Of a stretch of DNA of 64,000 nucleotides, positions 1 to 64,000 are shown piece after piece (the stretch's first letter is position 1; every line of letters starts with the position of its first letter). Made by a program: the position numbers and the translations under genes. The stretch comes from an uncultured bacterium. GTDB lineage: Bacteria; Bacillota; Clostridia; Lachnospirales; Lachnospiraceae. The notes under the pieces were generated by a model. The model worked only from the letters and a program-made list of their open reading frames with translations. It was not told the origin of the DNA and ran no database searches. Location of the stretch: contig CANSLJ010000003.1 in NCBI GenBank assembly GCA_947647735.1, positions 153,997 to 217,996 of the forward strand, written 5' to 3'.

Positions 1-1241
1 AGGCGCCGCAGCAGGCGCCGGCGGCCCTCCCCCAGACAACGGAGCAGGCGGCCATCACGCCTACGGCGGCAACGGCGGCGACAGGTTTGTCCATCGAGCA
101 GATATCAGAAATGTGTCTGCCCTCCGTTGTGGCGATCACCAATATCACGGAATCCGAGATACGAAGCTTCTGGGGCACCACTTACACACAGGAGATCCCG
201 AGTTCCGGTTCCGGTGTTATCATCGGTAAGACGGATGACGAACTGCTGATCGTCACCAACTACCATGTGGTGTCCGGCAACAAGGAACTGAATGTGCTGT
301 TCAGCTATCAGGAAAGCCAGGACACTTCGGACGCCGAGATCGTGCAGGCTGAAGTGAAAGACTACAATTCCAGCAAGGACCTTGCCGTGATCGCAGTACC
401 CTTGAGCAGCCTTACGGAAGAAGTTATGAATAATATAAAAGTGGCGGCCATCGGGGATTCCAATGAGCTGGCTCTGGGAGAACAGGTTGTGGCGATCGGT
501 AATGCGCTGGGTTATGGGCAGTCTGTGACCACGGGTATCATCAGCGCCCTGAACCGCAATATCAACGAGGGCAGCGAGACGGATACGGTCGGCAACGCAA
601 ACCAGTATATCCAGACCGATGCGGCAATCAATCCGGGCAACAGCGGCGGCGCCCTTTTTAATATGAAGGGCGAGCTGGTGGGGATCAACTCCGCAAAGAT
701 GGCAGATACAAAGGTGGAAGGCATGGGCTATGCGATCCCCATCTCCGATATCAAGGCGGATATGGAAAATATGATGCAGCGTGAGACAAGGATGCTTGTG
801 GAGGAACCCGACAGGGGGTATCTCGGCATCAGCGGCTCCAACGTGACGGAAGAGATCAATCAGTCCTACGACATCCCGATCGGCGCACACATCAGCAGCG
901 TGACAGCCGGCTCCCCCGCGGAGAAGGCAGGCCTTGAGCGGGGCATGGTCATCACCGAGATCGACGGAAAATCCGTGCGGACCATCGAGGAACTGAAAGA
1001 ATACCTCGCCTACTACAGAGCAGGGGAGACCATCGATATCACCGTATCCGTCAGAACCGACAGCGGCTACGAGGACAGAACCTATTCGGTTACCCTCTGT
1101 ACAGCCGAGGAAGCCGGCATAACCATTGAAAATACACAGACACAGGACCAGGATCAGTCCTCCGGTTCCCAGTACGGCCAGACCAGCCCCTACGACCAGA
1201 CGAACCCCTTCGGCGGCTTCTTCCCGTTCTTCGGGAACTGA
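1..1241 (+). CDS. htrA: HtrA/DegP-like serine protease with PDZ domain (5' end missing)
   Basis: Trypsin-like serine protease that degrades misfolded proteins outside the cytoplasm. The reading frame is open from base 3, so the true start and the expected N-terminal membrane anchor lie off the window; the visible N-terminus is an Ala/Pro/Thr-rich linker. The catalytic triad is visible: His in VTNYHVV, Asp in SSKDLAV and Ser in NPGNSGGAL. One PDZ domain follows (GYLGISG to the EDRTYSV region), then a Gln/Ser/Gly-rich tail ending near GGFFPFFGN. One PDZ domain is usual for Firmicutes HtrA. A promoter and a terminator-like hairpin follow the stop codon. Confidence 0.95.
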   Translation, partial: APQQAPAALPQTTEQAAITPTAATAATGLSIEQISEMCLPSVVAITNITESEIRSFWGTTYTQEIPSSGSGVIIGKTDDELLIVTNYHVVSGNKELNVLFSYQESQDTSDAEIVQAEVKDYNSSKDLAVIAVPLSSLTEEVMNNIKVAAIGDSNELALGEQVVAIGNALGYGQSVTTGIISALNRNINEGSETDTVGNANQYIQTDAAINPGNSGGALFNMKGELVGINSAKMADTKVEGMGYAIPISDIKADMENMMQRETRMLVEEPDRGYLGISGSNVTEEINQSYDIPIGAHISSVTAGSPAEKAGLERGMVITEIDGKSVRTIEELKEYLAYYRAGETIDITVSVRTDSGYEDRTYSVTLCTAEEAGITIENTQTQDQDQSSGSQYGQTSPYDQTNPFGGFFPFFGN

Positions 1242-1249
1242 CAAAACAC

Positions 1250-1279
1250 TTGACAAAGCCCCCCATTATCCACTATGAT
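1250..1279 (+). promoter_or_regulatory. Sigma-A promoter of valS
   Basis: TTGACA at 1250-1255 and TATGAT at 1274-1279 with an 18-base spacer. The predicted start near 1286 gives a leader of about 100 bases before valS. The leader contains the hairpin at 1311-1348. Confidence 0.75.
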
Positions 1280-1310
1280 TCTCTTTAGGAAAAGAGGACA
1301 AAGGCACTTC

Positions 1311-1348
1311 GCCCTTTGCCGGCAGATCGGCAGAGGGCTTTTGCTTTT
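1311..1348 (+). terminator. Intrinsic terminator or attenuator in the valS leader
   Basis: An 11-bp stem (1311-1321 with 1328-1338, one G-U pair, 6-base loop) is followed by TTTTGCTTTT. It could end htrA transcripts, but it lies downstream of the valS promoter and so would also act on valS mRNA. A small competing hairpin (CAAAGG pairing with CCTTTG, about 1299-1319) shares bases with the terminator stem. No T-box signature (AGGGTGGTACCGCG-like) is present. Confidence 0.6.
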
Positions 1349-1385
1349 AAAGATTGATAGAAATGGACCAAAGGAGGAGAACGTT

Positions 1386-4064
1386 ATGAGCGGCACAGCA
1401 AAGAGAGAGCTGGCAAAAACCTACGATCCCAAAGGCATTGAGGACAGAATTTATCAAAAATGGTTGGAAAAGAAATACTTTCATGCGGAAGTGGACAAGT
1501 CAAAGAAACCTTTCACGATCGTGATCCCGCCCCCAAATATTACAGGACAGCTTCATATGGGACATGCATTGGACAACACCATGCAGGATATCCTGATCCG
1601 CTATAAACGGATGCAGGGCTATAATGCGTTATGGCAGCCGGGCACGGACCATGCGAGCATTTCAACGGAAGTAAAGATCATAGAGGCATTAAAAAAGGAA
1701 GGCGTTGATAAGCATGATCTCGGCAGGGAAAAGTTTCTGGAACGCGCCTGGGACTGGAGAAAAGAGTACGGCGGACGGATCGTTTCCCAGCTCAAGAAAC
1801 TGGGCTCCTCCTGTGACTGGGACAGAGAACGTTTCACGATGGATGAGGGCTGTAACAAGGCTGTCACGGAAGTGTTCTGCAAGATGCATGAGAAGGGATG
1901 GATCTACAAAGGAGCAAAGATCATCAACTGGTGTCCGGTCTGCAATACTTCCATCTCCGATGCGGAGGTAGAGTACAAGGAACAGGAAGGCCATTTCTGG
2001 CATATCAAATATCCGCTGGTGGATGAGAACGGAGCGCCCAGCAAAACGGAATTTCTGGAGTTCGCGACCACCCGTCCGGAGACCATGCTGGGCGATACGG
2101 CGGTTGCGGTCAATCCGAAGGATGAGCGCTACACTTATCTGAAGGGCAGATACGTGTGGCTGCCGATCGTGAACAAGGCGATACCGGTTGTGGAAGATGA
2201 ATATGTAGATATGGAATTCGGGACAGGCGTTGTGAAGATCACGCCGGGCCATGACCCGAATGACTTTGAGGTGGGCAAACGGCATAACCTGCCTATCGTG
2301 AATATCATGAACGATGATGCCACCATCAATGAGAACGGCGGCAAATATGCGGGACTGGACCGCTATGAGGCGAGAAAACAGATTCTGGAGGAATTAAAAC
2401 AGGAGGGGCTGCTGGGCAAGATCGAGGATTACAGCCACAACGTAGGAACCCATGACCGCTGCAGTACGACCATCGAGCCTCTTGTGAAGGAACAGTGGTT
2501 CGTGAAGATGGATGAACTGATAAAGCCCGCCGTGGAAGCGGTGAAGAACGGGGAAGTAAAACTGATCCCGGAGAGAATGGAGAAGATCTATTTTAACTGG
2601 ACAGACAATATCCGCGACTGGTGCATCAGCCGTCAGCTCTGGTGGGGGCACCGGATCCCGGCTTACTATTGTGACAAGTGCGGTGAAGTGGTGGTGGCGA
2701 GACAGACACCGGAGGTTTGTCCGAAGTGCGGGGAAACTCATTTCACACAGGATGAAGATGTGCTGGATACCTGGTTTTCCTCTGCACTCTGGCCTTTCTC
2801 CACATTGGGATGGCCGGAAATGACGGAGGATCTGAAATACTTCTATCCCACGGACGTGCTGGTGACCGGTTATGATATCATTTTCTTCTGGGTGATCCGT
2901 ATGATCTTCTCCGGTTATGAGCAGATGGGCGAGAGGCCCTTTAAGACAGTGCTGTTCCACGGCTTGGTGCGGGATTCCCAGGGACGGAAGATGTCGAAGT
3001 CTCTGGGCAACGGTATCGATCCGCTGGAGATCATCGACCAGTACGGCGCGGATGCGCTGCGCCTGATGCTGATCACCGGCAACGCGCCGGGGAATGATAT
3101 GCGCTTCTACTATGAAAGGGTGGAGGCTGCGAGGAATTTTGCCAATAAGGTGTGGAATGCCTCCCGGTTCATTATGATGAACATGGACGGGTTTACGGAG
3201 AAGGGAAAGGCCATCACAAAACCGGAGAGTTTTGAGCCTGCGGACAAGTGGATCATCTCCAAATTAAACCATCTTGTCAGAGAAGTGACCGACAATATGG
3301 ACAGCTTTGAGCTGGGTATCGCGGTACAGAAGGTGTATGATTTTATCTGGGATGAGTTCTGTGACTGGTACATTGAGATGGTGAAGCCCCGTCTGTATAA
3401 TTCCGACGACGAGGCAAGCCAGAACGCGGCGCTCTGGACTCTGCAGAATGTGCTGATAGATGCGTTAAAGCTTTTGCATCCCTATATGCCGTTTATCACG
3501 GAGGAGATATTCTGTTCCCTGCAGTCTGCGGAGGAGACGATCATGATCTCCAGATGGCCGGAGTATCAGGAGGAGCGGAACTTCCCCGTGGAGGAAAAAG
3601 CCATCGAAACGATCAAGGAGGCGGTGAGAGGCATCCGCAATGTGAGAACCTCCATGAACGTTGCGCCTTCCCGGAAAGCGGCGGTTTACGTGGTGACGGA
3701 GAAGGAGGATGTGCAGGCGGCGTTTGAGGAAGGAAAGCTGTTCTTTGCCTCCCTTGCATACGCTTCCGAGGTGATGGTGCAGAAGGACAGAAGCGGCATT
3801 GCGGATGACGCGGTATCTGTGGTGATCCCGGGTGCGGTACTGTATATGCCCTTTGCGGAGCTGGTGGACTTAAAACAGGAGAAAGAGCGCCTTCAGAAGG
3901 AGGAAAAGAGACTGCAGGGCGAGCTTGCCAGAGTAAACGGCATGCTGAAAAATGAGAAGTTCCTGGCGAAGGCACCGGAAGCGAAGGTGGCGGAAGAGAA
4001 GGCGAAGCTGGAGAAATATACCCAGATGATGCAGCAGGTGCAGGAGAGGCTGTCGCAGTTATGA
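1386..4064 (+). CDS. valS: Valyl-tRNA synthetase
   Basis: Charges tRNA-Val in the cytoplasm. The start is ATG 1386, preceded by AAAGGAGGAG; upstream in-frame codons lack a ribosome binding site. The product is 892 residues, normal for the bacterial enzyme. Class I signatures are visible: the HIGH-type motif [15 protein letters not shown] near the N-terminus and the KMSKS motif in [17 protein letters not shown]1 editing domain lies between them, with a zinc-ribbon-like CDKCGEVV...CPKCGE segment. The C-terminus is the Val-arm coiled coil ([15 protein letters not shown]). Its stop codon overlaps the folC start (ATGA), so the two are translationally coupled. Confidence 0.97.
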
Positions 4065-5353
4065 CGCAGGCTTTTTTGGAAGCACAGGAATATATCAACC
4101 ATATTCCGAAGTTTGTGAAAAAAAATACGATGCAGGATACGAGGGCTTTTTATGGGAGGCTTTCGTGTCCCTGCAAAGATAATAAGGTGATTCATGTGGC
4201 AGGCACGAACGGAAAGGGCTCCGTCTGTGCCTATCTGCAGTCTGTGCTGATGGAGGCGGGGTACAGCGTCGGGATGTTCACTTCGCCTCATCTTGTGGAT
4301 ATCCGGGAGCGGATCAGGGTGGATCGGGAACTGATCCCGGAGGAGGATTTTGTCGCGGTTTTTGAACAGGTGAGAGGGAGCTGTGGCAAAAATGCGGGGG
4401 AAAATGACTACCATCCCAGCTATTTTGAGTTTCTGTATTTTATGGCGATGCTCTATTTTGATAAAAGGCATCCGGACTTTATTATTCTGGAGACAGGACT
4501 GGGCGGAAGACTCGATGCCACAAACTCTTTTCACTCCCCCTGCATCAGTATTATTACGGAGATCGGACTGGATCATACGGAGTATCTGGGGGAGACACTG
4601 GAGGAGATCGCGGCGGAAAAAGCGGGAATTGTCAAAAAAGGAATACCGCTTGTCTATTTTGCGAAGAATAAAATTGTCTCGGAGAGAATAGAAAAAAGTG
4701 TGAAAAGGGCGGAATCTAAGGCTTTTTCGGTAAAAGCGGAGGATATTGGCCTGAAAAATTGTGATAAGAAAGGCATTGATTTTTCTTATTACTCTGGGTA
4801 TTATAAATATAGCACGTTTCATCTTTCCACAAAGGCGCTTTACCAGCAGGAAAATGCCGCGCTTTGTATCAGGGCGCTGGAGGTGCTGGGGGAGATGGGA
4901 AAGGTGACGGTTTCTGAACAATGCCTGCGAAAGGGGCTGGCGGATGCCCGCTGGGAGGGCAGGATGGAAGAAATCCTGCCGGAGGTTTATCTGGACGGTG
5001 CTCATAATCCGGACGGGATGGAGGCGTTTCTGAAAAGCGTGCGGGTGGACGGCGCTGCGGCAGGGCGTATATTGCTGTATTCTTCGCTGGCGGAGAAAGC
5101 CTGCGGGGAGATGGTGCGGAAAATAGCGGATGCGGGATTGTTTCAGGAAATCATCGTCACGAAGATAGACAGCCCGCGGGCGGCGGGAGCGCAGGAACTG
5201 GCGGAGCTGTTTGGCAAAAAGAGCGTGACGATAATAGAGGATTTGAAAGAAGCTTTCGAATACTGCCTGCATAAAAAAGCGGCAGGCATGAAAGTTTATA
5301 TAACAGGCTCTTTGTATCTGATCGGTCAGGTAAAGGAACTGAGTGGAAGATAA
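4061..5353 (+). CDS. folC: Folylpolyglutamate synthase / dihydrofolate synthase
   Basis: Adds glutamate to dihydropteroate or folates, retaining folate coenzymes in the cell. It has 430 residues, the usual length. The Mur-ligase-type P-loop is in [15 protein letters not shown], preceded by the family segment around YINHIPKF; a second family motif is seen in [12 protein letters not shown] and the C-terminal domain motif in [13 protein letters not shown] 4061 overlaps the valS stop by four bases. The valS-folC pairing is conserved in Firmicutes. Confidence 0.95.
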
Positions 5354-5446
5354 AAAGAGCGGAAATCAGTTATCTTGCAGAGAGAAAGAGTACTCCGTCA
5401 GCAGGTTTGTCAGGGCAAATTTGCCGGCTGTGAAAAGGAGACCAGA

Positions 5447-5605
5447 ATGATCAATTTTGAGGAAGAAATCAAGAAGTTCCATCCGAGCCTGGAAGTGGAG
5501 GACGCGGAGGATGCGATCTATAATCAGGATATGACAGATATGTCAGATTTAGTGGTGAAAGTGGTTAAGGAAGCTAAAAGTTTAGTAGTGGAAGAGGAAG
5601 AATAA
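5447..5605 (+). CDS. Small acidic protein of unknown function (52 residues)
   Basis: Start ATG 5447 has AAAAGGAGACC upstream; an earlier in-frame TTG at 5375 has no convincing site. The predicted protein begins MINFEEEIKKFHPSL and ends in a run of glutamates. It is strongly acidic, with no signal peptide or membrane segment. It lies 15 bases before the TPR gene, so the two are probably co-transcribed. I do not recognise the family. Confidence 0.65.
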   Translation: MINFEEEIKKFHPSLEVEDAEDAIYNQDMTDMSDLVVKVVKEAKSLVVEEEE

Positions 5606-5620
5606 ACAGGAGTTTATTGG

Positions 5621-7048
5621 ATGATATGTTATAATTGCGGCTGCACTTTGTCGGAGCATGATTTCTGTACAGGCTACGGCGCGGATGTTTCCATATATAA
5701 AAAGGTCTTAAGGATATCCAACAATTTTTATAACGAGGGGCTGGAGAAGGCGGGCGTCAGGGATCTGACGGGTGCTATTCAGAGCCTCCGTCAGAGTCTG
5801 AAGTTTAATAAGAACAATGTGGAGGCAAGAAACCTTTTAGGGCTTGTATATTTTGAAACCGGCGAAGTGGTTGCGGCTTTAAGCGAGTGGGTGATCAGCA
5901 AGAACCTGAAGCCCAAGAAGAACATTGCGGACGACTATATCGATATGGTGCAGAGCAATCCCACAAGGCTTGACACCATCAATAAGACCATAAAAAAGTA
6001 TAATCAGGCGCTTCTGTACTGCCATCAGGATTCCAAGGATCTGGCGATCATACAGCTCAAGAAAGTATTGTCCCTGAATCCGAAGTACATCAGGGCGCAT
6101 CAGCTCCTGGCTCTTTTGTATATCGATGCGGAGGACTGGCAGAGGGCGGAGAGGGAGCTTCTGCGCTGTGAGCAGATCGATGCGGGAAATACCACCACAA
6201 AGCGGTATTTAAAAGAAGTGAACCTGATGCTCCACCATGAGGAGACGGAGGACGGCAAGGCGCCGAAGAAGAAGAAAAAAGAGGCTTCGGAGGAAGTGTT
6301 CCGCTACCAGAGCGGGAATGAGACGATCATTCAGCCGCTGGATGTGAAGGAGCCAAAGGGCGTGAGTTTTTCCGCTATTGTCTATCTGCTGATCGGACTG
6401 GCGATCGGCGTGGCGATGACGGTATTTCTGATCCTGCCGGCGAGGATCCAGGCAGTCCGGGACAGTGTCAGCGAACAGTTAAAAACGGTCAGTGAACAGC
6501 TTTCCGCGGAGTCGGCGACGACCAATGAACTGCAGCAGAGGCTGGATACGCTACAGAGAGAGAACAATGACCTTCGCACCGAGATGGAAGCCTATGTGGG
6601 GACGGACGGGACCATTGAGACGATGGATAATATGCTGACTGCTGTCTATAATTATCTGGAGAATCCCGAGGATGTGGAGCAGGTTGCTTCCTATCTGGAG
6701 AGCATTCAGAACGATGTGGTGCTTACAGATACATCGGAATCGTTTCAGGCGGTTTACAAGAGCCTTCTGGAGGCGGTGGGCCCGAGCGTGGCGAAGACCT
6801 ATTATGATGATGGTATGGCATCTTACCGGCAGGAGGTTTATGCAGACGCCGTACAGAATCTGGAGAAAGCATATATCTACGATTCTGAAAACGTGGATGT
6901 GGTTTACAATCTTGCAAATGCCTACTATCGGAGCGGGGATTTTGAGAATGCGGCGGTTTATTATCAGCTTGTGATCGATAATTTCCCGGATACAGAAAGG
7001 GCAAGGCGCAGTGCGGATTATCTGGAGGAGATAGACAGCGCACAGTAG
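5621..7048 (+). CDS. Membrane-anchored TPR protein with N-terminal zinc-ribbon remnant
   Basis: 475 residues. The N-terminus (MICYNCGC...HDFCTGYGAD) resembles a zinc ribbon, but the expected last Cys is Tyr, so metal binding is doubtful. TPR-like helices cover about residues 30-210. A Lys/Glu-rich linker and one transmembrane helix (about 248-276, VYLLIGLAIGVAMTVFLI) follow, then a coiled coil rich in Ser/Gln/Glu (about 280-325). A C-terminal TPR block (VYNLANAYYRSGDFENAA) follows the coiled coil. The probable topology is N-terminal half in the cytoplasm and C-terminal half outside. The function is unknown; TPR proteins usually scaffold protein complexes. Confidence 0.8.
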   Translation: MICYNCGCTLSEHDFCTGYGADVSIYKKVLRISNNFYNEGLEKAGVRDLTGAIQSLRQSLKFNKNNVEARNLLGLVYFETGEVVAALSEWVISKNLKPKKNIADDYIDMVQSNPTRLDTINKTIKKYNQALLYCHQDSKDLAIIQLKKVLSLNPKYIRAHQLLALLYIDAEDWQRAERELLRCEQIDAGNTTTKRYLKEVNLMLHHEETEDGKAPKKKKKEASEEVFRYQSGNETIIQPLDVKEPKGVSFSAIVYLLIGLAIGVAMTVFLILPARIQAVRDSVSEQLKTVSEQLSAESATTNELQQRLDTLQRENNDLRTEMEAYVGTDGTIETMDNMLTAVYNYLENPEDVEQVASYLESIQNDVVLTDTSESFQAVYKSLLEAVGPSVAKTYYDDGMASYRQEVYADAVQNLEKAYIYDSENVDVVYNLANAYYRSGDFENAAVYYQLVIDNFPDTERARRSADYLEEIDSAQ

Positions 7049-7145
7049 GAAGTATCCGGAAAAGATGCACAGTGAACAGGGAGGATCATCTGAGAGCGGC
7101 AGGCAGTGTGCGGTGAAATAAAAAAGTAAATAAATTATAGTATAC

Positions 7146-7181
7146 AAAAGAGAATGCTTCATGAGGGGCGTTCTCTTTTTT
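7146..7181 (+). terminator. Rho-independent terminator before spoIIAA
   Basis: Stem 7146-7156 with 7169-7179 (11 pairs, one G-U), 12-base loop, ending in a T-tract. It separates the TPR gene from the sporulation operon. It ends about 10 bases before the spoIIAA ribosome binding site and does not cover it. Confidence 0.7.
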
Positions 7182-7204
7182 GTAATATGAAAGGGGAATT
7201 TTAT

Positions 7205-7513
7205 ATGGAGGCAGATTTTAAGGTGATTGACAACTACCTGATGGTGAAGATGCCGGCTGAGATCGACCATCACCAGTCGGGTGCCATCAGCAGAAAAGCG
7301 GATGCATTCCTGATGCAGGATGCGATCCAGGGGATCGTGTTTGATTTTGAGGACACGAAGTTTATGGACAGCTCCGGCATCGGTATCATCATGGGCAGGT
7401 ACAAAAAGATATCCTGTGTCGGCGGGCGTGTCTATGCCATTCATGCGGACAGGCAGATACGGAGGATCCTGTACATATCGGGATTGTCGAAGATCATGGA
7501 AATCATGGAATAG
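7205..7513 (+). CDS. spoIIAA: Anti-sigma F factor antagonist SpoIIAA
   Basis: STAS-domain protein that, when unphosphorylated, binds SpoIIAB and frees sigma F in the forespore. Start ATG 7205 follows GAAAGGGG; the earlier in-frame ATG lies inside the terminator hairpin. The product is 102 residues, close to the usual 115. The phosphorylatable serine lies in the conserved KFMDSSGIGIIMGRYK motif. It is the first gene of the three-gene spoIIA operon. Confidence 0.95.
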   Translation: MEADFKVIDNYLMVKMPAEIDHHQSGAISRKADAFLMQDAIQGIVFDFEDTKFMDSSGIGIIMGRYKKISCVGGRVYAIHADRQIRRILYISGLSKIMEIME

Positions 7514-7531
7514 GAGAAGGGGGAAATACAG

Positions 7532-8053
7532 ATGAAACAGGAAGAAAAAAAGATCAGGAAAGGGTATGACAATGAGCTTCGGATGGAGTTTGACGCCATT
7601 TCCTGCAATGAAGGGTTTGCTAGGATGGCGGTGTCGGCGTTTATCGCGCCGCTGAATCCGACGATGGAGGAGATGGCAGATGTGAAGACCGCCGTCTCGG
7701 AGGCGGTGACAAATGCGATCATCCATGGCTACGGCAATGTGCAGGGGTACATTCCGGGAAGGATGCAGTGCCCCCGGGAGATCAGCAGCGGGAAGGTGAA
7801 GATGTACTGCCGGATCGAGGGGGATGTGCTGTCTGTGGAGATAGAGGATGAGGGGCGGGGAATCGACAATGTGGATCAGGCGTTGGAACCTCTCTTTACG
7901 ACAAAACCGGAGTATGAACGCTCCGGCATGGGATTTGCTTTTATGGAAGCGTTTATGGATGATCTGGAGGTGCTCTCGGCGCCCGGCAGAGGATGTAAGG
8001 TGGTGATGGAGAAGAAGCTGGGCAGCATACCGTGGCTGGAGGAACTGGAGTAG
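7532..8053 (+). CDS. spoIIAB: Anti-sigma F factor / serine kinase SpoIIAB
   Basis: GHKL-type kinase that sequesters sigma F and phosphorylates SpoIIAA. The N-box reads SEAVTNAIIHGYGN, the G1 box IEDEGRGIDN and the G2 region RSGMGFAFMEAF. At 173 residues it is longer than the roughly 146 of B. subtilis, owing to an insert after the N-box (VQGYIPGRMQCPREISSGK). It lies 18 bases after spoIIAA and immediately before sigF. Confidence 0.95.
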   Translation: MKQEEKKIRKGYDNELRMEFDAISCNEGFARMAVSAFIAPLNPTMEEMADVKTAVSEAVTNAIIHGYGNVQGYIPGRMQCPREISSGKVKMYCRIEGDVLSVEIEDEGRGIDNVDQALEPLFTTKPEYERSGMGFAFMEAFMDDLEVLSAPGRGCKVVMEKKLGSIPWLEELE

Positions 8054-8055
8054 CT

Positions 8056-8775
8056 ATGGAAGAGATGTCAGTGCTGATCGAAAAATCCCATGCAGGAGAT
8101 AAGGAAGCAAGAGAGGTACTGATCGAGAAAAATCTGGGGCTGGTGCATCATATCGTGAAGCGGTTTTTAAACCGGGGCGTGGATGCGGAGGACCTGTTCC
8201 AGATCGGCTGTATCGGGCTGATGAAAGCCATAGACAAGTTTGACCTCGCTTTTGATGTGAAGTTTTCCACCTATGCCGTGCCGATGATCTCCGGCGAGAT
8301 CAAGCGGTTTCTGCGGGACGACGGGATGGTGAAGGTGAGCAGGAGCCTGAAGGAGAACGGCTGGAAGATCACCAGGGCGAGGGAGCAGTTTCAGCATGAG
8401 AAGGGGCGTGAGCCCACGCTGGAGGAGGTGGCGGATATGACAGGGCTGTCAACAGAGGAGGTGGTGATGGCGATGGATGCCGGGGCGGAGGTGGAGTCGA
8501 TCTATAAGTCCATCTATCAGAGCGACGGCAATGAGATCTATCTGGTGGACCAGATCGCCAGCAGGAGCAATGAGAAGGAAAAGCTGTTGAATCACATGCT
8601 GTTGGGACAGCTCCTCGCGGAGCTGGAGGGGGAGGAGAAGGAGCTGATCCGGCTGCGGTATTTTCAGGGGAAGACACAGACGCAGGTGGCGGGGTATCTG
8701 GGGATCAGTCAGGTGCAGGTGAGCAGGCTGGAGAAGAAGATATTGCGCAGGCTCAGGGAGAAGGCGCTGCTTTAA
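8056..8775 (+). CDS. sigF: RNA polymerase sigma-F factor
   Basis: First forespore-specific sigma factor (spoIIAC). Start ATG 8056 is chosen over the in-frame GTG 8032, which lies within the end of spoIIAB. ATG 8065 is a second possibility. About 239 residues. Region 2 is seen in AEDLFQIGCIGLMKAIDKFD and FSTYAVPMISGEIKRFLRDD. Region 4 (LIRLRYFQGKTQTQVAGYLGISQVQVSRLEKKIL) carries the helix-turn-helix that reads the -35 box. It completes the spoIIA operon. Confidence 0.96.
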   Translation: MEEMSVLIEKSHAGDKEAREVLIEKNLGLVHHIVKRFLNRGVDAEDLFQIGCIGLMKAIDKFDLAFDVKFSTYAVPMISGEIKRFLRDDGMVKVSRSLKENGWKITRAREQFQHEKGREPTLEEVADMTGLSTEEVVMAMDAGAEVESIYKSIYQSDGNEIYLVDQIASRSNEKEKLLNHMLLGQLLAELEGEEKELIRLRYFQGKTQTQVAGYLGISQVQVSRLEKKILRRLREKALL

Positions 8776-8788
8776 TGGCAGTCAGGAC

Positions 8789-8867
8789 GAGCACCGGAAA
8801 AATAAATAACAACGGGGCTCCGGCGTGGTTACAGTCGCCCCTTTTGTTATTTATTTTTCCGGTGCTC
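8789..8867. terminator. Very long hairpin (24 perfect pairs plus GC core) after sigF
   Basis: The arms starting at 8789 and ending at 8867 are perfect reverse complements over 24 bases, with an inner GGGGC/GCCCC pairing. The stem contains an A-rich 5' side and a T-rich 3' side, so it can terminate transcription in either direction. It isolates the sigF operon from the spoVAA promoter just downstream. Confidence 0.75.
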
Positions 8868-8912
8868 TGAGTGTTGATAAGATTTATGTGAAGAAGGAAT
8901 TGGCAGGAATAT

Positions 8913-8941
8913 GTATAAATAAATTCCGTCTGTACATAATA
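8913..8941 (+). promoter_or_regulatory. Sigma-G-like promoter of spoVAA-spoVAB-spoVAC
   Basis: GTATA at 8913-8917 and CATAATA at 8935-8941 with a 17-base spacer. This is close to the known sigma-G pattern (GmATR, 17-18 bases, CATnmTA), with one mismatch in the -35. It lies 21 bases before the spoVAA start, right after the long terminator. Confidence 0.65.
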
Positions 8942-8962
8942 AACGGGAAAAGGAGTTTTGGT

Positions 8963-9592
8963 ATGGCACAGGTGACGGTTTATGTGAAGGCGGAGCGGAA
9001 TACGGAGATGCTGGCGGACGAGGTTTTTTTGAAGGATATCGCCAGTCTGTATTGCGAGGATAAGGCGGTTCTGGCTAAGGTGAAGGCGATCAAACTGCAT
9101 ACCTTTCAGGAGAATGAGAGGAAGCGGTTTTTTATCAGCATGACGGAGGTGGTCAGGCTGATCAAGGAGACGGTCTCCGGGGCGGAGGTGGAGAGCATCG
9201 GGGAGCCGGATATGATCGTGGAGCGGGTTTATGTGGAGAAAAAGAAGGGCGCGGTAGAGTTTTTCAAGATCCTTCTGGTGAGCCTTGTGTGTTTTTTCGG
9301 GGCGTCTTTTACGATCATGGCGTTTCATAACGACATCGGGATCGTGGATGTCTTCGGGAAGTATTATGAGCTTGTGATGGGGCAGGAGTCCAGCGGGTTT
9401 ACCGTGCTGGAGGTCAGTTACAGTATCGGGCTGGCGGCAGGCATCATCATCTTCTTTAATCATATCGGGGGCAGGAGGCTCACGAAAGATCCGACGCCCA
9501 TCGAGGTGGAGATGTCCATCTACGAGGAGGATGTGGAGAAGGCGCTGATCAAAACGGCGAGCAGGGAGGGAAAGGAAGTTGATACAAAATAG
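8963..9592 (+). CDS. spoVAA: Stage V sporulation protein AA
   Basis: Component of the SpoVA channel that moves dipicolinic acid across the forespore membrane. Start ATG 8963 has AAAAGGAG upstream; the longer frame starting at 8825 would read out of the terminator hairpin. The product is 209 residues, the usual size. It has a soluble N-terminal domain (MAQVTVYVKAERN) and two membrane segments (FFKILLVSLVCFFGASFTIM and VLEVSYSIGLAAGIIIFF). The end overlaps spoVAB by 14 bases, suggesting translational coupling. Confidence 0.93.
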   Translation: MAQVTVYVKAERNTEMLADEVFLKDIASLYCEDKAVLAKVKAIKLHTFQENERKRFFISMTEVVRLIKETVSGAEVESIGEPDMIVERVYVEKKKGAVEFFKILLVSLVCFFGASFTIMAFHNDIGIVDVFGKYYELVMGQESSGFTVLEVSYSIGLAAGIIIFFNHIGGRRLTKDPTPIEVEMSIYEEDVEKALIKTASREGKEVDTK

Positions 9593-10094
9593 CGGGATCT
9601 GGATTTTTCTGGCTGTCTATGGCGTTTCGGCAGGGCTTTTGGTTTCGGCGGGTGTTTTTACCGTGCTTCTGGCGGTGGGGCTGACGCCGAGGTTCGTGGG
9701 AGCGACGCATACGGCGAAAAAGATATTTTTGTATGAAGGCTGTATTATGAGCGGGGCGATCATTGGCACGCTGTTCAGTGCGATACCGGCGATGGAGCAT
9801 GCGGGGGGATGGCTGCGGGAGCGGTTCGCGTCAGGAGGAGCCGAGGGAAGCAGTTCTTTTTTGGCGGTGATGGATGCAGGCGGGGAAATATTTCTCGGGA
9901 TCGCGGGCGTTTTTATGGGGATGTTTGTGGGGTGCCTTGCGCTGGCGATCGCGGAGATGCTGAACAGTATTCCTATTTTTGCAAGGAGGGCTTCCTACCG
10001 GCACGGATTGGGGATCGCAGTGCTGGCAGTAGCGATCGGGAAACTGTTGGGGAGTCTGTACTATTTCTGGCAGGGGGGAATCTATCCGGGGTAG
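9579..10094 (+). CDS. spoVAB: Stage V sporulation protein AB
   Basis: Membrane component of the SpoVA channel. It starts at TTG 9579 inside the end of spoVAA, preceded by GGAGGGAAAGGAAG. It has 171 residues and four or five hydrophobic helices, for example IWIFLAVYGVSAGLLVSAGV and FLGIAGVFMGMFVGCLALAI. It is somewhat longer than the Bacillus protein because of a Gly/Ser/Glu-rich loop (RFASGGAEGSSSF). Confidence 0.92.
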   Translation: MIQNSGIWIFLAVYGVSAGLLVSAGVFTVLLAVGLTPRFVGATHTAKKIFLYEGCIMSGAIIGTLFSAIPAMEHAGGWLRERFASGGAEGSSSFLAVMDAGGEIFLGIAGVFMGMFVGCLALAIAEMLNSIPIFARRASYRHGLGIAVLAVAIGKLLGSLYYFWQGGIYPG

Positions 10095-10274
10095 GTGTTT
10101 CTTCGAGGAAGGTATTTTTCCCGGGTAAGTATGGAAGCAAAAAGTTATGCGGATGCAGGAAGCGGATGAAAATCTGCTGAAGGTAAACATGGGGCGATTC
10201 TGGCAGGGATGAAGAGTGACAAGTACTATAGATGCAGGAAATAACAATAAAAATAAAAGTGGAGAGAGATAAAA

Positions 10275-10751
10275 ATGGACGAGCAGAAAAAACAGGAAGA
10301 ACAGAAAAAACAGGAGTATGCGGAGTATGTGAAGGAGGTCACGCCGAAAAACAATCTGTTTCTCCAGATGGCGAAGGCTTTTCTGGTGGGCGGCATCATC
10401 TGTATGATCGGGCAGGCTATATTGAATACGGCACAGCAGAAGTACGGGCTGGACAAGGATACGGCGGGAAGCTGGTGCTCCATGCTGCTGGTGCTGACCA
10501 GTGCTGTCCTGACAGGCTTTAATTTATATCAGAGGCTGGTGAAGTTCGGCGGAGCCGGGGCGCTGGTGCCGATCACGGGATTTGCCAACTCGGTTGCGTC
10601 CACGGCGATAGAGTATCAGAAGGAGGGGCAGGTCTACGGGATCGGCTGTAAGATCTTTACGATCGCAGGACCGGTGATCTTGTATGGAATCTTTACGAGC
10701 TGGGTGCTGGGGGTGATCTATTGGATCGGGAAGATGGCAGGGGTTTTGTAG
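10275..10751 (+). CDS. spoVAC: Stage V sporulation protein AC
   Basis: Mechanosensitive membrane subunit of the SpoVA dipicolinate channel. It has 158 residues, a Lys/Glu/Gln-rich N-terminus, and about four membrane helices (FLVGGIICMIGQAIL, SMLLVLTSAVLTGFNLY, and others). It contains the family signature around GAGALVPITGFANSVASTAIEY, shared with SpoVAE. The gene is 180 bases after spoVAB; I see no gene and no clear promoter in that gap. A terminator follows at 10786, so spoVAD, its usual neighbour, is not on this transcript. Confidence 0.95.
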   Translation: MDEQKKQEEQKKQEYAEYVKEVTPKNNLFLQMAKAFLVGGIICMIGQAILNTAQQKYGLDKDTAGSWCSMLLVLTSAVLTGFNLYQRLVKFGGAGALVPITGFANSVASTAIEYQKEGQVYGIGCKIFTIAGPVILYGIFTSWVLGVIYWIGKMAGVL

Positions 10752-10785
10752 GAAATTGCAAAAATTGAATACACATTATTGGTAT

Positions 10786-10827
10786 ACAGAGTAACGGGCA
10801 TAGAGGGTGTGCGGTTACTCTGTTTTT
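10786..10827 (+). terminator. Terminator of the spoVAA-AB-AC unit
   Basis: Ten-base perfect arms (10786-10795 with 10814-10823), an 18-base loop and a T-run. It ends the first spoVA unit 35 bases after spoVAC. Confidence 0.75.
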
Positions 10828-10894
10828 GTGTGAGGAAAGAAGATATGAAAAGAGCAGTACAGATATTTGAGATTAGAAATTATGTTCTGGAAAA

Positions 10895-11046
10895 TTTGTA
10901 TTTCAAGTAAAATTGGCATGATTAAAAGTGCGCACTGCAGGAAAAAATGGGATAAATTTAAATGCGTATTGTAGGAAAAAGTATAGAAATGAATGTGCGT
11001 ATTACAGGGAAAATGAATAAAACAAACTTGCGTATTCCAGAAAATG
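10895..11046. repeat. Five-copy direct repeat, about 33-bp period, upstream of the DUF4143 gene
   Basis: Copies start at 10929, 10963, 10996 and 11029, with a degenerate one at 10895, giving periods of 34, 34, 33 and 33 bases. The core is TGCGYAYTnYAGGnAAAAT; spacers are A/T-rich and not conserved. The last copy ends 33 bases before the ATPase start. The spacing is about three helical turns, which would place all copies on one face of the DNA. It is probably an operator array for autoregulation, though that is inference. The rest of 10828-10894 holds no recognisable feature. Confidence 0.75.
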
Positions 11047-11079
11047 GTGCTATGCTGGTGTTATAAAGGGGGGAATAAA

Positions 11080-12438
11080 ATGATTTTTAAGAGAAAGATA
11101 TATGAAAGGCTGGTAAATTGGAAAACAGATACAAAAGGCACGAAGGCATTGTTCATTGAAGGCGCCAGACGTATAGGGAAATCAACGATCGTAGAAGAGT
11201 TTGCCAAAAAAGAATATAAAAGTTATATTGTGATCGATTTTAATGATGCCAGTGAAGTGGTAAAGGATGCGTTTCTGAATTATTTACAGGATCTCGATAC
11301 ATTTTTTATGATTTTGTCAACAGAATACAGAACGGTTTTGTATCCGGGAGAATCTGTGCTGATATTTGATGAGATACAACAGTTTCCCAAAGCGAGACAG
11401 TCAATTAAGAGACTGGTAAAAGACGGAAGGTTTGACTATATAGAGACAGGTTCACTGGTCTCTATAAGAGAAAATGTACAGGATATTACGATACCGTCGG
11501 AAGAGCGGAAAATACAGATGTATCCTATGGATTTTGAAGAATTCTGTCTGGCGATGGGAGAGGAGGAGATGGTCCATTATATCAGGAAATGTTTTGAGGA
11601 GGGAGTGCCTCTTGCAGAAAAGCTTCATCACAGCGCCATGCTTTTGTACAGGCAGTATCTTGTGGTGGGTGGAATGCCGCAAAGTGTTGCGGCGTATTTG
11701 AAAAACGGTAGAAGTTTTCAGAAGGCAGACGAAGAAAAAAGAGATATTCTGGCTTTGTACAGGGACGATATCATGAAGATTGAAGCTAAATATCAGTCAA
11801 AGGTTTTGAGCATATTTGATCAGATCCCGGCATTTTTGTCACAGCATGAAAAGAGGGTGGTTCTGTCGGATATTGAACAGGGTGCGTCTTTTTCAAAATT
11901 TAATGATACCTTTTTCTGGCTGGATAATTCCATGATAGCAAATGAATGTTTTAATTGCAGGGAGCCTAATGTGGGACTTTCCATGAATGAGGACAGGACA
12001 TATCTGAAATGCTACATGGGTGATACAGGGCTTTTGGTCAGTCATGCGTTTACAGAAGCAGAGATAGAGACAGAGGATCTGTACCGTCAGTTAATACTTG
12101 GACGCCTTTCTGTAAATGAAGGGATGATATTTGAAAATGCTGTTATGCAGGCGTTGGTATGTAATGGATATAAACCTTTTTTCTATACACATTACAATAC
12201 AGAGAAGCACAGGAACGACATAGAGATTGATTTCTTGATTTCTAATAAGAGCAAGATGCGATACAGGATATATCCGATTGAGGTAAAGTCTTCAGAGAAG
12301 TACAGTATCACTTCCCTCAAACGGTTTATTGATAAGTTTGAGGCGCGGATCGGGCAGGCGTATGTGATCGATACAAAGAATTTCCGAAAAAAGGAGGGAA
12401 TCGTGTATATTCCGGCTTATATGGCGATGTGCTTGTAG
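11080..12438 (+). CDS. AAA-type ATPase with C-terminal DUF4143 nuclease-like domain
   Basis: 452 residues. Start ATG 11080 follows AAAGGGGGG. Walker A is GARRIGKST (residues 28-36) and Walker B is VLIFDEIQ (93-100). The C-terminal part has the DUF4143 pattern with FENAV, DIEIDFLI and YPIEVKSS, matching a PD-(D/E)xK fold (D-x-E and EVK). The family is widespread in anaerobes and its role is not settled; regulators, defence and toxin-antitoxin-like behaviour have all been proposed. The gene is more A/T-rich than spoVAC and spoVAD and sits between them, so it is likely acquired. Confidence 0.88.
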   Translation: MIFKRKIYERLVNWKTDTKGTKALFIEGARRIGKSTIVEEFAKKEYKSYIVIDFNDASEVVKDAFLNYLQDLDTFFMILSTEYRTVLYPGESVLIFDEIQQFPKARQSIKRLVKDGRFDYIETGSLVSIRENVQDITIPSEERKIQMYPMDFEEFCLAMGEEEMVHYIRKCFEEGVPLAEKLHHSAMLLYRQYLVVGGMPQSVAAYLKNGRSFQKADEEKRDILALYRDDIMKIEAKYQSKVLSIFDQIPAFLSQHEKRVVLSDIEQGASFSKFNDTFFWLDNSMIANECFNCREPNVGLSMNEDRTYLKCYMGDTGLLVSHAFTEAEIETEDLYRQLILGRLSVNEGMIFENAVMQALVCNGYKPFFYTHYNTEKHRNDIEIDFLISNKSKMRYRIYPIEVKSSEKYSITSLKRFIDKFEARIGQAYVIDTKNFRKKEGIVYIPAYMAMCL

Positions 12439-12500
12439 AATACTAACGATTATGCTAAACTGATAAAAGTTGCACATTTTGAAATACAGGAGAAAATACC

Positions 12501-13595
12501 ATGAAGATCATGCCAAACCGTATGGACTACGGGTTTTTAAAATATCAGCAGGAGTTTGAGGCGAAGGCGCTTGAGGTTCTGCGCTCCGGCTGGTACGTGC
12601 TGGGAAAGGAAGTCGAAACTTTTGAGGAGCGTTTCGCGGCCTACACGGGAGGAAAATATTGTGTGGGGCTGGCAAACGGCCTGGAGGCGCTGCAGATAGC
12701 CGTACATCTTCTGGGGATCGGCGCCGGTGATGAGGTGATCGTGCAGGGCAATACCTATATTGCCAGTGTGATGGGCATCACGATGAACGGGGCGACGCCC
12801 GTGTTTGTGGAGCCGGATGCCTATTATCAGATCGACGCGGACAAGATAGAGGCGTGCATTACGGAAAGGACCAAAGCGGTCATGGTGGTGCATTTATACG
12901 GCCATGTGGCGGATATGGACAGGATCACCGCCATCTGCAAAAAGCATCATCTGAAGCTGATCGAAGACTGCGCTCAGTCTCATGGAGCAACATATAAGGG
13001 GAAAATGACAGGAACCTTTGGGGATATAGGCTGTTTTTCGTTCTATCCGTCCAAGAATCTGGGAGCCTTCGGCGATGCGGGGGCCATCGTCACAAATGAC
13101 GAGGAGCTGGCGAAGGAAGCGAAGATATACCGGAATTACGGCAGTGAAAAACGGTATTACAATAAAGTGGTGGGGATGAACTCACGGCTGGATGAACTGC
13201 AGGCGGGGCTTTTGAACGTGCGCCTGCCTCATATGGATGAGATCACGAAGGAGCGGCAGGAGATAGCCCGTCGGTATCGGGAAAATATCAGACAGGAGCT
13301 GATCACGCTTCCTGCGGAGCGGGAAGATACGGAAACCGTCTGGCATCAGTATGTGATCCGGTGTGAGCGGCGGCAGGAACTGATTGACTATTTAAGTCAA
13401 AAGGAGATCGGGACGATCATCCACTATCCGATCCCGCCGCATTTATCGGAAGCCTATGCCTATCTCGGACATAAAAAGGGAGATTTCCCGATCACGGAAA
13501 ACTATGCGGACACGGTGCTTTCTATACCGATGTATACCGGCATGACAAGGCAGGAGCAGGATTATGTGATCGAGGCACTGAATGAGTTCGCGTAA
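12501..13595 (+). CDS. Sugar 3-keto-aminotransferase, DegT/DnrJ/EryC1 family (FdtB-like)
   Basis: PLP-dependent transaminase of nucleotide sugars, 364 residues. The PLP lysine lies in FSFYPSKNLGAFGDAGA; the cofactor-binding IEDCAQSHGA and ANGLEALQIA segments are present. It is most like enzymes making dTDP-3-amino-3,6-dideoxyhexoses, consistent with the FdtA-like ketoisomerase two genes downstream. Start ATG 12501 follows ATACAGGAGA. Its last 14 bases overlap the LysM gene. The exact amino sugar cannot be told from sequence. Confidence 0.88.
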   Translation: MKIMPNRMDYGFLKYQQEFEAKALEVLRSGWYVLGKEVETFEERFAAYTGGKYCVGLANGLEALQIAVHLLGIGAGDEVIVQGNTYIASVMGITMNGATPVFVEPDAYYQIDADKIEACITERTKAVMVVHLYGHVADMDRITAICKKHHLKLIEDCAQSHGATYKGKMTGTFGDIGCFSFYPSKNLGAFGDAGAIVTNDEELAKEAKIYRNYGSEKRYYNKVVGMNSRLDELQAGLLNVRLPHMDEITKERQEIARRYRENIRQELITLPAEREDTETVWHQYVIRCERRQELIDYLSQKEIGTIIHYPIPPHLSEAYAYLGHKKGDFPITENYADTVLSIPMYTGMTRQEQDYVIEALNEFA

Positions 13596-15855
13596 ATCAA
13601 AAAAGAGGAAGAGATCTAAACAACAGAAAATATGGAAATGGATCGTTCTGGGAGTTATCCTGGGAGCTGTGCTGTTCCCGGTAGTTTTGCTTCTCGTGAT
13701 CCACATCATTATGATGTGGATGCCGGATCAGACACGGGATGAGAATCTATCGAAGGAGCCTTCCGCATACGACACAGTAGATGAGAAAGGCGTATTTCAT
13801 ATTTATAATGAAGGAGACTGGATGGCATTTTTATCTTATGTAAATAAGGGCTATGAGTCTCTGGATGCCGTACTGGAAGAGGATGTTGTTGTTGAAAGAA
13901 GTAAATATGCGGTGCGTGATCATTCCTATGCGGGGCACTTCGACGGGCAGGGGCATAAAATGAAACTTTCTGCCAGAAGGTGTTCCATGTTTTCCATCCT
14001 TGAAGTGGAGGGCGTGATAGAAAATCTGACGCTGGAAGTAACGGTATCTTCGATCCAAGGGGAAGGATCAGGAGGGATCGTCCGGTATAACTACGGGACG
14101 ATCCGGAACTGTAATGTGTATGGCACAGTTGTCAGTTATGATTATGTGGGCGGTATCGCGGAAGCCAATCTGGGACTGATAGAGAACTGCAGTAATCATG
14201 CCGACGTTACTTCTCTGGAGACGGGCGAGACATGGAAGGATGAGGATTATCTGATATGCGGTTATGGAGCGGGCGGCATAGCCGGGCTCAGCGCCAGCAG
14301 TGTGCGGGAGGATGATGTTCCGGAAAACTGCGCGATCGTAAACTGCAGTAATTACGGGGATGTGACAGCGGAAGTTTACGCAGGGGGGATTACTGCGCGG
14401 GTGGAGGATCGGACAAACGGAGGGGCCCCGGTAAGTTCTGTGCAGGAGCTGGTTCAATACGAAGATTTTATCACGCCTTCCGAGGCGGCACTGCCGGAGG
14501 ATGAGGAGAGTGCATTGCAGAGGGAGGAAGATGCGGATCAGCATTATTCGCTTTCAGGCTGTACAAACTATGGCACGGTGACGGTAAATCAGAGAAAAGA
14601 TCCCAGAACATTATGGTATACACAGGCGGCAGGAATATGTGCCGACCTGCACCGGGGAGATATTTACAGGTGCGTAAACAGGGGAAAGGTACAGTTTGCG
14701 GAAAGTGTTCCCAGATATACGGAAAGTGGTGCCGGCCATACAAGCCGTCCTGTGGCGATCGTTCCCAATATGGGTTTTGCGCCCACAGCGGAACATCACA
14801 TCATAGAGTGTGCATCCCTGAAGGGGACTATTGAGGGAACGATGCGCTTTGAAAATATTCTGGAACTTTCGGAGGAGGAGCTTTCGGCATGGGAGGCCGG
14901 AACTTACACTGAGGAGTATATCAGTAACAACTGGGAGTTTGACCTGGAGGAAGCGGTGGATGTCAGCAGGCTGGAACCTCTTGGAGTAAGGGAGAGCGCT
15001 GTTTCAGCGGGAAGAAAAAATTATTATTTGTGTGAAGAGTTTGCGCTTTTTCTTCCTGATTTTCTGGAGATACAGGAAGTCTGTCTGCCCTCTCAGGAGG
15101 GGAGTGCCTGCTATGCTCTGCATATTCAGGTGTGCGGCGGGATAGAGGAAGAGACTTTCCCGGGGATCGACGAGGAGGAAGAGTGCTGGATACTCTGTAA
15201 AAGTGCGGATGTGGAGGAAGCGCTGAGAGAGGCGAAGGAATCCAATACCCGGGACGAATGGCGTGTGAGATATTTTATGGAGGAGCTGTATCGCACGATC
15301 ACGCCCTATTATAACCTGAAGATCAGCTCTATGAGCCTGCCCTTTCATGACAGTTTTCAGGACCGGTATATGGATGGAAAACGGATATTCATGGAAAGTG
15401 TTATGCCGGGGAAAAACTATATGAAAGAGGGAGATCATGTACTGGGCAATATGATCGCCATGCCCTTGCAGGGTGCGTCAAAACAGTGGGAGGAAGGGGA
15501 TATCTCCGCAAAATGGATATTTGTTTTTACAAGGAGAGAAACAAACATTCATCCGTCTATGGCATTTATCAATCTGATAGAGGAAAGTTTTTATCCGTTT
15601 GATCGTGGAGAGGAAGTTTATACAGTGAGAGAAGGGGATTCGCTCTGGGAACTGGCGGGGGAGCGCACCGGGGATGCCGGGAACTGGAAACTGCTGGCCG
15701 ATATCAACGGCATGGAGGAGCCGGATCTTGTCTTTGCGGGGGATACCCTGATCCTTCCGTCGCGGGAGAGATGGGAGGAGAGAGTGGAAGTGCTGACATC
15801 GGAATGGATATGTGCTTATGGGGAGACGGCAAAAGAGGATGGATTCGAAGAGTGA
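13582..15855 (+). CDS. Membrane-anchored protein with GLUG repeats and C-terminal LysM domain
   Basis: 757 residues. A basic N-terminus (SSRKSKKRKRSKQQK) and one transmembrane helix (about 17-47) point the rest outside. Repeats of the GLUG type, with NCSNYGDV, GCTNYGTV and RCVNRGKV each followed by a GGI-like turn, cover about residues 150-385 and suggest a beta-helix. A LysM domain (VREGDSLWELAGERT to AGDTLILP, about 679-726) should bind peptidoglycan or chitin-like glycan. It overlaps the aminotransferase gene and is coupled to it. Inference: it carries or organises surface glycan, possibly on the spore envelope given the spoVA setting. Confidence 0.8.
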   Translation: MSSRKSKKRKRSKQQKIWKWIVLGVILGAVLFPVVLLLVIHIIMMWMPDQTRDENLSKEPSAYDTVDEKGVFHIYNEGDWMAFLSYVNKGYESLDAVLEEDVVVERSKYAVRDHSYAGHFDGQGHKMKLSARRCSMFSILEVEGVIENLTLEVTVSSIQGEGSGGIVRYNYGTIRNCNVYGTVVSYDYVGGIAEANLGLIENCSNHADVTSLETGETWKDEDYLICGYGAGGIAGLSASSVREDDVPENCAIVNCSNYGDVTAEVYAGGITARVEDRTNGGAPVSSVQELVQYEDFITPSEAALPEDEESALQREEDADQHYSLSGCTNYGTVTVNQRKDPRTLWYTQAAGICADLHRGDIYRCVNRGKVQFAESVPRYTESGAGHTSRPVAIVPNMGFAPTAEHHIIECASLKGTIEGTMRFENILELSEEELSAWEAGTYTEEYISNNWEFDLEEAVDVSRLEPLGVRESAVSAGRKNYYLCEEFALFLPDFLEIQEVCLPSQEGSACYALHIQVCGGIEEETFPGIDEEEECWILCKSADVEEALREAKESNTRDEWRVRYFMEELYRTITPYYNLKISSMSLPFHDSFQDRYMDGKRIFMESVMPGKNYMKEGDHVLGNMIAMPLQGASKQWEEGDISAKWIFVFTRRETNIHPSMAFINLIEESFYPFDRGEEVYTVREGDSLWELAGERTGDAGNWKLLADINGMEEPDLVFAGDTLILPSRERWEERVEVLTSEWICAYGETAKEDGFEE

Positions 15856-15865
15856 TAATAAAAAC

Positions 15866-15894
15866 TTGACACAAAAAGCAATGACATACATAAT
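15866..15894 (+). promoter_or_regulatory. Sigma-A promoter before the FdtA-like gene
   Basis: TTGACA at 15866-15871 and CATAAT at 15889-15894 with a 17-base spacer, right after the LysM gene. It gives the last three glycan genes their own vegetative promoter. Confidence 0.75.
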
Positions 15895-15962
15895 GGAGAG
15901 GAGTGGAAAAGGCTTTTCCGCATTTTGGAAACGGAAAGGACTGCCGATGGCAGCAGGGATAT

Positions 15963-16382
15963 ATGAGTAAACTGGATGAGCAGATCAGACTGCTGGAATG
16001 GAAAGATTTGGGAGATGAGCGGGGAAACCTCGTGGTGGTAGAAGGGAATATGGATATTCCTTTTGAGATAAAACGGATTTTTTATATTTACGGTTCAGAT
16101 GACACAGTTGTCAGAGGACAGCATGCAAACAGGCTGTCCGAGTTTGTGATGATCAATGTCTGCGGGACAAGCAAGGTGAAGGTGGACAACGGGACAGAGA
16201 GCCGCGTTATAGAGCTGAACAGGCCGAGGATGGGGCTGTATCTGAAAAATAATATCTGGAAGGATATGTATGATTTTTCGGCGGATTCCATTTTGCTCGT
16301 GCTTGCCAGCGAGCATTATGACGAAACGGAATATATCCGTGATTATCAGGAATATTTAAAGTATATGAAGGAAATGGAGTAA
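15963..16382 (+). CDS. dTDP-sugar 3,4-ketoisomerase, WxcM/FdtA-like cupin
   Basis: Small cupin of about 139 residues that would turn dTDP-4-keto-6-deoxyglucose into the 3-keto isomer used by the FdtB-like transaminase. Family residues include GNLVVVEG, IKRIFYIYG, RGQHAN (catalytic His) and RMGLYLKNNIWKDMYDF. ATG 15963 is preferred, preceded by CAGCAGGG; an in-frame GTG at 15903 abuts GGAGAGGA with no spacer. No FdtC-type acetyltransferase is seen, so the sugar may stay unacylated or be completed elsewhere. Confidence 0.85.
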   Translation: MSKLDEQIRLLEWKDLGDERGNLVVVEGNMDIPFEIKRIFYIYGSDDTVVRGQHANRLSEFVMINVCGTSKVKVDNGTESRVIELNRPRMGLYLKNNIWKDMYDFSADSILLVLASEHYDETEYIRDYQEYLKYMKEME

Positions 16383-16384
16383 GC

Positions 16385-17326
16385 GTGAGTAAATTATCGA
16401 TAGTGGTACCGGTTTATTATAATGCGGATACACTGGAACTTTTATATGAGGATATGCGGAAAAAGGTTCTGGATAAGCTGGAGGAGTACGAGATCGTCTT
16501 TGTGGACGACGGTTCCGGGGACGATTCCTGGGAAGTGATGAATCGGCTGAGGGACAGGGACGAGCATATCAAGTGCGTGAAGCTCTCCCGTAATTTCGGG
16601 GAACATGCAGCGCTCCTTGCGGGCCTTTCTGCCAGCACCGGCGACTGCGCCGTGACGAAGCAGGCGGATCTGCAGGAGGATTCCGCGCTGATTTTAGAAA
16701 TGTATGACAGTTGGAAGCGTGGAAACAAGGTGGTGCTGGCTGTCCGGAAGGAGCGGAAGGAAAACCCTGTAAAGGTATTTTTTGCCAATCTGTACTATAA
16801 GATCATCCGCAGCATGGTCAATAAAAACATGCCTGCCGGCGGCTGTGACTGTTATCTGGTGGACAGGAAGGTCATCGAGGTGCTGGAGCGGCTGGATGAA
16901 AAGAATTCTTCTTTGACGCTGCAGGTTATGTGGGTAGGTTTTAAAACAGATATGATCTATTTTGTGCGGCAGGACCGGGAGATCGGGAAATCCCGCTGGA
17001 CGCTGTCGAAAAAGGTGAAACTGGTGATGGATTCGGTTATGAGTTTTTCCTATTTCCCGCTGCGTTTTATGTCCGGACTGGGGATCGTATTCAATATTCT
17101 TGCGGTGATATTGCTGATCAGCGTGTTTGTGGAGAAATTCACGAACGGAACACCGATCGCGGGCTGGGCGTCTCTGATGTGCGTGATGCTCTGTGCTTCC
17201 GGAATCTTGATGCTGATGATGGGAATTCTGGGGGAATATATCTGGCGTACGCTGGATGCGGCAAGGACGCGGCCGCCTTATATCGTGGATGAAGTGAAAG
17301 AAGTAAGGGATAAAGAAAAGCATTGA
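16385..17326 (+). CDS. Family 2 glycosyltransferase, polyprenyl-phosphate type (GtrB/DPM-like)
   Basis: 313 residues. The GT-A domain starts SIVVPVYYNAD, with FVDDGSGDDS for nucleotide binding. The usual DAD metal motif is changed to QAD (KQADLQED), while the downstream KSRWTLSKK motif is kept. Two C-terminal transmembrane helices (about 225-245 and 260-285) anchor it. Such enzymes load a sugar on undecaprenyl phosphate for use outside. GTG 16385 follows the FdtA-like gene by two bases with GGAG upstream. Its end overlaps the next gene by four bases. Confidence 0.9.
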   Translation: MSKLSIVVPVYYNADTLELLYEDMRKKVLDKLEEYEIVFVDDGSGDDSWEVMNRLRDRDEHIKCVKLSRNFGEHAALLAGLSASTGDCAVTKQADLQEDSALILEMYDSWKRGNKVVLAVRKERKENPVKVFFANLYYKIIRSMVNKNMPAGGCDCYLVDRKVIEVLERLDEKNSSLTLQVMWVGFKTDMIYFVRQDREIGKSRWTLSKKVKLVMDSVMSFSYFPLRFMSGLGIVFNILAVILLISVFVEKFTNGTPIAGWASLMCVMLCASGILMLMMGILGEYIWRTLDAARTRPPYIVDEVKEVRDKEKH

Positions 17327-19320
17327 ACAACAAAAAAGATATTGGCGATCATTTTGGAAAGTGGAAAATCATACTGGTTGTCTTAAGCATTTTTGCGGCT
17401 GTGAAAATGCTTTTTTTTGCATTCGGGCTGGACGAGGAGTATCAGCTTGTGATGGCTTACCGCAATGTAAAGGGCGATAAACTGTTTTTGGATATGTGGG
17501 AGCCTCATCAGTCTTCGGCTTTTCTGTGTGTATTGCTGATGCGCCCGTATCTGGCATTTTTCGGGGAAACGGGCGTTGTGATCTGGCTGCGGCTTTGCGG
17601 AACGTTGATCCATCTCGGGGTGAGTTTTTATCTGAGTAGGGTTTTACGCAGGATGGTCAGCAGAGACAGCGCTTTTTTGCTGGGACTGATCTACTTTAAT
17701 ACGATCCCGAAGCAAATCATGCTGCCGGAGTTCGGGATCATGCAGGTGTGGTTTCTTACGTTGCTGTCGCTTTTTTTGATACAATACTATGACAGTGGTG
17801 TCAGTGGGGATAACACGGATGCCGGCGAAGCTGCGGGGAATGTCATTGCCGGCGGGAATATCAAAAAGAGAAAATATTTGGTCTTTTCGGCGTTTGCATT
17901 GGTTCTGGAAGTACTTTCCTATCCGTCCTGTCTGTTGCTGTATCTGCCTGCGGTGTGGATCATATGGCGTCGTTCCGGGAAAAACAGACTTGTGGATACA
18001 GGGATTTTTACGGGTGTCTGCGCCGTCTGTGGTATGGTTTATCTGGGGCTGCTCCTGCGGAATAATACGTTGGAGGGGCTGTTCACTACACTTTCTTTTA
18101 TTGTAAACGGCGATATTACGCATTCTCTGTCCTTTGCGGATAAACTGGTCTCGCTGGGGAAGGATATTTTGATGCCGCTTGTGCTGTGTCTGGGTATTTT
18201 TGTGCTGGCTTTTGTTTTGGCGAACGCCGGCGTGAAGATTGGCGTAAAGGGGAAAGAAAAAGAAACGGGTGAGGGTGAAAGAGGGGAAGATGCAAAAGAA
18301 GGCGGTGTGCCTGAGAGAGACGAAGAAAAGTTTTTCAGGCTGCAGTTGATCTGGGTGACGGCGCTTTCCTGTCTGGTGGAGCTGTGGTACTGGGTGGTGC
18401 TGAATGCCGGGTATGAGGGGCTGCAGATTCATCTGGTGGTGTTTGCCGTTTCAGGGGTGTTGTACTATATTCAGGCGGTAAAAAGGCGGGGAATACGGGG
18501 AAATGTGAAGGCGGCAGATGACAGAGGAGAACGGGAAGAGCGGACAGGGGATAAAAGCCGGAGAGCAGTCAGTATAGCGGATCGTGAGGACAGCAATGAG
18601 GAAGACAGAAGTTTTCAGCAAAAGAGCTTATTGCTGGACAACATCATTCTGGCAGGAGGGGCTTTGCTGGCGGTATTGTATTTAACGGATCTCGGGCTGA
18701 TGGATTCCCTGCCCCATGCCATGACAGCGGCGTTTTTTGGAATGACGCTTGTGGTGATGCACTGGGAAGAGAGGAGAGGGATAGACGGTGTAATAGAAAA
18801 AGGTTCTGCCTGCGTCTGCATCGTGTTGCTGCTCTGGGCATTTACCGCCGTGTTCGGAAAGGGCTACACGCTGCGTTCCGGAACGGGGTATCACAATGTA
18901 TTGCAGAGCGGCGGCATCTTAAAACACGGCCCTGCCATCGGAACGATCTCGGATTATATGTGTGCCTATATCTATAATTGTGACTACGAGGACTGGCAGG
19001 GCATGGTACAGGACGGGGACAGGGTGCTGATCATGGTGGATCAGGTGATGAATCTGGGAACGATCCAGTATCTGTTTAAGGACGTGGAAGTTTCTCATTA
19101 TTCCATCGTAAACCCTACCGCCTATGATGAGAGGCTGCTGGACTACTGGGAACAGTTTCCGGAGAAGGAGCCGAATGTCATTATTGTAGATGACTGGTAT
19201 GGTCAATTGATGACAGATCCGGAGGGTTGGCTGATGCGCTATGCGGAGGGTGAGTTCGGATATACCTCCGTGGAGCAGGGGCGTTATATACGGATCTACA
19301 GAAAAGACTCAGTTTCATAA
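17323..19320 (+). CDS. Polytopic membrane protein, probable GT-C type glycosyltransferase
   Basis: 665 residues with around ten hydrophobic helices and an N-terminal segment typical of PMT/ArnT-like enzymes (GLDEEYQLVMAYRNVKGD, with an acidic pair after the first helix). Two charged hydrophilic inserts (about 308-338 and 390-435) lie in cytoplasmic loops. The last 150 residues form a soluble domain. It starts at TTG 17323, overlapping the GT2 stop. Likely role: transfer of the polyprenyl-linked sugar made by the preceding GT2 to a surface acceptor. The family assignment is based on topology and context. Confidence 0.7.
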   Translation: MNNKKDIGDHFGKWKIILVVLSIFAAVKMLFFAFGLDEEYQLVMAYRNVKGDKLFLDMWEPHQSSAFLCVLLMRPYLAFFGETGVVIWLRLCGTLIHLGVSFYLSRVLRRMVSRDSAFLLGLIYFNTIPKQIMLPEFGIMQVWFLTLLSLFLIQYYDSGVSGDNTDAGEAAGNVIAGGNIKKRKYLVFSAFALVLEVLSYPSCLLLYLPAVWIIWRRSGKNRLVDTGIFTGVCAVCGMVYLGLLLRNNTLEGLFTTLSFIVNGDITHSLSFADKLVSLGKDILMPLVLCLGIFVLAFVLANAGVKIGVKGKEKETGEGERGEDAKEGGVPERDEEKFFRLQLIWVTALSCLVELWYWVVLNAGYEGLQIHLVVFAVSGVLYYIQAVKRRGIRGNVKAADDRGEREERTGDKSRRAVSIADREDSNEEDRSFQQKSLLLDNIILAGGALLAVLYLTDLGLMDSLPHAMTAAFFGMTLVVMHWEERRGIDGVIEKGSACVCIVLLLWAFTAVFGKGYTLRSGTGYHNVLQSGGILKHGPAIGTISDYMCAYIYNCDYEDWQGMVQDGDRVLIMVDQVMNLGTIQYLFKDVEVSHYSIVNPTAYDERLLDYWEQFPEKEPNVIIVDDWYGQLMTDPEGWLMRYAEGEFGYTSVEQGRYIRIYRKDSVS

Positions 19321-19350
19321 GAATAAAAACAGGCCTCTCCGCACATCTTA
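19321..19350 (+). promoter_or_regulatory. Sigma-G-like promoter of spoVAD
   Basis: GAATA at 19321-19325 and CATCTTA at 19344-19350 with an 18-base spacer. Transcription should start near 19357, inside the loop of the hairpin at 19334-19372. Confidence 0.65.
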
Positions 19351-19372
19351 AAATAAAAAATGTGCAGGGAGG
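19334..19372 (+). promoter_or_regulatory. Hairpin masking the spoVAD ribosome binding site
   Basis: The 5' arm 19334-19346 pairs with 19360-19372 (12 of 13 positions, one G-U). The 3' arm contains GGGAGG (19367-19372), the spoVAD ribosome binding site, followed by TTTTT and ATG. The 5' arm overlaps the sigma-G -10, so mRNA starting in the loop would lack it. The T-run could also make it a terminator for the upstream glycan genes. Confidence 0.7.
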
Positions 19373-19377
19373 TTTTT

Positions 19378-20439
19378 ATGGGACAGCAGAGTAAGAAGAC
19401 GGGTTCAAACGGAAACGGCATCACGGTGGGAAGCCAGAGTTTTGTGCCGGAGAGAGATGTCTATATCAGGCAGAGTGCCTGTGTGGCGGGAACAAAGGAA
19501 AGCGAAGGCCCTCTGGGGGAACTGATCGATATGGTGGGGAAGGATGATCTGTTCGGGTGTAATACCTGGGAGGAGGCGGAGAGTACGCTGCAGAAGGAGG
19601 CGGTGACGCTGGCGCTGGGAAAGGCAGGCATGAAAGCGGAGGAGGTCCGCTATCTGTTTGCGGGTGACCTGCTTGGTCAATCTACGGCTTCGTCCTTCGG
19701 GGTATCCTCCTTCGGGATTCCCCATATGGGTGTATACGGCGCCTGCTCCACCTGCGGGGAAACGCTGGGGCTCGGTGCAATGGTGATCTCGGGGGGGATG
19801 GCGGAAGATGTCGTATGTGTCACATCCAGTCATTTCGCCAGTGCGGAGAAAGAATTCCGGTATCCTCTGGCATACGGGAATCAGAGGCCGCCTTCAGCGA
19901 CCTGGACTGTGACAGGCAGCGCGGCTTTTTTATTGAGCTCCAAGGCCGGCAAGCGGAACCGTGCCAAGATCACAGGCGTGACAAACGGAAAGATCGTGGA
20001 TTACGGCATCAAGGATTCCATGAACATGGGATGTTGCATGGCGCCCGCCGCCTGCGACCTGATCGCCGCAAATCTGCAGGATTTTGGCAGAAAGCCGGAG
20101 GATTATGACAAGATCATCACCGGCGATCTGGGGCTTGTGGGGCAGAGGGCTCTGATCGATCTGCTGAAGGAGAAGAATATTGACATCGAAAGCCAGCATA
20201 TGGACTGCGGTATTGAAATCTATGACAGCAACGTACAGGATGTGGGAAGCGGCGGTTCGGGCTGTGGCTGCAGCGCAGTAACGCTCTCCGCTTATATTTT
20301 GAAGATGCTGGAGGAGGGCGTCTGGAAGAGGGTGTTGTTTGTGCCCACCGGAGCGCTTTTGTCGAAGACAAGTTTTAATGAGGGCATGACGGTTCCGGGT
20401 ATCGCCCACGGGGTTGTGCTGGAGAGTGTCGCTGGATGA
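19378..20439 (+). CDS. spoVAD: Stage V sporulation protein AD
   Basis: Dipicolinate-binding, thiolase-fold SpoVA protein, 353 residues. Start ATG 19378 follows GGGAGG; ATG 19360 lies in the hairpin. Family segments include the conserved N-terminus with VYIRQSACVAGTKESEGPLG, FAGDLLGQSTASSFG, GVYGACSTCGETLGLGAM, SHFASAEKEFRYPL and GSGGSGCGCSAVTLSAYIL. It is normally next to spoVAC; here 8.6 kb of other genes intervenes. Confidence 0.96.
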   Translation: MGQQSKKTGSNGNGITVGSQSFVPERDVYIRQSACVAGTKESEGPLGELIDMVGKDDLFGCNTWEEAESTLQKEAVTLALGKAGMKAEEVRYLFAGDLLGQSTASSFGVSSFGIPHMGVYGACSTCGETLGLGAMVISGGMAEDVVCVTSSHFASAEKEFRYPLAYGNQRPPSATWTVTGSAAFLLSSKAGKRNRAKITGVTNGKIVDYGIKDSMNMGCCMAPAACDLIAANLQDFGRKPEDYDKIITGDLGLVGQRALIDLLKEKNIDIESQHMDCGIEIYDSNVQDVGSGGSGCGCSAVTLSAYILKMLEEGVWKRVLFVPTGALLSKTSFNEGMTVPGIAHGVVLESVAG

Positions 20440-20499
20440 TGTGATCATTTATAGTTGATAGTACCGGCGGCCGCATAAATGTTGGAGGAAAATAATGCC

Positions 20500-23400
20500 A
20501 TGGCTGGAATTGAAAGCATAAAACAGAAGATACTTCAGTTGGATGCAGGCTCTTTTCAAAATCTCTGTGACGCTTATCTGTGTAAGAGCGGATATTCGAA
20601 TATCGTTTCTCTCGGTGGAGAGGCAGGGACGCGAAAAACTACACGCGGTACGCCGGATACTTATTTTTATACATCAGATGGAAAATATATTTTTGTGGAG
20701 TATACGACACAAAAGGAGGGACTGGCTGCCAAAATAAAGGGTGATGTTGAAAAGTGCATGGATACGGCTAAGACAGGTATTTCCCATGACAAAATATCGG
20801 AGATCATTTATTGCCATACGTCCTCTAACATTACACCGGCACAGGACCATGAAGTACGTATGTTATGTGAAAAGGCAGGGATAAAGTTTACGATGATCGG
20901 CATTGATCAGCTTGCCGAAGATCTGTATCTTATTCATCATAGCATCGCACGGGACTTTCTGGGTATTTCGGTCAGCACGGATCAGATTCAGAGCTGCGAT
21001 GATTTTGTGAAAGATTATAATGCTAACAGGATGGCGGCGCCGCTGGACTATCAGTTTTTATTTCGAAAAGAAGAAATGGATCAGATAGACGCCGCTTTTC
21101 AGGAGGTTGATATTGTAGTGCTCAGCGGCGCATCGGGAGCAGGAAAGACCCGGCTGGCATTACATTACGCAAAGTGTTATTCAGAGGTACACCATGCAAA
21201 ATTTTATTGCATTCACAGTAATGCGCTGCCTATCTATGAGGACTTAAAATTTTTTGTGGATAAGCCGGGAGATTATATTCTCTTTATTGATGATGCTAAC
21301 CAGTTGTCGGGCCTGCAGTATGTTCTGCATTATGTGACGATGAAGGCGGAAAAGTATCATGTGAAGATTCTGATCACAGTGCGGGATTATGCACTGCAGA
21401 AGGTGATAAATGATATTTGTGCGGTGAGTCTGTATAGGGTGATCAATATCGATACGTTTACGAATGAGGAGATCAAAGAGCTAGTTGAAACTACTTTGGG
21501 GATTCTAAATGCTGAATATCAGGAGAGGATTGCCGGAATTGCGCAGGGAAATGCGCGGCTGGCAATCCTTGCTGGAAGGATTGCCTGTGAGTCAAACCGT
21601 CTGGATTCCATCAGTGATGTGTCTCAGCTTTATGATGATTATTATGGTTCTTTTTTGGAGAAGGATCATCTGCTTACAGATAAAATGACCTGTGTTACAG
21701 CGGGTATAGCTGCTTTTTTAGAGGCAATACATCTGGACCATTTGGATGTATTTATGCCGATTCTGCAGGAGGGAGGCCTGAATAGAGATCAGTTTATTGA
21801 AAATATCCGTAAACTTCATGAAAAGGAGATTGTTGATATTTATCATGATAAGGCTGTTCGCTTTTCTGATCAATGCCTGTCAAATTATCTGGTGAAATAT
21901 GTTTTTTATGATAAGAAACTGCTCAGTCTGTCGGCGGTGATCGATGTATGTTTTCAGGCGCACAGAGAAAGAACGATCGGGGCTGTCAATACATTATTGA
22001 ATATTTTCAGAAATGAAGAGCTTATTGCGTTTGTCGAGAGAGAAGTTAAAATATTGTGGGAGAAGCTGGCAAAGGAAGATGCGCCGTATTTTTCTGATTT
22101 TATCCGGGCATTTTTCAGAGTAGATCCTACGGAAACGCTTCTGCTCCTGCAACAGGAAATAGAACGAGAAAAAGATGTGATCATGGAAGCGTCAAAGATC
22201 GATACGGAAAGCGGGAAGAACGATCAGTTTATAAATAATGCTGTGATCGAGATTTTGGGAGGCTTTGCGTATATGGAGGATCTTCCGGCGGCGCTTGATC
22301 TGTTTTTTGCCTATTATCAGAAACGCCCGGATCTGTATATGAAATTTTATCATGCGCTAAACCGGTATTTTGGCATAAATAAGAATTCCATTGAGTATGG
22401 GTTTTATGCACAGATACATTTGTTGAAAAAGATAACGGAATATGCGGATAACTGGGAACATGAGCCAGTGATCATCCTCTTTTTGGAGGCGGCAGAGGAA
22501 TTGTTGAAGCTGCATTTTTCGCCTGCGGAGGGTGGTGAGAAAAATACGATCAGGATATATCAGATCCCACTGGAATTATCAGATGGTGTCAGGGAATATC
22601 GGAAGCTGGTCTGGGAATCAATGATGGGCCTCTGTCGGAGAGAGAACTACAAAGAAAAGGTTAGAAAAGTGCTGAAATCTTATGGTGGTATGGTGGAGGA
22701 AGTTAGTATTCCGGTTATGGAATATGATCTGTCTTATATCAGGGCGATCATGGAAACCTGTTTTTTGCCAGGCGAATTGCCAAACAGCTTTTTGGCGGAT
22801 CACTTATTACAGGTATTCACCAGAATGGGCATTTCCTGTGAAGGATTGTTTGAAGAATATTTTCAGGAAAAAAGCTTTCAGTTGTATTCCCTGCTGAAAG
22901 GACCGGGGTATGGGGAAGAGAAGGATTACACTGTGCGGGAAAATGAAAAACGCCGGAAGATTGGAGAACTTGTCATAGAGGGCGGCTTGGCAATACTGAA
23001 ACAAATGATTGACGTACTTTGCGGCATAGATGGATCCGATCATGAAAAATGGGAGGTTACAGATGGATTGGGAATGGCTTTTGAGGCACTTACCGGCAAT
23101 GCAGAAGAGTATGTTGGGGCAATAAAATATTATATTGAAAAAAATACGCCAGGGAATCTGTATTCGACCGTGTTGGTAAAAAGCCTTTTTTCCATGCTGC
23201 CTGATTCGGAAGTGTATCTTTTGATCAGTGAAAGTGAATATGATCAGAAAAATGCATGGCTGTATGCCTATTATCATGAGTTGCCGGAAGGATTTGTCAC
23301 CGAAAAACACCTGCAGTGCCTCTATGAATATCTGGCGGATGATTCGGATCGTATGATTACATCGTCTTCTCTGCGGGATGTGGATTTTTTGATGAAGTAC

Positions 23401-24240
23401 AAAGCGATAGAGAAAGATGCCTATATAAAGGGATGTCGGATTATTTTGGAAAAAGCAAAGAGTTCACCTTTTATGGTACATATTTATTTTGACCTGTTGT
23501 TTAATCATGTATACAATAAGCCGGAAGAACTTATCGCGAAATTTGCAGGGCATTTGGAACTGCTGGAGGAAATTTATGATCTGATGCTGTTGCATGATAG
23601 TAATCATGACTATCATGGCGTGTTTTTATCAGCGATCTGTTCAGAGCATTCTTCTATGACAGAGCGGTATATAGAGTACTTGACAAGTAAAGCTGATGGG
23701 GCATACAGAAGGAACCAGAGGCGGAACAGTTGTTTTTGGGCACTGGATGACTGCATGGATATTTACGATAGAATGTTTGAGCGACTGATAATGCATGTTC
23801 AATTTCCGAGAATTTCCGTACCGTATTTTCTGGAAAGTATTTTGCTGCAGACTTACGGCAATGAGGATTGGAAGCGGAAACAAGATGAGTGGATCAGGCG
23901 GTGTATACGGCAGAACGCCAATGATAAAATAAAGATGTACTGTTTATTTGCAGTGATAGCTAAACTTGAAACTGATAGAAAGATGGAGTATATCAGGCTG
24001 TTCCTTGAGAATGATGAGGTACTTGAGGATTTTGAGAATATCCCTTTGACGCCTGTATCATGGGGATATTCAGGGAGCGTAGTGCCTGTTTATTCCTCTT
24101 GGATAGATTTTTTGGAATCGCTGCTGCCGGAGTTTACCGGTTTAAAATGGATCAGGCATAAAAAATATGTGGAGACTAAAATAAGCAATCTGAAAAAATG
24201 GATAGAGACAGAGGAAATTGAAGAGATTTTGAGGGGATGA
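20500..24240 (+). CDS. Large STAND-type NTPase with N-terminal restriction-endonuclease-like domain
   Basis: 1246 residues from ATG 20500, which has GGAGGA ten bases upstream (an in-frame ATG at 20479 has none). The N-terminus resembles Mrr/PD-(D/E)xK nucleases: FQNLCDAYL, then TPD (Asp 53) and IFVEYTTQ (Glu 67, with Thr where the catalytic Lys is usual). The NTPase has Walker A GASGAGKT (210-217), Walker B ILFIDDAN (260-267) and a sensor-like LITVRDYA (about 292-299). About 900 residues of helical, repeat-like sequence follow and may be the sensor. Nuclease-NTPase-sensor order matches known antiphage STAND (Avs-like) proteins. The gene is A/T-rich and alone between spoVAD and a secreted protein. 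Confidence 0.72.
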   Translation: MAGIESIKQKILQLDAGSFQNLCDAYLCKSGYSNIVSLGGEAGTRKTTRGTPDTYFYTSDGKYIFVEYTTQKEGLAAKIKGDVEKCMDTAKTGISHDKISEIIYCHTSSNITPAQDHEVRMLCEKAGIKFTMIGIDQLAEDLYLIHHSIARDFLGISVSTDQIQSCDDFVKDYNANRMAAPLDYQFLFRKEEMDQIDAAFQEVDIVVLSGASGAGKTRLALHYAKCYSEVHHAKFYCIHSNALPIYEDLKFFVDKPGDYILFIDDANQLSGLQYVLHYVTMKAEKYHVKILITVRDYALQKVINDICAVSLYRVINIDTFTNEEIKELVETTLGILNAEYQERIAGIAQGNARLAILAGRIACESNRLDSISDVSQLYDDYYGSFLEKDHLLTDKMTCVTAGIAAFLEAIHLDHLDVFMPILQEGGLNRDQFIENIRKLHEKEIVDIYHDKAVRFSDQCLSNYLVKYVFYDKKLLSLSAVIDVCFQAHRERTIGAVNTLLNIFRNEELIAFVEREVKILWEKLAKEDAPYFSDFIRAFFRVDPTETLLLLQQEIEREKDVIMEASKIDTESGKNDQFINNAVIEILGGFAYMEDLPAALDLFFAYYQKRPDLYMKFYHALNRYFGINKNSIEYGFYAQIHLLKKITEYADNWEHEPVIILFLEAAEELLKLHFSPAEGGEKNTIRIYQIPLELSDGVREYRKLVWESMMGLCRRENYKEKVRKVLKSYGGMVEEVSIPVMEYDLSYIRAIMETCFLPGELPNSFLADHLLQVFTRMGISCEGLFEEYFQEKSFQLYSLLKGPGYGEEKDYTVRENEKRRKIGELVIEGGLAILKQMIDVLCGIDGSDHEKWEVTDGLGMAFEALTGNAEEYVGAIKYYIEKNTPGNLYSTVLVKSLFSMLPDSEVYLLISESEYDQKNAWLYAYYHELPEGFVTEKHLQCLYEYLADDSDRMITSSSLRDVDFLMKYKAIEKDAYIKGCRIILEKAKSSPFMVHIYFDLLFNHVYNKPEELIAKFAGHLELLEEIYDLMLLHDSNHDYHGVFLSAICSEHSSMTERYIEYLTSKADGAYRRNQRRNSCFWALDDCMDIYDRMFERLIMHVQFPRISVPYFLESILLQTYGNEDWKRKQDEWIRRCIRQNANDKIKMYCLFAVIAKLETDRKMEYIRLFLENDEVLEDFENIPLTPVSWGYSGSVVPVYSSWIDFLESLLPEFTGLKWIRHKKYVETKISNLKKWIETEEIEEILRG

Positions 24241-24342
24241 AGGTTGGAGATGCAGAATTTTCATATACTGGAAAATCCTGTTATGAGAAGATTAAAATTT
24301 CCTTAAATTTGTGGTGTTCACCGCTTTTCCGGCAAAAAAGAG

Positions 24343-24371
24343 TTGACACAATTTCCGGGCGTGCGTATGAT
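24343..24371 (+). promoter_or_regulatory. Sigma-A promoter of the secreted protein gene
   Basis: TTGACA at 24343-24348 and TATGAT at 24366-24371 with a 17-base spacer, about 44 bases before the start codon. Confidence 0.8.
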
Positions 24372-24414
24372 GAAAGTAGTAACATTTTCGAAGCACTGGA
24401 ATAGGAGGACAACC

Positions 24415-25179
24415 ATGAAAGTATGGAAAAAAATGACGGCGCTTGTTCTGGCGGCAGCAGTGACTGTGGGCACACCTTTAGTTGCCTGCGCGGAGCCGAA
24501 TGCCTGGATTGACGGAAATACACCGGAAGAATATACGAACAGGGTAACCACCACGGCGGGAGATATTATATGGCCGTCTGTTGTAACGGATTTTCATGCA
24601 TCGGATTTAGCAGCGCTGGTGCCGATCACTCCGATGAATGTATTTGATGCGGAGACTGGGGCAAATATCAGTTATTATCCGGATGCGTCTACCCATGTTT
24701 ATATTGCGAACAACAGAGAATACGGTCAGCTTGCGAAAGGTGCACTGGATAGCGCCAGATATGCGGTGGGTGCACAGATGGGCCCTTCCTTCACAATGAA
24801 CCTGTTCTTATATGAGGGCGGTGTTTATAAGCCGAGGGAAAGCACAGTACAGGAAATGGATTTTGTGATGGAGATTCCCAAGTCTCTCAGGGATAATGCA
24901 AGGGATTATGCAGTGCTTAGACTGAATGTAGACGGAACAGTATCATATTTGACAGATTTAGATACGGATCCCAAAACAGTCACATTCCGGACGAATTATT
25001 TCGGAACATACAGCGTATACTGCCTTGTTTATGGTGGACATGGATGCTTCGATGCGTTTAAACCGGTTCAGCTTCAGATAGTAGATCAGGCAACGCTTGC
25101 AATGTGGAAAGCCATGGGGATTCCGACAGATCCGGTAACTCTGGCAGCGTTAGGATTTCAGGCTGCTCCTGTGCAGTAA
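24415..25179 (+). CDS. Secreted protein of unknown function
   Basis: 254 residues. Start ATG 24415 follows ATAGGAGGACAACC; the longer frame reads through the promoter. The N-terminus is a signal peptide (MKVWKK then TALVLAAAVTVGTP) with a probable cut near ACAEP. The mature part has aromatic and Thr/Val-rich beta-like sequence with no motif I recognise; two stretches (SLRDNARDYAVLRLN and TVTFRTNYFGTYSVY) resemble an immunoglobulin-like sandwich. A terminator follows. Confidence 0.75.
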   Translation: MKVWKKMTALVLAAAVTVGTPLVACAEPNAWIDGNTPEEYTNRVTTTAGDIIWPSVVTDFHASDLAALVPITPMNVFDAETGANISYYPDASTHVYIANNREYGQLAKGALDSARYAVGAQMGPSFTMNLFLYEGGVYKPRESTVQEMDFVMEIPKSLRDNARDYAVLRLNVDGTVSYLTDLDTDPKTVTFRTNYFGTYSVYCLVYGGHGCFDAFKPVQLQIVDQATLAMWKAMGIPTDPVTLAALGFQAAPVQ

Positions 25180-25192
25180 AGAGGGAAGGTAT

Positions 25193-25223
25193 ATCCCCGT
25201 AGCCTTTTGCTGCGGGGATTTTT
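25193..25223 (+). terminator. Rho-independent terminator
   Basis: Eleven-base arms 25193-25203 and 25209-25219 (one G-U), 5-base loop, then TTTT. It ends the secreted protein transcript. Confidence 0.85.
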
Positions 25224-25247
25224 AACGTCTGAAGGAAGGACAGCAAA

Positions 25248-25478
25248 GTGAGAAAAATGGAATTTAAGATGGAGCGCTCCGGGCTGTTAGAAAAGGGCGA
25301 TAAGGTTACTGTAACAGAGGGGGTACTTCCCAGTAACTACTATTATACGATAGATCCGTCCCTTGCGATGTCTGGCAATTTTCCGTTTTCGGAGCGGATG
25401 ACGGCTAGGGAAGGGATTGTGATCAGCGTGGAGGAGCGTTCTGCTGGATTTTATGTGACAGCGGAGTTTGAAGAATAG
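25248..25478 (+). CDS. Small protein of unknown function (76 residues)
   Basis: Starts at GTG 25248 (or ATG 25257) behind GGAAGGACAG. It is a soluble, mixed-charge protein with KGDKVTVTEGVLPSNYYY and GIVISVEERSAGFYVTAEF, suggestive of a small beta-barrel. No family recognised. It is 90 bases before ridA, so co-transcription is possible. Confidence 0.6.
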   Translation: MRKMEFKMERSGLLEKGDKVTVTEGVLPSNYYYTIDPSLAMSGNFPFSERMTAREGIVISVEERSAGFYVTAEFEE

Positions 25479-25568
25479 ATCAGCGACAAAATCAGCAGAT
25501 GTGTATTAGAAGAAGGCAAATGCATTGAATAATACGATGCATGGCGGAACTGGAATGGAGGACATACT

Positions 25569-25943
25569 ATGTTAAAAAAAGTGGCAACAGACAAGGCACC
25601 AGCGGCAATCGGACCATACTCTCAGGGGATCATTGCGAATGGATTTTTATTTGCTTCCGGGCAGATTCCGATCAATCCTGCAACAGGGGAGATTGAGGGG
25701 GAGGATATTACGGAACAGGCAGAACTTGTGATGAAAAATATCGGTGAGATTCTGAAAGAAGCAGGTATCACTTATGAAAATGTGGTAAAGACTACCTGTT
25801 TTTTGGCAGATATGGCTGACTTTGGGGTGTTCAATGCTGTTTATGAGAAATACTTTACCGGGAAGCCGGCAAGAAGCTGTGTGGCGGTGAAGCAACTGCC
25901 GAAAAATGTGCTCTGTGAAGTGGAAGTGATCGGTGTGATCTGA
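25569..25943 (+). CDS. ridA: RidA family enamine/imine deaminase
   Basis: Hydrolyses reactive 2-aminoacrylate and related imines made by PLP enzymes. It has 124 residues and begins MLKKVATDKAPAAIGPYSQG, the family N-terminus. The catalytic Arg is in KPARSCVAVKQLPKNVLCEVEVI, which matches the family signature. Start ATG 25569 follows TGGAGGAC. Confidence 0.95.
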   Translation: MLKKVATDKAPAAIGPYSQGIIANGFLFASGQIPINPATGEIEGEDITEQAELVMKNIGEILKEAGITYENVVKTTCFLADMADFGVFNAVYEKYFTGKPARSCVAVKQLPKNVLCEVEVIGVI

Positions 25944-26045
25944 GAGGTATTCTACGGAAAAGCGGTTTTTGGCCCGGTTGGAAGAAAGGGATAAGATAGG
26001 GAAAGGATAGATCAGGTATTTTTGGTGAAGACCTGAAAAACGATA

Positions 26046-26546
26046 ATGGCGGATAAAAATAATATCATTCTCATCGGTATGCCTGGTGCGGGGAAAAGTA
26101 CGGTGGGAGTTGTTCTTGCAAAGAAGAGAGGCTGTCGTTTTGTGGACAGCGACCTTTTGATTCAGGAAAAATATGACGCCCTGTTGCATGAATTGATCTC
26201 AAAATACGGAACAGAGGGTTTCTGGAAAATAGAGGAGGAAGTGAATGCCTCGATTGAGGCACAGCGTACGATCATAGCCACAGGAGGCAGCGTGATATAC
26301 GGACCTGCCGCAATGGAGCATTTCAGGGAAATCGGTACAGTAGTTTATCTGAAGCTGTCCTGTGAAACGATCAGGGAACGACTGGGGAATCTGAATGAAC
26401 GGGGTGTGACGCTTCGGGAGGGACAGACACTTCAGGATCTGTACGAAGAGAGAGTGCCCCTCTATGAAAAGTATGCAGATATCATACTGGACTGTGAAAA
26501 AAAGAGAATCCGTGAAATCGCAGCGGAACTCTGTAAAATAGGATAG
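26046..26546 (+). CDS. aroK: Shikimate kinase
   Basis: Phosphorylates shikimate in aromatic amino acid synthesis. It has 166 residues. The Walker A is GMPGAGKSTVG, the shikimate-binding Asp is in FVDSDLLIQ, and the family motif ATGGSVI is present. The lid region is ERGVTLREGQTLQDLYEERVPLYEKYAD. It is the last gene before the spoVAE promoter. Confidence 0.92.
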   Translation: MADKNNIILIGMPGAGKSTVGVVLAKKRGCRFVDSDLLIQEKYDALLHELISKYGTEGFWKIEEEVNASIEAQRTIIATGGSVIYGPAAMEHFREIGTVVYLKLSCETIRERLGNLNERGVTLREGQTLQDLYEERVPLYEKYADIILDCEKKRIREIAAELCKIG

Positions 26547-26588
26547 CGGAAGCTTTCTGCTTTTATGAAGTGAAAAGTAAACGGAACA

Positions 26589-26617
26589 GTATAAAAAGTG
26601 AAAACCTCCACATACTA
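26589..26617 (+). promoter_or_regulatory. Sigma-G-like promoter of spoVAE
   Basis: GTATA at 26589-26593 and CATACTA at 26611-26617 with a 17-base spacer. The expected start near 26624 falls in the loop of the hairpin at 26602-26641. Confidence 0.65.
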
Positions 26618-26641
26618 AAATCCAAAGGTATGTGGAGGTTT
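26602..26641 (+). promoter_or_regulatory. Hairpin masking the spoVAE ribosome binding site
   Basis: Perfect 14-base arms (26602-26615 and 26628-26641) with a 12-base loop. GGAGG at 26634-26638, six bases before ATG 26645, is buried in the 3' arm. The sigma-G -10 overlaps the end of the 5' arm and the loop. This is the same arrangement as at spoVAD, with unrelated stem sequence apart from the ribosome binding site. Confidence 0.75.
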
Positions 26642-26644
26642 ATT

Positions 26645-27001
26645 ATGGATTATTTTCATGCATTTTGGGTAGGCGGATTAATCTGTGCTCTGGCACAGAT
26701 ATTATTGGAAAGAACAAAGATGCTGCCAGGGAGGATCATGGTGCTTTTAGTATGTATTGGAGCGGTGCTCAGCTTCATCGGACTTTACGATCCTCTGGCA
26801 GAATTTGCTGGCGCAGGCGTCACAGTTCCCTTAATGGGCTTTGGACACAACTTAATGAAAGGTGTCCGGGAAGCAGTGGATGAAAACGGCTTTATCGGCC
26901 TGTTCATGGGAGGCTTCAAAGCTGCCGCCGTAGGAACCGGCGCCGCCCTCATTTTCGGTTATTTAGCCAGTCTGATCTTTCAGCCAAAAATGAAGAAGTA
27001 A
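26645..27001 (+). CDS. spoVAE: Stage V sporulation protein AE
   Basis: Membrane subunit of the SpoVA dipicolinate channel. It has 118 residues, about four helices, and the paralogue signature shared with SpoVAC (AEFAGAGVTVPLMGFGHNL). Start ATG 26645 has GGAGG six bases upstream; the longer in-frame ATG 26570 lies before the promoter. It normally follows spoVAD directly but is 6.2 kb away here. No terminator was seen after it. Confidence 0.94.
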   Translation: MDYFHAFWVGGLICALAQILLERTKMLPGRIMVLLVCIGAVLSFIGLYDPLAEFAGAGVTVPLMGFGHNLMKGVREAVDENGFIGLFMGGFKAAAVGTGAALIFGYLASLIFQPKMKK

Positions 27002-27137
27002 AGCAAATATTAAATAAAGGAACAAATTTCCAATGATACAAAAGTTAAGATTCTGTGAAATCTATTGCGGGAAAAGAAAAGGAATGGTATCGTAAAAATA
27101 AGCGTATATTAATAGAGAAAGCGCAGTAAGGATACCT

Positions 27138-28277
27138 ATGGATAACAGAGAAATAATGAGGCGGAGAGGCTCAAGGAGCAGACTGCAAAGACGTGTTCGT
27201 GTACTGGCGGTCATTACCAGCCTTTCCGTTATTATAACATTCACAACAATTGTAACGAGCATTGGCGTGTGCTTTTATTTTAAGAAGCAGAGTGAGGAAA
27301 GGGAAGTCTTTGCCGAGGAGACATCCAGAGAAGAAGAGGACGATCAGGCGGTAGAGGCCATTTCAGATGAGGTGATTTATACCCAGGAGGAGGTGGACTC
27401 ACTAGTGACTACAGCAGTCACTAATGCCATTGACAATGCGGATTCGGAACTTTTACAGATTTTGCGGGGGCGGCTTGAGAATGGAGATGGTACCATGACG
27501 ATCCTGCGGGATCTGTATCCGGAGCATGTGGTGATGCTGGATTCTGGCCAGTATTATTTTCTGCCGTTGCAGGAAGATCTGGCGATGAATACATATATCG
27601 ATGAGAACTTTATCTCTGAGGAAAATGGATTTGTGTCCTACCAGAACGACGGTGAGGTACTGACCAGAAAAGGGATCGATGTCTCAAAGTATCAGGGTGA
27701 GATAGACTGGGAAGCGGTCAAAAATGACGGGATAGATTATGCAATCATCAGAGTAGGCATTCGCGGTTACAGCGAGGGCGGCATTGTGGAAGATGAATTT
27801 TTCCGTCAGAATATAGAAGGAGCGATTGCTAACAATATTCCTGTGGGGGTCTATTTCTTTACGCAGGCGGTCAATGAAGCAGAAGCGTTAGAGGAAGCCG
27901 ACTTTGTGATCGAGATGCTGCAGGGATATCAATTGACTTATCCGGTCTATCTGGATATCGAGGACGTTAAGAAGGAAAGCTGCCGGACCAACGGCCTGAC
28001 GGTGGAAGAGCGGACAAACAATGCAAAGGTGTTTCTGGAGCGGATCAGGGAGGCAGGATATCAACCGGCACTGTACGGCAACATGAAATCTTTCCTGTTG
28101 ATGGTGGATCTGGCATCACTGGAACAGTATGATAAATGGTTCGCCGGATATACCCTGCCGATCTATTATCCCTATGAATATAAAATGCTTCAGTATTCTG
28201 AAAAGGGGAGGGTTGCCGGTGTTCCGGCGCAGGTGGATGTGAATATCTGCTTTAAAGATTACGAAGGAGAAAACTGA
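27138..28277 (+). CDS. GH25 family lysozyme-like muramidase, membrane anchored
   Basis: Peptidoglycan hydrolase. It has 379 residues, with a basic N-terminus, one transmembrane helix (about 20-48) and an acidic coiled stretch (EETSREEEDDQAVE). The GH25 domain covers about residues 180-375. Catalytic-site segments are visible: GIDVSKYQGEIDW, YAIIRVGIRGY, VGVYFFTQA and YPVYLDIEDV (Asp and Glu). It ends QVDVNICFKDYEG, as usual for the family. It is followed after one base by the DUF1294 gene. Confidence 0.92.
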   Translation: MDNREIMRRRGSRSRLQRRVRVLAVITSLSVIITFTTIVTSIGVCFYFKKQSEEREVFAEETSREEEDDQAVEAISDEVIYTQEEVDSLVTTAVTNAIDNADSELLQILRGRLENGDGTMTILRDLYPEHVVMLDSGQYYFLPLQEDLAMNTYIDENFISEENGFVSYQNDGEVLTRKGIDVSKYQGEIDWEAVKNDGIDYAIIRVGIRGYSEGGIVEDEFFRQNIEGAIANNIPVGVYFFTQAVNEAEALEEADFVIEMLQGYQLTYPVYLDIEDVKKESCRTNGLTVEERTNNAKVFLERIREAGYQPALYGNMKSFLLMVDLASLEQYDKWFAGYTLPIYYPYEYKMLQYSEKGRVAGVPAQVDVNICFKDYEGEN

Positions 28278-28278
28278 T

Positions 28279-28572
28279 ATGACAGTATTTCAGGTTATCA
28301 TATATTATCTGATCACAATAAATCTGCTGGGGTTTTTGTTTATGGGACTGGATAAATGGAAAGCAAAAAAGCGCGCCTGGAGGATACCCGAGGCAACGCT
28401 TCTTCTGATCTCCGCGCTCGGCGGCGCGGTGGGTTCCATGATCGGCATGCACCTGTTCCGCCATAAGACAAGACACTGGTATTTTCTGTACGGCATTCCG
28501 GCAATGCTGGCGGTACATATCCTGATCGCCCTTTTTATCTGGAAGGGGCCAGTGCAGTTTATCTTACTATAA
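28279..28572 (+). CDS. DUF1294 membrane protein
   Basis: 97 residues with three hydrophobic helices. The family signature around GLDKWKAKKRAWRIPE and ALGGAVGSMIGMHLFRHKT is clear. The function of DUF1294 is unknown. It is co-transcribed with the lysozyme gene and converges on degV. Confidence 0.88.
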   Translation: MTVFQVIIYYLITINLLGFLFMGLDKWKAKKRAWRIPEATLLLISALGGAVGSMIGMHLFRHKTRHWYFLYGIPAMLAVHILIALFIWKGPVQFILL

Positions 28573-28577
28573 AATAG

Positions 28578-28625
28578 TGAGCTCTGCTCACATTACGAGC
28601 TTCGCTCACATTGCGAGATTCGCAA
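28578..28625. repeat. Three tandem mini-hairpins between convergent genes
   Basis: TGAGC-TCT-GCTCA, CGAGC-TTC-GCTC(A) and TTGCGA-GAT-TCGCAA follow each other at 16-19 base spacing with triplet loops. The block fills the gap between the convergent DUF1294 and DegV genes, and the last hairpin abuts the degV stop. It may act as a compact transcription barrier. Confidence 0.6.
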
Positions 28626-28627
28626 AC

Positions 28628-29467
28628 TCAGATCGCAACGATCACACCGCCCTCGTTGGCGTACATGGAACTGACGCCGGCGGTATCGAGTATCTTCACC
28701 ATCTTAAATGTTGCCCGCGCAAGCAGCAGGTCCCTCACCATATTTGCCCTGGAGGGACAGTTGCAGTGGGAGATATAGAGCGCCTTTGTGTTCAGGTTTT
28801 TCCCTTCGCTGACGATCGTGTCAGCCATTTTGGCAAGTGCCTTGTTTATGCCGACAGCCTGGCCTTTCTGGATTATGACACCTCTGTCAGCTCCCATCAC
28901 GGGCTTGATGCTGAGGGTGGAAGCGATCAGCGCCTTCACGCCGGTGAGCCTGCCGTTTTTTCGCAGAGTGTCCAGATTATCCAGCACAAAGTAGGTACTC
29001 ATGGCGCCGCGGAAGGCCTCCAGTTTTTTGACGATCTGATCGAAGGACATTGTGCCTTCCTCCTCCCATTCCATGACCTTCATGGCAAGCTGTGTTTCGC
29101 CGATGCTGGCAGACTCAGAATCACATATATAGATATCTTTTTTTCCGAATTCTTCTTCATAAAGATTTTTTCCCAGCACGGCGCTGTTGTAGCTGCCGCT
29201 CAGGTGGGAGGAGAGGGTAATGCAGTAAACGTGTTCCGCATCGCATCTGTAAGCCTCTTTGTAGCGCTCCGGAGAAGGACAGGCGGATTTCGGGCACTTC
29301 GGATAGGCAGCCACTTTATCCAGAAAATCCCGCTGGTCAAAGCTTTCGTCGTCCGGGATCTGACAGTCCCCCACTTCCAGTGTCAGCGGAATACGTTCGA
29401 AGCGGGAATCATTTTTATATTCATCAGGAAGTTCACAGCAACTGTCCACAACAATCTTATAACGCAT
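28628..29467 (-). CDS. DegV family fatty-acid-binding protein
   Basis: 279 residues. DegV/FakB-like proteins bind a fatty acid and present it to the FakA kinase. The N-terminus MRYKIVVDSCCELP and the CPSPERYKEAY and ITLSSHLSGSYNSAVL segments are family motifs for lipid binding. The start is at 29467, with AGAAATGGAGAAAG upstream on the minus strand. No kinase partner is nearby. Confidence 0.92.
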   Translation of the reverse strand: MRYKIVVDSCCELPDEYKNDSRFERIPLTLEVGDCQIPDDESFDQRDFLDKVAAYPKCPKSACPSPERYKEAYRCDAEHVYCITLSSHLSGSYNSAVLGKNLYEEEFGKKDIYICDSESASIGETQLAMKVMEWEEEGTMSFDQIVKKLEAFRGAMSTYFVLDNLDTLRKNGRLTGVKALIASTLSIKPVMGADRGVIIQKGQAVGINKALAKMADTIVSEGKNLNTKALYISHCNCPSRANMVRDLLLARATFKMVKILDTAGVSSMYANEGGVIVAI

Positions 29468-29609
29468 TTACTTTCTCCATTTCTTTTTTTAAAAATAACT
29501 TTATCATCTAGTTTTTATTACTACATGATGATATCATAAGAAACCTGTTATTGCAATAGTCTCAAGAAAAATTTTGTGCTATACTTGACATATTAATACA
29601 GGAAAGGGG

Positions 29610-30500
29610 ATGAAAAATATGGAATTTTTCTTAAGGAATGAAAAACTGGAGGCAAAAATCTGCTCAAAGGGGGCGGAGCTTGTTTCGCTGAAAAGGAACG
29701 GCACGGAGTATATGTGGCAGGCTGATCCGGTGTACTGGGGCAGAACGGCGCCGATCCTGTTTCCCTTTGTGGGGAGTCTCAGGGGGAAACAGTATCGTTA
29801 CGAGGGAAAGGTTTACGAGATGGGACAGCACGGCTTTGCCCGGGATATGGAGTTTGTGCCCGTATCTCAGACGGAGAGTAAGCTTGTGATGCGGCTTTCG
29901 GAGACGGAAGAGACGATGAAAAAGTATCCTTTCCGGTTTTCGCTGGAACTTTCCTATGAACTGAGGGATGAGGAACTGGTTGCGGGCTGGCGCGTAAAAA
30001 ATACGGGTGATAAAATGCTGTATTTTTCCATCGGCGGCCATCCGGCGTTCAACTGTCCGATCGAGGGAAAGGGAAACCAGAGCGAGTATATGCTTCGTTT
30101 TATGAAGGAGGGGAAACCTTTGCAGGAGATCATTTCAGCGGTGATCGGGGAAGGCGGCCTTGTGACGGAAGGGACAATAGAATTCGGGCTGGAGGATGGT
30201 TATCTGCCGGTGACGCCGGATCTGTTTGAGACGGATACGATCGTCCTGGAGGGAGGACAGACGGATGAGGTATCGCTCTGTGATCCGGATGGAAAAGAAT
30301 ATCTGAGCGTAAGCTTTTCCATGCCGCTTGTGGGAATCTGGACGCCGGTTCAGAAAAATGCGCCGTTTCTCTGTATTGAACCCTGGTATGGCAGATGCGA
30401 TGACGCGGACTTTACAGGGGAACTGCCGGAGAAGCGGTGGGGCAATGCGCTGAAGCCGGCGGAGGAATTTGCGGCTTCCTACAGGATTTCGGTAAAATAA
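29610..30500 (+). CDS. Aldose 1-epimerase family protein (LacX-like)
   Basis: Galactose-mutarotase-fold enzyme of 296 residues. Family segments include SKGAELVSLKRNGTEYMWQ, PILFPFVGSLRG, GQHGFARDMEF (catalytic His) and YFSIGGHPAFN (second His). A catalytic Glu is expected near LCIEPWYG. The start is ATG 29610 or 29619 behind AGGAAAGGGG. The upstream region has an extended -10 (TGCTATACT, 29577-29585). Substrate unknown. Confidence 0.88.
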   Translation: MKNMEFFLRNEKLEAKICSKGAELVSLKRNGTEYMWQADPVYWGRTAPILFPFVGSLRGKQYRYEGKVYEMGQHGFARDMEFVPVSQTESKLVMRLSETEETMKKYPFRFSLELSYELRDEELVAGWRVKNTGDKMLYFSIGGHPAFNCPIEGKGNQSEYMLRFMKEGKPLQEIISAVIGEGGLVTEGTIEFGLEDGYLPVTPDLFETDTIVLEGGQTDEVSLCDPDGKEYLSVSFSMPLVGIWTPVQKNAPFLCIEPWYGRCDDADFTGELPEKRWGNALKPAEEFAASYRISVK

Positions 30501-30569
30501 CAGGTTTTAGGACGTACCCTGCTCACATAATCATATACAGAGAGATGTTTTATGTAAGCGGGGTAATCT

Positions 30570-31508
30570 ATGGATAAGAAACAGGGTACGATAAACAGTA
30601 AAAAGCTGCTGAAAACAGTTTTCTGGGCACTGATACTGGTGCTGGTCGTGTTTTTCGGAAAGAAGCTTTTGCCGGGGGAAGATGCGGGCGGTGAGAGCGG
30701 AAACGATGTGTCAGGCAACGACGCTGCAGTGAGCTACCGGGAGAACGATGGAGACGAGATACAAAGAGGCGTGACCGTTGTGTCCTACGGCGGGGAACAG
30801 TATGTGGAAACCTCGGCTTCCGGGAGCTGGGGGCTGGGTTTCGGGGCGGACGGCAGTGAGATGCAGCCCACCGGCAGCCTGTCCAGGGAGGAACTGGCAA
30901 AATATGATGCCTGGTTTCTGGGGGATGACGGGGAGAAGATACTCTATCTGACTTTTGACTGCGGTTATGAAAACGGCAATACGGAAAATATTCTGGACGC
31001 GCTGAAAAAGCATGATGTGAAAGCCACGTTTTTTGTGGTGGGACATTTTCTGGAGAGCGCGCCGGATCTGGTAAAAAGGATGCAGGAGGAAGGACATATG
31101 GTGGGAAACCATACCTGGCACCATCCCGATATGGATACGATCGCCTCGGAGGATAAATTCCGCGAGGAACTGGAGCTGGTGGCGGATAAATATCAGGAGA
31201 TCACCGGGCAGGAGCTGAACCGCTTCTATCGGCCGCCCCAGGGGAAATATAATCTGAACAATCTGGCGATGGCGCAGAAGCTGGGCTATAAAACAATATT
31301 CTGGAGCCTTGCCTATGTGGACTGGAACGTGGATGCGCAGCCATCGAAGGAGGAGGCTTTTGCAAAACTGACCGGCAGGGTTCACCCCGGGGCCGTTGTG
31401 CTGCTGCACAACACGTCCAAAACCAACGGTGAGATTCTGGATGAACTGTTAACAAAATGGGAAGGAATGGGGTACCGTTTCGGTACTTTAGAGGATCTGA
31501 CGAAATGA
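30570..31508 (+). CDS. Polysaccharide deacetylase, PdaA-like (muramic-delta-lactam type)
   Basis: CE4 deacetylase of 312 residues with one N-terminal membrane helix (FWALILVLVVFFGKKLL) and a Gly/Asn/Asp-rich linker. Motif 1 is LTFDCGYENGNT, the DCGYEN form typical of PdaA rather than the usual DDGP; motif 2 is GNHTWHHPDM. The PdaA family makes muramic delta-lactam of spore cortex, so a sporulation role is likely but is inferred. Its stop overlaps the start of the GTPase gene (ATGA). Confidence 0.88.
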   Translation: MDKKQGTINSKKLLKTVFWALILVLVVFFGKKLLPGEDAGGESGNDVSGNDAAVSYRENDGDEIQRGVTVVSYGGEQYVETSASGSWGLGFGADGSEMQPTGSLSREELAKYDAWFLGDDGEKILYLTFDCGYENGNTENILDALKKHDVKATFFVVGHFLESAPDLVKRMQEEGHMVGNHTWHHPDMDTIASEDKFREELELVADKYQEITGQELNRFYRPPQGKYNLNNLAMAQKLGYKTIFWSLAYVDWNVDAQPSKEEAFAKLTGRVHPGAVVLLHNTSKTNGEILDELLTKWEGMGYRFGTLEDLTK

Positions 31509-34279
31509 AAAAACTCATAACAGGCATTTTGGCCCATGTGGATGCGGGTAAGACCACGCTCTCCGAGGGGCTGCTCTATCACTGCGGCATGATACGGAAA
31601 TTGGGGCGGGTGGATAACCGGGATGCCTTTTTGGATACGGAGGAACTGGAGAGAAAGCGGGGGATCACGATATTTTCCAAGCAGGCTCTTCTGCGCTATG
31701 AAGATATGGAGATCACCCTGCTCGATACGCCGGGGCATGTGGATTTTTCGGCGGAGATGGAGCGTACCCTGCAGGTGCTGGACTATGCGGTGCTGCTGAT
31801 CAGCGGCGCCGACGGCGTACAGGGCCACACAAAGACGTTATGGCGGCTTTTAAAAAAGTATGAGATCCCCGTCTTCCTGTTTTTTAACAAGATGGATCAG
31901 CCGGGGACGATGAAGGAGGCTCTGCTCTCCGAGTGCAGGGAGAAGCTGGGGGAAGGGATAGTTGACTTTTCCGGTCAAAATACGGAGGCGTTTTACGAGA
32001 ACATAGCGGTCTGTGAGGAGGCGCTTCTGGAGCGGTTTCTGGAGACGGGTAAGATCGCTCATGACGAGATCGTCAGACTGGTCGCGGAGAGAAAATTGTT
32101 TCCCTGTTTTTTCGGCTCCGCCCTTCGGATGGAAGGCGTGGAGGAACTGCTCCGGGGACTGCAGGACTATACAGCGGAGCCGTCTTATACAAAGGACGGC
32201 GTATTTGCGGCAAGGGTCTATAAGATTTCCCGTGATAAGCAGGGAAACCGATTGACTTTTTTGAAAGTGACAGGGGGAGAGCTGAAAGTCCGGGAGGAGC
32301 TGAAAGGGCAGATGCCGGGGGAGGAGAACGGTATCTGGCAGGAGAAGGTGACACAGATACGATGTTACTCAGGAGAGAAATATGATACCGTTGACGCCGC
32401 TGAGACCGGCAGTATTTATGCGGTGACAGGCCTGTCGTATACGATGCCGGGAGACGGGCTGGGGGCGGAAAAGACATCCCTGCAGCCCGTGCTGGAACCG
32501 GTACTGACTTACCGGGTCTATCTGCCGGAGGATATGCAGGCGGCCGTGGCGCTGCCGAAACTGAGGCAGCTTGAGGAGGAGGAGCCCCAGCTCCATATTC
32601 TGTGGGAAGAAAAGCTGCAGGAGATCCATGTACAGCTGATGGGGCAGGTACAGCTCGAGGTGTTGCAGAGCATGATCATGGAGCGGTTTCAGATGGCTGT
32701 CACATTCGGGCCGGGCAACATTGTCTATAAGGAGACCATCGCGGGAGCGGTGGAGGGCGTGGGGCATTTTGAACCCCTGCGCCACTATGCGGAGGTGCAG
32801 CTTCTTCTGGAACCGGGGGAGAGAGGCAGCGGCGTTCAGACAGCCGCGGACTGCAGTGAGGATATTCTGGATAAAAACTGGCAGAGGCTGGTGCTCACCC
32901 ATCTGGAGGAGAGAGAACACAGGGGTGTGTTGACCGGATCGGTCATAACGGATATCCGGATCACGCTGACCGGCGGGAGGGCACATTTAAAGCACACGGA
33001 GGGCGGAGATTTCCGGCAGGCGACATACCGGGCGGTCCGGCAGGGACTGATGGGGGCGGAATCTGTGCTGCTTGAGCCCTGGTATGAGTTTGTGCTGGAA
33101 GTGCCGGCACAGATGGCGGGCAGAGCCATGACGGATATAGAACGCAGATACGGCAGGATAACAGCGCCGGAGATCAGGGAGGATACGGCCGTTCTGCGGG
33201 GACGGGCTCCGGTGGCCTGCCTGCAGGACTATCAGATGGAAGTGACGGCCTACACAAAGGGACAGGGACATTTAAGCTGCCTGCCCGGCGGCTATGATCT
33301 CTGCCATAACACGGAGGAAGTGCTGGAGCGGACAGGCTATGACCCGGAAGCGGATCTGAATAACCCGTCTTCTTCCGTATTCTGCGCCCACGGCGCCGGG
33401 TTTTTGGTGCCCTGGTATGAGGCTCCTTCCTATATGCATGTGGAGAGCAGCAGAAAGGAACAGGAGGCGCTCTGGCAGGAGGCGGCGCGACGGCAGGAGG
33501 AGAGAAATGCCGGGCGTACATCAGGCGGGCTCAGTATAGGAACTGAGGAGGTCGACGCCATCATCGCGGGCGCCTCCCATGCAAACAGCCGTCCGGACGC
33601 CGGAAGGCGGAAGTGGAACGCGAAGAAAAAAAGTGATGCCCGGGGAAAGGGCGTTTCCGCAAAGACGCTGGAATACAGCAGGGATACAGGGCAGAAAGCA
33701 GGAAAACCGAAGCAGGAGAAGAAGGAATATCTGTTGGTGGACGGCTATAATATCATTTTTGCGTGGGACGAGCTGAAGGAGCTGTCGGAAGTGAACATTG
33801 ACGGGGCGAGGGGACGGCTTCTGGATATTCTCTGTAATTATCAGGGCATGCGGCAGTGCGAGGTGATCGTGGTATTCGACGCCTACCGGGTAAAGGGGCA
33901 CGACACGGAGATGATGGATCATCACAATATTCATGTGGTCTACACAAAAGAGGCGGAGACGGCGGACCAGTATATCGAACGTTTTTCACATGAAAACGGC
34001 AGGAAATATGAGGTCACGGTGGCGACCTCGGACGGCCTTGAACAGATCATCATACGGGGGCAGGGATGCCGCCTGCTGTCGGCGAGGGAATTGAAAAAAG
34101 AAATTGACTACTATAGTCAGAATCTGAAGGCGGATTATCTGGAAAAACAGCCTGCCGGGAAACGCTACATGCTGGAGGGACTGGAGGAGAAACTGCGCCG
34201 GGAATTGGGGGAGGAAAAGCCGGATGCGGCTTCTGGCGGTGAGCGGAACGCCTCCTCTGAAAATGTAGCCAAAATATAA
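31505..34279 (+). CDS. TetM-like translational GTPase fused to a YacP/Rae1-like NYN nuclease domain
   Basis: 924 residues. Residues 1-650 match ribosomal-protection proteins and EF-G: G1 AHVDAGKTT (10-18), G2 RGIT (52-55), G3 DTPGH (74-78) and G4 NKMD (128-131), then domains II-V. A basic, low-complexity linker (about 650-738) leads to a C-terminal NYN/PIN-like domain (741-880) beginning EYLLVDGYNIIF. Its acidic residues Asp 746, 792, 821 and 843 match the YacP/Rae1 ribosome-associated endoribonuclease. TetM is about 640 residues, so this is a true C-terminal fusion in one unbroken frame. Likely role: acts on stalled ribosomes. Drug resistance should not be assumed. Confidence 0.88.
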   Translation: MKKLITGILAHVDAGKTTLSEGLLYHCGMIRKLGRVDNRDAFLDTEELERKRGITIFSKQALLRYEDMEITLLDTPGHVDFSAEMERTLQVLDYAVLLISGADGVQGHTKTLWRLLKKYEIPVFLFFNKMDQPGTMKEALLSECREKLGEGIVDFSGQNTEAFYENIAVCEEALLERFLETGKIAHDEIVRLVAERKLFPCFFGSALRMEGVEELLRGLQDYTAEPSYTKDGVFAARVYKISRDKQGNRLTFLKVTGGELKVREELKGQMPGEENGIWQEKVTQIRCYSGEKYDTVDAAETGSIYAVTGLSYTMPGDGLGAEKTSLQPVLEPVLTYRVYLPEDMQAAVALPKLRQLEEEEPQLHILWEEKLQEIHVQLMGQVQLEVLQSMIMERFQMAVTFGPGNIVYKETIAGAVEGVGHFEPLRHYAEVQLLLEPGERGSGVQTAADCSEDILDKNWQRLVLTHLEEREHRGVLTGSVITDIRITLTGGRAHLKHTEGGDFRQATYRAVRQGLMGAESVLLEPWYEFVLEVPAQMAGRAMTDIERRYGRITAPEIREDTAVLRGRAPVACLQDYQMEVTAYTKGQGHLSCLPGGYDLCHNTEEVLERTGYDPEADLNNPSSSVFCAHGAGFLVPWYEAPSYMHVESSRKEQEALWQEAARRQEERNAGRTSGGLSIGTEEVDAIIAGASHANSRPDAGRRKWNAKKKSDARGKGVSAKTLEYSRDTGQKAGKPKQEKKEYLLVDGYNIIFAWDELKELSEVNIDGARGRLLDILCNYQGMRQCEVIVVFDAYRVKGHDTEMMDHHNIHVVYTKEAETADQYIERFSHENGRKYEVTVATSDGLEQIIIRGQGCRLLSARELKKEIDYYSQNLKADYLEKQPAGKRYMLEGLEEKLRRELGEEKPDAASGGERNASSENVAKI

Positions 34280-34306
34280 CCGGCGTGTACGCCGGGACAA
34301 AAAATA

Positions 34307-34331
34307 AGGAAGCTTGATCTTCAAGCTTCCT
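34307..34331 (-). terminator. Terminator of the tRNA-Leu gene (minus strand)
   Basis: Perfect 11-base arms (34307-34317 and 34321-34331) with a 3-base loop. On the minus strand it is followed by TTATTTTTT. A second small palindrome (34280-34295, CCGGCGT/ACGCCGG) lies between it and the GTPase stop and may end the plus-strand transcript. Confidence 0.8.
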
Positions 34332-34343
34332 GTACTGTTTCAC

Positions 34344-34427
34344 TGCGGAAGAAGGGACTTGAACCCTCACGGTGTAACCACCACAAGATCCTTAGTCTTG
34401 CTCGTCTGCCAATTCCGACACTTCCGC
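34344..34427 (-). tRNA. tRNA-Leu, anticodon AAG
   Basis: An 84-base class II tRNA on the minus strand. The acceptor stem GCGGAAG pairs with CTTCCGC, discriminator A, and no CCA is encoded. The anticodon stem CAAGA/TCTTG encloses loop CTAAGGA, giving anticodon AAG (U33, G37). The long variable arm (GGTG...CACC) and the T-loop TTCAAGT are present. A at position 34 would need deamination to inosine to read CUC and CUA. Confidence 0.93.
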
Positions 34428-34572
34428 CTGCAACGAATATCATAATACCATCATACTATTTTTTTGTCAACAAAAATTTTTAATTCCTGTTGATTTCGGG
34501 TGATTCCCGACCATACGCTGACAAATAATGTTTTTTATGGCAAACATAGGATATTTCTTTTAAACTTACGAC

Positions 34573-34601
34573 TTGACTTCATAGTGCTTTTGCTCTAGAA
34601 T
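34573..34601 (+). promoter_or_regulatory. Sigma-A promoter of the chemoreceptor gene
   Basis: TTGACT at 34573-34578 and TAGAAT at 34596-34601 with a 17-base spacer, about 58 bases before the start codon. No sigma-D type motif was noticed. Confidence 0.65.
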
Positions 34602-34659
34602 ATTCTTTAAATAAATTGTAAAAAAATCGTAAAGATACGAAAGTGAGGGAGTTTCAAAA

Positions 34660-36363
34660 ATGGATATGAAAAACATGAGAATCCAAAAAAGACTGACCAC
34701 AAGCTTTCTGATTGTGGCCATTTTGCTGAGCGTTGCAGGCCTTGTTGCCGCTATCGCATCGTTTATCGTGGGGCGTCAGTACTCCGATGCACTTGTAAGC
34801 TATGGCTTTGCGCAGGGCGATGTGGGTAAGATGATGACGGATTTTGCAAATCTGCGAAGCGATACCCGCGCGATCATCGGTTATGATGATGCGGATCTGA
34901 TCCGTGATATTTATGCGGATTATCAGTCAACCAAAGCTGATTTTGAGGAAGAGATGGCAGTGGTTGAGAGCGGTCTGGTAAGTGAAGAGGCTCAGAAAGC
35001 TTTCCAGCAGATGGAAACAGCAGTAGATAAATATTTTGCGATCGAGGCGGAAGTGCAGGAGATGGCAGGCGCCGGCAATGCGGAGCAGAGCCAGGCGGCT
35101 CAGGAGAAGGCTCAGGCGGAGATGGCTCCCGCTTATCAGGAAGCGTATAAGCTGATGGAAGAGATCATGGATTCCAAGACCAACACTGGTAATGCCCTCG
35201 GCAAAGTGTTGGAGATCGCAGTATATGCGGTTGTGGCAGCGATCGTTGTACTGGTTGTCATCGGTATGATCATCGCGATCAAGCTTGGAACTACTGTGGC
35301 AAGCGGCATTGCGAAGCCGTTGGTGGAGTTGTCGGAGAGATTTGACAAGTTCTCCAAGGGTGATCTGGAAAGCCCGTTCCCGGTTTATGACCGTCCGGAC
35401 GAAGTTGGCGATATGATGAAATCCGGCCAGGAGATGAGCCGTGTACTGTGCGGTGTTATCAAAGACCTGCGTCAGGCGTTGACAGGGCTGGCAGACGGCG
35501 ACTGGACAGTATCCTCCCAGTATCCTGAAATGTTCATCGGTGATCTGACTGCGATCGCACAGGGAATGGATCGTACGATCTCCAAGATGAATGAAGCATT
35601 ACATAATATAAACGATGTATCCGATCAGGTATCCATAGGCGCAAGCGGACTTGCCGAAGCGGCACAGTCTCTGGCAGAGGGCGCTACGGATCAGGCCGGT
35701 GCGGTGGAAGAGCTGCAGGCTACGATCGCAAATATTACCGAAGCAGTAAACCACACGGCAGAAAAGACAAAAGAGTCCTACGATCAGGCGCAGGAATACT
35801 CCGAGAAAGCGGATGCAAGCCGTGGAGAGATGGAAAAACTTATGGAAGTTATGGGACGTATCAACGAGACATCCCAGCAGATCGGAAATATCATTTCCGA
35901 GATCGAGGACATTGCAAGCCAGACCAACCTGCTGTCCCTGAATGCTTCTATCGAAGCTGCAAGAGCAGGCGAAGCGGGCAAGGGCTTTGCAGTTGTAGCT
36001 GATCAGATCGGTAAGTTGGCTGATCAGAGCGGTAAGTCTGCGGTAGATACCCGCCGTCTGATCGAGGGTATCCTGCAGGAGATCGAAGACGGAAACAATG
36101 TTGCAGGCCATGCGGCAGGCTCCATTGCTGAAGTAGTGGAAGGTGTAAACCAGATCGCAGGAACGGTTTCCGGCCTTGCACAGGTTTCTTCCGAACAGGC
36201 AGAATCCATGGGACAGGTGGAGATCGGTATCAACCAGATTTCCGAGATCGTTCAGTCCAACTCTGCTGCTGCTGAGGAACTTTCCGCAACAAGTGAGGAG
36301 ATGCTCGCTCAGGCTGAGACAATGACTAACCTGCAGAAGCAGTTCAAACTTCGCGAGGCATAA
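34660..36363 (+). CDS. Methyl-accepting chemotaxis protein
   Basis: 567-residue chemoreceptor. Transmembrane helix 1 spans about residues 16-40, a four-helix-bundle-like sensor about 40-185, and helix 2 about 187-213 ([21 protein letters not shown]). A HAMP domain and a long signalling domain follow. The CheA/CheW contact hairpin is in [36 protein letters not shown]. Start ATG 34660 has GTGAGGGAG upstream. It stands alone between its own promoter and terminator. Confidence 0.95.
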
Positions 36364-36396
36364 AAGATCTGAAAACTGAACAGTTTTAATGAAATA

Positions 36397-36437
36397 AAAG
36401 AGAACCATTCCGCGAGTGATGCGGGATGGTTCTTTTA
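36397..36437 (+). terminator. Terminator of the chemoreceptor gene
   Basis: AGAACCATTCCGC (36401-36413) pairs with GCGGGATGGTTCT (36421-36433); an A-run lies before and TTTTA after it. Confidence 0.85.
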
Positions 36438-36474
36438 GGTGTGCAAAAAGACCGGACAGGAGAGGGAGAAAAGT

Positions 36475-37110
36475 TTAGTAACCGAGATTTTCCGGTACGA
36501 TGAAAAGTTTGATCCTGCCGGGCTGGCTGCATCGGCGGGTGATTACGGTATGGCTGCAGATGCTGCTTTCCGAGAAACAGTGTGCACATTTGCCGAGTGT
36601 ATGGCAGGGCGTATCTTTCTGTAGGCGCTGTACGTTGGCGGGTGCGGCAATATTTTCGATCCGGTGTATTCCCTCCTCTATGGAACCGACAAACTTATTC
36701 ATGCCCACAATGATAAAGACTTCTTTCGGCCCCTGCATCAGACAGGCGAGACGGTTTCCGTTGCCGTCAATGTTGATCAGTTCCCCGTTGTATGTAATAG
36801 CGTTGGTGCTCATAAGAAAAACGTCCGCCATAACTGCCTTGCCGTAAAATTCGCGTCTTTCCTCCGGTGTTTTGGCACTGGAGCGGTCCAGCAGCGTATA
36901 GGAGCCGTTCCGGATGGCGTCCATCAGGCCGCATTCCGTAACAGATTCCGAACCGCCCCAGGTAATGGAGCTGCCCGCGGGGATCTTTGTCAGGATATCC
37001 TCCACCATAGCTTTTGAATCTTCATAATAGAAAGCTTCGATATTTCTTTTTTTCAGGTTCATGATGACACCGGGAACGGCTGCGCTGAAAGCGGCTTGTA
37101 GATTGTTCAT
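36475..37110 (-). CDS. LUD domain protein (LutC/YkgG-like)
   Basis: 211 residues. The start is at 37110 on the minus strand, with AAAAGGAGAATACTATC upstream; an in-frame ATG at 37164 lacks a site. LUD domains occur in lactate oxidation proteins and in standalone proteins of unknown role. Family segments include GSSITWGGSESVTECGLMDAI, DVFLMSTNAITYNGELINIDGNGNR and VFIIVGMNKFV. A Cys/His-rich C-terminus (CHTLGKCAHCFSESSICSH) may bind metal. No lutA or lutB is nearby. Confidence 0.88.
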   Translation of the reverse strand: MNNLQAAFSAAVPGVIMNLKKRNIEAFYYEDSKAMVEDILTKIPAGSSITWGGSESVTECGLMDAIRNGSYTLLDRSSAKTPEERREFYGKAVMADVFLMSTNAITYNGELINIDGNGNRLACLMQGPKEVFIIVGMNKFVGSIEEGIHRIENIAAPANVQRLQKDTPCHTLGKCAHCFSESSICSHTVITRRCSQPGRIKLFIVPENLGY

Positions 37111-37352
37111 GATAGTATTCTCCTTTTGCTTGTATTTTTGCTGCATGATGCTGGCGGCGATCATCAGATGGATGATATGCCGGCAGGAATGTCTGCATTT
37201 GGGGTATAACCCACAGGGACAGTATAACGCAGATCCACAGGAAAAAGCAAATGCAAAATGACAGAAAAATAGTCAGAATTTTCTGAAAATTCTAAAATAA
37301 AATGCTTTAAAATAAAAGAATAAAAAAATTTGAATTTTTTTGAAAAAATGTA

Positions 37353-37380
37353 TTGACAATTAAAAAGGAGGTGATATAAT
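37353..37380 (+). promoter_or_regulatory. Near-consensus sigma-A promoter of the repeat transcript
   Basis: TTGACA at 37353-37358 and TATAAT at 37375-37380 with a 16-base spacer. About 90 bases of A/T tracts (37260-37350) upstream resemble an UP element. This is the strongest-looking promoter in the window. Confidence 0.85.
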
Positions 37381-37416
37381 AAGAACATAAACAAACAGCG
37401 AGAAGAAAAAAGAAAA

Positions 37417-38151
37417 GGTGGTACAGTCCAATGAGAAGGTAAATTTTAACCTGAATCATATTTAAGCAAAGGTGGTAAAAGCCAATGGACAGGTAAAGAA
37501 AAACCTAAAAGAAAATAAGTTAAAAGAGGTACAGACCAATGGGCTGAGAAGAAGAAACCCAAAGAAAAAATAAGATGAAAGAGGTAAGGGCCAATGGACA
37601 AGTAAAGTTCAAAACCCAGATTGAAAGTAGTAAAGTGAGAAAAGAGATAAAATAAAACATGATAAGGTGGTAGAGACCAATGGACCATTAAAAAAGAATT
37701 CAAAATCAGAATATAACGAAGGCGGTACGAACCAATGGGTGATATAGTTTAACAGAAAAGCCTGAAAAGCAAGTTGCCAGGGAGATAAATGGGGAATATC
37801 GAAATCGAGATATAAGGATAGGAGAATACGATAAAGCCGGATGAGAGATCAGAAGGTAATTCAGAAATGAATAATGGTACGGCGGTGAACACCGATGAAT
37901 ATATAAATCATGAAATCTAAGTAAAGGAGGTACGGGCCACCTAAAACATAAACCTTAACCATAAAAAGAATAAGGAACCAGAAACAGACTGAAGCAGACA
38001 AGTACATCTAAAAAGGTAACGAAATAATAGAGAGAAAAAACGTTACAGTACACAGGTACAAAAATAGAGAGAATGGAAAGAATGCAGAAGGCCAAAATTT
38101 AATATAGATTGTCTGAAAACGGAGGTTGAACCATTGGACAGCATAGTTTAA
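37417..38151 (+). repeat. Nine-copy SD-hairpin-CCAATGG repeat
   Basis: Copies start near 37417, 37471, 37525, 37580, 37666, 37721, 37881, 37926 and 38121; four of the eight steps are 54-55 bases. Within each copy GGT (or GG) can pair with ACC (or CC) across a short loop. One copy keeps the pairing with changed bases (CGGTGAACACCG, near 37882). The copy at 37926 has lost its ATG. Start codons are at 37431, 37485, 37539, 37594, 37680, 37735, 37895 and 38134 (TTG). Confidence 0.8.
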
Positions 38152-38190
38152 AAGAGGGTGTTGATCGAGAAAGATTGATACCCTCTTTTT
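38151..38190 (+). terminator. Strong terminator of the repeat transcript
   Basis: Sixteen-pair stem (38151-38166 with 38173-38188, three G-U pairs), 6-base loop, ending in a T-run. The last minimal cistron stops at its first base pair. Confidence 0.9.
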
Positions 38191-38325
38191 ATGCGTCCTC
38201 AAACTTTTTTCATTTAGAGGGCTTTTTATGTAGATATTTGTAGGTAAATACGGTATAATATCGCTAGATGTCGGTGGTTTTATAGAGAACATAAACAATA
38301 AGTAATATAGAAAAATGAGGATATT

Positions 38326-39957
38326 ATGAAGAAAGACAAAGCAAAAAAGGCCGGAAAGCGGGAAAAGGAATATAAGAAGAAACGTTTCTTTGCAATGGAT
38401 GAAGATTACGAGGATGATGAAGATTACGAAGATGATGAAGACTATGACGAAGATGATGAAGACTATGACGATGATGAGGACGACGATGATGATGAAGATG
38501 ACGATGAAGAAATAGAGGATGACGAAGACGAAGAAGATATAGACGACGAAGAAATAGAAGACGAAGAAGACGATGAGGATGATAGCAGATGGAACAGCGT
38601 GGAAGCCAGAAGAGCGCGCCGGCGTGCCAGGAGGGTTAGAAATCAGATTCTTGCGTATCTGGTGATCGTCATACTGGTGATAGGTGCAATCGGTGGCTGT
38701 TTTATAGGTGGAAGAAAAGTTGTTCAGAAGTTTCAGGATAATAAGCAGCAAAAAGAATTGGATGAGCAGTTTAAGGCGCTGCAGGAGTCAGAGGAGGAAC
38801 CGGTTATAGATTTGGAAAATAACGAAGAGAGTGAGAATCAGGTTGCGGAACCAGCACTTAGCCCTCTGGATGAGATTGTTACTGCAAGGATTACAGAGAT
38901 GCCTTTGGAAGATAAAGTGGCGGCATTATTTATGGTGACACCGGAGGAACTCACAGGAGTGCCAAGTGTAACAAAAGCGGGGAATACTACAAAAGAGGCT
39001 CTTACAAGGTATAAAGTAGGCGGGCTCGTATATACGGAAAGCAATATTACGGGCGCTGATCAGTTGAAAGAACTTTTATCCAATACAGCCTTGATCGATC
39101 AGACATTGTTTTTAGCAGTGGCGGAGGAAGGCGGAGAAAGCTCCGTTGTAGCATCCAAACTTTCTGTGACGGAAGTGCCGGATATGGCATCGGTGAGCGG
39201 TACAGACGGTGCACATGAGGCTGGCAGCAATATAGGGGCTTATCTTGCAGAATATGGATTTAATTTGAATTTGGCACCGGTAGCGGATGTGAAAATATCA
39301 GAGGAGAGTATTCTCGGAAACCGAAGTTTTGGCTCTGACCCGGCTCAGGTGGGAGAGATGGCGGCTGCCTATATAAGCGGGCTGACAGAGATGGGCGTCA
39401 GTGCCTGTGTGAAAACTTTCCCGGGATTGGGCGGTGTTACAAAGTCTACGGCGGAAGGAATGGCTGATACACAACGAAGCCAGAGCGATATGGAGGCAGC
39501 AGAATTTTTGGCATATCAGGCGGCTCTTTCAGCGGGCAGTGAGTTTGTTATGGTAGGGACAATGTCGGCACCGGGCGTGACAGGGGATAATACGCCTTGT
39601 TGTCTGTCAACAGCGGCAGTGGGATTGCTTCGAAATAATCTGGGGTATGACGGGGTTGTCATTACCGGGGCTTTAAATGAGACAGCAGTCACTGACTATT
39701 ATACTTCTGCGGAGGCGGCGGAAAAGGCTATACGTGCAGGAGTTGATATGATCTATATGCCGGAGAATTTTGAGGAAGCCTATGCGGGACTTCTGCAGTC
39801 AGTACAGAGCGGTGCACTGGAAGAGAGTCGCATTGATGAATCGCTGCTTCGGATCTATCGTGTAAAGTATAAGGACAAAGTCAGTGGTGTGCTTGGGACT
39901 GAAGATGCAGGTATGGAGGAGATGCCTGAAGGGGAAGAAATACCTGTGGAGCAGTAG
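38326..39957 (+). CDS. Membrane protein with acidic cytoplasmic tail and degenerate GH3 (NagZ-like) domain
   Basis: 543 residues. A Lys-rich start is followed by about 60 residues that are almost all Asp and Glu (about 25-90), one transmembrane helix (about 106-128) and an external GH3-like domain (185-525). The Firmicutes NagZ nucleophile motif TDALNM is TGALNE here (Gly 448 in place of Asp). The KHFPGHG motif is KTFPGLG (363-369) and the following Asp-Ser-His is absent. The fold signature is otherwise clear (LAPVADV, NRSFGSDP), so it is probably a non-catalytic pseudoenzyme that binds cell-wall sugar. The acidic tail is encoded by GAY/GAR repeats. Confidence 0.82.
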   Translation: MKKDKAKKAGKREKEYKKKRFFAMDEDYEDDEDYEDDEDYDEDDEDYDDDEDDDDDEDDDEEIEDDEDEEDIDDEEIEDEEDDEDDSRWNSVEARRARRRARRVRNQILAYLVIVILVIGAIGGCFIGGRKVVQKFQDNKQQKELDEQFKALQESEEEPVIDLENNEESENQVAEPALSPLDEIVTARITEMPLEDKVAALFMVTPEELTGVPSVTKAGNTTKEALTRYKVGGLVYTESNITGADQLKELLSNTALIDQTLFLAVAEEGGESSVVASKLSVTEVPDMASVSGTDGAHEAGSNIGAYLAEYGFNLNLAPVADVKISEESILGNRSFGSDPAQVGEMAAAYISGLTEMGVSACVKTFPGLGGVTKSTAEGMADTQRSQSDMEAAEFLAYQAALSAGSEFVMVGTMSAPGVTGDNTPCCLSTAAVGLLRNNLGYDGVVITGALNETAVTDYYTSAEAAEKAIRAGVDMIYMPENFEEAYAGLLQSVQSGALEESRIDESLLRIYRVKYKDKVSGVLGTEDAGMEEMPEGEEIPVEQ

Positions 39958-40020
39958 AAGGCATCTGTTGCATAAAAAACGATAGTTTTAGGGGAACAGA
40001 GTTAATTATAGCTAAAAAAC

Positions 40021-40056
40021 AGGAACCGCATCGGATCAACCGGAGCGGTTCTTTTA
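40021..40056 (+). terminator. Terminator of the GH3-like gene
   Basis: GAACCGC (40023-40029) pairs with GCGGTTC (40045-40051), with an inner CGG/CCG pair, followed by TTTT. Confidence 0.75.
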
Positions 40057-40079
40057 TATGTTGTATTTAAGGAAGATTA

Positions 40080-40142
40080 TTGACAATCAGAACGAGGAGG
40101 AGTATATTAAACATATGAACGGTTATTCATATGTTTAATATA
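40080..40142 (+). promoter_or_regulatory. Promoter with overlapping ArsR-type operator of the metal efflux operon
   Basis: TTGACA at 40080-40085, 17-base spacer, TATATT at 40103-40108. A perfect 16-base inverted repeat (40103-40118 and 40127-40142, 8-base centre) containing ATATGAAC and TTCATAT covers the -10 and the start site. This matches the SmtB/CadC operator style and explains repression by the first gene of the operon. Confidence 0.85.
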
Positions 40143-40214
40143 TAAAATAATAAATACAGGAAATAATAGGCGAATATTACTTACAATATAACACAGGAGA
40201 GAAAGGCTGCAGAT

Positions 40215-40574
40215 ATGGAAAAACAGGGTCTGGATTGTTGTGATCAGTTTTATGTGCATGAGGATCTGGTGGAAAAGGTGAATAGGGGGATGCTGGAGGA
40301 GGAAGAGCTGTATGATCTGGCAGAACTGTTTAAGGTATTCGGTGATTCTACAAGAATCCGGATTTTGTTTGTTCTGTTTGAAGCGGAGGTCTGTGTCTGT
40401 GACTTGGCAGAGGTATTGCATATGACACAGTCTGCGGTTTCCCACCAGCTTAGGATTCTAAAGCAGGCGAAGCTTGTCAGCGCTAGAAGAGAAGGAAAGT
40501 CTGTATTTTATTCGCTGGCGGATGACCATGTAAGGACGATCATCGCGCAGGGGAGGGAGCATATTGAGGAGTGA
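40215..40574 (+). CDS. ArsR/SmtB/CadC family metal-sensing repressor
   Basis: 119 residues. The winged-helix DNA reader is around HMTQSAVSHQLRILKQAKLV. Metal ligands are visible at the alpha-3N site (CC near the N-terminus and VCVCDL) and the alpha-5 site (DDHVRTIIAQGREH), as in CadC/SmtB sensors of Zn, Cd or Pb. It is the first gene of the efflux operon. Confidence 0.92.
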   Translation: MEKQGLDCCDQFYVHEDLVEKVNRGMLEEEELYDLAELFKVFGDSTRIRILFVLFEAEVCVCDLAEVLHMTQSAVSHQLRILKQAKLVSARREGKSVFYSLADDHVRTIIAQGREHIEE

Positions 40575-40634
40575 AGTTTCCACGGTATTATGATGCCGGG
40601 GATTCATATAAAATAAAGAAAAGAGGAAAAGAAA

Positions 40635-40853
40635 ATGAAGAAAAAATTTAAACTGGAAGATCTGGATTGTGCAAACTGTGCGGCAAAGATGGAGGATGCG
40701 ATCAAAAAGATATCTGGAGTACATGACGCAAATGTCAGCTTTATGGCGCAGAAGATGACAATAGAGGCAGATGATGAGAGATTTGATGAGATTATGAAAG
40801 AAGTAGTGTCGGTCTGTGCGAAGGTGGAGCCTGATTGTAAGATATTGATGTAA
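40635..40853 (+). CDS. Stand-alone heavy-metal-associated (HMA) domain protein
   Basis: 72 residues with the metal-binding motif LDCANCAAKME near the N-terminus and a complete beta-alpha-beta-beta-alpha-beta pattern. It lies between the repressor and the P-type ATPase, which lacks its own N-terminal HMA domain. It probably delivers Zn or Cd to the pump. Cys 57 and Cys 68 near the C-terminus are extra. Confidence 0.92.
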   Translation: MKKKFKLEDLDCANCAAKMEDAIKKISGVHDANVSFMAQKMTIEADDERFDEIMKEVVSVCAKVEPDCKILM

Positions 40854-40948
40854 TTCAGAGTATTGACCGGGATGGTTAATATAAATTTATAGGTGGTATG
40901 TGAACCGAAAAATGTGTAGATAGGTAAAACGGAGCAAAAGGAGAGAAT

Positions 40949-42844
40949 ATGACAAAAAAACAGAAAAACATGTTATACAGGATCGTTATATCTTTTAGTT
41001 TGCTGGCAGTGCTGATGATCTGTGAGCATCTTGGTGTATTTGGTGCGCTGTCGGGAAGCTGGCTGCTTTTGCCTGTCTATGCCGTGCCTTATCTGATCAT
41101 TGGATATGACATTATCTATAAAGCGGCGAGAAATATCAAGAACGGCCAGATATTTGATGAGAACTTTCTGATGATGCTTGCCACGTTTGGAGCTTTTGGC
41201 GTGAGAGAGTATTCTGAAGCGGCAGCGGTAATGTTGTTTTATCAGGTGGGAGAACTATTCCAGAGTTATGCGGTAGGAAAGTCTCGCCAGTCCATTTCAG
41301 AAATGATGGATATCTGCCCGGAGTATGCGAACATTGAAAGGGGCGGCGGATTAGAACAGGTTGATCCGGATGATGTGGAGGTCGGCAGTATCATTGTGGT
41401 GAAGCCAGGCGAGAGGGTTCCACTGGATGGAATCGTGACAGAAGGGGAATCCTATATCGATACAGCGGCGTTGACCGGGGAATCCGTGCCGAGAAAGATT
41501 GTATCAGGAAAAGAGATATTCAGTGGCTGCGTGAATGGAAGCGGCACATTGAAAATCAGAACCACGAAAGAATTTGATGATTCCACTGTGGCGAAAATTC
41601 TGGAACTGGTGGAAAATGCCAGCAGCAAAAAGGCAAGGACAGAAAAATTCATTACAAAGTTTGCAAAATATTATACGCCGGTTGTGACGATCGGCGCTGT
41701 ATTGTTAGCGTTTGTACCGCCCTTTATTCTGGGAGGAGGATTCGGAGAATGGATTCAGAGGGCCTGTACGTTCCTTGTCATATCTTGTCCCTGCGCATTG
41801 GTGATCTCGGTACCTCTGGGATTTTTTGGCGGGATCGGCGCGGCTTCCCGGATGGGTGTTCTGGTGAAAGGCGGAAACTATCTGGAAGCAGTAGCTGAAA
41901 TGACTACGATTGTCTTTGATAAGACAGGAACCTTGACGAAGGGTGAATTCAGGGTGACAGAGATTATTTCTGCGGAAGAAGGCAGTGAGGAAGCGTCTGA
42001 GAAATTGTTGGAGCTGGCGGCCTTGGGAGAAGGGTACTCCAATCATCCGATCGCAGTTTCCATTCGGGAGGCCTATGAGGAAAAGGGCGGGAAAATGGAT
42101 ATGGACCGGGTGAGCGATGCGGAGGAGATTGCAGGGCATGGCATCTGTGTCAAGATTGATGGCCGTGAAGTACTTTTGGGGAATGAAAAGCTGATGCAGT
42201 CAAAGGAGATCATATACAGTTCCGTTTCAAATGCCGGAACCATCGTATATGCTGCCTATGAAGGCCGATTTTTGGGGGCTCTTGTCATTTCTGATGTTGT
42301 AAAAGAAGGGGCCGCAGATGCGATCAGGAGCATGAAAAAGGTCGGTGTGAAGAAGTGTGTTATGCTGACCGGTGACAGAAAACAGGCGGCGGAGGCGGTG
42401 GCCGCAGAACTAGGTATTGATGAAGTGCATGCGGAGCTTTTACCTGGAGATAAAGTCAGCATTGTGGAAACATTGCTGGGGAGACAGAGAGGCAATGAAA
42501 AACTGGCTTTCGCAGGGGATGGTATCAACGATGCACCGGTGCTTTCGAGAGCAGATATCGGTATTGCTATGGGAAGTATGGGGTCTGATGCGGCGATTGA
42601 GGCAGCAGATGTGGTGTTGATGGACGATGATGTGAGGAAGATAGCGTCAGTAGTGCGGTGCGCAAGAAAGACTTTGCGGATCGTGAAGCAGAATATCGTT
42701 TTTGCGCTCGGCGTTAAAGCGCTGGTATTGATTCTGGGGGCACTTGGTATGGCGAATATGTGGGAAGCAGTTTTTGCCGATGTAGGTGTGGCAGTGATAG
42801 CGATCATGAATTCTATGCGGGCATTAAAGACGGATATAAAATAA
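40949..42844 (+). CDS. Zn/Cd-translocating P1B-type ATPase (ZntA/CadA-like)
   Basis: 631 residues. It has the translocation motif SCPCALV, the phosphorylation motif DKTGTLTKG, TGES (ALTGESVP), HP (SNHPIAVS) and GDGINDAP. In the last helices, Lys in LGVKALVLILG and Asp in VFADVGV match Zn/Cd-type ATPases. There is no N-terminal metal-binding domain; that is encoded by the preceding 72-residue gene. Start ATG 40949 follows CAAAAGGAGAGAAT. A terminator follows at 42946. Confidence 0.95.
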   Translation: MTKKQKNMLYRIVISFSLLAVLMICEHLGVFGALSGSWLLLPVYAVPYLIIGYDIIYKAARNIKNGQIFDENFLMMLATFGAFGVREYSEAAAVMLFYQVGELFQSYAVGKSRQSISEMMDICPEYANIERGGGLEQVDPDDVEVGSIIVVKPGERVPLDGIVTEGESYIDTAALTGESVPRKIVSGKEIFSGCVNGSGTLKIRTTKEFDDSTVAKILELVENASSKKARTEKFITKFAKYYTPVVTIGAVLLAFVPPFILGGGFGEWIQRACTFLVISCPCALVISVPLGFFGGIGAASRMGVLVKGGNYLEAVAEMTTIVFDKTGTLTKGEFRVTEIISAEEGSEEASEKLLELAALGEGYSNHPIAVSIREAYEEKGGKMDMDRVSDAEEIAGHGICVKIDGREVLLGNEKLMQSKEIIYSSVSNAGTIVYAAYEGRFLGALVISDVVKEGAADAIRSMKKVGVKKCVMLTGDRKQAAEAVAAELGIDEVHAELLPGDKVSIVETLLGRQRGNEKLAFAGDGINDAPVLSRADIGIAMGSMGSDAAIEAADVVLMDDDVRKIASVVRCARKTLRIVKQNIVFALGVKALVLILGALGMANMWEAVFADVGVAVIAIMNSMRALKTDIK

Positions 42845-42853
42845 GAATGCCGT

Positions 42854-43122
42854 AGAATGTCATATTCTGCGACATAAAATCATATGTTATTACCTTTTTA
42901 TTATAAAGAGTTTTCAGGGGTTTTGCAACCTGAAATTTGCAAAATAAAAGGCTGTAGTGGTTGATTTTACTGGAATTTACCATTACAGCCTTTTTATTTT
43001 AATTTTTTAGCAAACACTTTTCTTTACAATAAACTTTCCTAAAGAAGAAAGTGATTCAGGGACAATGCACTGTCTCGAAACTTCCGTGCCGCCCCGCCTT
43101 CTGTCGCAGAATATGACATTCT
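42854..43122. repeat. Inverted repeat pair enclosing 269 bases (possible MITE-like element)
   Basis: Bases 42854-42874 and 43102-43122 are perfect 21-base reverse complements, each also nearly palindromic inside (AGAATGTCATATTCT). They enclose the ATPase terminator and GC-rich sequence with no ORF. The stretch 42845-43212 has no gene. Confidence 0.5.
42946..42998 (+). terminator. Terminator of the metal efflux operon
   Basis: A 16-base arm 42946-42961 pairs with 42979-42994 (one G-U) across a 17-base loop, with a long T-rich tail. Confidence 0.85.
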
Positions 43123-43212
43123 GCGATATTGTTGAGGGTATTTTTTAAGATTCACAGGAAATTTTTTTTCGGGGCAGGATTTACAAAGATTTTGAGGAGA
43201 GGAGTGAAAAGT

Positions 43213-44415
43213 GTGGAAAATCTTTGCATGGATTCCTACAGCGTGGAAGAAAAGAAAGTCTTGCGTTTTGAGTTACTGGGTTCTTTCTCCTATGGTGATG
43301 AGGAGGAAGAAAATACGGCATATAGCAGATATGCGATGAAAACTGGGAAAAAGACATTATCTTTTTTACAGTATTTGATCGTAAATCATGCACGGCATAT
43401 CTCTTCGGAGGAACTGATCGAGAAATTTTGGACAGAGAATGCCAGCAGTGCGCCGGGTAATGCATTGAGAAATATGCTCTTTAAAGTTCGGAGTCTCCTG
43501 AAAAATATGTTTCCGGAGCAGGAAGAACTGTTTTTAACGTTTCCGGGGTTTTATGCTTGGGCACCGGATATTTGTGTTGAGTTGGATACGGAGTTGTTTG
43601 AAGAGCTCTGTGTTGAGGCGAGAAAAAAGACAGATGATACATATCTCGAACTGCTTCTGGAGGCGATATCTCTGTATAAGGGGGATTTTCTGCCGGCGAA
43701 CGACAGTGATTGGGCGTTGGTATTAAGGCAATATTATCGAACGCTCTATTTGGATGTCTGTAAAGCGGTATTGCCGCTGCTGCAAAAGAGAGAATTGTGG
43801 GTGGAGATTATCAGCATCTGCGAGCAGGCATATCGCATCGATTTTACAGTGGAAGAATTCACCGCTTATCAGATGCGGGCGCTGATCTCGTTGGGACGGG
43901 CGGATGACGCTGTGGCGCTGTGTGATGCGTTCCGGACAAGGATGCAGCAGGAATTCAATGTATCTCTCAGCGATCAGATCGAGCAGATCTATGCGCTGGC
44001 AGTCGGATTGAAGAAAAAGGGACTGGAGGCTTCCGATATATTCAGTTTGGTCTGTGAGGAGAACGAGGAGGGACAGCGGGCATTTTTCTGTACATTTGAG
44101 ATGTTTCAGAATATTGTGGCATTGGAGAAGCGGCATCTTGCGCGCTCGGGGCACAGTTCGACGCTTGTGATCGTAAGTCTGGAAAAAGATGTCGTACCAT
44201 CTACGGATGCACGGAGGTTGGAGCGCATCCTGCTGGAGGGGCTTAGAGTCGGAGATCCCGTTGCGAGACTGGAGGCTGGTTCCTATATCCTGATGCTAAC
44301 GGGGGCTAATGAGGAAAACGCGCATCTCGTGATCAGCCGCCTTGACAGCAGTTTTCATAAGACTTATCGGCACTCGAGGGCGCAGCTTAGTTATAAGATT
44401 GCGGCGCTTCGGTGA
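43213..44415 (+). CDS. SARP/BTAD-type transcriptional regulator with degenerate GGDEF-like C-terminus
   Basis: About 400 residues. GTG 43213 is favoured because AGGAG lies nine bases upstream; GTG 43204 and ATG 43228 are alternatives. The N-terminal part is an OmpR-like winged helix (FELLGSF... and SSEELIEKFW...NALRNMLFKVRSLLK), followed by a BTAD helical domain (LYKGDFLPANDSDWALVLRQYY, FDVTVEEFTAYQ-like). The last 110 residues (LERILLEGLRVGDPVARLEAGSYILMLTG) resemble a GGDEF fold without the catalytic signature. It lies directly upstream of the surface protein operon and probably regulates it. Confidence 0.8.
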   Translation: MENLCMDSYSVEEKKVLRFELLGSFSYGDEEEENTAYSRYAMKTGKKTLSFLQYLIVNHARHISSEELIEKFWTENASSAPGNALRNMLFKVRSLLKNMFPEQEELFLTFPGFYAWAPDICVELDTELFEELCVEARKKTDDTYLELLLEAISLYKGDFLPANDSDWALVLRQYYRTLYLDVCKAVLPLLQKRELWVEIISICEQAYRIDFTVEEFTAYQMRALISLGRADDAVALCDAFRTRMQQEFNVSLSDQIEQIYALAVGLKKKGLEASDIFSLVCEENEEGQRAFFCTFEMFQNIVALEKRHLARSGHSSTLVIVSLEKDVVPSTDARRLERILLEGLRVGDPVARLEAGSYILMLTGANEENAHLVISRLDSSFHKTYRHSRAQLSYKIAALR

Positions 44416-44420
44416 TAGGG

Positions 44421-44480
44421 AAATAGCGCTGAATTGATAGTTGACTGTGAAAGTCAGTTATTAGTTCAGCGCTATTTTAT
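44421..44480 (+). terminator. Terminator of the regulator gene
   Basis: Thirteen-base perfect outer arms (44421-44433 and 44465-44477) with an inner TGACT/AGTCA stem, followed by TTTTAT. Confidence 0.8.
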
Positions 44481-44592
44481 ATCGTTCTCCCGTGTTTATG
44501 AATATATTATCCGTAAAACGCCGTTTCCCAGCTAATGACTGAAATAGTCAACATATTTTAACAGGATTTTCTACACTTATTTAAGAGAAAAT

Positions 44593-44652
44593 ATATCAAA
44601 AAACATATCAAGAGTATCTGAAAATCATCAAATTATCATCAAATAATCATAA
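44593..44652 (+). promoter_or_regulatory. 11-bp-phased heptamer repeats, candidate SARP binding site
   Basis: ATCATCA at 44624 and 44635 and ATCATAA at 44646 are spaced exactly 11 bases apart. ATATCAA at 44593 and 44605 (12 apart) precede them. SARP regulators are known to bind direct heptamers at 11-base spacing. The rest of 44481-44772 is A/T-rich and contains a GC hairpin (44711-44734) but no gene. Confidence 0.5.
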
Positions 44653-44772
44653 AAATTTCATGAAAAAACCTGTCACAAAAAAATGAGATCATATTTTGAA
44701 AAAAAATAACAGACCGCTAACACCGGCCTGTTATAGTTGAACTTGAAAATGAGTGAAAAGGTGGTGGCATAA

Positions 44773-45204
44773 GTGCCTAGAGAGAAAATGCTCTCGGGAA
44801 GAGTACCCCCGGGAAAGATGTTTCCCGGGAACATGCTCCAAGGGAAGATGTTTCCTTGCAATAGTCGGGAAGCGGTGGTCACGATAAAGTCCTATGAGGA
44901 CGGAATCATAGATGGCTGCCTACAGCATCCGCGGCTGGAAAAGAAGGAAGAAATCCGAAGCCTTTCACAGATGATCTTACTGTTAGATAATCTGTTGGAT
45001 TTGGAGAACTGTCCAGGCCGCCCGCTGCCCTTGGTTCATTCGGAGTGTGATAACGGAGAGAGTATGGCAGTATTCCGTATCCAGATACTCTTTCGGGAAA
45101 ATCACACGTGGCAGGGGAGATTGATCTGGCAGAATGAAGACCAGGAAGTGGTATTCCACAGTGCAATGGAACTGCTTCAGATGCTGGATGAGATTCTCGC
45201 CTGA
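44773..45204 (+). CDS. Small protein of unknown function before the surface protein gene
   Basis: 143 residues from GTG 44773, with AAAGGTGGTGG upstream. The first 30 residues are a Met/Gly/Pro/Lys-rich repeat (GKMFPGNMLQGKMFP) encoded by palindromic DNA (CCCGGGAAA-GATG-TTTCCCGGG at 44816-44837). Later in-frame ATGs make the true start uncertain. The remaining part is acidic with LSQMILLLDNLLDLENCPG and a C-terminal amphipathic helix, probably a soluble cytoplasmic protein. It is 34 bases before the surface protein and likely co-transcribed. Family not recognised. Confidence 0.6.
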   Translation: MPREKMLSGRVPPGKMFPGNMLQGKMFPCNSREAVVTIKSYEDGIIDGCLQHPRLEKKEEIRSLSQMILLLDNLLDLENCPGRPLPLVHSECDNGESMAVFRIQILFRENHTWQGRLIWQNEDQEVVFHSAMELLQMLDEILA

Positions 45205-45238
45205 GAAAATCAAAGATATGAAAGGAGGATGTCAGAAA

Positions 45239-48200
45239 ATGACAAAGAGGAGAAGAAAACCGTTTTGGGCTAAACTTTTATCAGGCGTACTGGTCGTAAG
45301 TATGCTGATCGGCACCGTAGGAATGTCCACCTTTGCCGCGGCAGATGATCCGGCAGAGGAAGTTAACGTGGAAGTAACAGCAGATGATGCGTCTTCCACT
45401 GAAGATAGTACGGCTACAACTCCTGAGGAGAGTGAAAAAGATGCGGATGCACCGGAGACGACAGACGGTGAAGAGGCTGTTAAGCCGGCAGACGGTGAGG
45501 AAGATTCGGTGATGGATGTAGCACCGGCAGAAGCACCGGATGCAGGTACGTCGGGAGAAGGGGACACGGATACGGTTCCCGCAGAACAGGAAGAAGCGGA
45601 TGAGGTTCAGGATGTTCTGCCCGAGGAGGAGGCTGCACCGACAGAGTACGCTACGATAGAGGAATTTATGGCAGCGTGTGCTGAGATGGGGTATGCTGAG
45701 GATGAAGAGACAGTCAGGGCGGTGATTGATAACTGCCTGAGCATTTACGAGAGATTGTCGGATGAAGATAAGGCAAATACGGAAGTGAATGCGGCTTATG
45801 AGGCGCTGGTGTTTTATGCTAATGACCTCAATGGAGGTATTCAAACACTGGCTTTATTAACTGGTGAACAATTCAGCATAGTAGTAAATCTGGGATATGA
45901 AGAGAACGGTGTTATTTACCGGATAGGCAGTACGACTGTTGTTGCTAATTGTCAGGACGGTACAGGGCATTCGGGATATAATCACTCTATGTATGTACCA
46001 GATATCATTCAGAAGGCTGGATATACAAATTATACAAATTATACTGTAACACGATACAGTGGGGCGGATAGTGGCACGGCAAGTGATTTGGGTAATGGCA
46101 AATGGCAAGTGCATTACAACATAACTGGTGGGGTGCCGTATAGAGCAGATGAGGCTGTCTGGGTGATTGGCGATAAGCCGACTGTGGACGATGGGAATGT
46201 TGGAAAACCAGGGACAGATCCAGGGGGATATGAGGGCGATACCAAAGATCCTACAGGAAATAGTGAGACAAAGTATAGGGTTCAGGTTGTTTATGTAGAT
46301 CGAGATGACAAAGAGTATAATGGGCCTTCAGGTTATGCAATTTTGAAATGTAATAGTAGCCATAAGATGGGGCACAGTTATAATTGTAGCTTTAAAATTG
46401 CCCATGCAAAAGAGGTTGCTGAACGTCTTCATGATGAGCGAGGAGATTCAAATTATTCAATATATGATGGATGGAAGTGGTATGAATCGCATAGGGGAAA
46501 TAATAAAAATGCAACAATTGAAAATCACTCTCATAATAAAAGTACAATTTATTTCTATTACAAAGCACCTGGCGTACCGAGTTATAAATACAAATTGACC
46601 TATAACGCCAATGGCGGTGTAGTTGAAAATAAATTTGCGTATACAGTTGAAGTGACAACGACGGATGACAGCTACAAGTTCTATTCTATCGAACCTAAAC
46701 GCGAAGGATATGAATTTTTGGGATGGTATACTCAGGCTAATGGCGGTGAACTTGTGACATGGCCGAAAACCTTGACAAAGGATAAGCCTACAGGTACCGT
46801 GTATGCGCATTGGATACCAAAGGAAAATGGAAGCGCTACAGTAACTTATAAATCTGGAACAGGTGGTTCTGGCAGCAAGACAGAGACGGTTCCTGGTGGT
46901 GTACAATATACCGTTTTATCTCCGAAAGATGCAGGAATTACCGGACCGGCCGGAAAAGTATTCTCACATTGGAGTTGTAATAAAGGCGGCATGTATTTCA
47001 CAGGTGATAAGATTACTCCGAATAATGATGAGCATTGGATATTTACAGCGGTATGGGAAAACGATGACAGTGAAAGCGGAAATGCTGCTTATAAAGTAAA
47101 ATGGTTTGACAAAGATAGTGGAAGCGAACTTAAGTCAGTGGACCGCAAAGGAACAGCGGGAAAACCCGTATCGGTTAAAGAAGAAGATAAGAGCTATAAA
47201 GGTTATATTTTTGATGAAGATAACGGAGATAATTTGCTGAACGCTATTTTAAAGAGTGATGGCAGCACTGTACTTAAGCTCTATTTTGTGAAGAGTAACG
47301 AACCGGAAAAGGAAGAGATAACTGAATTTACCAAAGAGCTGGTGAAAACTCCGCAGGAAGCAACAGCTGCCAATATAAGTACAAGTGGCATCACCTTCCC
47401 CAATAGGGATGGCATAGTGATAGTTCCTGAAAATGAAATGTGGGAGATCACACTGCTGTATAAGATTACCGTTAAAGGGACGCCGGGAATGGCCTATAAG
47501 GTAGAAGATTTGCATGCAACCCCTGAGAGCGTGGAAGATATAATACCAGATAATGGGGAAGCAGTTATTTATGTAACAAAACCTTATACGAATGATGATG
47601 TTGTTGATGGCAATCTGATAAATGAGGCAACATTATTATATTCTGAAGGTGACGGGCTTAAAGAAGTTGATGTAAAGACACCTGTCGGGAACGAGGAAAT
47701 ACCTGATGAGTATTATGCAACTGTTGTTTATAACGCCGGTTCTCATGGCAATATTTCAGGCGGTAAAGCAAGAGAAGAGTTGCTGATCACGAATGAGAAC
47801 GGTCAGTCCGCTGCAGAAGGTACGATAGATATTTCGGGTGCAGAGGTAACTGCTGACGATGGCTGGTACTGCATCGGCTGGAAAGCGGAAGCAGAAGAAG
47901 ATCCTGATTGGACGCACAATGTGGATTTAAGTTCTGGCAAAATTGCAGGAACGAAAAATGTTCCGGCTAAGGCAAATGCGAAATATACGTTTACAGCACA
48001 GTATATTCCCAAGCCCTCCAAAGATAAGCTGGAATTAAAGGCTATCGTGGATTGTGTCAATACAACGATCGATCCGCTCCACAAAGATAAGACATATGAT
48101 GTGCAGGACGGCAGTGTGACAGTCGGTGAAATCACCAAATCAGGTGATGAATATACCTGCGAAGTGACTGTCCTTGCAGATGAGTATGTGAAGAAATATA

Positions 48201-49900
48201 CAGAGGAGATGAAGGAAGCACATGTACTTGTTGATCCCTCTAAAGGAACTGCCAAACTGACGCTGAAATGGAATGAGGATGATCAGAAATGGGAAGCAGA
48301 AAAGAAGCAAGTAACCTTTAAGGTTCGCTGCGGTAAACCTTCTGCCAATGTAAACATCATTCGCAATTACAGCTATGAATTAGTAGATGAAAACCCCGTG
48401 AAAGAATCAAAACGGGAAAAGGGTACAACGCCTGTAGAAATCAAAGAGGGCAAAGTAACCGTAAATGCAGATGCATACAAGGTTTATGACGGCATGGAAG
48501 GGATTGACGCGAAAGAGTATGAACTCAAGTCGGTAACCGTGAAAAAAGGCAGCGAAGTAATTACGGATGTTGTTCCGGATTCCGGGAAACCACTCAGCTT
48601 TGCGGCAGAGGCAGATGGCCTGTATGAAGTGACACTCAACTATGAGCTGGTTGAAACGGCAAAGAAAACAGTTACCGTTATTTATGTGGATGAAGACGGC
48701 AGAGAACTGGGGAGAGTAGATGATATTCCGAAAGTGAATTATAAAGATCCCTATGATGTCAGCGACAAAGTGACGGAAACTTATACAGATGAAGACGGAA
48801 ACAACTATATTGTCCTTGGCGTAGATGAGGATGGCGATCCCGAAGAGGGAACAGCAGATAAAGACATCGTAGTAACGATCATCTGCACGCTGGATAATAT
48901 CGGTCCTGAGGGTCCGGATAAGATTCCCGACAAGTATCAGGTTATTGTAACCTATGAAGCAGTGAACGGGACGATAAACGGTTCCAAGAGGGAGATTGTA
49001 AGCCTGAAAAAAACGGATGAGAATGGGAAGGAAGAATACGCAACAGCGGAGGACGGCGGAAAAGGCTATCTGACAGCAGGGCAGATCCCTGGTACTTCTG
49101 CAAATGAGGGATATGGAAACGGAGTCTGGGCTCCGGCAGAGCCGACCGTTACCTATGAGATTACAAAGAATACAGATTTTGTGATCACATATTCACGGAA
49201 TACGCAGCCTACGCCTCCCGGTGGCGGTGGAAATAATGACGACGATGACGATGACGACGACGATGATCCAGACCCGACGCCCACACCGACATCAGACCCG
49301 ACACCACCTGTACCGCCCACACCGATCCTGCCCGGGCCTACAGTGACACCTACGCCTGTACCGCCCACACCGACGGTAACAAACGTGACACCTGTACCGC
49401 CCACACCTACGGCAGCGCTGGCGACAGCAGATCCCGAAGTGGCACAACTCCTGGATGAGATCGTACCGCTGGCCGGCGGGGAGGAAGCAGACGGTGAGGC
49501 TGAACCGGAACCGGTGGAACTGGATGAGGAAGGCGTGCCGAAAGCAGGCAAGGGCCTTAGCTGGGCACTGGTGAACTTCGCACTGATGAATCTGGCAGTC
49601 TTTGAATCCCTGATGCTTCTGGTCGGATATTTTGTGAAGACGAAGAACTCATCTGAGGAAGAGGACGAAGAAGAGAAGAAGAAGTTAAAGAAAAAAGGTA
49701 TTATGCGTATCATCAGCCTGCCGGTAGCGATCATCTCTATCATCGCATTCTGCCTGACAGAAGATATCACGCTTCCGACCGCATTCGTAGACCGTTATAC
49801 ACTCCTGATGGCGATCATCGCGCTTGTACAGACAGCAGTAGTAGCACTGTCCCGCAAGGAGTTGGAAGACGAAGAGGAAGAAGTTAAGGTTGAAGCATAA
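45239..49900 (+). CDS. Large repeat-rich surface protein with InlB B-type and MucBP-like repeats and a multi-helix C-terminal anchor
   Basis: 1553 residues from ATG 45239, behind AAAGGAGG. A signal peptide (KRRRKPFWAKLLSGVLVVSMLIG, cut near STFAAA) is followed by an acidic Glu/Asp/Ala/Pro region (30-140). InlB B-type repeats occur at about 448-525 (GYEFLGWYTQANGGE), 535-610 and 825-925, and a MucBP-like repeat begins near 1146 (VIYVDEDGRELG). A poly-Asp tract (about 1333) and a Pro/Thr stalk (1340-1395) lead to three hydrophobic helices (about 1438-1464, 1487-1508, 1513-1535) and an acidic tail. There is no LPxTG sorting signal. Probably an adhesin. Confidence 0.85.
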   Translation: MTKRRRKPFWAKLLSGVLVVSMLIGTVGMSTFAAADDPAEEVNVEVTADDASSTEDSTATTPEESEKDADAPETTDGEEAVKPADGEEDSVMDVAPAEAPDAGTSGEGDTDTVPAEQEEADEVQDVLPEEEAAPTEYATIEEFMAACAEMGYAEDEETVRAVIDNCLSIYERLSDEDKANTEVNAAYEALVFYANDLNGGIQTLALLTGEQFSIVVNLGYEENGVIYRIGSTTVVANCQDGTGHSGYNHSMYVPDIIQKAGYTNYTNYTVTRYSGADSGTASDLGNGKWQVHYNITGGVPYRADEAVWVIGDKPTVDDGNVGKPGTDPGGYEGDTKDPTGNSETKYRVQVVYVDRDDKEYNGPSGYAILKCNSSHKMGHSYNCSFKIAHAKEVAERLHDERGDSNYSIYDGWKWYESHRGNNKNATIENHSHNKSTIYFYYKAPGVPSYKYKLTYNANGGVVENKFAYTVEVTTTDDSYKFYSIEPKREGYEFLGWYTQANGGELVTWPKTLTKDKPTGTVYAHWIPKENGSATVTYKSGTGGSGSKTETVPGGVQYTVLSPKDAGITGPAGKVFSHWSCNKGGMYFTGDKITPNNDEHWIFTAVWENDDSESGNAAYKVKWFDKDSGSELKSVDRKGTAGKPVSVKEEDKSYKGYIFDEDNGDNLLNAILKSDGSTVLKLYFVKSNEPEKEEITEFTKELVKTPQEATAANISTSGITFPNRDGIVIVPENEMWEITLLYKITVKGTPGMAYKVEDLHATPESVEDIIPDNGEAVIYVTKPYTNDDVVDGNLINEATLLYSEGDGLKEVDVKTPVGNEEIPDEYYATVVYNAGSHGNISGGKAREELLITNENGQSAAEGTIDISGAEVTADDGWYCIGWKAEAEEDPDWTHNVDLSSGKIAGTKNVPAKANAKYTFTAQYIPKPSKDKLELKAIVDCVNTTIDPLHKDKTYDVQDGSVTVGEITKSGDEYTCEVTVLADEYVKKYTEEMKEAHVLVDPSKGTAKLTLKWNEDDQKWEAEKKQVTFKVRCGKPSANVNIIRNYSYELVDENPVKESKREKGTTPVEIKEGKVTVNADAYKVYDGMEGIDAKEYELKSVTVKKGSEVITDVVPDSGKPLSFAAEADGLYEVTLNYELVETAKKTVTVIYVDEDGRELGRVDDIPKVNYKDPYDVSDKVTETYTDEDGNNYIVLGVDEDGDPEEGTADKDIVVTIICTLDNIGPEGPDKIPDKYQVIVTYEAVNGTINGSKREIVSLKKTDENGKEEYATAEDGGKGYLTAGQIPGTSANEGYGNGVWAPAEPTVTYEITKNTDFVITYSRNTQPTPPGGGGNNDDDDDDDDDDPDPTPTPTSDPTPPVPPTPILPGPTVTPTPVPPTPTVTNVTPVPPTPTAALATADPEVAQLLDEIVPLAGGEEADGEAEPEPVELDEEGVPKAGKGLSWALVNFALMNLAVFESLMLLVGYFVKTKNSSEEEDEEEKKKLKKKGIMRIISLPVAIISIIAFCLTEDITLPTAFVDRYTLLMAIIALVQTAVVALSRKELEDEEEEVKVEA

Positions 49901-49934
49901 GAGTTAGAAACAACATAGCGATATGATGAAAAGG

Positions 49935-49967
49935 CTGGCGCCGGGGCATTGCTCCGGCGCTGGTTTT
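49935..49967 (+). terminator. Terminator of the surface protein operon
   Basis: GCGCCGG (49938-49944) pairs with CCGGCGC (49954-49960), followed shortly by TTTTT. Confidence 0.85.
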
Positions 49968-50115
49968 TCGTAAAAGTATATTGCGATTCATTATCTCATA
50001 TGGTAGTATATAAGTACATATCTGGGAACTTCTGAGATTTCTAAATCATTCAATCACTTTCGTGATAGCAAAAGACTCCCTTATATGAAATAAAAATAGC
50101 ATAGGGAGGAAAAGT

Positions 50116-51085
50116 ATGGGCAGAGCAGATGTCTATGAGAGCGATTATCTGGAGAATGAGGAGATTTTCGCGGATTTGGTGAATGGTGTTTTGTATCAGG
50201 GAAGAGCGGTTGTGAAGCCACAGGAATTGAGTGAGCAGGATGGAGAACTGAGGAGTATTTTGGGTGGAGTGAGTAAGAAAATACTCAGGGATAAGGTGAA
50301 GTTATGGAGGGGGACACTACTTGCGATATTTGCAGTGGAGAATCAGACGAAGGTGGACTACCACATGGTAATTCGGGCGATGCTGGCGGAGGGTATGGCT
50401 TATGACAGGCAGTGGAAGAAGCTGAGAGAGCAAAGAATATCGGAAGGGGGAAACGGTGACAGCAGATGAATTTATTTCCGGAATGAGGAAAGGAGATAAG
50501 CTCATTCCAGTCATTACGATCATTGTTTATTATGGAACGGATAAATCTTGGGATGGTGCGAGGACGCTTTATGAATTGCTGGATATGGATGGGATGGAAG
50601 AAGAGATTATACCGTTCATTTCAGACTATCAGTTAAATGTGTTTGATCATCATGAGCATGATAATTTTGGACAGTTTCACTCAGAACTGCAGTCTGTGTT
50701 TGAATTTTTGAGGTATGCGGGAGATAAGAAAGCGTTGGGGGAAAGGATGGTGAAAAATAAGGAGAAGTATAGAAGACTAAGTAGTCAAGCAAAGGCTCTG
50801 TTAGCACATTTAACAAATATAAAGAAAATACCAAATGTAAAAGAGGAAGAATTGGAGAGAGGAGAGTTTGATATGTGTAAAGCATTTGAAGATATGAAGG
50901 AAGAGGGAAGGCTAGAGGGTAAAATAGAAGGAAGAGCAGAAGGAAGAGCGGAGGAGATCGTTGAATCAGGTTATGAGTTTAAACTTTCTGAAAGCGAAAT
51001 TTTAGAGAGATTGCAGAATAGACTAAATATATCTTTAGAAGCGGCACAGGGATACTTTGCAATGTTTAAAATGGAGACAGTTTAA
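50116..51085 (+). pseudogene. Rpn/YhgA-like PD-(D/E)xK nuclease gene split by a frameshift
   Basis: The first frame (50116-50469, 117 residues) has the Rpn N-terminus with LRSILGG and the nuclease core AIFAVENQTKVDYHM. The second (50456-51085, 209 residues) continues with the family segment FISGMRKGDKLIPVITIIVYYG and ends with a charged tail (EGRLEGKIEGRAEGRAEEI). Removing one G from the GGGGG run at 50446-50450 would join them into one protein of about 320 residues. GTG 50456 has AAGGGGG just upstream, so the C-terminal part could be made alone. A polymorphic tract, a sequencing error or decay could each explain it. Confidence 0.8.
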
Positions 51086-51207
51086 AGGAAGATGAGTATA
51101 CTGAGAGGTTAAAACACCGATTTTGATCTGAGATAGAAAAGCGGTTGCGTGGGGCCGCTTTTTTGTGTTAAGATGGTATGCAATAGGGTGAAAAGGATAA
51201 TAAAGCG

Positions 51208-51705
51208 ATGGTTTGCTTAAAGATAAAAAATACAAAATTATTTATGCAGAAGTTTCTGATGTCAGAAGCTTTTTCGGATTTTTTGTTGGTGGAGGCGAAG
51301 GTTGACACGTTTGTCAGTTATGATATTGACGGCCGTATCAGGCGGGATTTTTTCACAAAGGAAGAGCAGGAGCAGCAGGAGATTTGCGAGTTTGCGGCGT
51401 GGGAAGCTGTGCGTCCTCAGATCGTGCAGATGGTAAAAGGAAAACGCACACCGCTTTTTATGAAGCTGGTGCTTGCTTATATGCCGAAAAGAGCGGAAGA
51501 GATATGGAAGAAAGAAGAACAGGCAGGCAGTGCGGGTTTTATAAATTATCTGATGTGTACAATAAAATATGAAAATGGCGGAATTACCCTGACAGGGGGC
51601 GTTTCCTATCAAGGATTTACGATGGACAAAGGCCCGGAAAAGTGCTGGGATCAGATGCTGTGCCGTCTGGCAGATATAATAGGGCTGGAATATGAAATCA
51701 TATAG
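51208..51705 (+). CDS. Protein of unknown function, resembling DUF5721
   Basis: 165 residues, soluble. It contains KIKNTKLFMQKFLMSEAFSDFLLVEA, EFAAWEAVRPQIVQMVKGKRTPL and FINYLMCTIKYENGGITLTGGVSYQGFTMDKGPEKCWDQ. I associate this with a Lachnospiraceae-type DUF, from memory and with low certainty. It overlaps the following gene by 14 bases, a stable coupling with a ComEC-like hydrolase. Confidence 0.75.
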   Translation: MVCLKIKNTKLFMQKFLMSEAFSDFLLVEAKVDTFVSYDIDGRIRRDFFTKEEQEQQEICEFAAWEAVRPQIVQMVKGKRTPLFMKLVLAYMPKRAEEIWKKEEQAGSAGFINYLMCTIKYENGGITLTGGVSYQGFTMDKGPEKCWDQMLCRLADIIGLEYEII

Positions 51706-52675
51706 TTCATATAATAAAAAGGGTGACAAAAAAAGAAGTGGCCTGTTGTGGGCGTCTCTGGCGATTCTGTTAATTCTATTTTTTATGGAGAGTGGAGGGG
51801 CTTCTGATTGGCAGAATAGACTGACTAAAAAAGTCAATAAAGATAATGAAACATCTTTTTCGGAAGAAATTGTAAAGATAGATGATCTGGTACTTGAAGT
51901 GCATTTTCTGGATGTGGGACATGGGGACGCAACACTGATTATCTGTGGCGAACATGCCATGATGATTGACTGTGGTGATGAAACCCAGGGAGCGAAATTG
52001 CGGGATTATATGGTGGATCATGGGGTATCTGCGCTGGATTATCTGGTGTTGACTCATCCGGACAAAGATCATATCGGTGGAGCACCGGTTATTTTAACAG
52101 AATTTCCGATAGGGCAGATTTTCAGGTCCGATTATATCAAGGGAAGCAGGACGGAAGAAGAATTGCAGCAGGCTTTGATCCAAAAAGAGGCTGAGGCTGT
52201 TATGCCTGTGCCGGGGACGGAATATCAGTTAGGGGAAGCGTGGTTTACGATCCTGGGGCCGGAGAGGATATATGAGGAGTCCAACGATTCATCTATTGTA
52301 CTTTTGCTGCATTTCGGGGTAAACACTTTTCTGTTTACCGGGGATGCGGAAAAGGACGCGGAACAGGATATGGTGGAAAACAGCGGGAAGCCGGGATTGT
52401 CTCTGAAAGCCGATGTGTATCAGGTGGGGCATCATGGTGATAAGAGCTCCAGCAAAAAGAAGTTTTTGAGTGCGGTATCCCCGGAATTTGCAGTGATCAG
52501 CTGCGACTATCAGGGGGAGAAGGGGCATCCCGATGCGGAGGTGCTGAATCGGCTGCGGGAAGCCGGGGTTAAGGTTTTCCGCACGGATGAACAGGGGACG
52601 ATCGTGGCGGTTTCTGACGGGAGGAGCATAACCTGGAATTGTGCGCCTTCGGAGAGCTGGCAGGCCGGAGAATGA
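51692..52675 (+). CDS. ComEC-like metallo-beta-lactamase fold hydrolase
   Basis: 327 residues with an N-terminal membrane helix (GLLWASLAILLILFFM). The hydrolase domain resembles the C-terminal domain of ComEC: VHFLDVGHGDATLI, MIDCGDETQG, LVLTHPDKDHIGGAP (THxDxDH metal motif), FLFTGDAEKDAE and VYQVGHHGDKSS. No competence channel domain is present, so it is a stand-alone secreted or membrane-bound nuclease-like or phosphodiesterase-like enzyme. Confidence 0.9.
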   Translation: MKSYSSYNKKGDKKRSGLLWASLAILLILFFMESGGASDWQNRLTKKVNKDNETSFSEEIVKIDDLVLEVHFLDVGHGDATLIICGEHAMMIDCGDETQGAKLRDYMVDHGVSALDYLVLTHPDKDHIGGAPVILTEFPIGQIFRSDYIKGSRTEEELQQALIQKEAEAVMPVPGTEYQLGEAWFTILGPERIYEESNDSSIVLLLHFGVNTFLFTGDAEKDAEQDMVENSGKPGLSLKADVYQVGHHGDKSSSKKKFLSAVSPEFAVISCDYQGEKGHPDAEVLNRLREAGVKVFRTDEQGTIVAVSDGRSITWNCAPSESWQAGE

Positions 52676-52724
52676 GAAAAGTTAGCGGATCAGACAATAA
52701 ATAAGCAGAGTATGAAAACAGAAT

Positions 52725-54032
52725 ATGAAAATAAAGAAGAAAAAATATAGAGCGGCAATAGTACTGACAATATTGTCAGTTCTTTTTCGAAGTATGTCAG
52801 TGAATGCGACAGAGGGGGCGGAGGAGCAGCTTCCCACAGGACCGGACCAGGCGATAGATGAGATAAATGCGCCGGCGGTTATGGCGGAAAGCGCTATCCT
52901 GATGGATATTGACACAGGTGTCATATTGTATGAAAAGAATATTCATGAGAGGATGTATCCTGCCTCCATCACAAAATTGCTGACCTGTCTTGTGGCTTCG
53001 GAAAACAGTGAATTGACCGATATAGTCACGTTTTCTCATGAAGCGGTTTTTGGCATTGAGAGGGGTTCTTCCAACGTCGGCATAGATGAGGGGGAGCAGT
53101 TGTCCATGAAGGACTGCTATTATGCCGCGCTGCTCGAGTCCGCCAATGAGGTATCCTCCGGGATCGCGGAGCATGTGGGCGGCAGCGTCGAGGGGTTTGC
53201 GGCGATGATGAATGCAAAAGTGCGGGAGCTGGGCGGGACGGATTCCAATTTTGTGAACGCCAACGGACTGCACGACGAGAACCATTATACCAGTGCTTAC
53301 GATATGGCGTTGATCGGCAGGGCATTCGCGCAAAATGAGATGCTTCTGGAAATATCGGGGACGCCGTTTTATCATATTGATGCCACGCCGACGCAGAAGG
53401 ATGAGATCGACCTCAGACATCATCATGCGATGCTTCCGGGAAGCCAGCGCGGACAGAAGAACATTTATGAATATACGATAGGCGGCAAGAACGGATTTAC
53501 TGTGACATCAAGACAGACGCTGGTGACATTTGCCCGAAAGGACGGGCATCGGCTGGTCTGTGTGGTGATGAAGGAGGAGAAGCCGCAGCACTATCTGGAC
53601 ACCGCCGAACTGTTCAACTATGGCTTTGCCTGTTATGATGATCCTTCCGTAAAGGCTCTGATCGATGCCAGAGCGGAAGAGATGATGCCTGTGGAGGATG
53701 AGGCGGGGGGAGAAGGGGGAACATCAGATGCTGGATCGTCAGAAGGCCTGACGCCGGAGGAAATGGAAGAGCGGGTAGATCGTCTGACAGATCAGAATGA
53801 GGGGGCCTCGGGCGAGACAGACGGCGCAGACCGGTCGGAGAGAGCGGATGCGGAAAAGGGGAAATCCGGGGGAATTCCCGTGCTGGTTGTCATAGTCATC
53901 GTGGTGGTTCTGGCGGCCATATCGCTCTGCGGTTTTATCATATATCGGAGTTACAGGTTGGAACAGGAGAGAAGGCGCAGGCGGGCGGAGATCATGGCGA
54001 GGCATCGGGCGAGGAAACAGATGCAGGAATAA
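52725..54032 (+). CDS. D-alanyl-D-alanine carboxypeptidase (class C low-mass PBP)
   Basis: 435 residues, trimming peptidoglycan pentapeptides outside the cell. It has a signal peptide (ALTILSVLFRSMSVNA-like, 10-28). The active site is SITK (Ser 81, Lys 84) and SAN (139-141). The third motif is KNG (255-257, GGKNGFT) rather than the usual KTG. After the catalytic domain an acidic linker leads to a C-terminal transmembrane helix (VLVVIVIVVVLAAISLCGFII) and a basic tail. The C-terminal helix rather than an amphipathic anchor is characteristic of many Clostridia DacF-like proteins. Confidence 0.92.
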   Translation: MKIKKKKYRAAIVLTILSVLFRSMSVNATEGAEEQLPTGPDQAIDEINAPAVMAESAILMDIDTGVILYEKNIHERMYPASITKLLTCLVASENSELTDIVTFSHEAVFGIERGSSNVGIDEGEQLSMKDCYYAALLESANEVSSGIAEHVGGSVEGFAAMMNAKVRELGGTDSNFVNANGLHDENHYTSAYDMALIGRAFAQNEMLLEISGTPFYHIDATPTQKDEIDLRHHHAMLPGSQRGQKNIYEYTIGGKNGFTVTSRQTLVTFARKDGHRLVCVVMKEEKPQHYLDTAELFNYGFACYDDPSVKALIDARAEEMMPVEDEAGGEGGTSDAGSSEGLTPEEMEERVDRLTDQNEGASGETDGADRSERADAEKGKSGGIPVLVVIVIVVVLAAISLCGFIIYRSYRLEQERRRRRAEIMARHRARKQMQE

Positions 54033-54082
54033 AGCGGGAAAACAGGAGAGCGGACCGGCAAGGCCGGAAAGAGGAATGATAT

Positions 54083-54598
54083 ATGGATGACAACAAAAGA
54101 GAAGCAGTGCGGATGGTATTAAAAGAGTCGAGACAGGAGCGGGCAGTGGAGGCCTTTCTGGGCGGCTGCAATTGTGCCCAGGCGGTATTTTCCACCTATG
54201 CGGATCTGTTCGGTATTGACAGGCAGATGGCAATGAATCTGACAAACTCTATGGGGGGCGGCATCAGCAGGCTCAGGGAGGTATGCGGCACTGTGTCGGC
54301 GATGGCGCTGCTGGCGGGGCTGGCGGAGGGGGATGTGGACCCGGGGGATCTGAAGGCAAGGGAAAGGGTATATCAGAGAACAAGAGATCTTACCGCGAAA
54401 TTTGAGGTGGAGAACGGTTCCCTGGTGTGCCGGGAACTGCTCGGCATTTTAGGGCGGGATAGATCGGCGAGGCCTTCGGAGAGGACGCCGGAGTATTATA
54501 AGAAGCGTCCCTGTGCGAAATTTGTGGCGTGCGCGGCGAGGATCATAGAGGAGGAGCTGCTGCAGACAGAGAAAGGGGGGGAGAGCCCGGAGACATAG
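54083..54598 (+). CDS. C_GCAxxG_C_C family protein
   Basis: 171 residues. The family motif appears as GGCNCAQAVF near the N-terminus (the usual GCAQAV), then EVCGTVSAMALLAG and later Cys residues in LVCRELLG and KKRPCAKFVACAARIIEE. These cysteines suggest a redox or metal site; the function is unknown. It lies 50 bases after the carboxypeptidase gene. Confidence 0.88.
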   Translation: MDDNKREAVRMVLKESRQERAVEAFLGGCNCAQAVFSTYADLFGIDRQMAMNLTNSMGGGISRLREVCGTVSAMALLAGLAEGDVDPGDLKARERVYQRTRDLTAKFEVENGSLVCRELLGILGRDRSARPSERTPEYYKKRPCAKFVACAARIIEEELLQTEKGGESPET

Positions 54599-54649
54599 TC
54601 AGGCGCACGGATGTGTCCCTGAAGGACGGCATGCGATAGATGGCGCGGC

Positions 54650-55561
54650 TTATTTCACGATCGTCATCGGATCTTTTTCCGCTTTTGTCAGGATGTGGGA
54701 GCTGGATTTGTAATAGGTAAAGTTGATCGGCTCGCTCCCGGCTATCTGCATATATTCAGAGGGAGTACAGCCGGTGATCTCCTTAAAGACACGATTGAAA
54801 TTCCGTACATTCTGGAATCCGCAGGAAAAGGCGATCTGCGCCATGGCAGTATCGGAGCGGGCAAGAAGTTCCGATGCCAGTGTGACGCGGATCGTGTTTA
54901 AGTATTTGACAAAACCGGTGCCGGTAAGCTGCTTGAATACCTTGGAAAAATGGCTGGGAGAGAAGTGCATTTTTTCGGCTGCCATTTCCAGTGTGATATT
55001 TTCGTCCGCATGTTCCTCCATGTAGGAAAGAAGGTTCTGAAAGTCCTCCAGCATGGCGATCCGGCGGTTTTTCATGATGCCGCCCTGATCGATGGGCATC
55101 ACACGCAGAAGCCTGAACCAGAAATCCTGCAGGCCGGCACGGATGATATCCTGATAATAGGTGTTTTTTTCTGTAAGTTCCGTATCGATGAGAGACTCCA
55201 GCGCCAGAAGGCGCTTTTTTAAACCTGATCTTTCCAGTTCCTCCGCGGTCAGGAAGGGTTTTGCGAAGCAGTGGTAGGTATAGTGGCTGCTGATCAGGCC
55301 GGTGTCAAAGATGATGAAGTCCAGTATGGAATCTTTGCTGTAGGAATTGCTGTAGTGGATCTCGCCGGTGTCGCAGATCACAAGGTCGCCCTCCCGGGCT
55401 GTGAAGGCATGGTTTGTAACCTGCATGCGGATAGAGCCCCGCTTTATATAGAGGAGTTCTATTTCACGGTGCCAGTGGGCGACGAAACTGATGTTTTTGT
55501 ATTCTTTGTGCCAGACCATGAGGTCGGTGGTGTAGTTTCTTACTTCGTGGAAGGCTTTCAT
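54650..55561 (-). CDS. AraC family regulator with cupin sensor
   Basis: 303 residues. The N-terminal cupin-type sugar-sensing domain includes HWHREIELLYIKRGS and GDLVICDTGEIHYSNS. Two helix-turn-helix motifs lie at the C-terminus (ITLEMAAEKMHFSPSHFSKVFKQLTG and MAQIAFSCGFQNVRNFNRVFKEITGCTPSEY). It is transcribed divergently from fucI, 224 bases away, and probably activates or represses the fucose genes. Confidence 0.93.
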   Translation of the reverse strand: MKAFHEVRNYTTDLMVWHKEYKNISFVAHWHREIELLYIKRGSIRMQVTNHAFTAREGDLVICDTGEIHYSNSYSKDSILDFIIFDTGLISSHYTYHCFAKPFLTAEELERSGLKKRLLALESLIDTELTEKNTYYQDIIRAGLQDFWFRLLRVMPIDQGGIMKNRRIAMLEDFQNLLSYMEEHADENITLEMAAEKMHFSPSHFSKVFKQLTGTGFVKYLNTIRVTLASELLARSDTAMAQIAFSCGFQNVRNFNRVFKEITGCTPSEYMQIAGSEPINFTYYKSSSHILTKAEKDPMTIVK

Positions 55562-55720
55562 ATCAGACGATCAAATAATAAAACAATGTACATAATTGCT
55601 AAAAAATGTGGATGAATTACTGATCCATAAGAAATTATAACCTAATAAGCGGAGTCCGTCCAGAAAAATCACAAAAATTGTCCATATAATAATATAAATA
55701 TGTCTACCATTTTTTGAAAA

Positions 55721-55758
55721 GTGTTGTATAATATGGTTTATAAGTTAATGTACAACAC
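55721..55758 (+). promoter_or_regulatory. fucI promoter -10 within an inverted repeat
   Basis: TATAAT at 55727-55732 lacks a good -35 at the right spacing, suggesting activator dependence. GTGTTGTA (55721-55728) and TACAACAC (55751-55758) form a perfect 8-base inverted repeat around it, with a 22-base centre, a possible operator. The AraC-type regulator is encoded divergently upstream. Confidence 0.55.
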
Positions 55759-55785
55759 AAAATCTATTATGGAGGGAAATGTATT

Positions 55786-57594
55786 ATGGCAAAAAACAGA
55801 TACATCGGGGAGTATCCGGTAATCGGCATCAGGCCTACGATCGACGGCAGGAGAGGCGCGTTGAAGGTGAGGGAATCTCTGGAAGAGCAGACAATGAACA
55901 TGGCGAAGTCCGCTGCGAAGTTATTTGAGGAGAACCTGAAATATTCCAACGGCGAGCCGGTTAAGGTTGTGATCGCTGATACGACCATCGGCCGTGTTGC
56001 GGAATCCGCTGCATGTGAGGCGAAATTCAGAAAAGAAGGCGTTGCTATCACACTGACAGTAACTCCCTGCTGGTGCTACGGCTCCGAGACAATGGATATG
56101 AACCCGCAGACCATCAAAGCAGTCTGGGGCTTCAACGGCACAGAGAGGCCGGGCGCTGTTTATCTGGCATCCGTACTGGCTACTCATGCACAGAAGGGAC
56201 TTCCCGCATTCGGTATTTACGGCCATGAAGTACTGGAAGCGGACGATACATCCATTCCGGCTGACGTGGAAGAGAAACTGTTGAGATTCGGACGTGCGGC
56301 AGTGGCGGCAGCTTCCATGAGAGATAAATCCTATCTCCAGATCGGTTCCGTTACGATGGGTATCGGGGGTTCCATCATCGATCAGGGCTTTATTGAGGAA
56401 TATCTCGGCATGCGTGTGGAATCCATCGATGAGGTGGAGATCCTCAGAAGAATAGATGAGCATATTTATAATGAAGATGACTATCAGAAAGCTCTTGCAT
56501 GGATCAAGGCAAACTGTAAGGAAGGCTGGGATAAGAATCCTGATTTCGTGAAGAGTTCTGACGAGAAGAAGGAAAAAGACTGGGAATTCATCGCAAAGAT
56601 GGCGGTTATCATCGAAGACCTGTATCAGGGCAATCCGAATCTGCCGGAAGGCTGCGAGGAAGAGGCAGTGGGTCACAACGCGATCTGCGGCGGCTTCCAG
56701 GGACAGAGACAGTGGACAGACCACTGGCCGAACTGTGACTTCCCTGAGGCTATGCTGAATACCTCCTTCGACTGGAACGGCGCAAGAGAGCCTTTCGTTC
56801 TGGCGACAGAGAACGATGTACTGAACGGACTGGGCATGCTGTTTATGAAGCTCCTCACCAACAGGGCGCAGATGTTTGCTGACGTTCGTACCTGCTGGAG
56901 CGATACATCCGTGAAGAGAGTGACCGGCTATGACATCGAAGGCCATGCAAAAGACGCAAAGGGCTTCATCCATCTGATCAACTCCGGCGCATGCTGTCTG
57001 GATGCATCCGGCGTATGCAAGGATGAGAACGGCAACGCGGTGATGAAAGAATGGTACAACATCACAGAGGAAGACCAGAAAGCTATCATGGACGCAACTG
57101 AGTGGTGTGCAGCTGACAACGGATATTTCCGCGGCGGCGGCTTCTCCTCCAGATTTGAGACAAAGGCTGAGATGCCTGCAACCATGATCCGCCTGAATCT
57201 GGTGAAAGGCCTCGGTCCTGTACTCCAGATCGCAGAAGGCTGGACTGTGGCTCTGCCGGAAGAAGTTTCCGACACGCTCTGGAAGAGAACAGACTACACA
57301 TGGCCCTGCACATGGTTTGCTCCGAGAACAGACGGAAAAGAGGGCAGCCCCTTCAAATCCGCTTATGATGTGATGAACAACTGGGGTGCTAACCACGGTG
57401 CGATCTCCTATGGCCATATCGGTGCAGATCTGATCACTATGTGCGCTATGCTGAGAATTCCGGTAGCTATGCACAATGTGCCGGCAGACAGCATTTTCAG
57501 ACCGGCTGCATGGGGTGCTTTCGGTATGGACAAAGAGGGTGCTGACTACAGAGCATGCTCCACATACGGGCCGATGTACAAAACGGTGAAATAA
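55786..57594 (+). CDS. fucI: L-fucose isomerase
   Basis: Converts L-fucose to L-fuculose (also D-arabinose) in the cytoplasm with a Mn ion. It has 602 residues, the usual length. Recognised segments include [24 protein letters not shown] at the N-terminus, [38 protein letters not shown] and [14 protein letters not shown]. Catalytic Glu/Asp residues are expected near EANRxxD-type sites in this family; I have not located each. Start ATG 55786 follows GGAGGGAAATGTATT. A terminator separates it from the kinase. Confidence 0.96.
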
Positions 57595-57610
57595 AGCTGC
57601 GAAATAATGT

Positions 57611-57649
57611 ATCCCGGTACAGTAGATATAGTCTGTGCCGGGATTTTTT
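57611..57649 (+). terminator. Terminator between fucI and the kinase
   Basis: Twelve-base arms (57611-57622 and 57633-57644, one G-U), 10-base loop, and TTTTT. It may reduce kinase expression relative to the isomerase, since no separate promoter is clear. Confidence 0.85.
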
Positions 57650-57698
57650 GTAAAAACAGCAGAATCATCTGCGGAACTGGAATAGGAGGTATTTAAAA

Positions 57699-59177
57699 TT
57701 GAGCAAACGAGTACTTGCCTTTGATTTCGGCGCTTCTTCGGGGCGTGCGATCATCGGGGAATATGATGGAGAAAAGATCACATTACAGGAGGTGCACCGG
57801 TTTTCCAATGATCCGGTCATCATCGGGGATACGATGTACTGGGATACCCTGCGCCTGTTTTTTGAGATGAAACAGGGGATGGTGAAAGCAAAACTCTCCG
57901 GCGGCTTTGACAGCATCGGTATTGATACGTGGGGCGTGGATTTCGGCATGATCGACAAGGACGGGCGTCTCCTTGAAAATCCGATCCACTATCGGGATGC
58001 CAGAACGGTAGGGTTGATCGAGGAGAGTTTTAAGCTGATCGACAGAGAAAAGTTTTACGGGATCACAGGACTGCAGTTTATGGAATTCAATACGGCGTTC
58101 CAGCTTCTCTCTCTTGTCAGGGAGCGGCCGGAAGTGTTTGACAGGACGGATAAGATCCTGTTGACACCGGATCTTCTGGGGTATTTCCTGACAAGCGAAA
58201 AGCATGCGGAATTTTCCATCGCGTCCACAACGCAGTTGATGGATGCCTACACGGGCAAGTGGTCGAAAGAGGTGCTGGATGCCCTCGGCATTCCTGAAAG
58301 GATCCTGCCGGAGATCATTCCCTGCGGCACAAAGGCAGGAAAGGTGACAGATGCCATCAAGGAAGAACTGGGACTGGAGGGCGACATCGACGTCATCGCG
58401 GTGGCGGGCCATGACACCCAGAGCGCGATGGTCAGCGTGCCCACCCAGGAAAAAGATTTTATCTTTATGAGCTGCGGCACCTGGTCCCTGTTCGGTACGG
58501 AGCTGGATAAGCCTCTGATCAACGAGACCTCTTCCAGACTGGATATCACCAATGAATCCGGTTACGGTGGAAGGATCTCCTTCCTGAAAAACATCATCGG
58601 ACTGTGGATGATCCAGGAGAGCCGCCGCCAGTGGATCAGGGAAGGCAGGGAGTACAGCTTCGGCGAGATGGAAAAGATGGCGGAGGAAGCAGAGCCGCTG
58701 AAATGTTTTGTGGATACGGCGGCGCCGGAATTCAACCCCGCCGGCAACATCCCCAGAAGGATCCGGGAATACTGCGAAAAGACAGGCCAGTACGTGCCGC
58801 AGACGGACGGGGAGATCGTTCGCTGCATCAACCAGAGCCTTGCCATGAAATACAGAAATACGATCGACCAGATTAAGGCATGCACCGGCAAGGAATATCC
58901 TGTGATCTACATGCTGGGCGGCGGTATCCAGAGCCACATGCTCTGCCAGCTCACAGCCAACGCCTGCCATCGCGAGGTATCCGCAGGCCCCATCGAAGCC
59001 ACCGTATATGGCAACATCGCCCTCCAGCTCATGGCAACCGGCGAGATCAGGGACATTAACGAAGCCCGCCGCGTCATAGCCGCCTCCGAACCCATCGCGC
59101 ACTACGCGCCGCAGGACGGAGACACTTGGGAGGAGGCTTACCAGACCTACCTGAAAGTTACCGGACAGCAAGGATAG
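57699..59177 (+). CDS. FGGY family kinase of the rhamnulokinase type, probable L-fuculokinase
   Basis: 492 residues. ATP-binding and fold segments include LAFDFGASSGRAIIGEYDG, IGIDTWGVDFGMID, AVAGHDTQSAMVSVP, MSCGTWSLFGTEL and IYMLGGGIQSHML. Sequence type is RhaB-like, but it follows fucI and no rhamnose isomerase is visible, so L-fuculose is the likely substrate here. RhaB-like kinases are known to be promiscuous. It starts at TTG 57699 with AGGAGGTATTTAAAA upstream. An aldolase is not in the window. Confidence 0.88.
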   Translation: MSKRVLAFDFGASSGRAIIGEYDGEKITLQEVHRFSNDPVIIGDTMYWDTLRLFFEMKQGMVKAKLSGGFDSIGIDTWGVDFGMIDKDGRLLENPIHYRDARTVGLIEESFKLIDREKFYGITGLQFMEFNTAFQLLSLVRERPEVFDRTDKILLTPDLLGYFLTSEKHAEFSIASTTQLMDAYTGKWSKEVLDALGIPERILPEIIPCGTKAGKVTDAIKEELGLEGDIDVIAVAGHDTQSAMVSVPTQEKDFIFMSCGTWSLFGTELDKPLINETSSRLDITNESGYGGRISFLKNIIGLWMIQESRRQWIREGREYSFGEMEKMAEEAEPLKCFVDTAAPEFNPAGNIPRRIREYCEKTGQYVPQTDGEIVRCINQSLAMKYRNTIDQIKACTGKEYPVIYMLGGGIQSHMLCQLTANACHREVSAGPIEATVYGNIALQLMATGEIRDINEARRVIAASEPIAHYAPQDGDTWEEAYQTYLKVTGQQG

Positions 59178-59224
59178 GGCAGGAAATCGGCATAATGTAA
59201 ACAAAATTCTTCACCAACAACGCA

Positions 59225-59360
59225 GCCCATACAGAAAATATTCCGTATGAAGCCCTTTGAAAAACGCCGGCACTTAGCGAGGTGGTTCACGAGCTTAGTG
59301 TCCGCTGCGTTTTTCACAGAGCGAGAGCGTGGCTGAATACGGAATATTTTCTGCATGGGC
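59225..59360. repeat. 136-bp palindromic repeat element upstream of yesN
   Basis: Terminal arms starting GCCCATACAGAAAATATTCC (59225) and ending in the reverse complement at 59360 match over about 24 bases with one mismatch. Nested inside, GAAAAACGC/GCGTTTTTC and CGGCACTTAGC/CTTAGTGTCCG also pair. The whole element would fold into one long RNA or DNA hairpin. It lies in the 206-base gap between the kinase and yesN. Confidence 0.7.
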
Positions 59361-59383
59361 GGACTCAAGGAGAAACCCCTAAT

Positions 59384-60994
59384 ATGTACAAAGTAATTCT
59401 CGTAGACGACGAATACTTAACCCGCGACGCCATCAGCAAAAACACCCCCTGGGAGGAGGCAGGCTTCTCCCTGGCAGGTACCGCGGAAAACGGAAAAGCG
59501 GCGATCGCTCTGATAGAGGAAGAAAAGCCTGATCTGATCCTGACGGATATCTGTATGCCGGTACTGGACGGGATCGGGCTTGCAGCCTATGTCCATGAAC
59601 ATCATCCGGAGATCATGGTTGTCATTATCAGCGGCTATGATGATTTTGATTATGCGAAGCAGGCGATGTCCTATGAGGTGGCAGATTACATCCTGAAGCC
59701 CATCACTTCCATAGAACTGGTGGAGGAGCTGGAAAAGATCAGGAAAAAGCTGGATGCATCGGCAAGGAAGCGCGGGCAGCTTGAGAGGATACAGGAAGAA
59801 TTTGAGAAAAATATGCCGATCCTGCGCAACCATTTCCTCAGCAGGCTTCTGGAGGGAAATTATCCGCCGAACGATATCGCGTCCCGCATGGAATATTTCG
59901 AGCTGGCGTTCAGTGAGGCGTATCAGGCGGTGACTATGATAGAACTGGAGGATGCCTCCGCGTTTCTGAAACTGTATCCGGAGGCGACGCAGGAGCTTCT
60001 GGAATTTTCCATCGCCAATATCAGTGAGGAGATCGTGCGGGAAAACCATCATGTTATTTTCTGGCAGAATACGGAGAACAGGAGTATCTGTATCTTTTCG
60101 GAGGACAGTGAGGCGGCGCTGCAGAAGGAGATCGAGAGTGTCTGCGGCAGTATTGTGGAGGCCATGAACCGCTTTATGAAGATTAAGGTCTGTATCCTGG
60201 TGGGGCAGACCGTGTCGGGGCCGGAAAACTGGGCGGCGAGCTATGCGGGAGTGCTCCGGGCGCGGGAGAACAGATTTTTGCTGGAGGAGCGTGTCTTTGT
60301 CTATGAAAAGGATTTTCTGGGCAGAGAGGGAAACGGCTATCTGCGCACTTCGTTCTGGGTGGACCAGCTTGTGCTTTCCATAAAGTTAAATAAACTTTCC
60401 GAACTGAAAGAGATGGTATCCGAGATGTTTCAGGAGTTTCGGGAGTCCGGCTGCGAGCGGAAGAAAGTGCTTCTGCATATCCATAATATCGTATTGACCA
60501 TTCTGATCAATCTGGAGGACAATGAAGTGGATATCGGCAGGGAGACGCAGGAGGCCGATTTTATCAACCATCTGTCAGAGTACGGGCATATCGCCGATGT
60601 GGAAGTGCGCTTTCTGGAGTTTTGCAACAAACTTTCCGCAGATATCGCAGGGAAGCGGGAGAGCGCCAACCAGAAGCAGGCGGTGCTCGCGTTGGACTAC
60701 ATGGAAAAGAACTACAATAATGTAAATCTGTCTCTGGGCAGCGTATGCAGCTATCTCTGTGTCAGCACCAGTTATTTCAGCACGATCTTCAAGAATGCCA
60801 CAGGGGAGACTTTTGTGGAGGCGCTGACAAGGATACGGATGGAGAAGGCAAAGGGGTTTCTGGAGACTTCCAATATGAAAAGCTATGAGGTGGCGCTGGC
60901 GGTGGGATACAACGATCCTCACTATTTCAGCTCGATCTTTAAAAAACATACCGGCATGACGCCCACAGAGTATGCAAAACAGTTGAGGAACTGA
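59384..60994 (+). CDS. YesN-type response regulator with AraC DNA-binding domain
   Basis: 536 residues. Start ATG 59384 follows CAAGGAG; the longer frame would read through the palindromic repeat. The receiver domain has the phospho-Asp in DLILTDICMPVLDG (about residue 55) and a Lys in DYILKPITS. A middle helical region is followed by a C-terminal AraC helix-turn-helix pair (NLSLGSVCSYLCVSTSYFSTIFKNATG, SYEVALAVGYNDPHYFSSIFKKHTGMTPTEY). It is paired with the sensor kinase four bases downstream. Confidence 0.94.
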   Translation: MYKVILVDDEYLTRDAISKNTPWEEAGFSLAGTAENGKAAIALIEEEKPDLILTDICMPVLDGIGLAAYVHEHHPEIMVVIISGYDDFDYAKQAMSYEVADYILKPITSIELVEELEKIRKKLDASARKRGQLERIQEEFEKNMPILRNHFLSRLLEGNYPPNDIASRMEYFELAFSEAYQAVTMIELEDASAFLKLYPEATQELLEFSIANISEEIVRENHHVIFWQNTENRSICIFSEDSEAALQKEIESVCGSIVEAMNRFMKIKVCILVGQTVSGPENWAASYAGVLRARENRFLLEERVFVYEKDFLGREGNGYLRTSFWVDQLVLSIKLNKLSELKEMVSEMFQEFRESGCERKKVLLHIHNIVLTILINLEDNEVDIGRETQEADFINHLSEYGHIADVEVRFLEFCNKLSADIAGKRESANQKQAVLALDYMEKNYNNVNLSLGSVCSYLCVSTSYFSTIFKNATGETFVEALTRIRMEKAKGFLETSNMKSYEVALAVGYNDPHYFSSIFKKHTGMTPTEYAKQLRN

Positions 60995-60998
60995 GAGT

Positions 60999-62795
60999 AT
61001 GGCAAAACAAAACAGCAGTTATGTCAAAAGCCTGCAGGGAAAGATCAATGTATCCCTGCTTTTTATCGTGGCGGCGGCGGTGATCAGCTTTATGATCATT
61101 TCCATCGATCAGAGCAGGACCGCTGTGCGAAATACGGCAATTGAATATACATCCCAGTTGATCAAGATGATGAACGAGAGCATTGATTCCTATATTACAA
61201 GCATGGAAAGTATTGCCCGGATCGTGGTGGAGGATTCTGATGTGCGGGATTTCATGTTTTCGGAAAAGGAGCCGGACAGGGCGCTGTACGATGAGAAAAT
61301 ATCGGGACTTTTCCGGACGCTCAGAGACAGCGGCAGCGATATCCGCAATATCGGCATTATCAGTGAGAACGGGCGGTATCTTATCAACGATATTGATACA
61401 TTGATCAATCCCCATGCGGGATATGAGGAGATGGGATGGTACCAGAGGGCCCTTTCGGGGGAGGAGGTCATTACCTCGTCCCATGTTCAGAATATCGTTT
61501 ATAATGAGTTTCCCTGGGTGGTCACCCTCAGCAGAAAGATTCCGGGAGGAGAAAACGGGACTGGGGCTGTTCTTTTTGTGGACCTGAATTTCGGTTCGAT
61601 CAGCAGCCTGTGCGAGAAGACAAGCCTTGGCACAAAGGGGTATGTGTTTATCATGGATGATGCGGGGAATCTGATCTACCATCCGAGGCAGCGGCTGATC
61701 TACAGCGGCCTGATGGAGGAGGAGTTTACGCCGGATATGCTGCAGGGAGAAGATGCTGTCTTTTCCGAGGACGGTCAGAAGCTCTATATCATTTCCAGGT
61801 CGGAGGTGACCGGCTGGACGATGGTGGGCGTAACTTATATGGATGAGATGATGTCAAGGACAAACCGGCTGCGGAACCTGTTTTATCTGATGGCGATCGT
61901 GCTGATGGGTGTGGCGCTGACCGTATCTATTTTCCTGACGGACATGGTGACAAAGCCGCTCAGAAAACTGCGGGGCACCATGAAGATTGTGGAGGACGGT
62001 AATTTTGATGTGGAGATCGAGGAGCCGGATACGGGGGATGAGATATCCGACCTGTTCCGTTCCTTCCGGAATATGATCCTGAAGATCCGGGAGCTGATCG
62101 AGCAGAATACGGAGGAACAGCGGGAGAAGCGGAAGAGCGAATTAAACGCGCTGCAGGCACAGATCAACCCGCATTTTCTGTATAATACGCTGGATTCCAT
62201 TATCTGGATGGCGGAAGGCGGCAACAAGCGGGATGTGGTGCTGATGACATCTTCGCTGGCAAAGCTGCTGAGAAAGAGCATCAGCAACAGAAACGAGATG
62301 GTCACGCTGTCGGAGGAGATCGAGTATACCCGGAGCTATCTGACGATCCAGAAGATGCGGTATGTGGACAAGCTGGAATATGAGATCGATGTGGAGTCGG
62401 CGATCCTGCATATGGAGATCATCAAGCTGATCATACAGCCCCTTGTGGAAAATGCCATTTACCACGGTATTAAATATAAGGAGGGAAAAGGGCTGGTCAG
62501 AATAGAGGGCGGATTTGGAGAGGAACAGATCCTTTTGCGGATCGTGGACAACGGCGTGGGGATGACGAGAGAGGAGCTTTCCCATGTGTTCGACGAGAGG
62601 GAGACGGACACCCGGAAAAACGGCGTGGGAGTTCTGAATGTGCACCGCCGGATAGGATTGTATTACGGCGGGGAGTATGGCCTGTCTTTTGAGAGCGAGG
62701 AAGGGAAGGGGACGGTGGTGAGCATTCATCTGCCCCTGCCGGACATGTTCAGAGGACGGGGAGAAGGCAGTGAAGAGAAGGCTGGAAAGGAATAG
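60999..62795 (+). CDS. YesM-type sensor histidine kinase
   Basis: 598 residues. Transmembrane helices at about 12-32 and 290-312 enclose an extracellular Cache-like sensor. A HAMP domain (MVTKPLRKLRGTMKIVEDGNFDVEIEEPDTGDE) and a His_kinase domain with LNALQAQINPHFLYNTLDSIIW (phospho-His in NPHFLYN) follow. The ATPase has LVENAIYHGIKYKEG and IVDNGVGMTREEL. It belongs to the LytS/YesM group that often senses sugars. Its start is four bases after yesN. Confidence 0.94.
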   Translation: MAKQNSSYVKSLQGKINVSLLFIVAAAVISFMIISIDQSRTAVRNTAIEYTSQLIKMMNESIDSYITSMESIARIVVEDSDVRDFMFSEKEPDRALYDEKISGLFRTLRDSGSDIRNIGIISENGRYLINDIDTLINPHAGYEEMGWYQRALSGEEVITSSHVQNIVYNEFPWVVTLSRKIPGGENGTGAVLFVDLNFGSISSLCEKTSLGTKGYVFIMDDAGNLIYHPRQRLIYSGLMEEEFTPDMLQGEDAVFSEDGQKLYIISRSEVTGWTMVGVTYMDEMMSRTNRLRNLFYLMAIVLMGVALTVSIFLTDMVTKPLRKLRGTMKIVEDGNFDVEIEEPDTGDEISDLFRSFRNMILKIRELIEQNTEEQREKRKSELNALQAQINPHFLYNTLDSIIWMAEGGNKRDVVLMTSSLAKLLRKSISNRNEMVTLSEEIEYTRSYLTIQKMRYVDKLEYEIDVESAILHMEIIKLIIQPLVENAIYHGIKYKEGKGLVRIEGGFGEEQILLRIVDNGVGMTREELSHVFDERETDTRKNGVGVLNVHRRIGLYYGGEYGLSFESEEGKGTVVSIHLPLPDMFRGRGEGSEEKAGKE

Positions 62796-62801
62796 GGCGG
62801 C

Positions 62802-63812
62802 ATGAAAGAAAAGGACAATCACAAATATATTCTTCTTTTGATCGTTGCCGTAACGATACTGGCGGCGCTGAGCGTATTTTACTATTCCGGCAGGGAAAAT
62901 GCGGAGGGAAATAATGAACTGCTGGTGCGGATCGTACTGCTTCCCAAAGGCGTCAATGACTCCAATGTTTTCTGGGCGGATGTTGTGGAGGGCGCGCAGA
63001 TGGCGGCACAGGAGAGGAATGTGGAACTGACCGTGCTGGCCCCCGCTTTTGAGACGGAGATAGACGTGCAGAACAGGATGATCGAGGAGGCGATAGAGAT
63101 GCGGCCGGATGCGATCGTGCTGGCTCCCTGCGATTATACGAAGACTGTGCCTTACGCGAAAAAGGTGGAGGAAGCGGGCATTAAGCTGGTGATCCTGGAT
63201 TCCGTGATGGAGGAGGAGGCAGGGTGCTGTATGGTGTCGACGGATAATCTGAAGGCAGGTTACCGGATGGGGAGCTATATGAAGCCTTATCTGAACGAGG
63301 AGAGCGTGATCGGCATTGTGGAGCACATCAGGGGAGTATCAACAGCCGTGGAGCGGGAGCAGGGGCTGCGGAATGCGCTGGGAGAATATGGAAGCAAGAT
63401 CGTGGATATCCGTTACGGCGAGTCCAGTTATGATAAATCATATGAACAGACGAAGGCGATGCTTACGGAGAATCCTGACATAAATGTCATATTTGGGCTG
63501 AACGAGGATTCCTCGGCAGGCGCGGCGAGGGCGGTCCGGGATATGGGGCTGGGCGGCCAGATCAAAATGGTGGGGTTTGACAGTTCGCTGGAGGAGATCC
63601 AGTTTCTGGAGAGCGGTGTTTTTGATGCGATCGTGGTACAGCGGCCGGTAAATATGGGGTATCTGGGAATCTCCGTGGCGTATCAGGCGGCGAGAAGCCA
63701 GGAGGTGCCGGCGGAGGTGGAATCGGGCTCCGTCCTGATCACAAAAGACACTATTTATACAGAAGAGAACCAGAAACTTCTGTTTCCGTTCCGGGAAAGC
63801 GATGCGGAATAA
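62802..63812 (+). CDS. Membrane-anchored periplasmic-binding-protein-like sugar sensor
   Basis: 336 residues of the RbsB/XylF-like type 1 fold (DAIVLAPCDYT, GCCMVSTDNLKAGYRMG, IVEHIRGVSTAVEREQGLRNAL, VIFGLNEDSSAGAARAV, KMVGFDSSLEEIQFLESG). It has an N-terminal transmembrane helix (YILLLIVAVTILAALSVFYY) with no lipobox, unlike transporter-associated binding proteins. It lies six bases after the kinase. The layout is like the XylFII-LytS-YesN three-component system described in Clostridium, so it likely passes sugar binding to the YesM kinase. It could also serve the ABC transporter starting at 63916. Confidence 0.88.
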   Translation: MKEKDNHKYILLLIVAVTILAALSVFYYSGRENAEGNNELLVRIVLLPKGVNDSNVFWADVVEGAQMAAQERNVELTVLAPAFETEIDVQNRMIEEAIEMRPDAIVLAPCDYTKTVPYAKKVEEAGIKLVILDSVMEEEAGCCMVSTDNLKAGYRMGSYMKPYLNEESVIGIVEHIRGVSTAVEREQGLRNALGEYGSKIVDIRYGESSYDKSYEQTKAMLTENPDINVIFGLNEDSSAGAARAVRDMGLGGQIKMVGFDSSLEEIQFLESGVFDAIVVQRPVNMGYLGISVAYQAARSQEVPAEVESGSVLITKDTIYTEENQKLLFPFRESDAE

Positions 63813-63915
63813 TTTCCCCCTTTTACAGAAAATATTCTATTTAAAATAAAAAGTGCAGGCTTTATACTTAAATGATAGCGGGCGATATTTTTGAAAAAGA
63901 AGGTAAGGTGATGAT

Positions 63916-64000
63916 GTGGGTGAAGTGATATTAACGATGAAGGGTATCGATAAGTCCTTTCCGGGCGTGCATGCGCTGGACCATGTGGACCTGGAGGTAA
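63916..64000 (+). CDS. Sugar ABC transporter ATP-binding protein (5' end only)
   Basis: The visible 28 codons, from GTG 63916, contain ILTMKGIDKSFPGVHALDHV, the typical start of RbsA/MglA-type double ATPases, before Walker A. The gene runs off the window. AAGGTAAGGTGAT lies just upstream. The 103-base gap after the binding protein gene shows no strong promoter. Confidence 0.8.
   Translation, partial: MGEVILTMKGIDKSFPGVHALDHVDLEV

Follow-up and report, generated by a model that had tools for sequence, protein, structure and literature searches.

6S RNA traps RNA polymerase, and the dual-function small RNAs, such as SgrS and RNAIII, have a promoter and a terminator of their own and carry a short ORF. 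As described in PMC8708949, minigenes with a strong Shine-Dalgarno (SD) sequence allow re-initiation without dissociation, and those that end in UAA show faster drop-off. At the LEE4 mRNA, according to the same account, ribosome binding at the SD of a mini-ORF suffices for shielding, and the over-produced minigene studied there was non-toxic. In E. coli, ribosomes are paused or destabilised by acidic residues early in the chain, and two such residues alone are described as insufficient (PMC11282234). In Clostridium phytofermentans, a novel transcript downstream of cphy2658, with the strongest start site on cellulose and corn stover, was suggested to be non-coding (PMC5171806).

The locus compared here with these systems lies in the window, the whole stretch of 64,000 nucleotides of Lachnospiraceae DNA that was analysed. 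Positions 37353-38190 (838 bases) contain a candidate RNA gene in which an extended -10 promoter, nine modules and a terminator follow one another (Table 1), and this layout looks like that of a terminated stand-alone RNA gene. The near-consensus promoter and the terminator that an earlier note had recognised in this DNA were both recovered. Promoter-like sites in the region number 4, against 5.0 in shuffles, and the sole perfect one is that at 37353-37380. The terminator is absent from the output of a simple terminator scan and was picked up by an inverted-repeat search and by a second scan. The ORF list contains no plus-strand ORF of at least 60 amino acids inside 37387-38150.

Covariance models of Rfam 15, applied at the gathering threshold, detected tRNA alone in the window and nothing at the locus; over 37300-38300 there was one meaningless weak match (E 3.6). 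The locus was rejected as 6S RNA, since it has no RF00013 match and the genome's own 6S lies at G000:C31:27147-27350, and as tmRNA, since it has no tRNA-like ends or tag frame. A search of the open-licence literature for Lachnospiraceae RNA motifs or short-ORF sRNAs, structured-RNA surveys, ribosome decoys and micro-ORFs returned no report like it. The statement that no described family has this layout thus held within Rfam and that literature; the unnamed candidates of surveys, for example that of PMC8040213, could include this RNA.

Table 1. Features of the candidate RNA gene and the gene that follows it. Coordinates are positions in the window; the fourth column gives the first base of the start codon.
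Feature	Coordinates	Strand	Start	Details
Promoter, perfect -35 and extended -10	37353..37380	+		TTGACA-16-TATAAT, TG before the -10; 12/12 matches
Module 1	37417..37442	+	37431	GGTGGT...ATG AGA AGG TAA (MRR); relatives keep ATG and stop as MRK, MRR, MRS
Module 2	37471..37496	+	37485	ATG GAC AGG TAA (MDR)
Module 3	37525..37547	+	37539	AGAGGT...ATG GGC TGA (MG)
Module 4	37580..37605	+	37594	AGAGGT...ATG GAC AAG TAA (MDK); L003 has a GTG start
Module 5	37666..37691	+	37680	ATG GAC CAT TAA (MDH; relatives MGH)
Module 6	37721..37752	+	37735	ATG GGT GAT ATA GTT TAA (MGDIV); not retained in the genus's other genomes
Module 7	37881..37906	+	37895	CGGT/ACCG pair, ATG AAT ATA TAA (MNI); some relatives without ATG
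Start-less module	37915..37951	+		ATCTAAGTAAAGGAGGTACGGGCCACCTAAAACATAA; nine-base SD-like AAAGGAGGT, CCT at the start-codon position, UAA at +10; strong sequence conservation
Clade-specific helix	38002..38059	+		GUAC...GUAACG/CGUUAC...GUAC...GUAC; pairing-requiring search, 14/173 loci
Terminal micro-ORF	38121..38151	+	38134	GGAGGT...TTG GAC AGC ATA GTT TAA, putative (f)M-D-S-I-V; stop at the terminator base
Intrinsic terminator	38150..38189	+		Inverted repeat, arms 38150-38166 / 38173-38189, T-rich 3' arm
GH3-family protein (PF00933)	38326..39957	+		Acidic N-terminal tail, hydrophobic membrane-anchor-like segment

Seven of the nine modules are SD-ATG modules, one (the copy at 37923) has no start codon, and the terminal one starts with TTG. 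All eight frames are closed by a stop, in agreement with the short start-stop frames that had been noted in eight copies, and the four steps of 54-55 nt between copies were likewise found. The motif described as nine copies of GGNGGT is present in only seven of the nine; the other two read AGAGGT. The hairpin of GGT and ACC attributed to the copies was not borne out. When eight module stretches were folded, with module 4 left out, the seven start-codon copies tested of the eight gave z scores of -0.55 to +0.43 against dinucleotide shuffles, and the start-less copy gave -0.60, no better than its shuffles. The hairpins proposed for the modules were rejected on these eight folds. The paired change CGGT/ACCG in module 7 stood in part: the pairing is kept in most genomes of the genus, and the ATG is lost in some.

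The locus is present in all nine genomes of the window's genus, its own included, although one match of the DNA search ends at a contig edge. The genus alignment shows the 3' end and the start-less module conserved together with the promoter and the first AUG modules; the number of start-codon modules ahead of the terminal one ranges from 2 to 7 per genome, and their spacing drifts. The earlier note had held that loss of motif, spacing and start-stop pairs in relatives would count against its proposal; the start-stop frames are kept, the spacing and copy number are not, and the module at 37735 is not retained. The 38 genus modules with a start codon comprise 34 non-terminal and 4 terminal ones. 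Thirty-three of the 34 stop after one or two sense codons, the exception being module 6 of the window with four, and the four terminal ORFs stop after four. An in-frame stop occurs within three sense codons in 33 of the 38; the shifted frames give 5 and 6. This comparison tests stops and not starts, because the module script picks modules that bear a start codon. Module 3 has TGA at codon 3 in three genomes, without TAA at codon 4, which hints, in a single orthologous module, at a need for a stop and not for a fixed UAA. These patterns support selection on the initiation signal together with an early stop. The locus is almost certainly not what frameshifts have left of a repetitive protein gene: its imperfect tandem repeats, 54-55 nt long, would suit such an origin, but the same short frames persist in relatives while spacing, copy number and middle change, and in the window the interior of the locus has no plus-strand ORF of the length given above.

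Beyond the genus, a search with the 3' part of the locus matched 28 of 200 family genomes, mostly on the start-less module or the 3' end, and at least three of these matches (L036, L038, L040) are probably due to chance. R1, a model built on the start-less module, matched 124 of 299 family genomes, in 123 of 298 genera, at a cut-off of E up to 0.01, at which about three chance matches are expected among the 299 genomes. Within the class R1 matched 6 of 391 genomes, five of them from the same family, and within the order 25 of 295, two of them, L243 and L244, from outside the family. Among the weak matches from other families, L243 (family f4) has the layout; L244 and L245 have none under the rule applied. 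A pattern scan of named genomes yielded at least 120 loci, mostly labelled as Lachnospiraceae genera or broader Clostridia. Among the matches listed, L087, L090 and L129 carry the exact module pattern under the labels Planctomycetota, Bacillus and Paenibacillaceae. L090 and L129 also have a terminal ORF, so those bins may be mislabelled; L087, which has none, may be a chance match.

A model of the 3' end (R2) was applied to 28 R1-negative genomes, in which five of the seven strong loci read carry modules or a promoter plus terminal ORF. R2 gave matches in 20 of these 28 genomes and in 9 of 10 R1-positive ones, landing on the R1 place in 7 of the 10. Because R2 is unspecific at low scores, prevalence is given from R1, as a lower bound. 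The comparative set comprises 178 loci, all selected for the start-less module and distinct by sequence and not by species, so that close relatives recur. A promoter with at least 11 of 12 consensus matches lies within 400 nt upstream of the start-less module in 142 of 169 loci (12/12 in 90), compared with 2 of 169 shuffled sequences and 10 of 158 stretches of 400 nt downstream. Such near-consensus promoters would fit a strongly transcribed gene. For the Lachnospiraceae the comparison delineates a predicted family of RNA genes that combine a near-consensus promoter, the start-less module with its nine-base SD-like sequence, sometimes SD-AUG-stop modules, and a 3' ORF. That this conserved unit represents an undescribed, family-wide RNA gene built from putative translation-initiation modules is well supported by the sequences.

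The start-less module and the 3' micro-ORF are what the other genera share. Start-less copies selected by CCACC or CCGCC have TAA at +10 in 122 of 191 cases, TAG in 10 and TGA in 1, and no standard initiation is to be expected at their CCN. Either the module is a converted AUG module or its UAA has a role of its own. Since the UAA is kept at +10 without a start codon, the conserved stops may in part reflect a property of the RNA itself; this weakens the start-stop reading of the internal modules without removing it, and leaves the terminal ORF unaffected. The start-less module also bears on a sponge for an RNA-binding protein such as CsrA. Its loop is ACGGA-like, which we take to resemble the CsrA motif; purine motifs are repeated along the RNA, and the genome encodes CsrA. 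This explanation is nonetheless very improbable, though a different protein may be the partner: CsrA is encoded by 59 of the 124 genomes with the RNA and by 95 of the 175 without it (p 0.29, with some R1-negative genomes carrying the RNA), and GGA is missing from several modules (AUGAGA, AUGGGC). A sponge of the CsrB/RsmZ type was rejected, as there is neither co-occurrence with CsrA nor repeated GGA in stable hairpin loops.

The terminal micro-ORF was defined by two rules. Under the first, an SD-preceded start with a stop within 12 nt of the terminator stem base, it occurs in 99 of the 104 loci used, compared with 298 of 2080 shuffles; the other loci of the 178 have no terminator by that rule. 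Under the second, combined rule it occurs in 139 of 175 loci, compared with 4 of 175 shuffled sequences and 2 of 119 stretches taken from elsewhere. Either rule identifies it in 142 of 178 loci, where it takes 119 distinct forms of 5-10 codons; chance may account for a few of these loci, and of the 36 loci without an ORF by both rules several show one by eye. From the same starts, the first stop falls at the terminator in 21 of 99 cases in frame +1 and in 5 of 99 in frame +2; frame 0 has 99 of 99 by selection of the ORFs, so that the informative contrast is with the shifted frames. Over the 142 loci the start codon is ATG in 90, TTG in 48 and GTG in 4, and the stop is TAA in 63, TAG in 41 and TGA in 38.

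Changes within the terminal ORF are mostly synonymous. The 66 pairs of ORFs that differ once in their sense codons comprise 47 synonymous and 19 other differences, against an expected synonymous share of 0.21; as pairs are not independent, each ORF was also used only once, which gives about 11.5 synonymous to 8.9 other differences (p ~8e-4). Of the 119 distinct ORFs, 114 contain D or E (75 of them two or more acidic residues) and 17 contain K or R. Lysine codons and many arginine codons are equally purine-rich, yet K and R are scarce. The swaps of start and stop codons, the mostly synonymous change and the acidic content suggest that the terminal ORF is probably translated, its codon evolution being the strongest evidence. 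Selection on an initiation signal and not on a protein, as first proposed, applies to the initiation signal and early stop; the second half fails for the terminal copy, because the 3' micro-ORF shows amino-acid-level constraint in other genera.

A gene for a functional acidic peptide of 5-10 residues, with everything upstream of the terminal ORF serving as a regulatory leader, would account for the synonymous bias and the acidic composition, as well as for D as the second residue in 83 of the 119 distinct ORFs. Such a gene is distinctly unlikely, given how widely the peptides vary in sequence and length (MDSIV, MIEISK, LDVENVV and LDSEQ are examples). The stop is moreover tied to the terminator and not to the length of the peptide, and the internal modules encode unrelated dipeptides and tripeptides.

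Because its stop reaches to the stem base or into it, the terminal ORF could instead, by being translated, govern read-through of the terminator into a downstream gene, here that of the GH3-family protein. This protein has a lysine-rich start and a long Asp/Glu tract, followed by the hydrophobic segment. Of 160 loci for which a downstream gene was identified, 28 have a related GH3 protein in first place on the same strand; the window's genus accounts for 8 of these. The other 132 have a different first gene, which in 23 is a convergent radical-SAM gene. (Neighbour groups are single-linkage BLAST clusters, of which four members each were checked with Pfam; four other GH3 members are PF00933.) No general neighbour gene exists among the 160 loci, and the conserved gene after the terminator that characterises leader-peptide attenuators was not found. 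Attenuation of one particular gene thus cannot explain the family. A promoter-like site at 38231-38259 ahead of the GH3 gene also speaks against attenuation, though such sites are no commoner in the region than in shuffles; overall this alternative is improbable. Elsewhere in the window, 31457-34279 encodes a protein of 940 aa in which an EF-G-like translation GTPase is fused to a C-terminal YacP-like NYN domain.

Internal start-stop modules are sparse outside the genus. With the window's genus and L107 left out, 22 of 140 loci contain candidate SD-CC-ATG modules, 26 in all. Fifteen of the 26 stop within two sense codons, compared with 2 and 2 in the shifted frames; 13 of these read MGS, MQT, MHT, MGT, MKT, MRT, MKS, MQK, MND, MKI or MG, and the other 2 are bare ATG-stop pairs with no clear module around them. 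In the ladder, the window's genus has evidently amplified an initiation module of which other genera have few copies, and because most loci beyond the genus have no internal AUG module, the ladder is not needed for the core function of the family. The middle region differs by clade: its commonest 8-mer that is not A-rich is present in 22 of 142 loci, and a pairing segment common to the family was thus not found. Most of the loci with the helix at 38002-38059 belong to the window's genus; the helix shows paired changes (GCAGCG/CGUUGC, GUAGUG/CACUAC) in a few genera and was absent from 125 control stretches. A structured middle common to the family was rejected, as only this helix and other clade-specific motifs were found. 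The motif UGACGAGAAAG occurs in the middle of L018, L023, L028, L030, L031 and L042 and in the terminator loops of L120 and L165; across clades it recurs in the middle, the 5' part and the terminator loops.

Length and module number bear on a further explanation, in which ribosomes on the mini-ORFs would shield a long, untranslated purine-rich RNA from RNases or Rho while the function resides in another segment, for example by pairing with mRNA. There is a precedent in the LEE4 mRNA, which ribosome binding at a six-codon mini-ORF protects from RNase E (PMC8708949). RNAs of the family span 170 to 839 nt (median 372 nt, n=114), which makes the window RNA, with about 800 nt, one of the longest, and in no genus were more modules seen than in its own; a long RNA would, on this explanation, need more guards. 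We consider guarding of this kind rather unlikely. The start-less module cannot initiate, the clade-variable middle offers no common segment for pairing, and the synonymous bias of the terminal ORF is not required for guarding.

Start signals that open frames of two to ten codons point to a ribosome-engaging RNA and not to an ordinary protein gene. We favour, with a probability of roughly 0.4, an RNA that works by engaging ribosomes through abortive mini-initiations, with one ribosome parked against the terminator. In 139 loci the start codon and the terminator stem base are a median of 17 nt apart. The median stem comprises 17 pairs, and folds of the 60 nt that begin at its base have a median minimum free energy of -24.3 kcal/mol. 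An initiating ribosome covers about 15-17 nt beyond the start codon. The start-to-stem distance is thus close to a ribosome footprint, and an initiating ribosome would sit flush against the hairpin, which is the basis of the parking idea.

Under this ribosome-engaging reading, the purine-rich modules would bind 30S subunits, and ribosomes on three-codon frames would terminate or drop off almost unmoved and may re-initiate at the same site. A ribosome initiating on the terminal ORF would have its front edge approximately at the base of the stable terminator hairpin, and to reach the terminal stop it would need to unwind much of that hairpin. The early acidic nascent chain and the hairpin would tend to hold it at the 3' end of the RNA, although many terminal ORFs have a single acidic residue, fewer than the motifs described in PMC11282234. 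What results would be a regulatory RNA loaded with ribosomes, able to buffer initiation capacity or to report it, and the ladder would be a form with more sites. A search for the 3' tail of 16S rRNA found no match in the genome's own assembly, from which rRNA is perhaps missing, and the modules are assumed to pair with the anti-SD as in bacteria generally. A more specific proposal sees here an equivalent of 6S RNA on the side of translation: by mimicking initiation sites this dedicated RNA would hold 30S subunits or initiating ribosomes, no protein being made, and it would report the supply of free ribosomes through parking on the terminal micro-ORF; this proposal is unlikely.

Whatever its function, over 100 genera carry this RNA gene candidate, which lies outside Rfam 15. 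If the ribosome-engaging reading is correct, gut bacteria of a major family possess an undescribed RNA that conserves ribosome-initiation signals, and the ORFs of this RNA are among the shortest with evidence of codon-level selection. The buffering of ribosomes by an RNA and the minimal length of a selected ORF would then become testable in cultured Lachnospiraceae.

Among the described systems, the minigenes treated in PMC8708949 (axe-txe mg2, the LEE1/LEE4 mini-ORFs, ycbK) have the same combination of SD, start, and stop within 2-6 codons. An SD, a start and a stop within a few codons are found both in the modules and in the terminal ORF, and in both systems ribosome occupancy and not the product is likely the point. 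The minigenes described there act in cis in mRNA leaders, whereas here the signals are repeated on an RNA with its own terminator and end in a micro-ORF at that terminator. The main ORF downstream on the same mRNA would be missing: a terminator follows, with no general downstream gene. Leader peptides of the IRD/EttA type, for example MgtL, share the short ORFs and early acidic residues, by which ribosomes could be paused or made to abort (PMC11282234); compared with those described there, the present loci have no general downstream gene, proline is rare, and the ORF is placed where a complete transcript has its 3' end. The cphy2658 transcript, very strongly initiated as the present RNA would be, comes from a member of the Lachnospiraceae (PMC5171806), a likeness by description and not by sequence, the C. 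phytofermentans genome being absent from the locus set. Should the ribosome-decoy reading prove correct, 6S RNA would be alike in acting as decoy for a core machine, although the machine is a different one. The dual-function small RNAs are alike in having a promoter, a terminator and a short ORF, and the promoter, terminator and codon evolution seen here would fit that class; the difference is that the present RNA has an ORF of 5-10 codons at its 3' end, plus start-stop modules.
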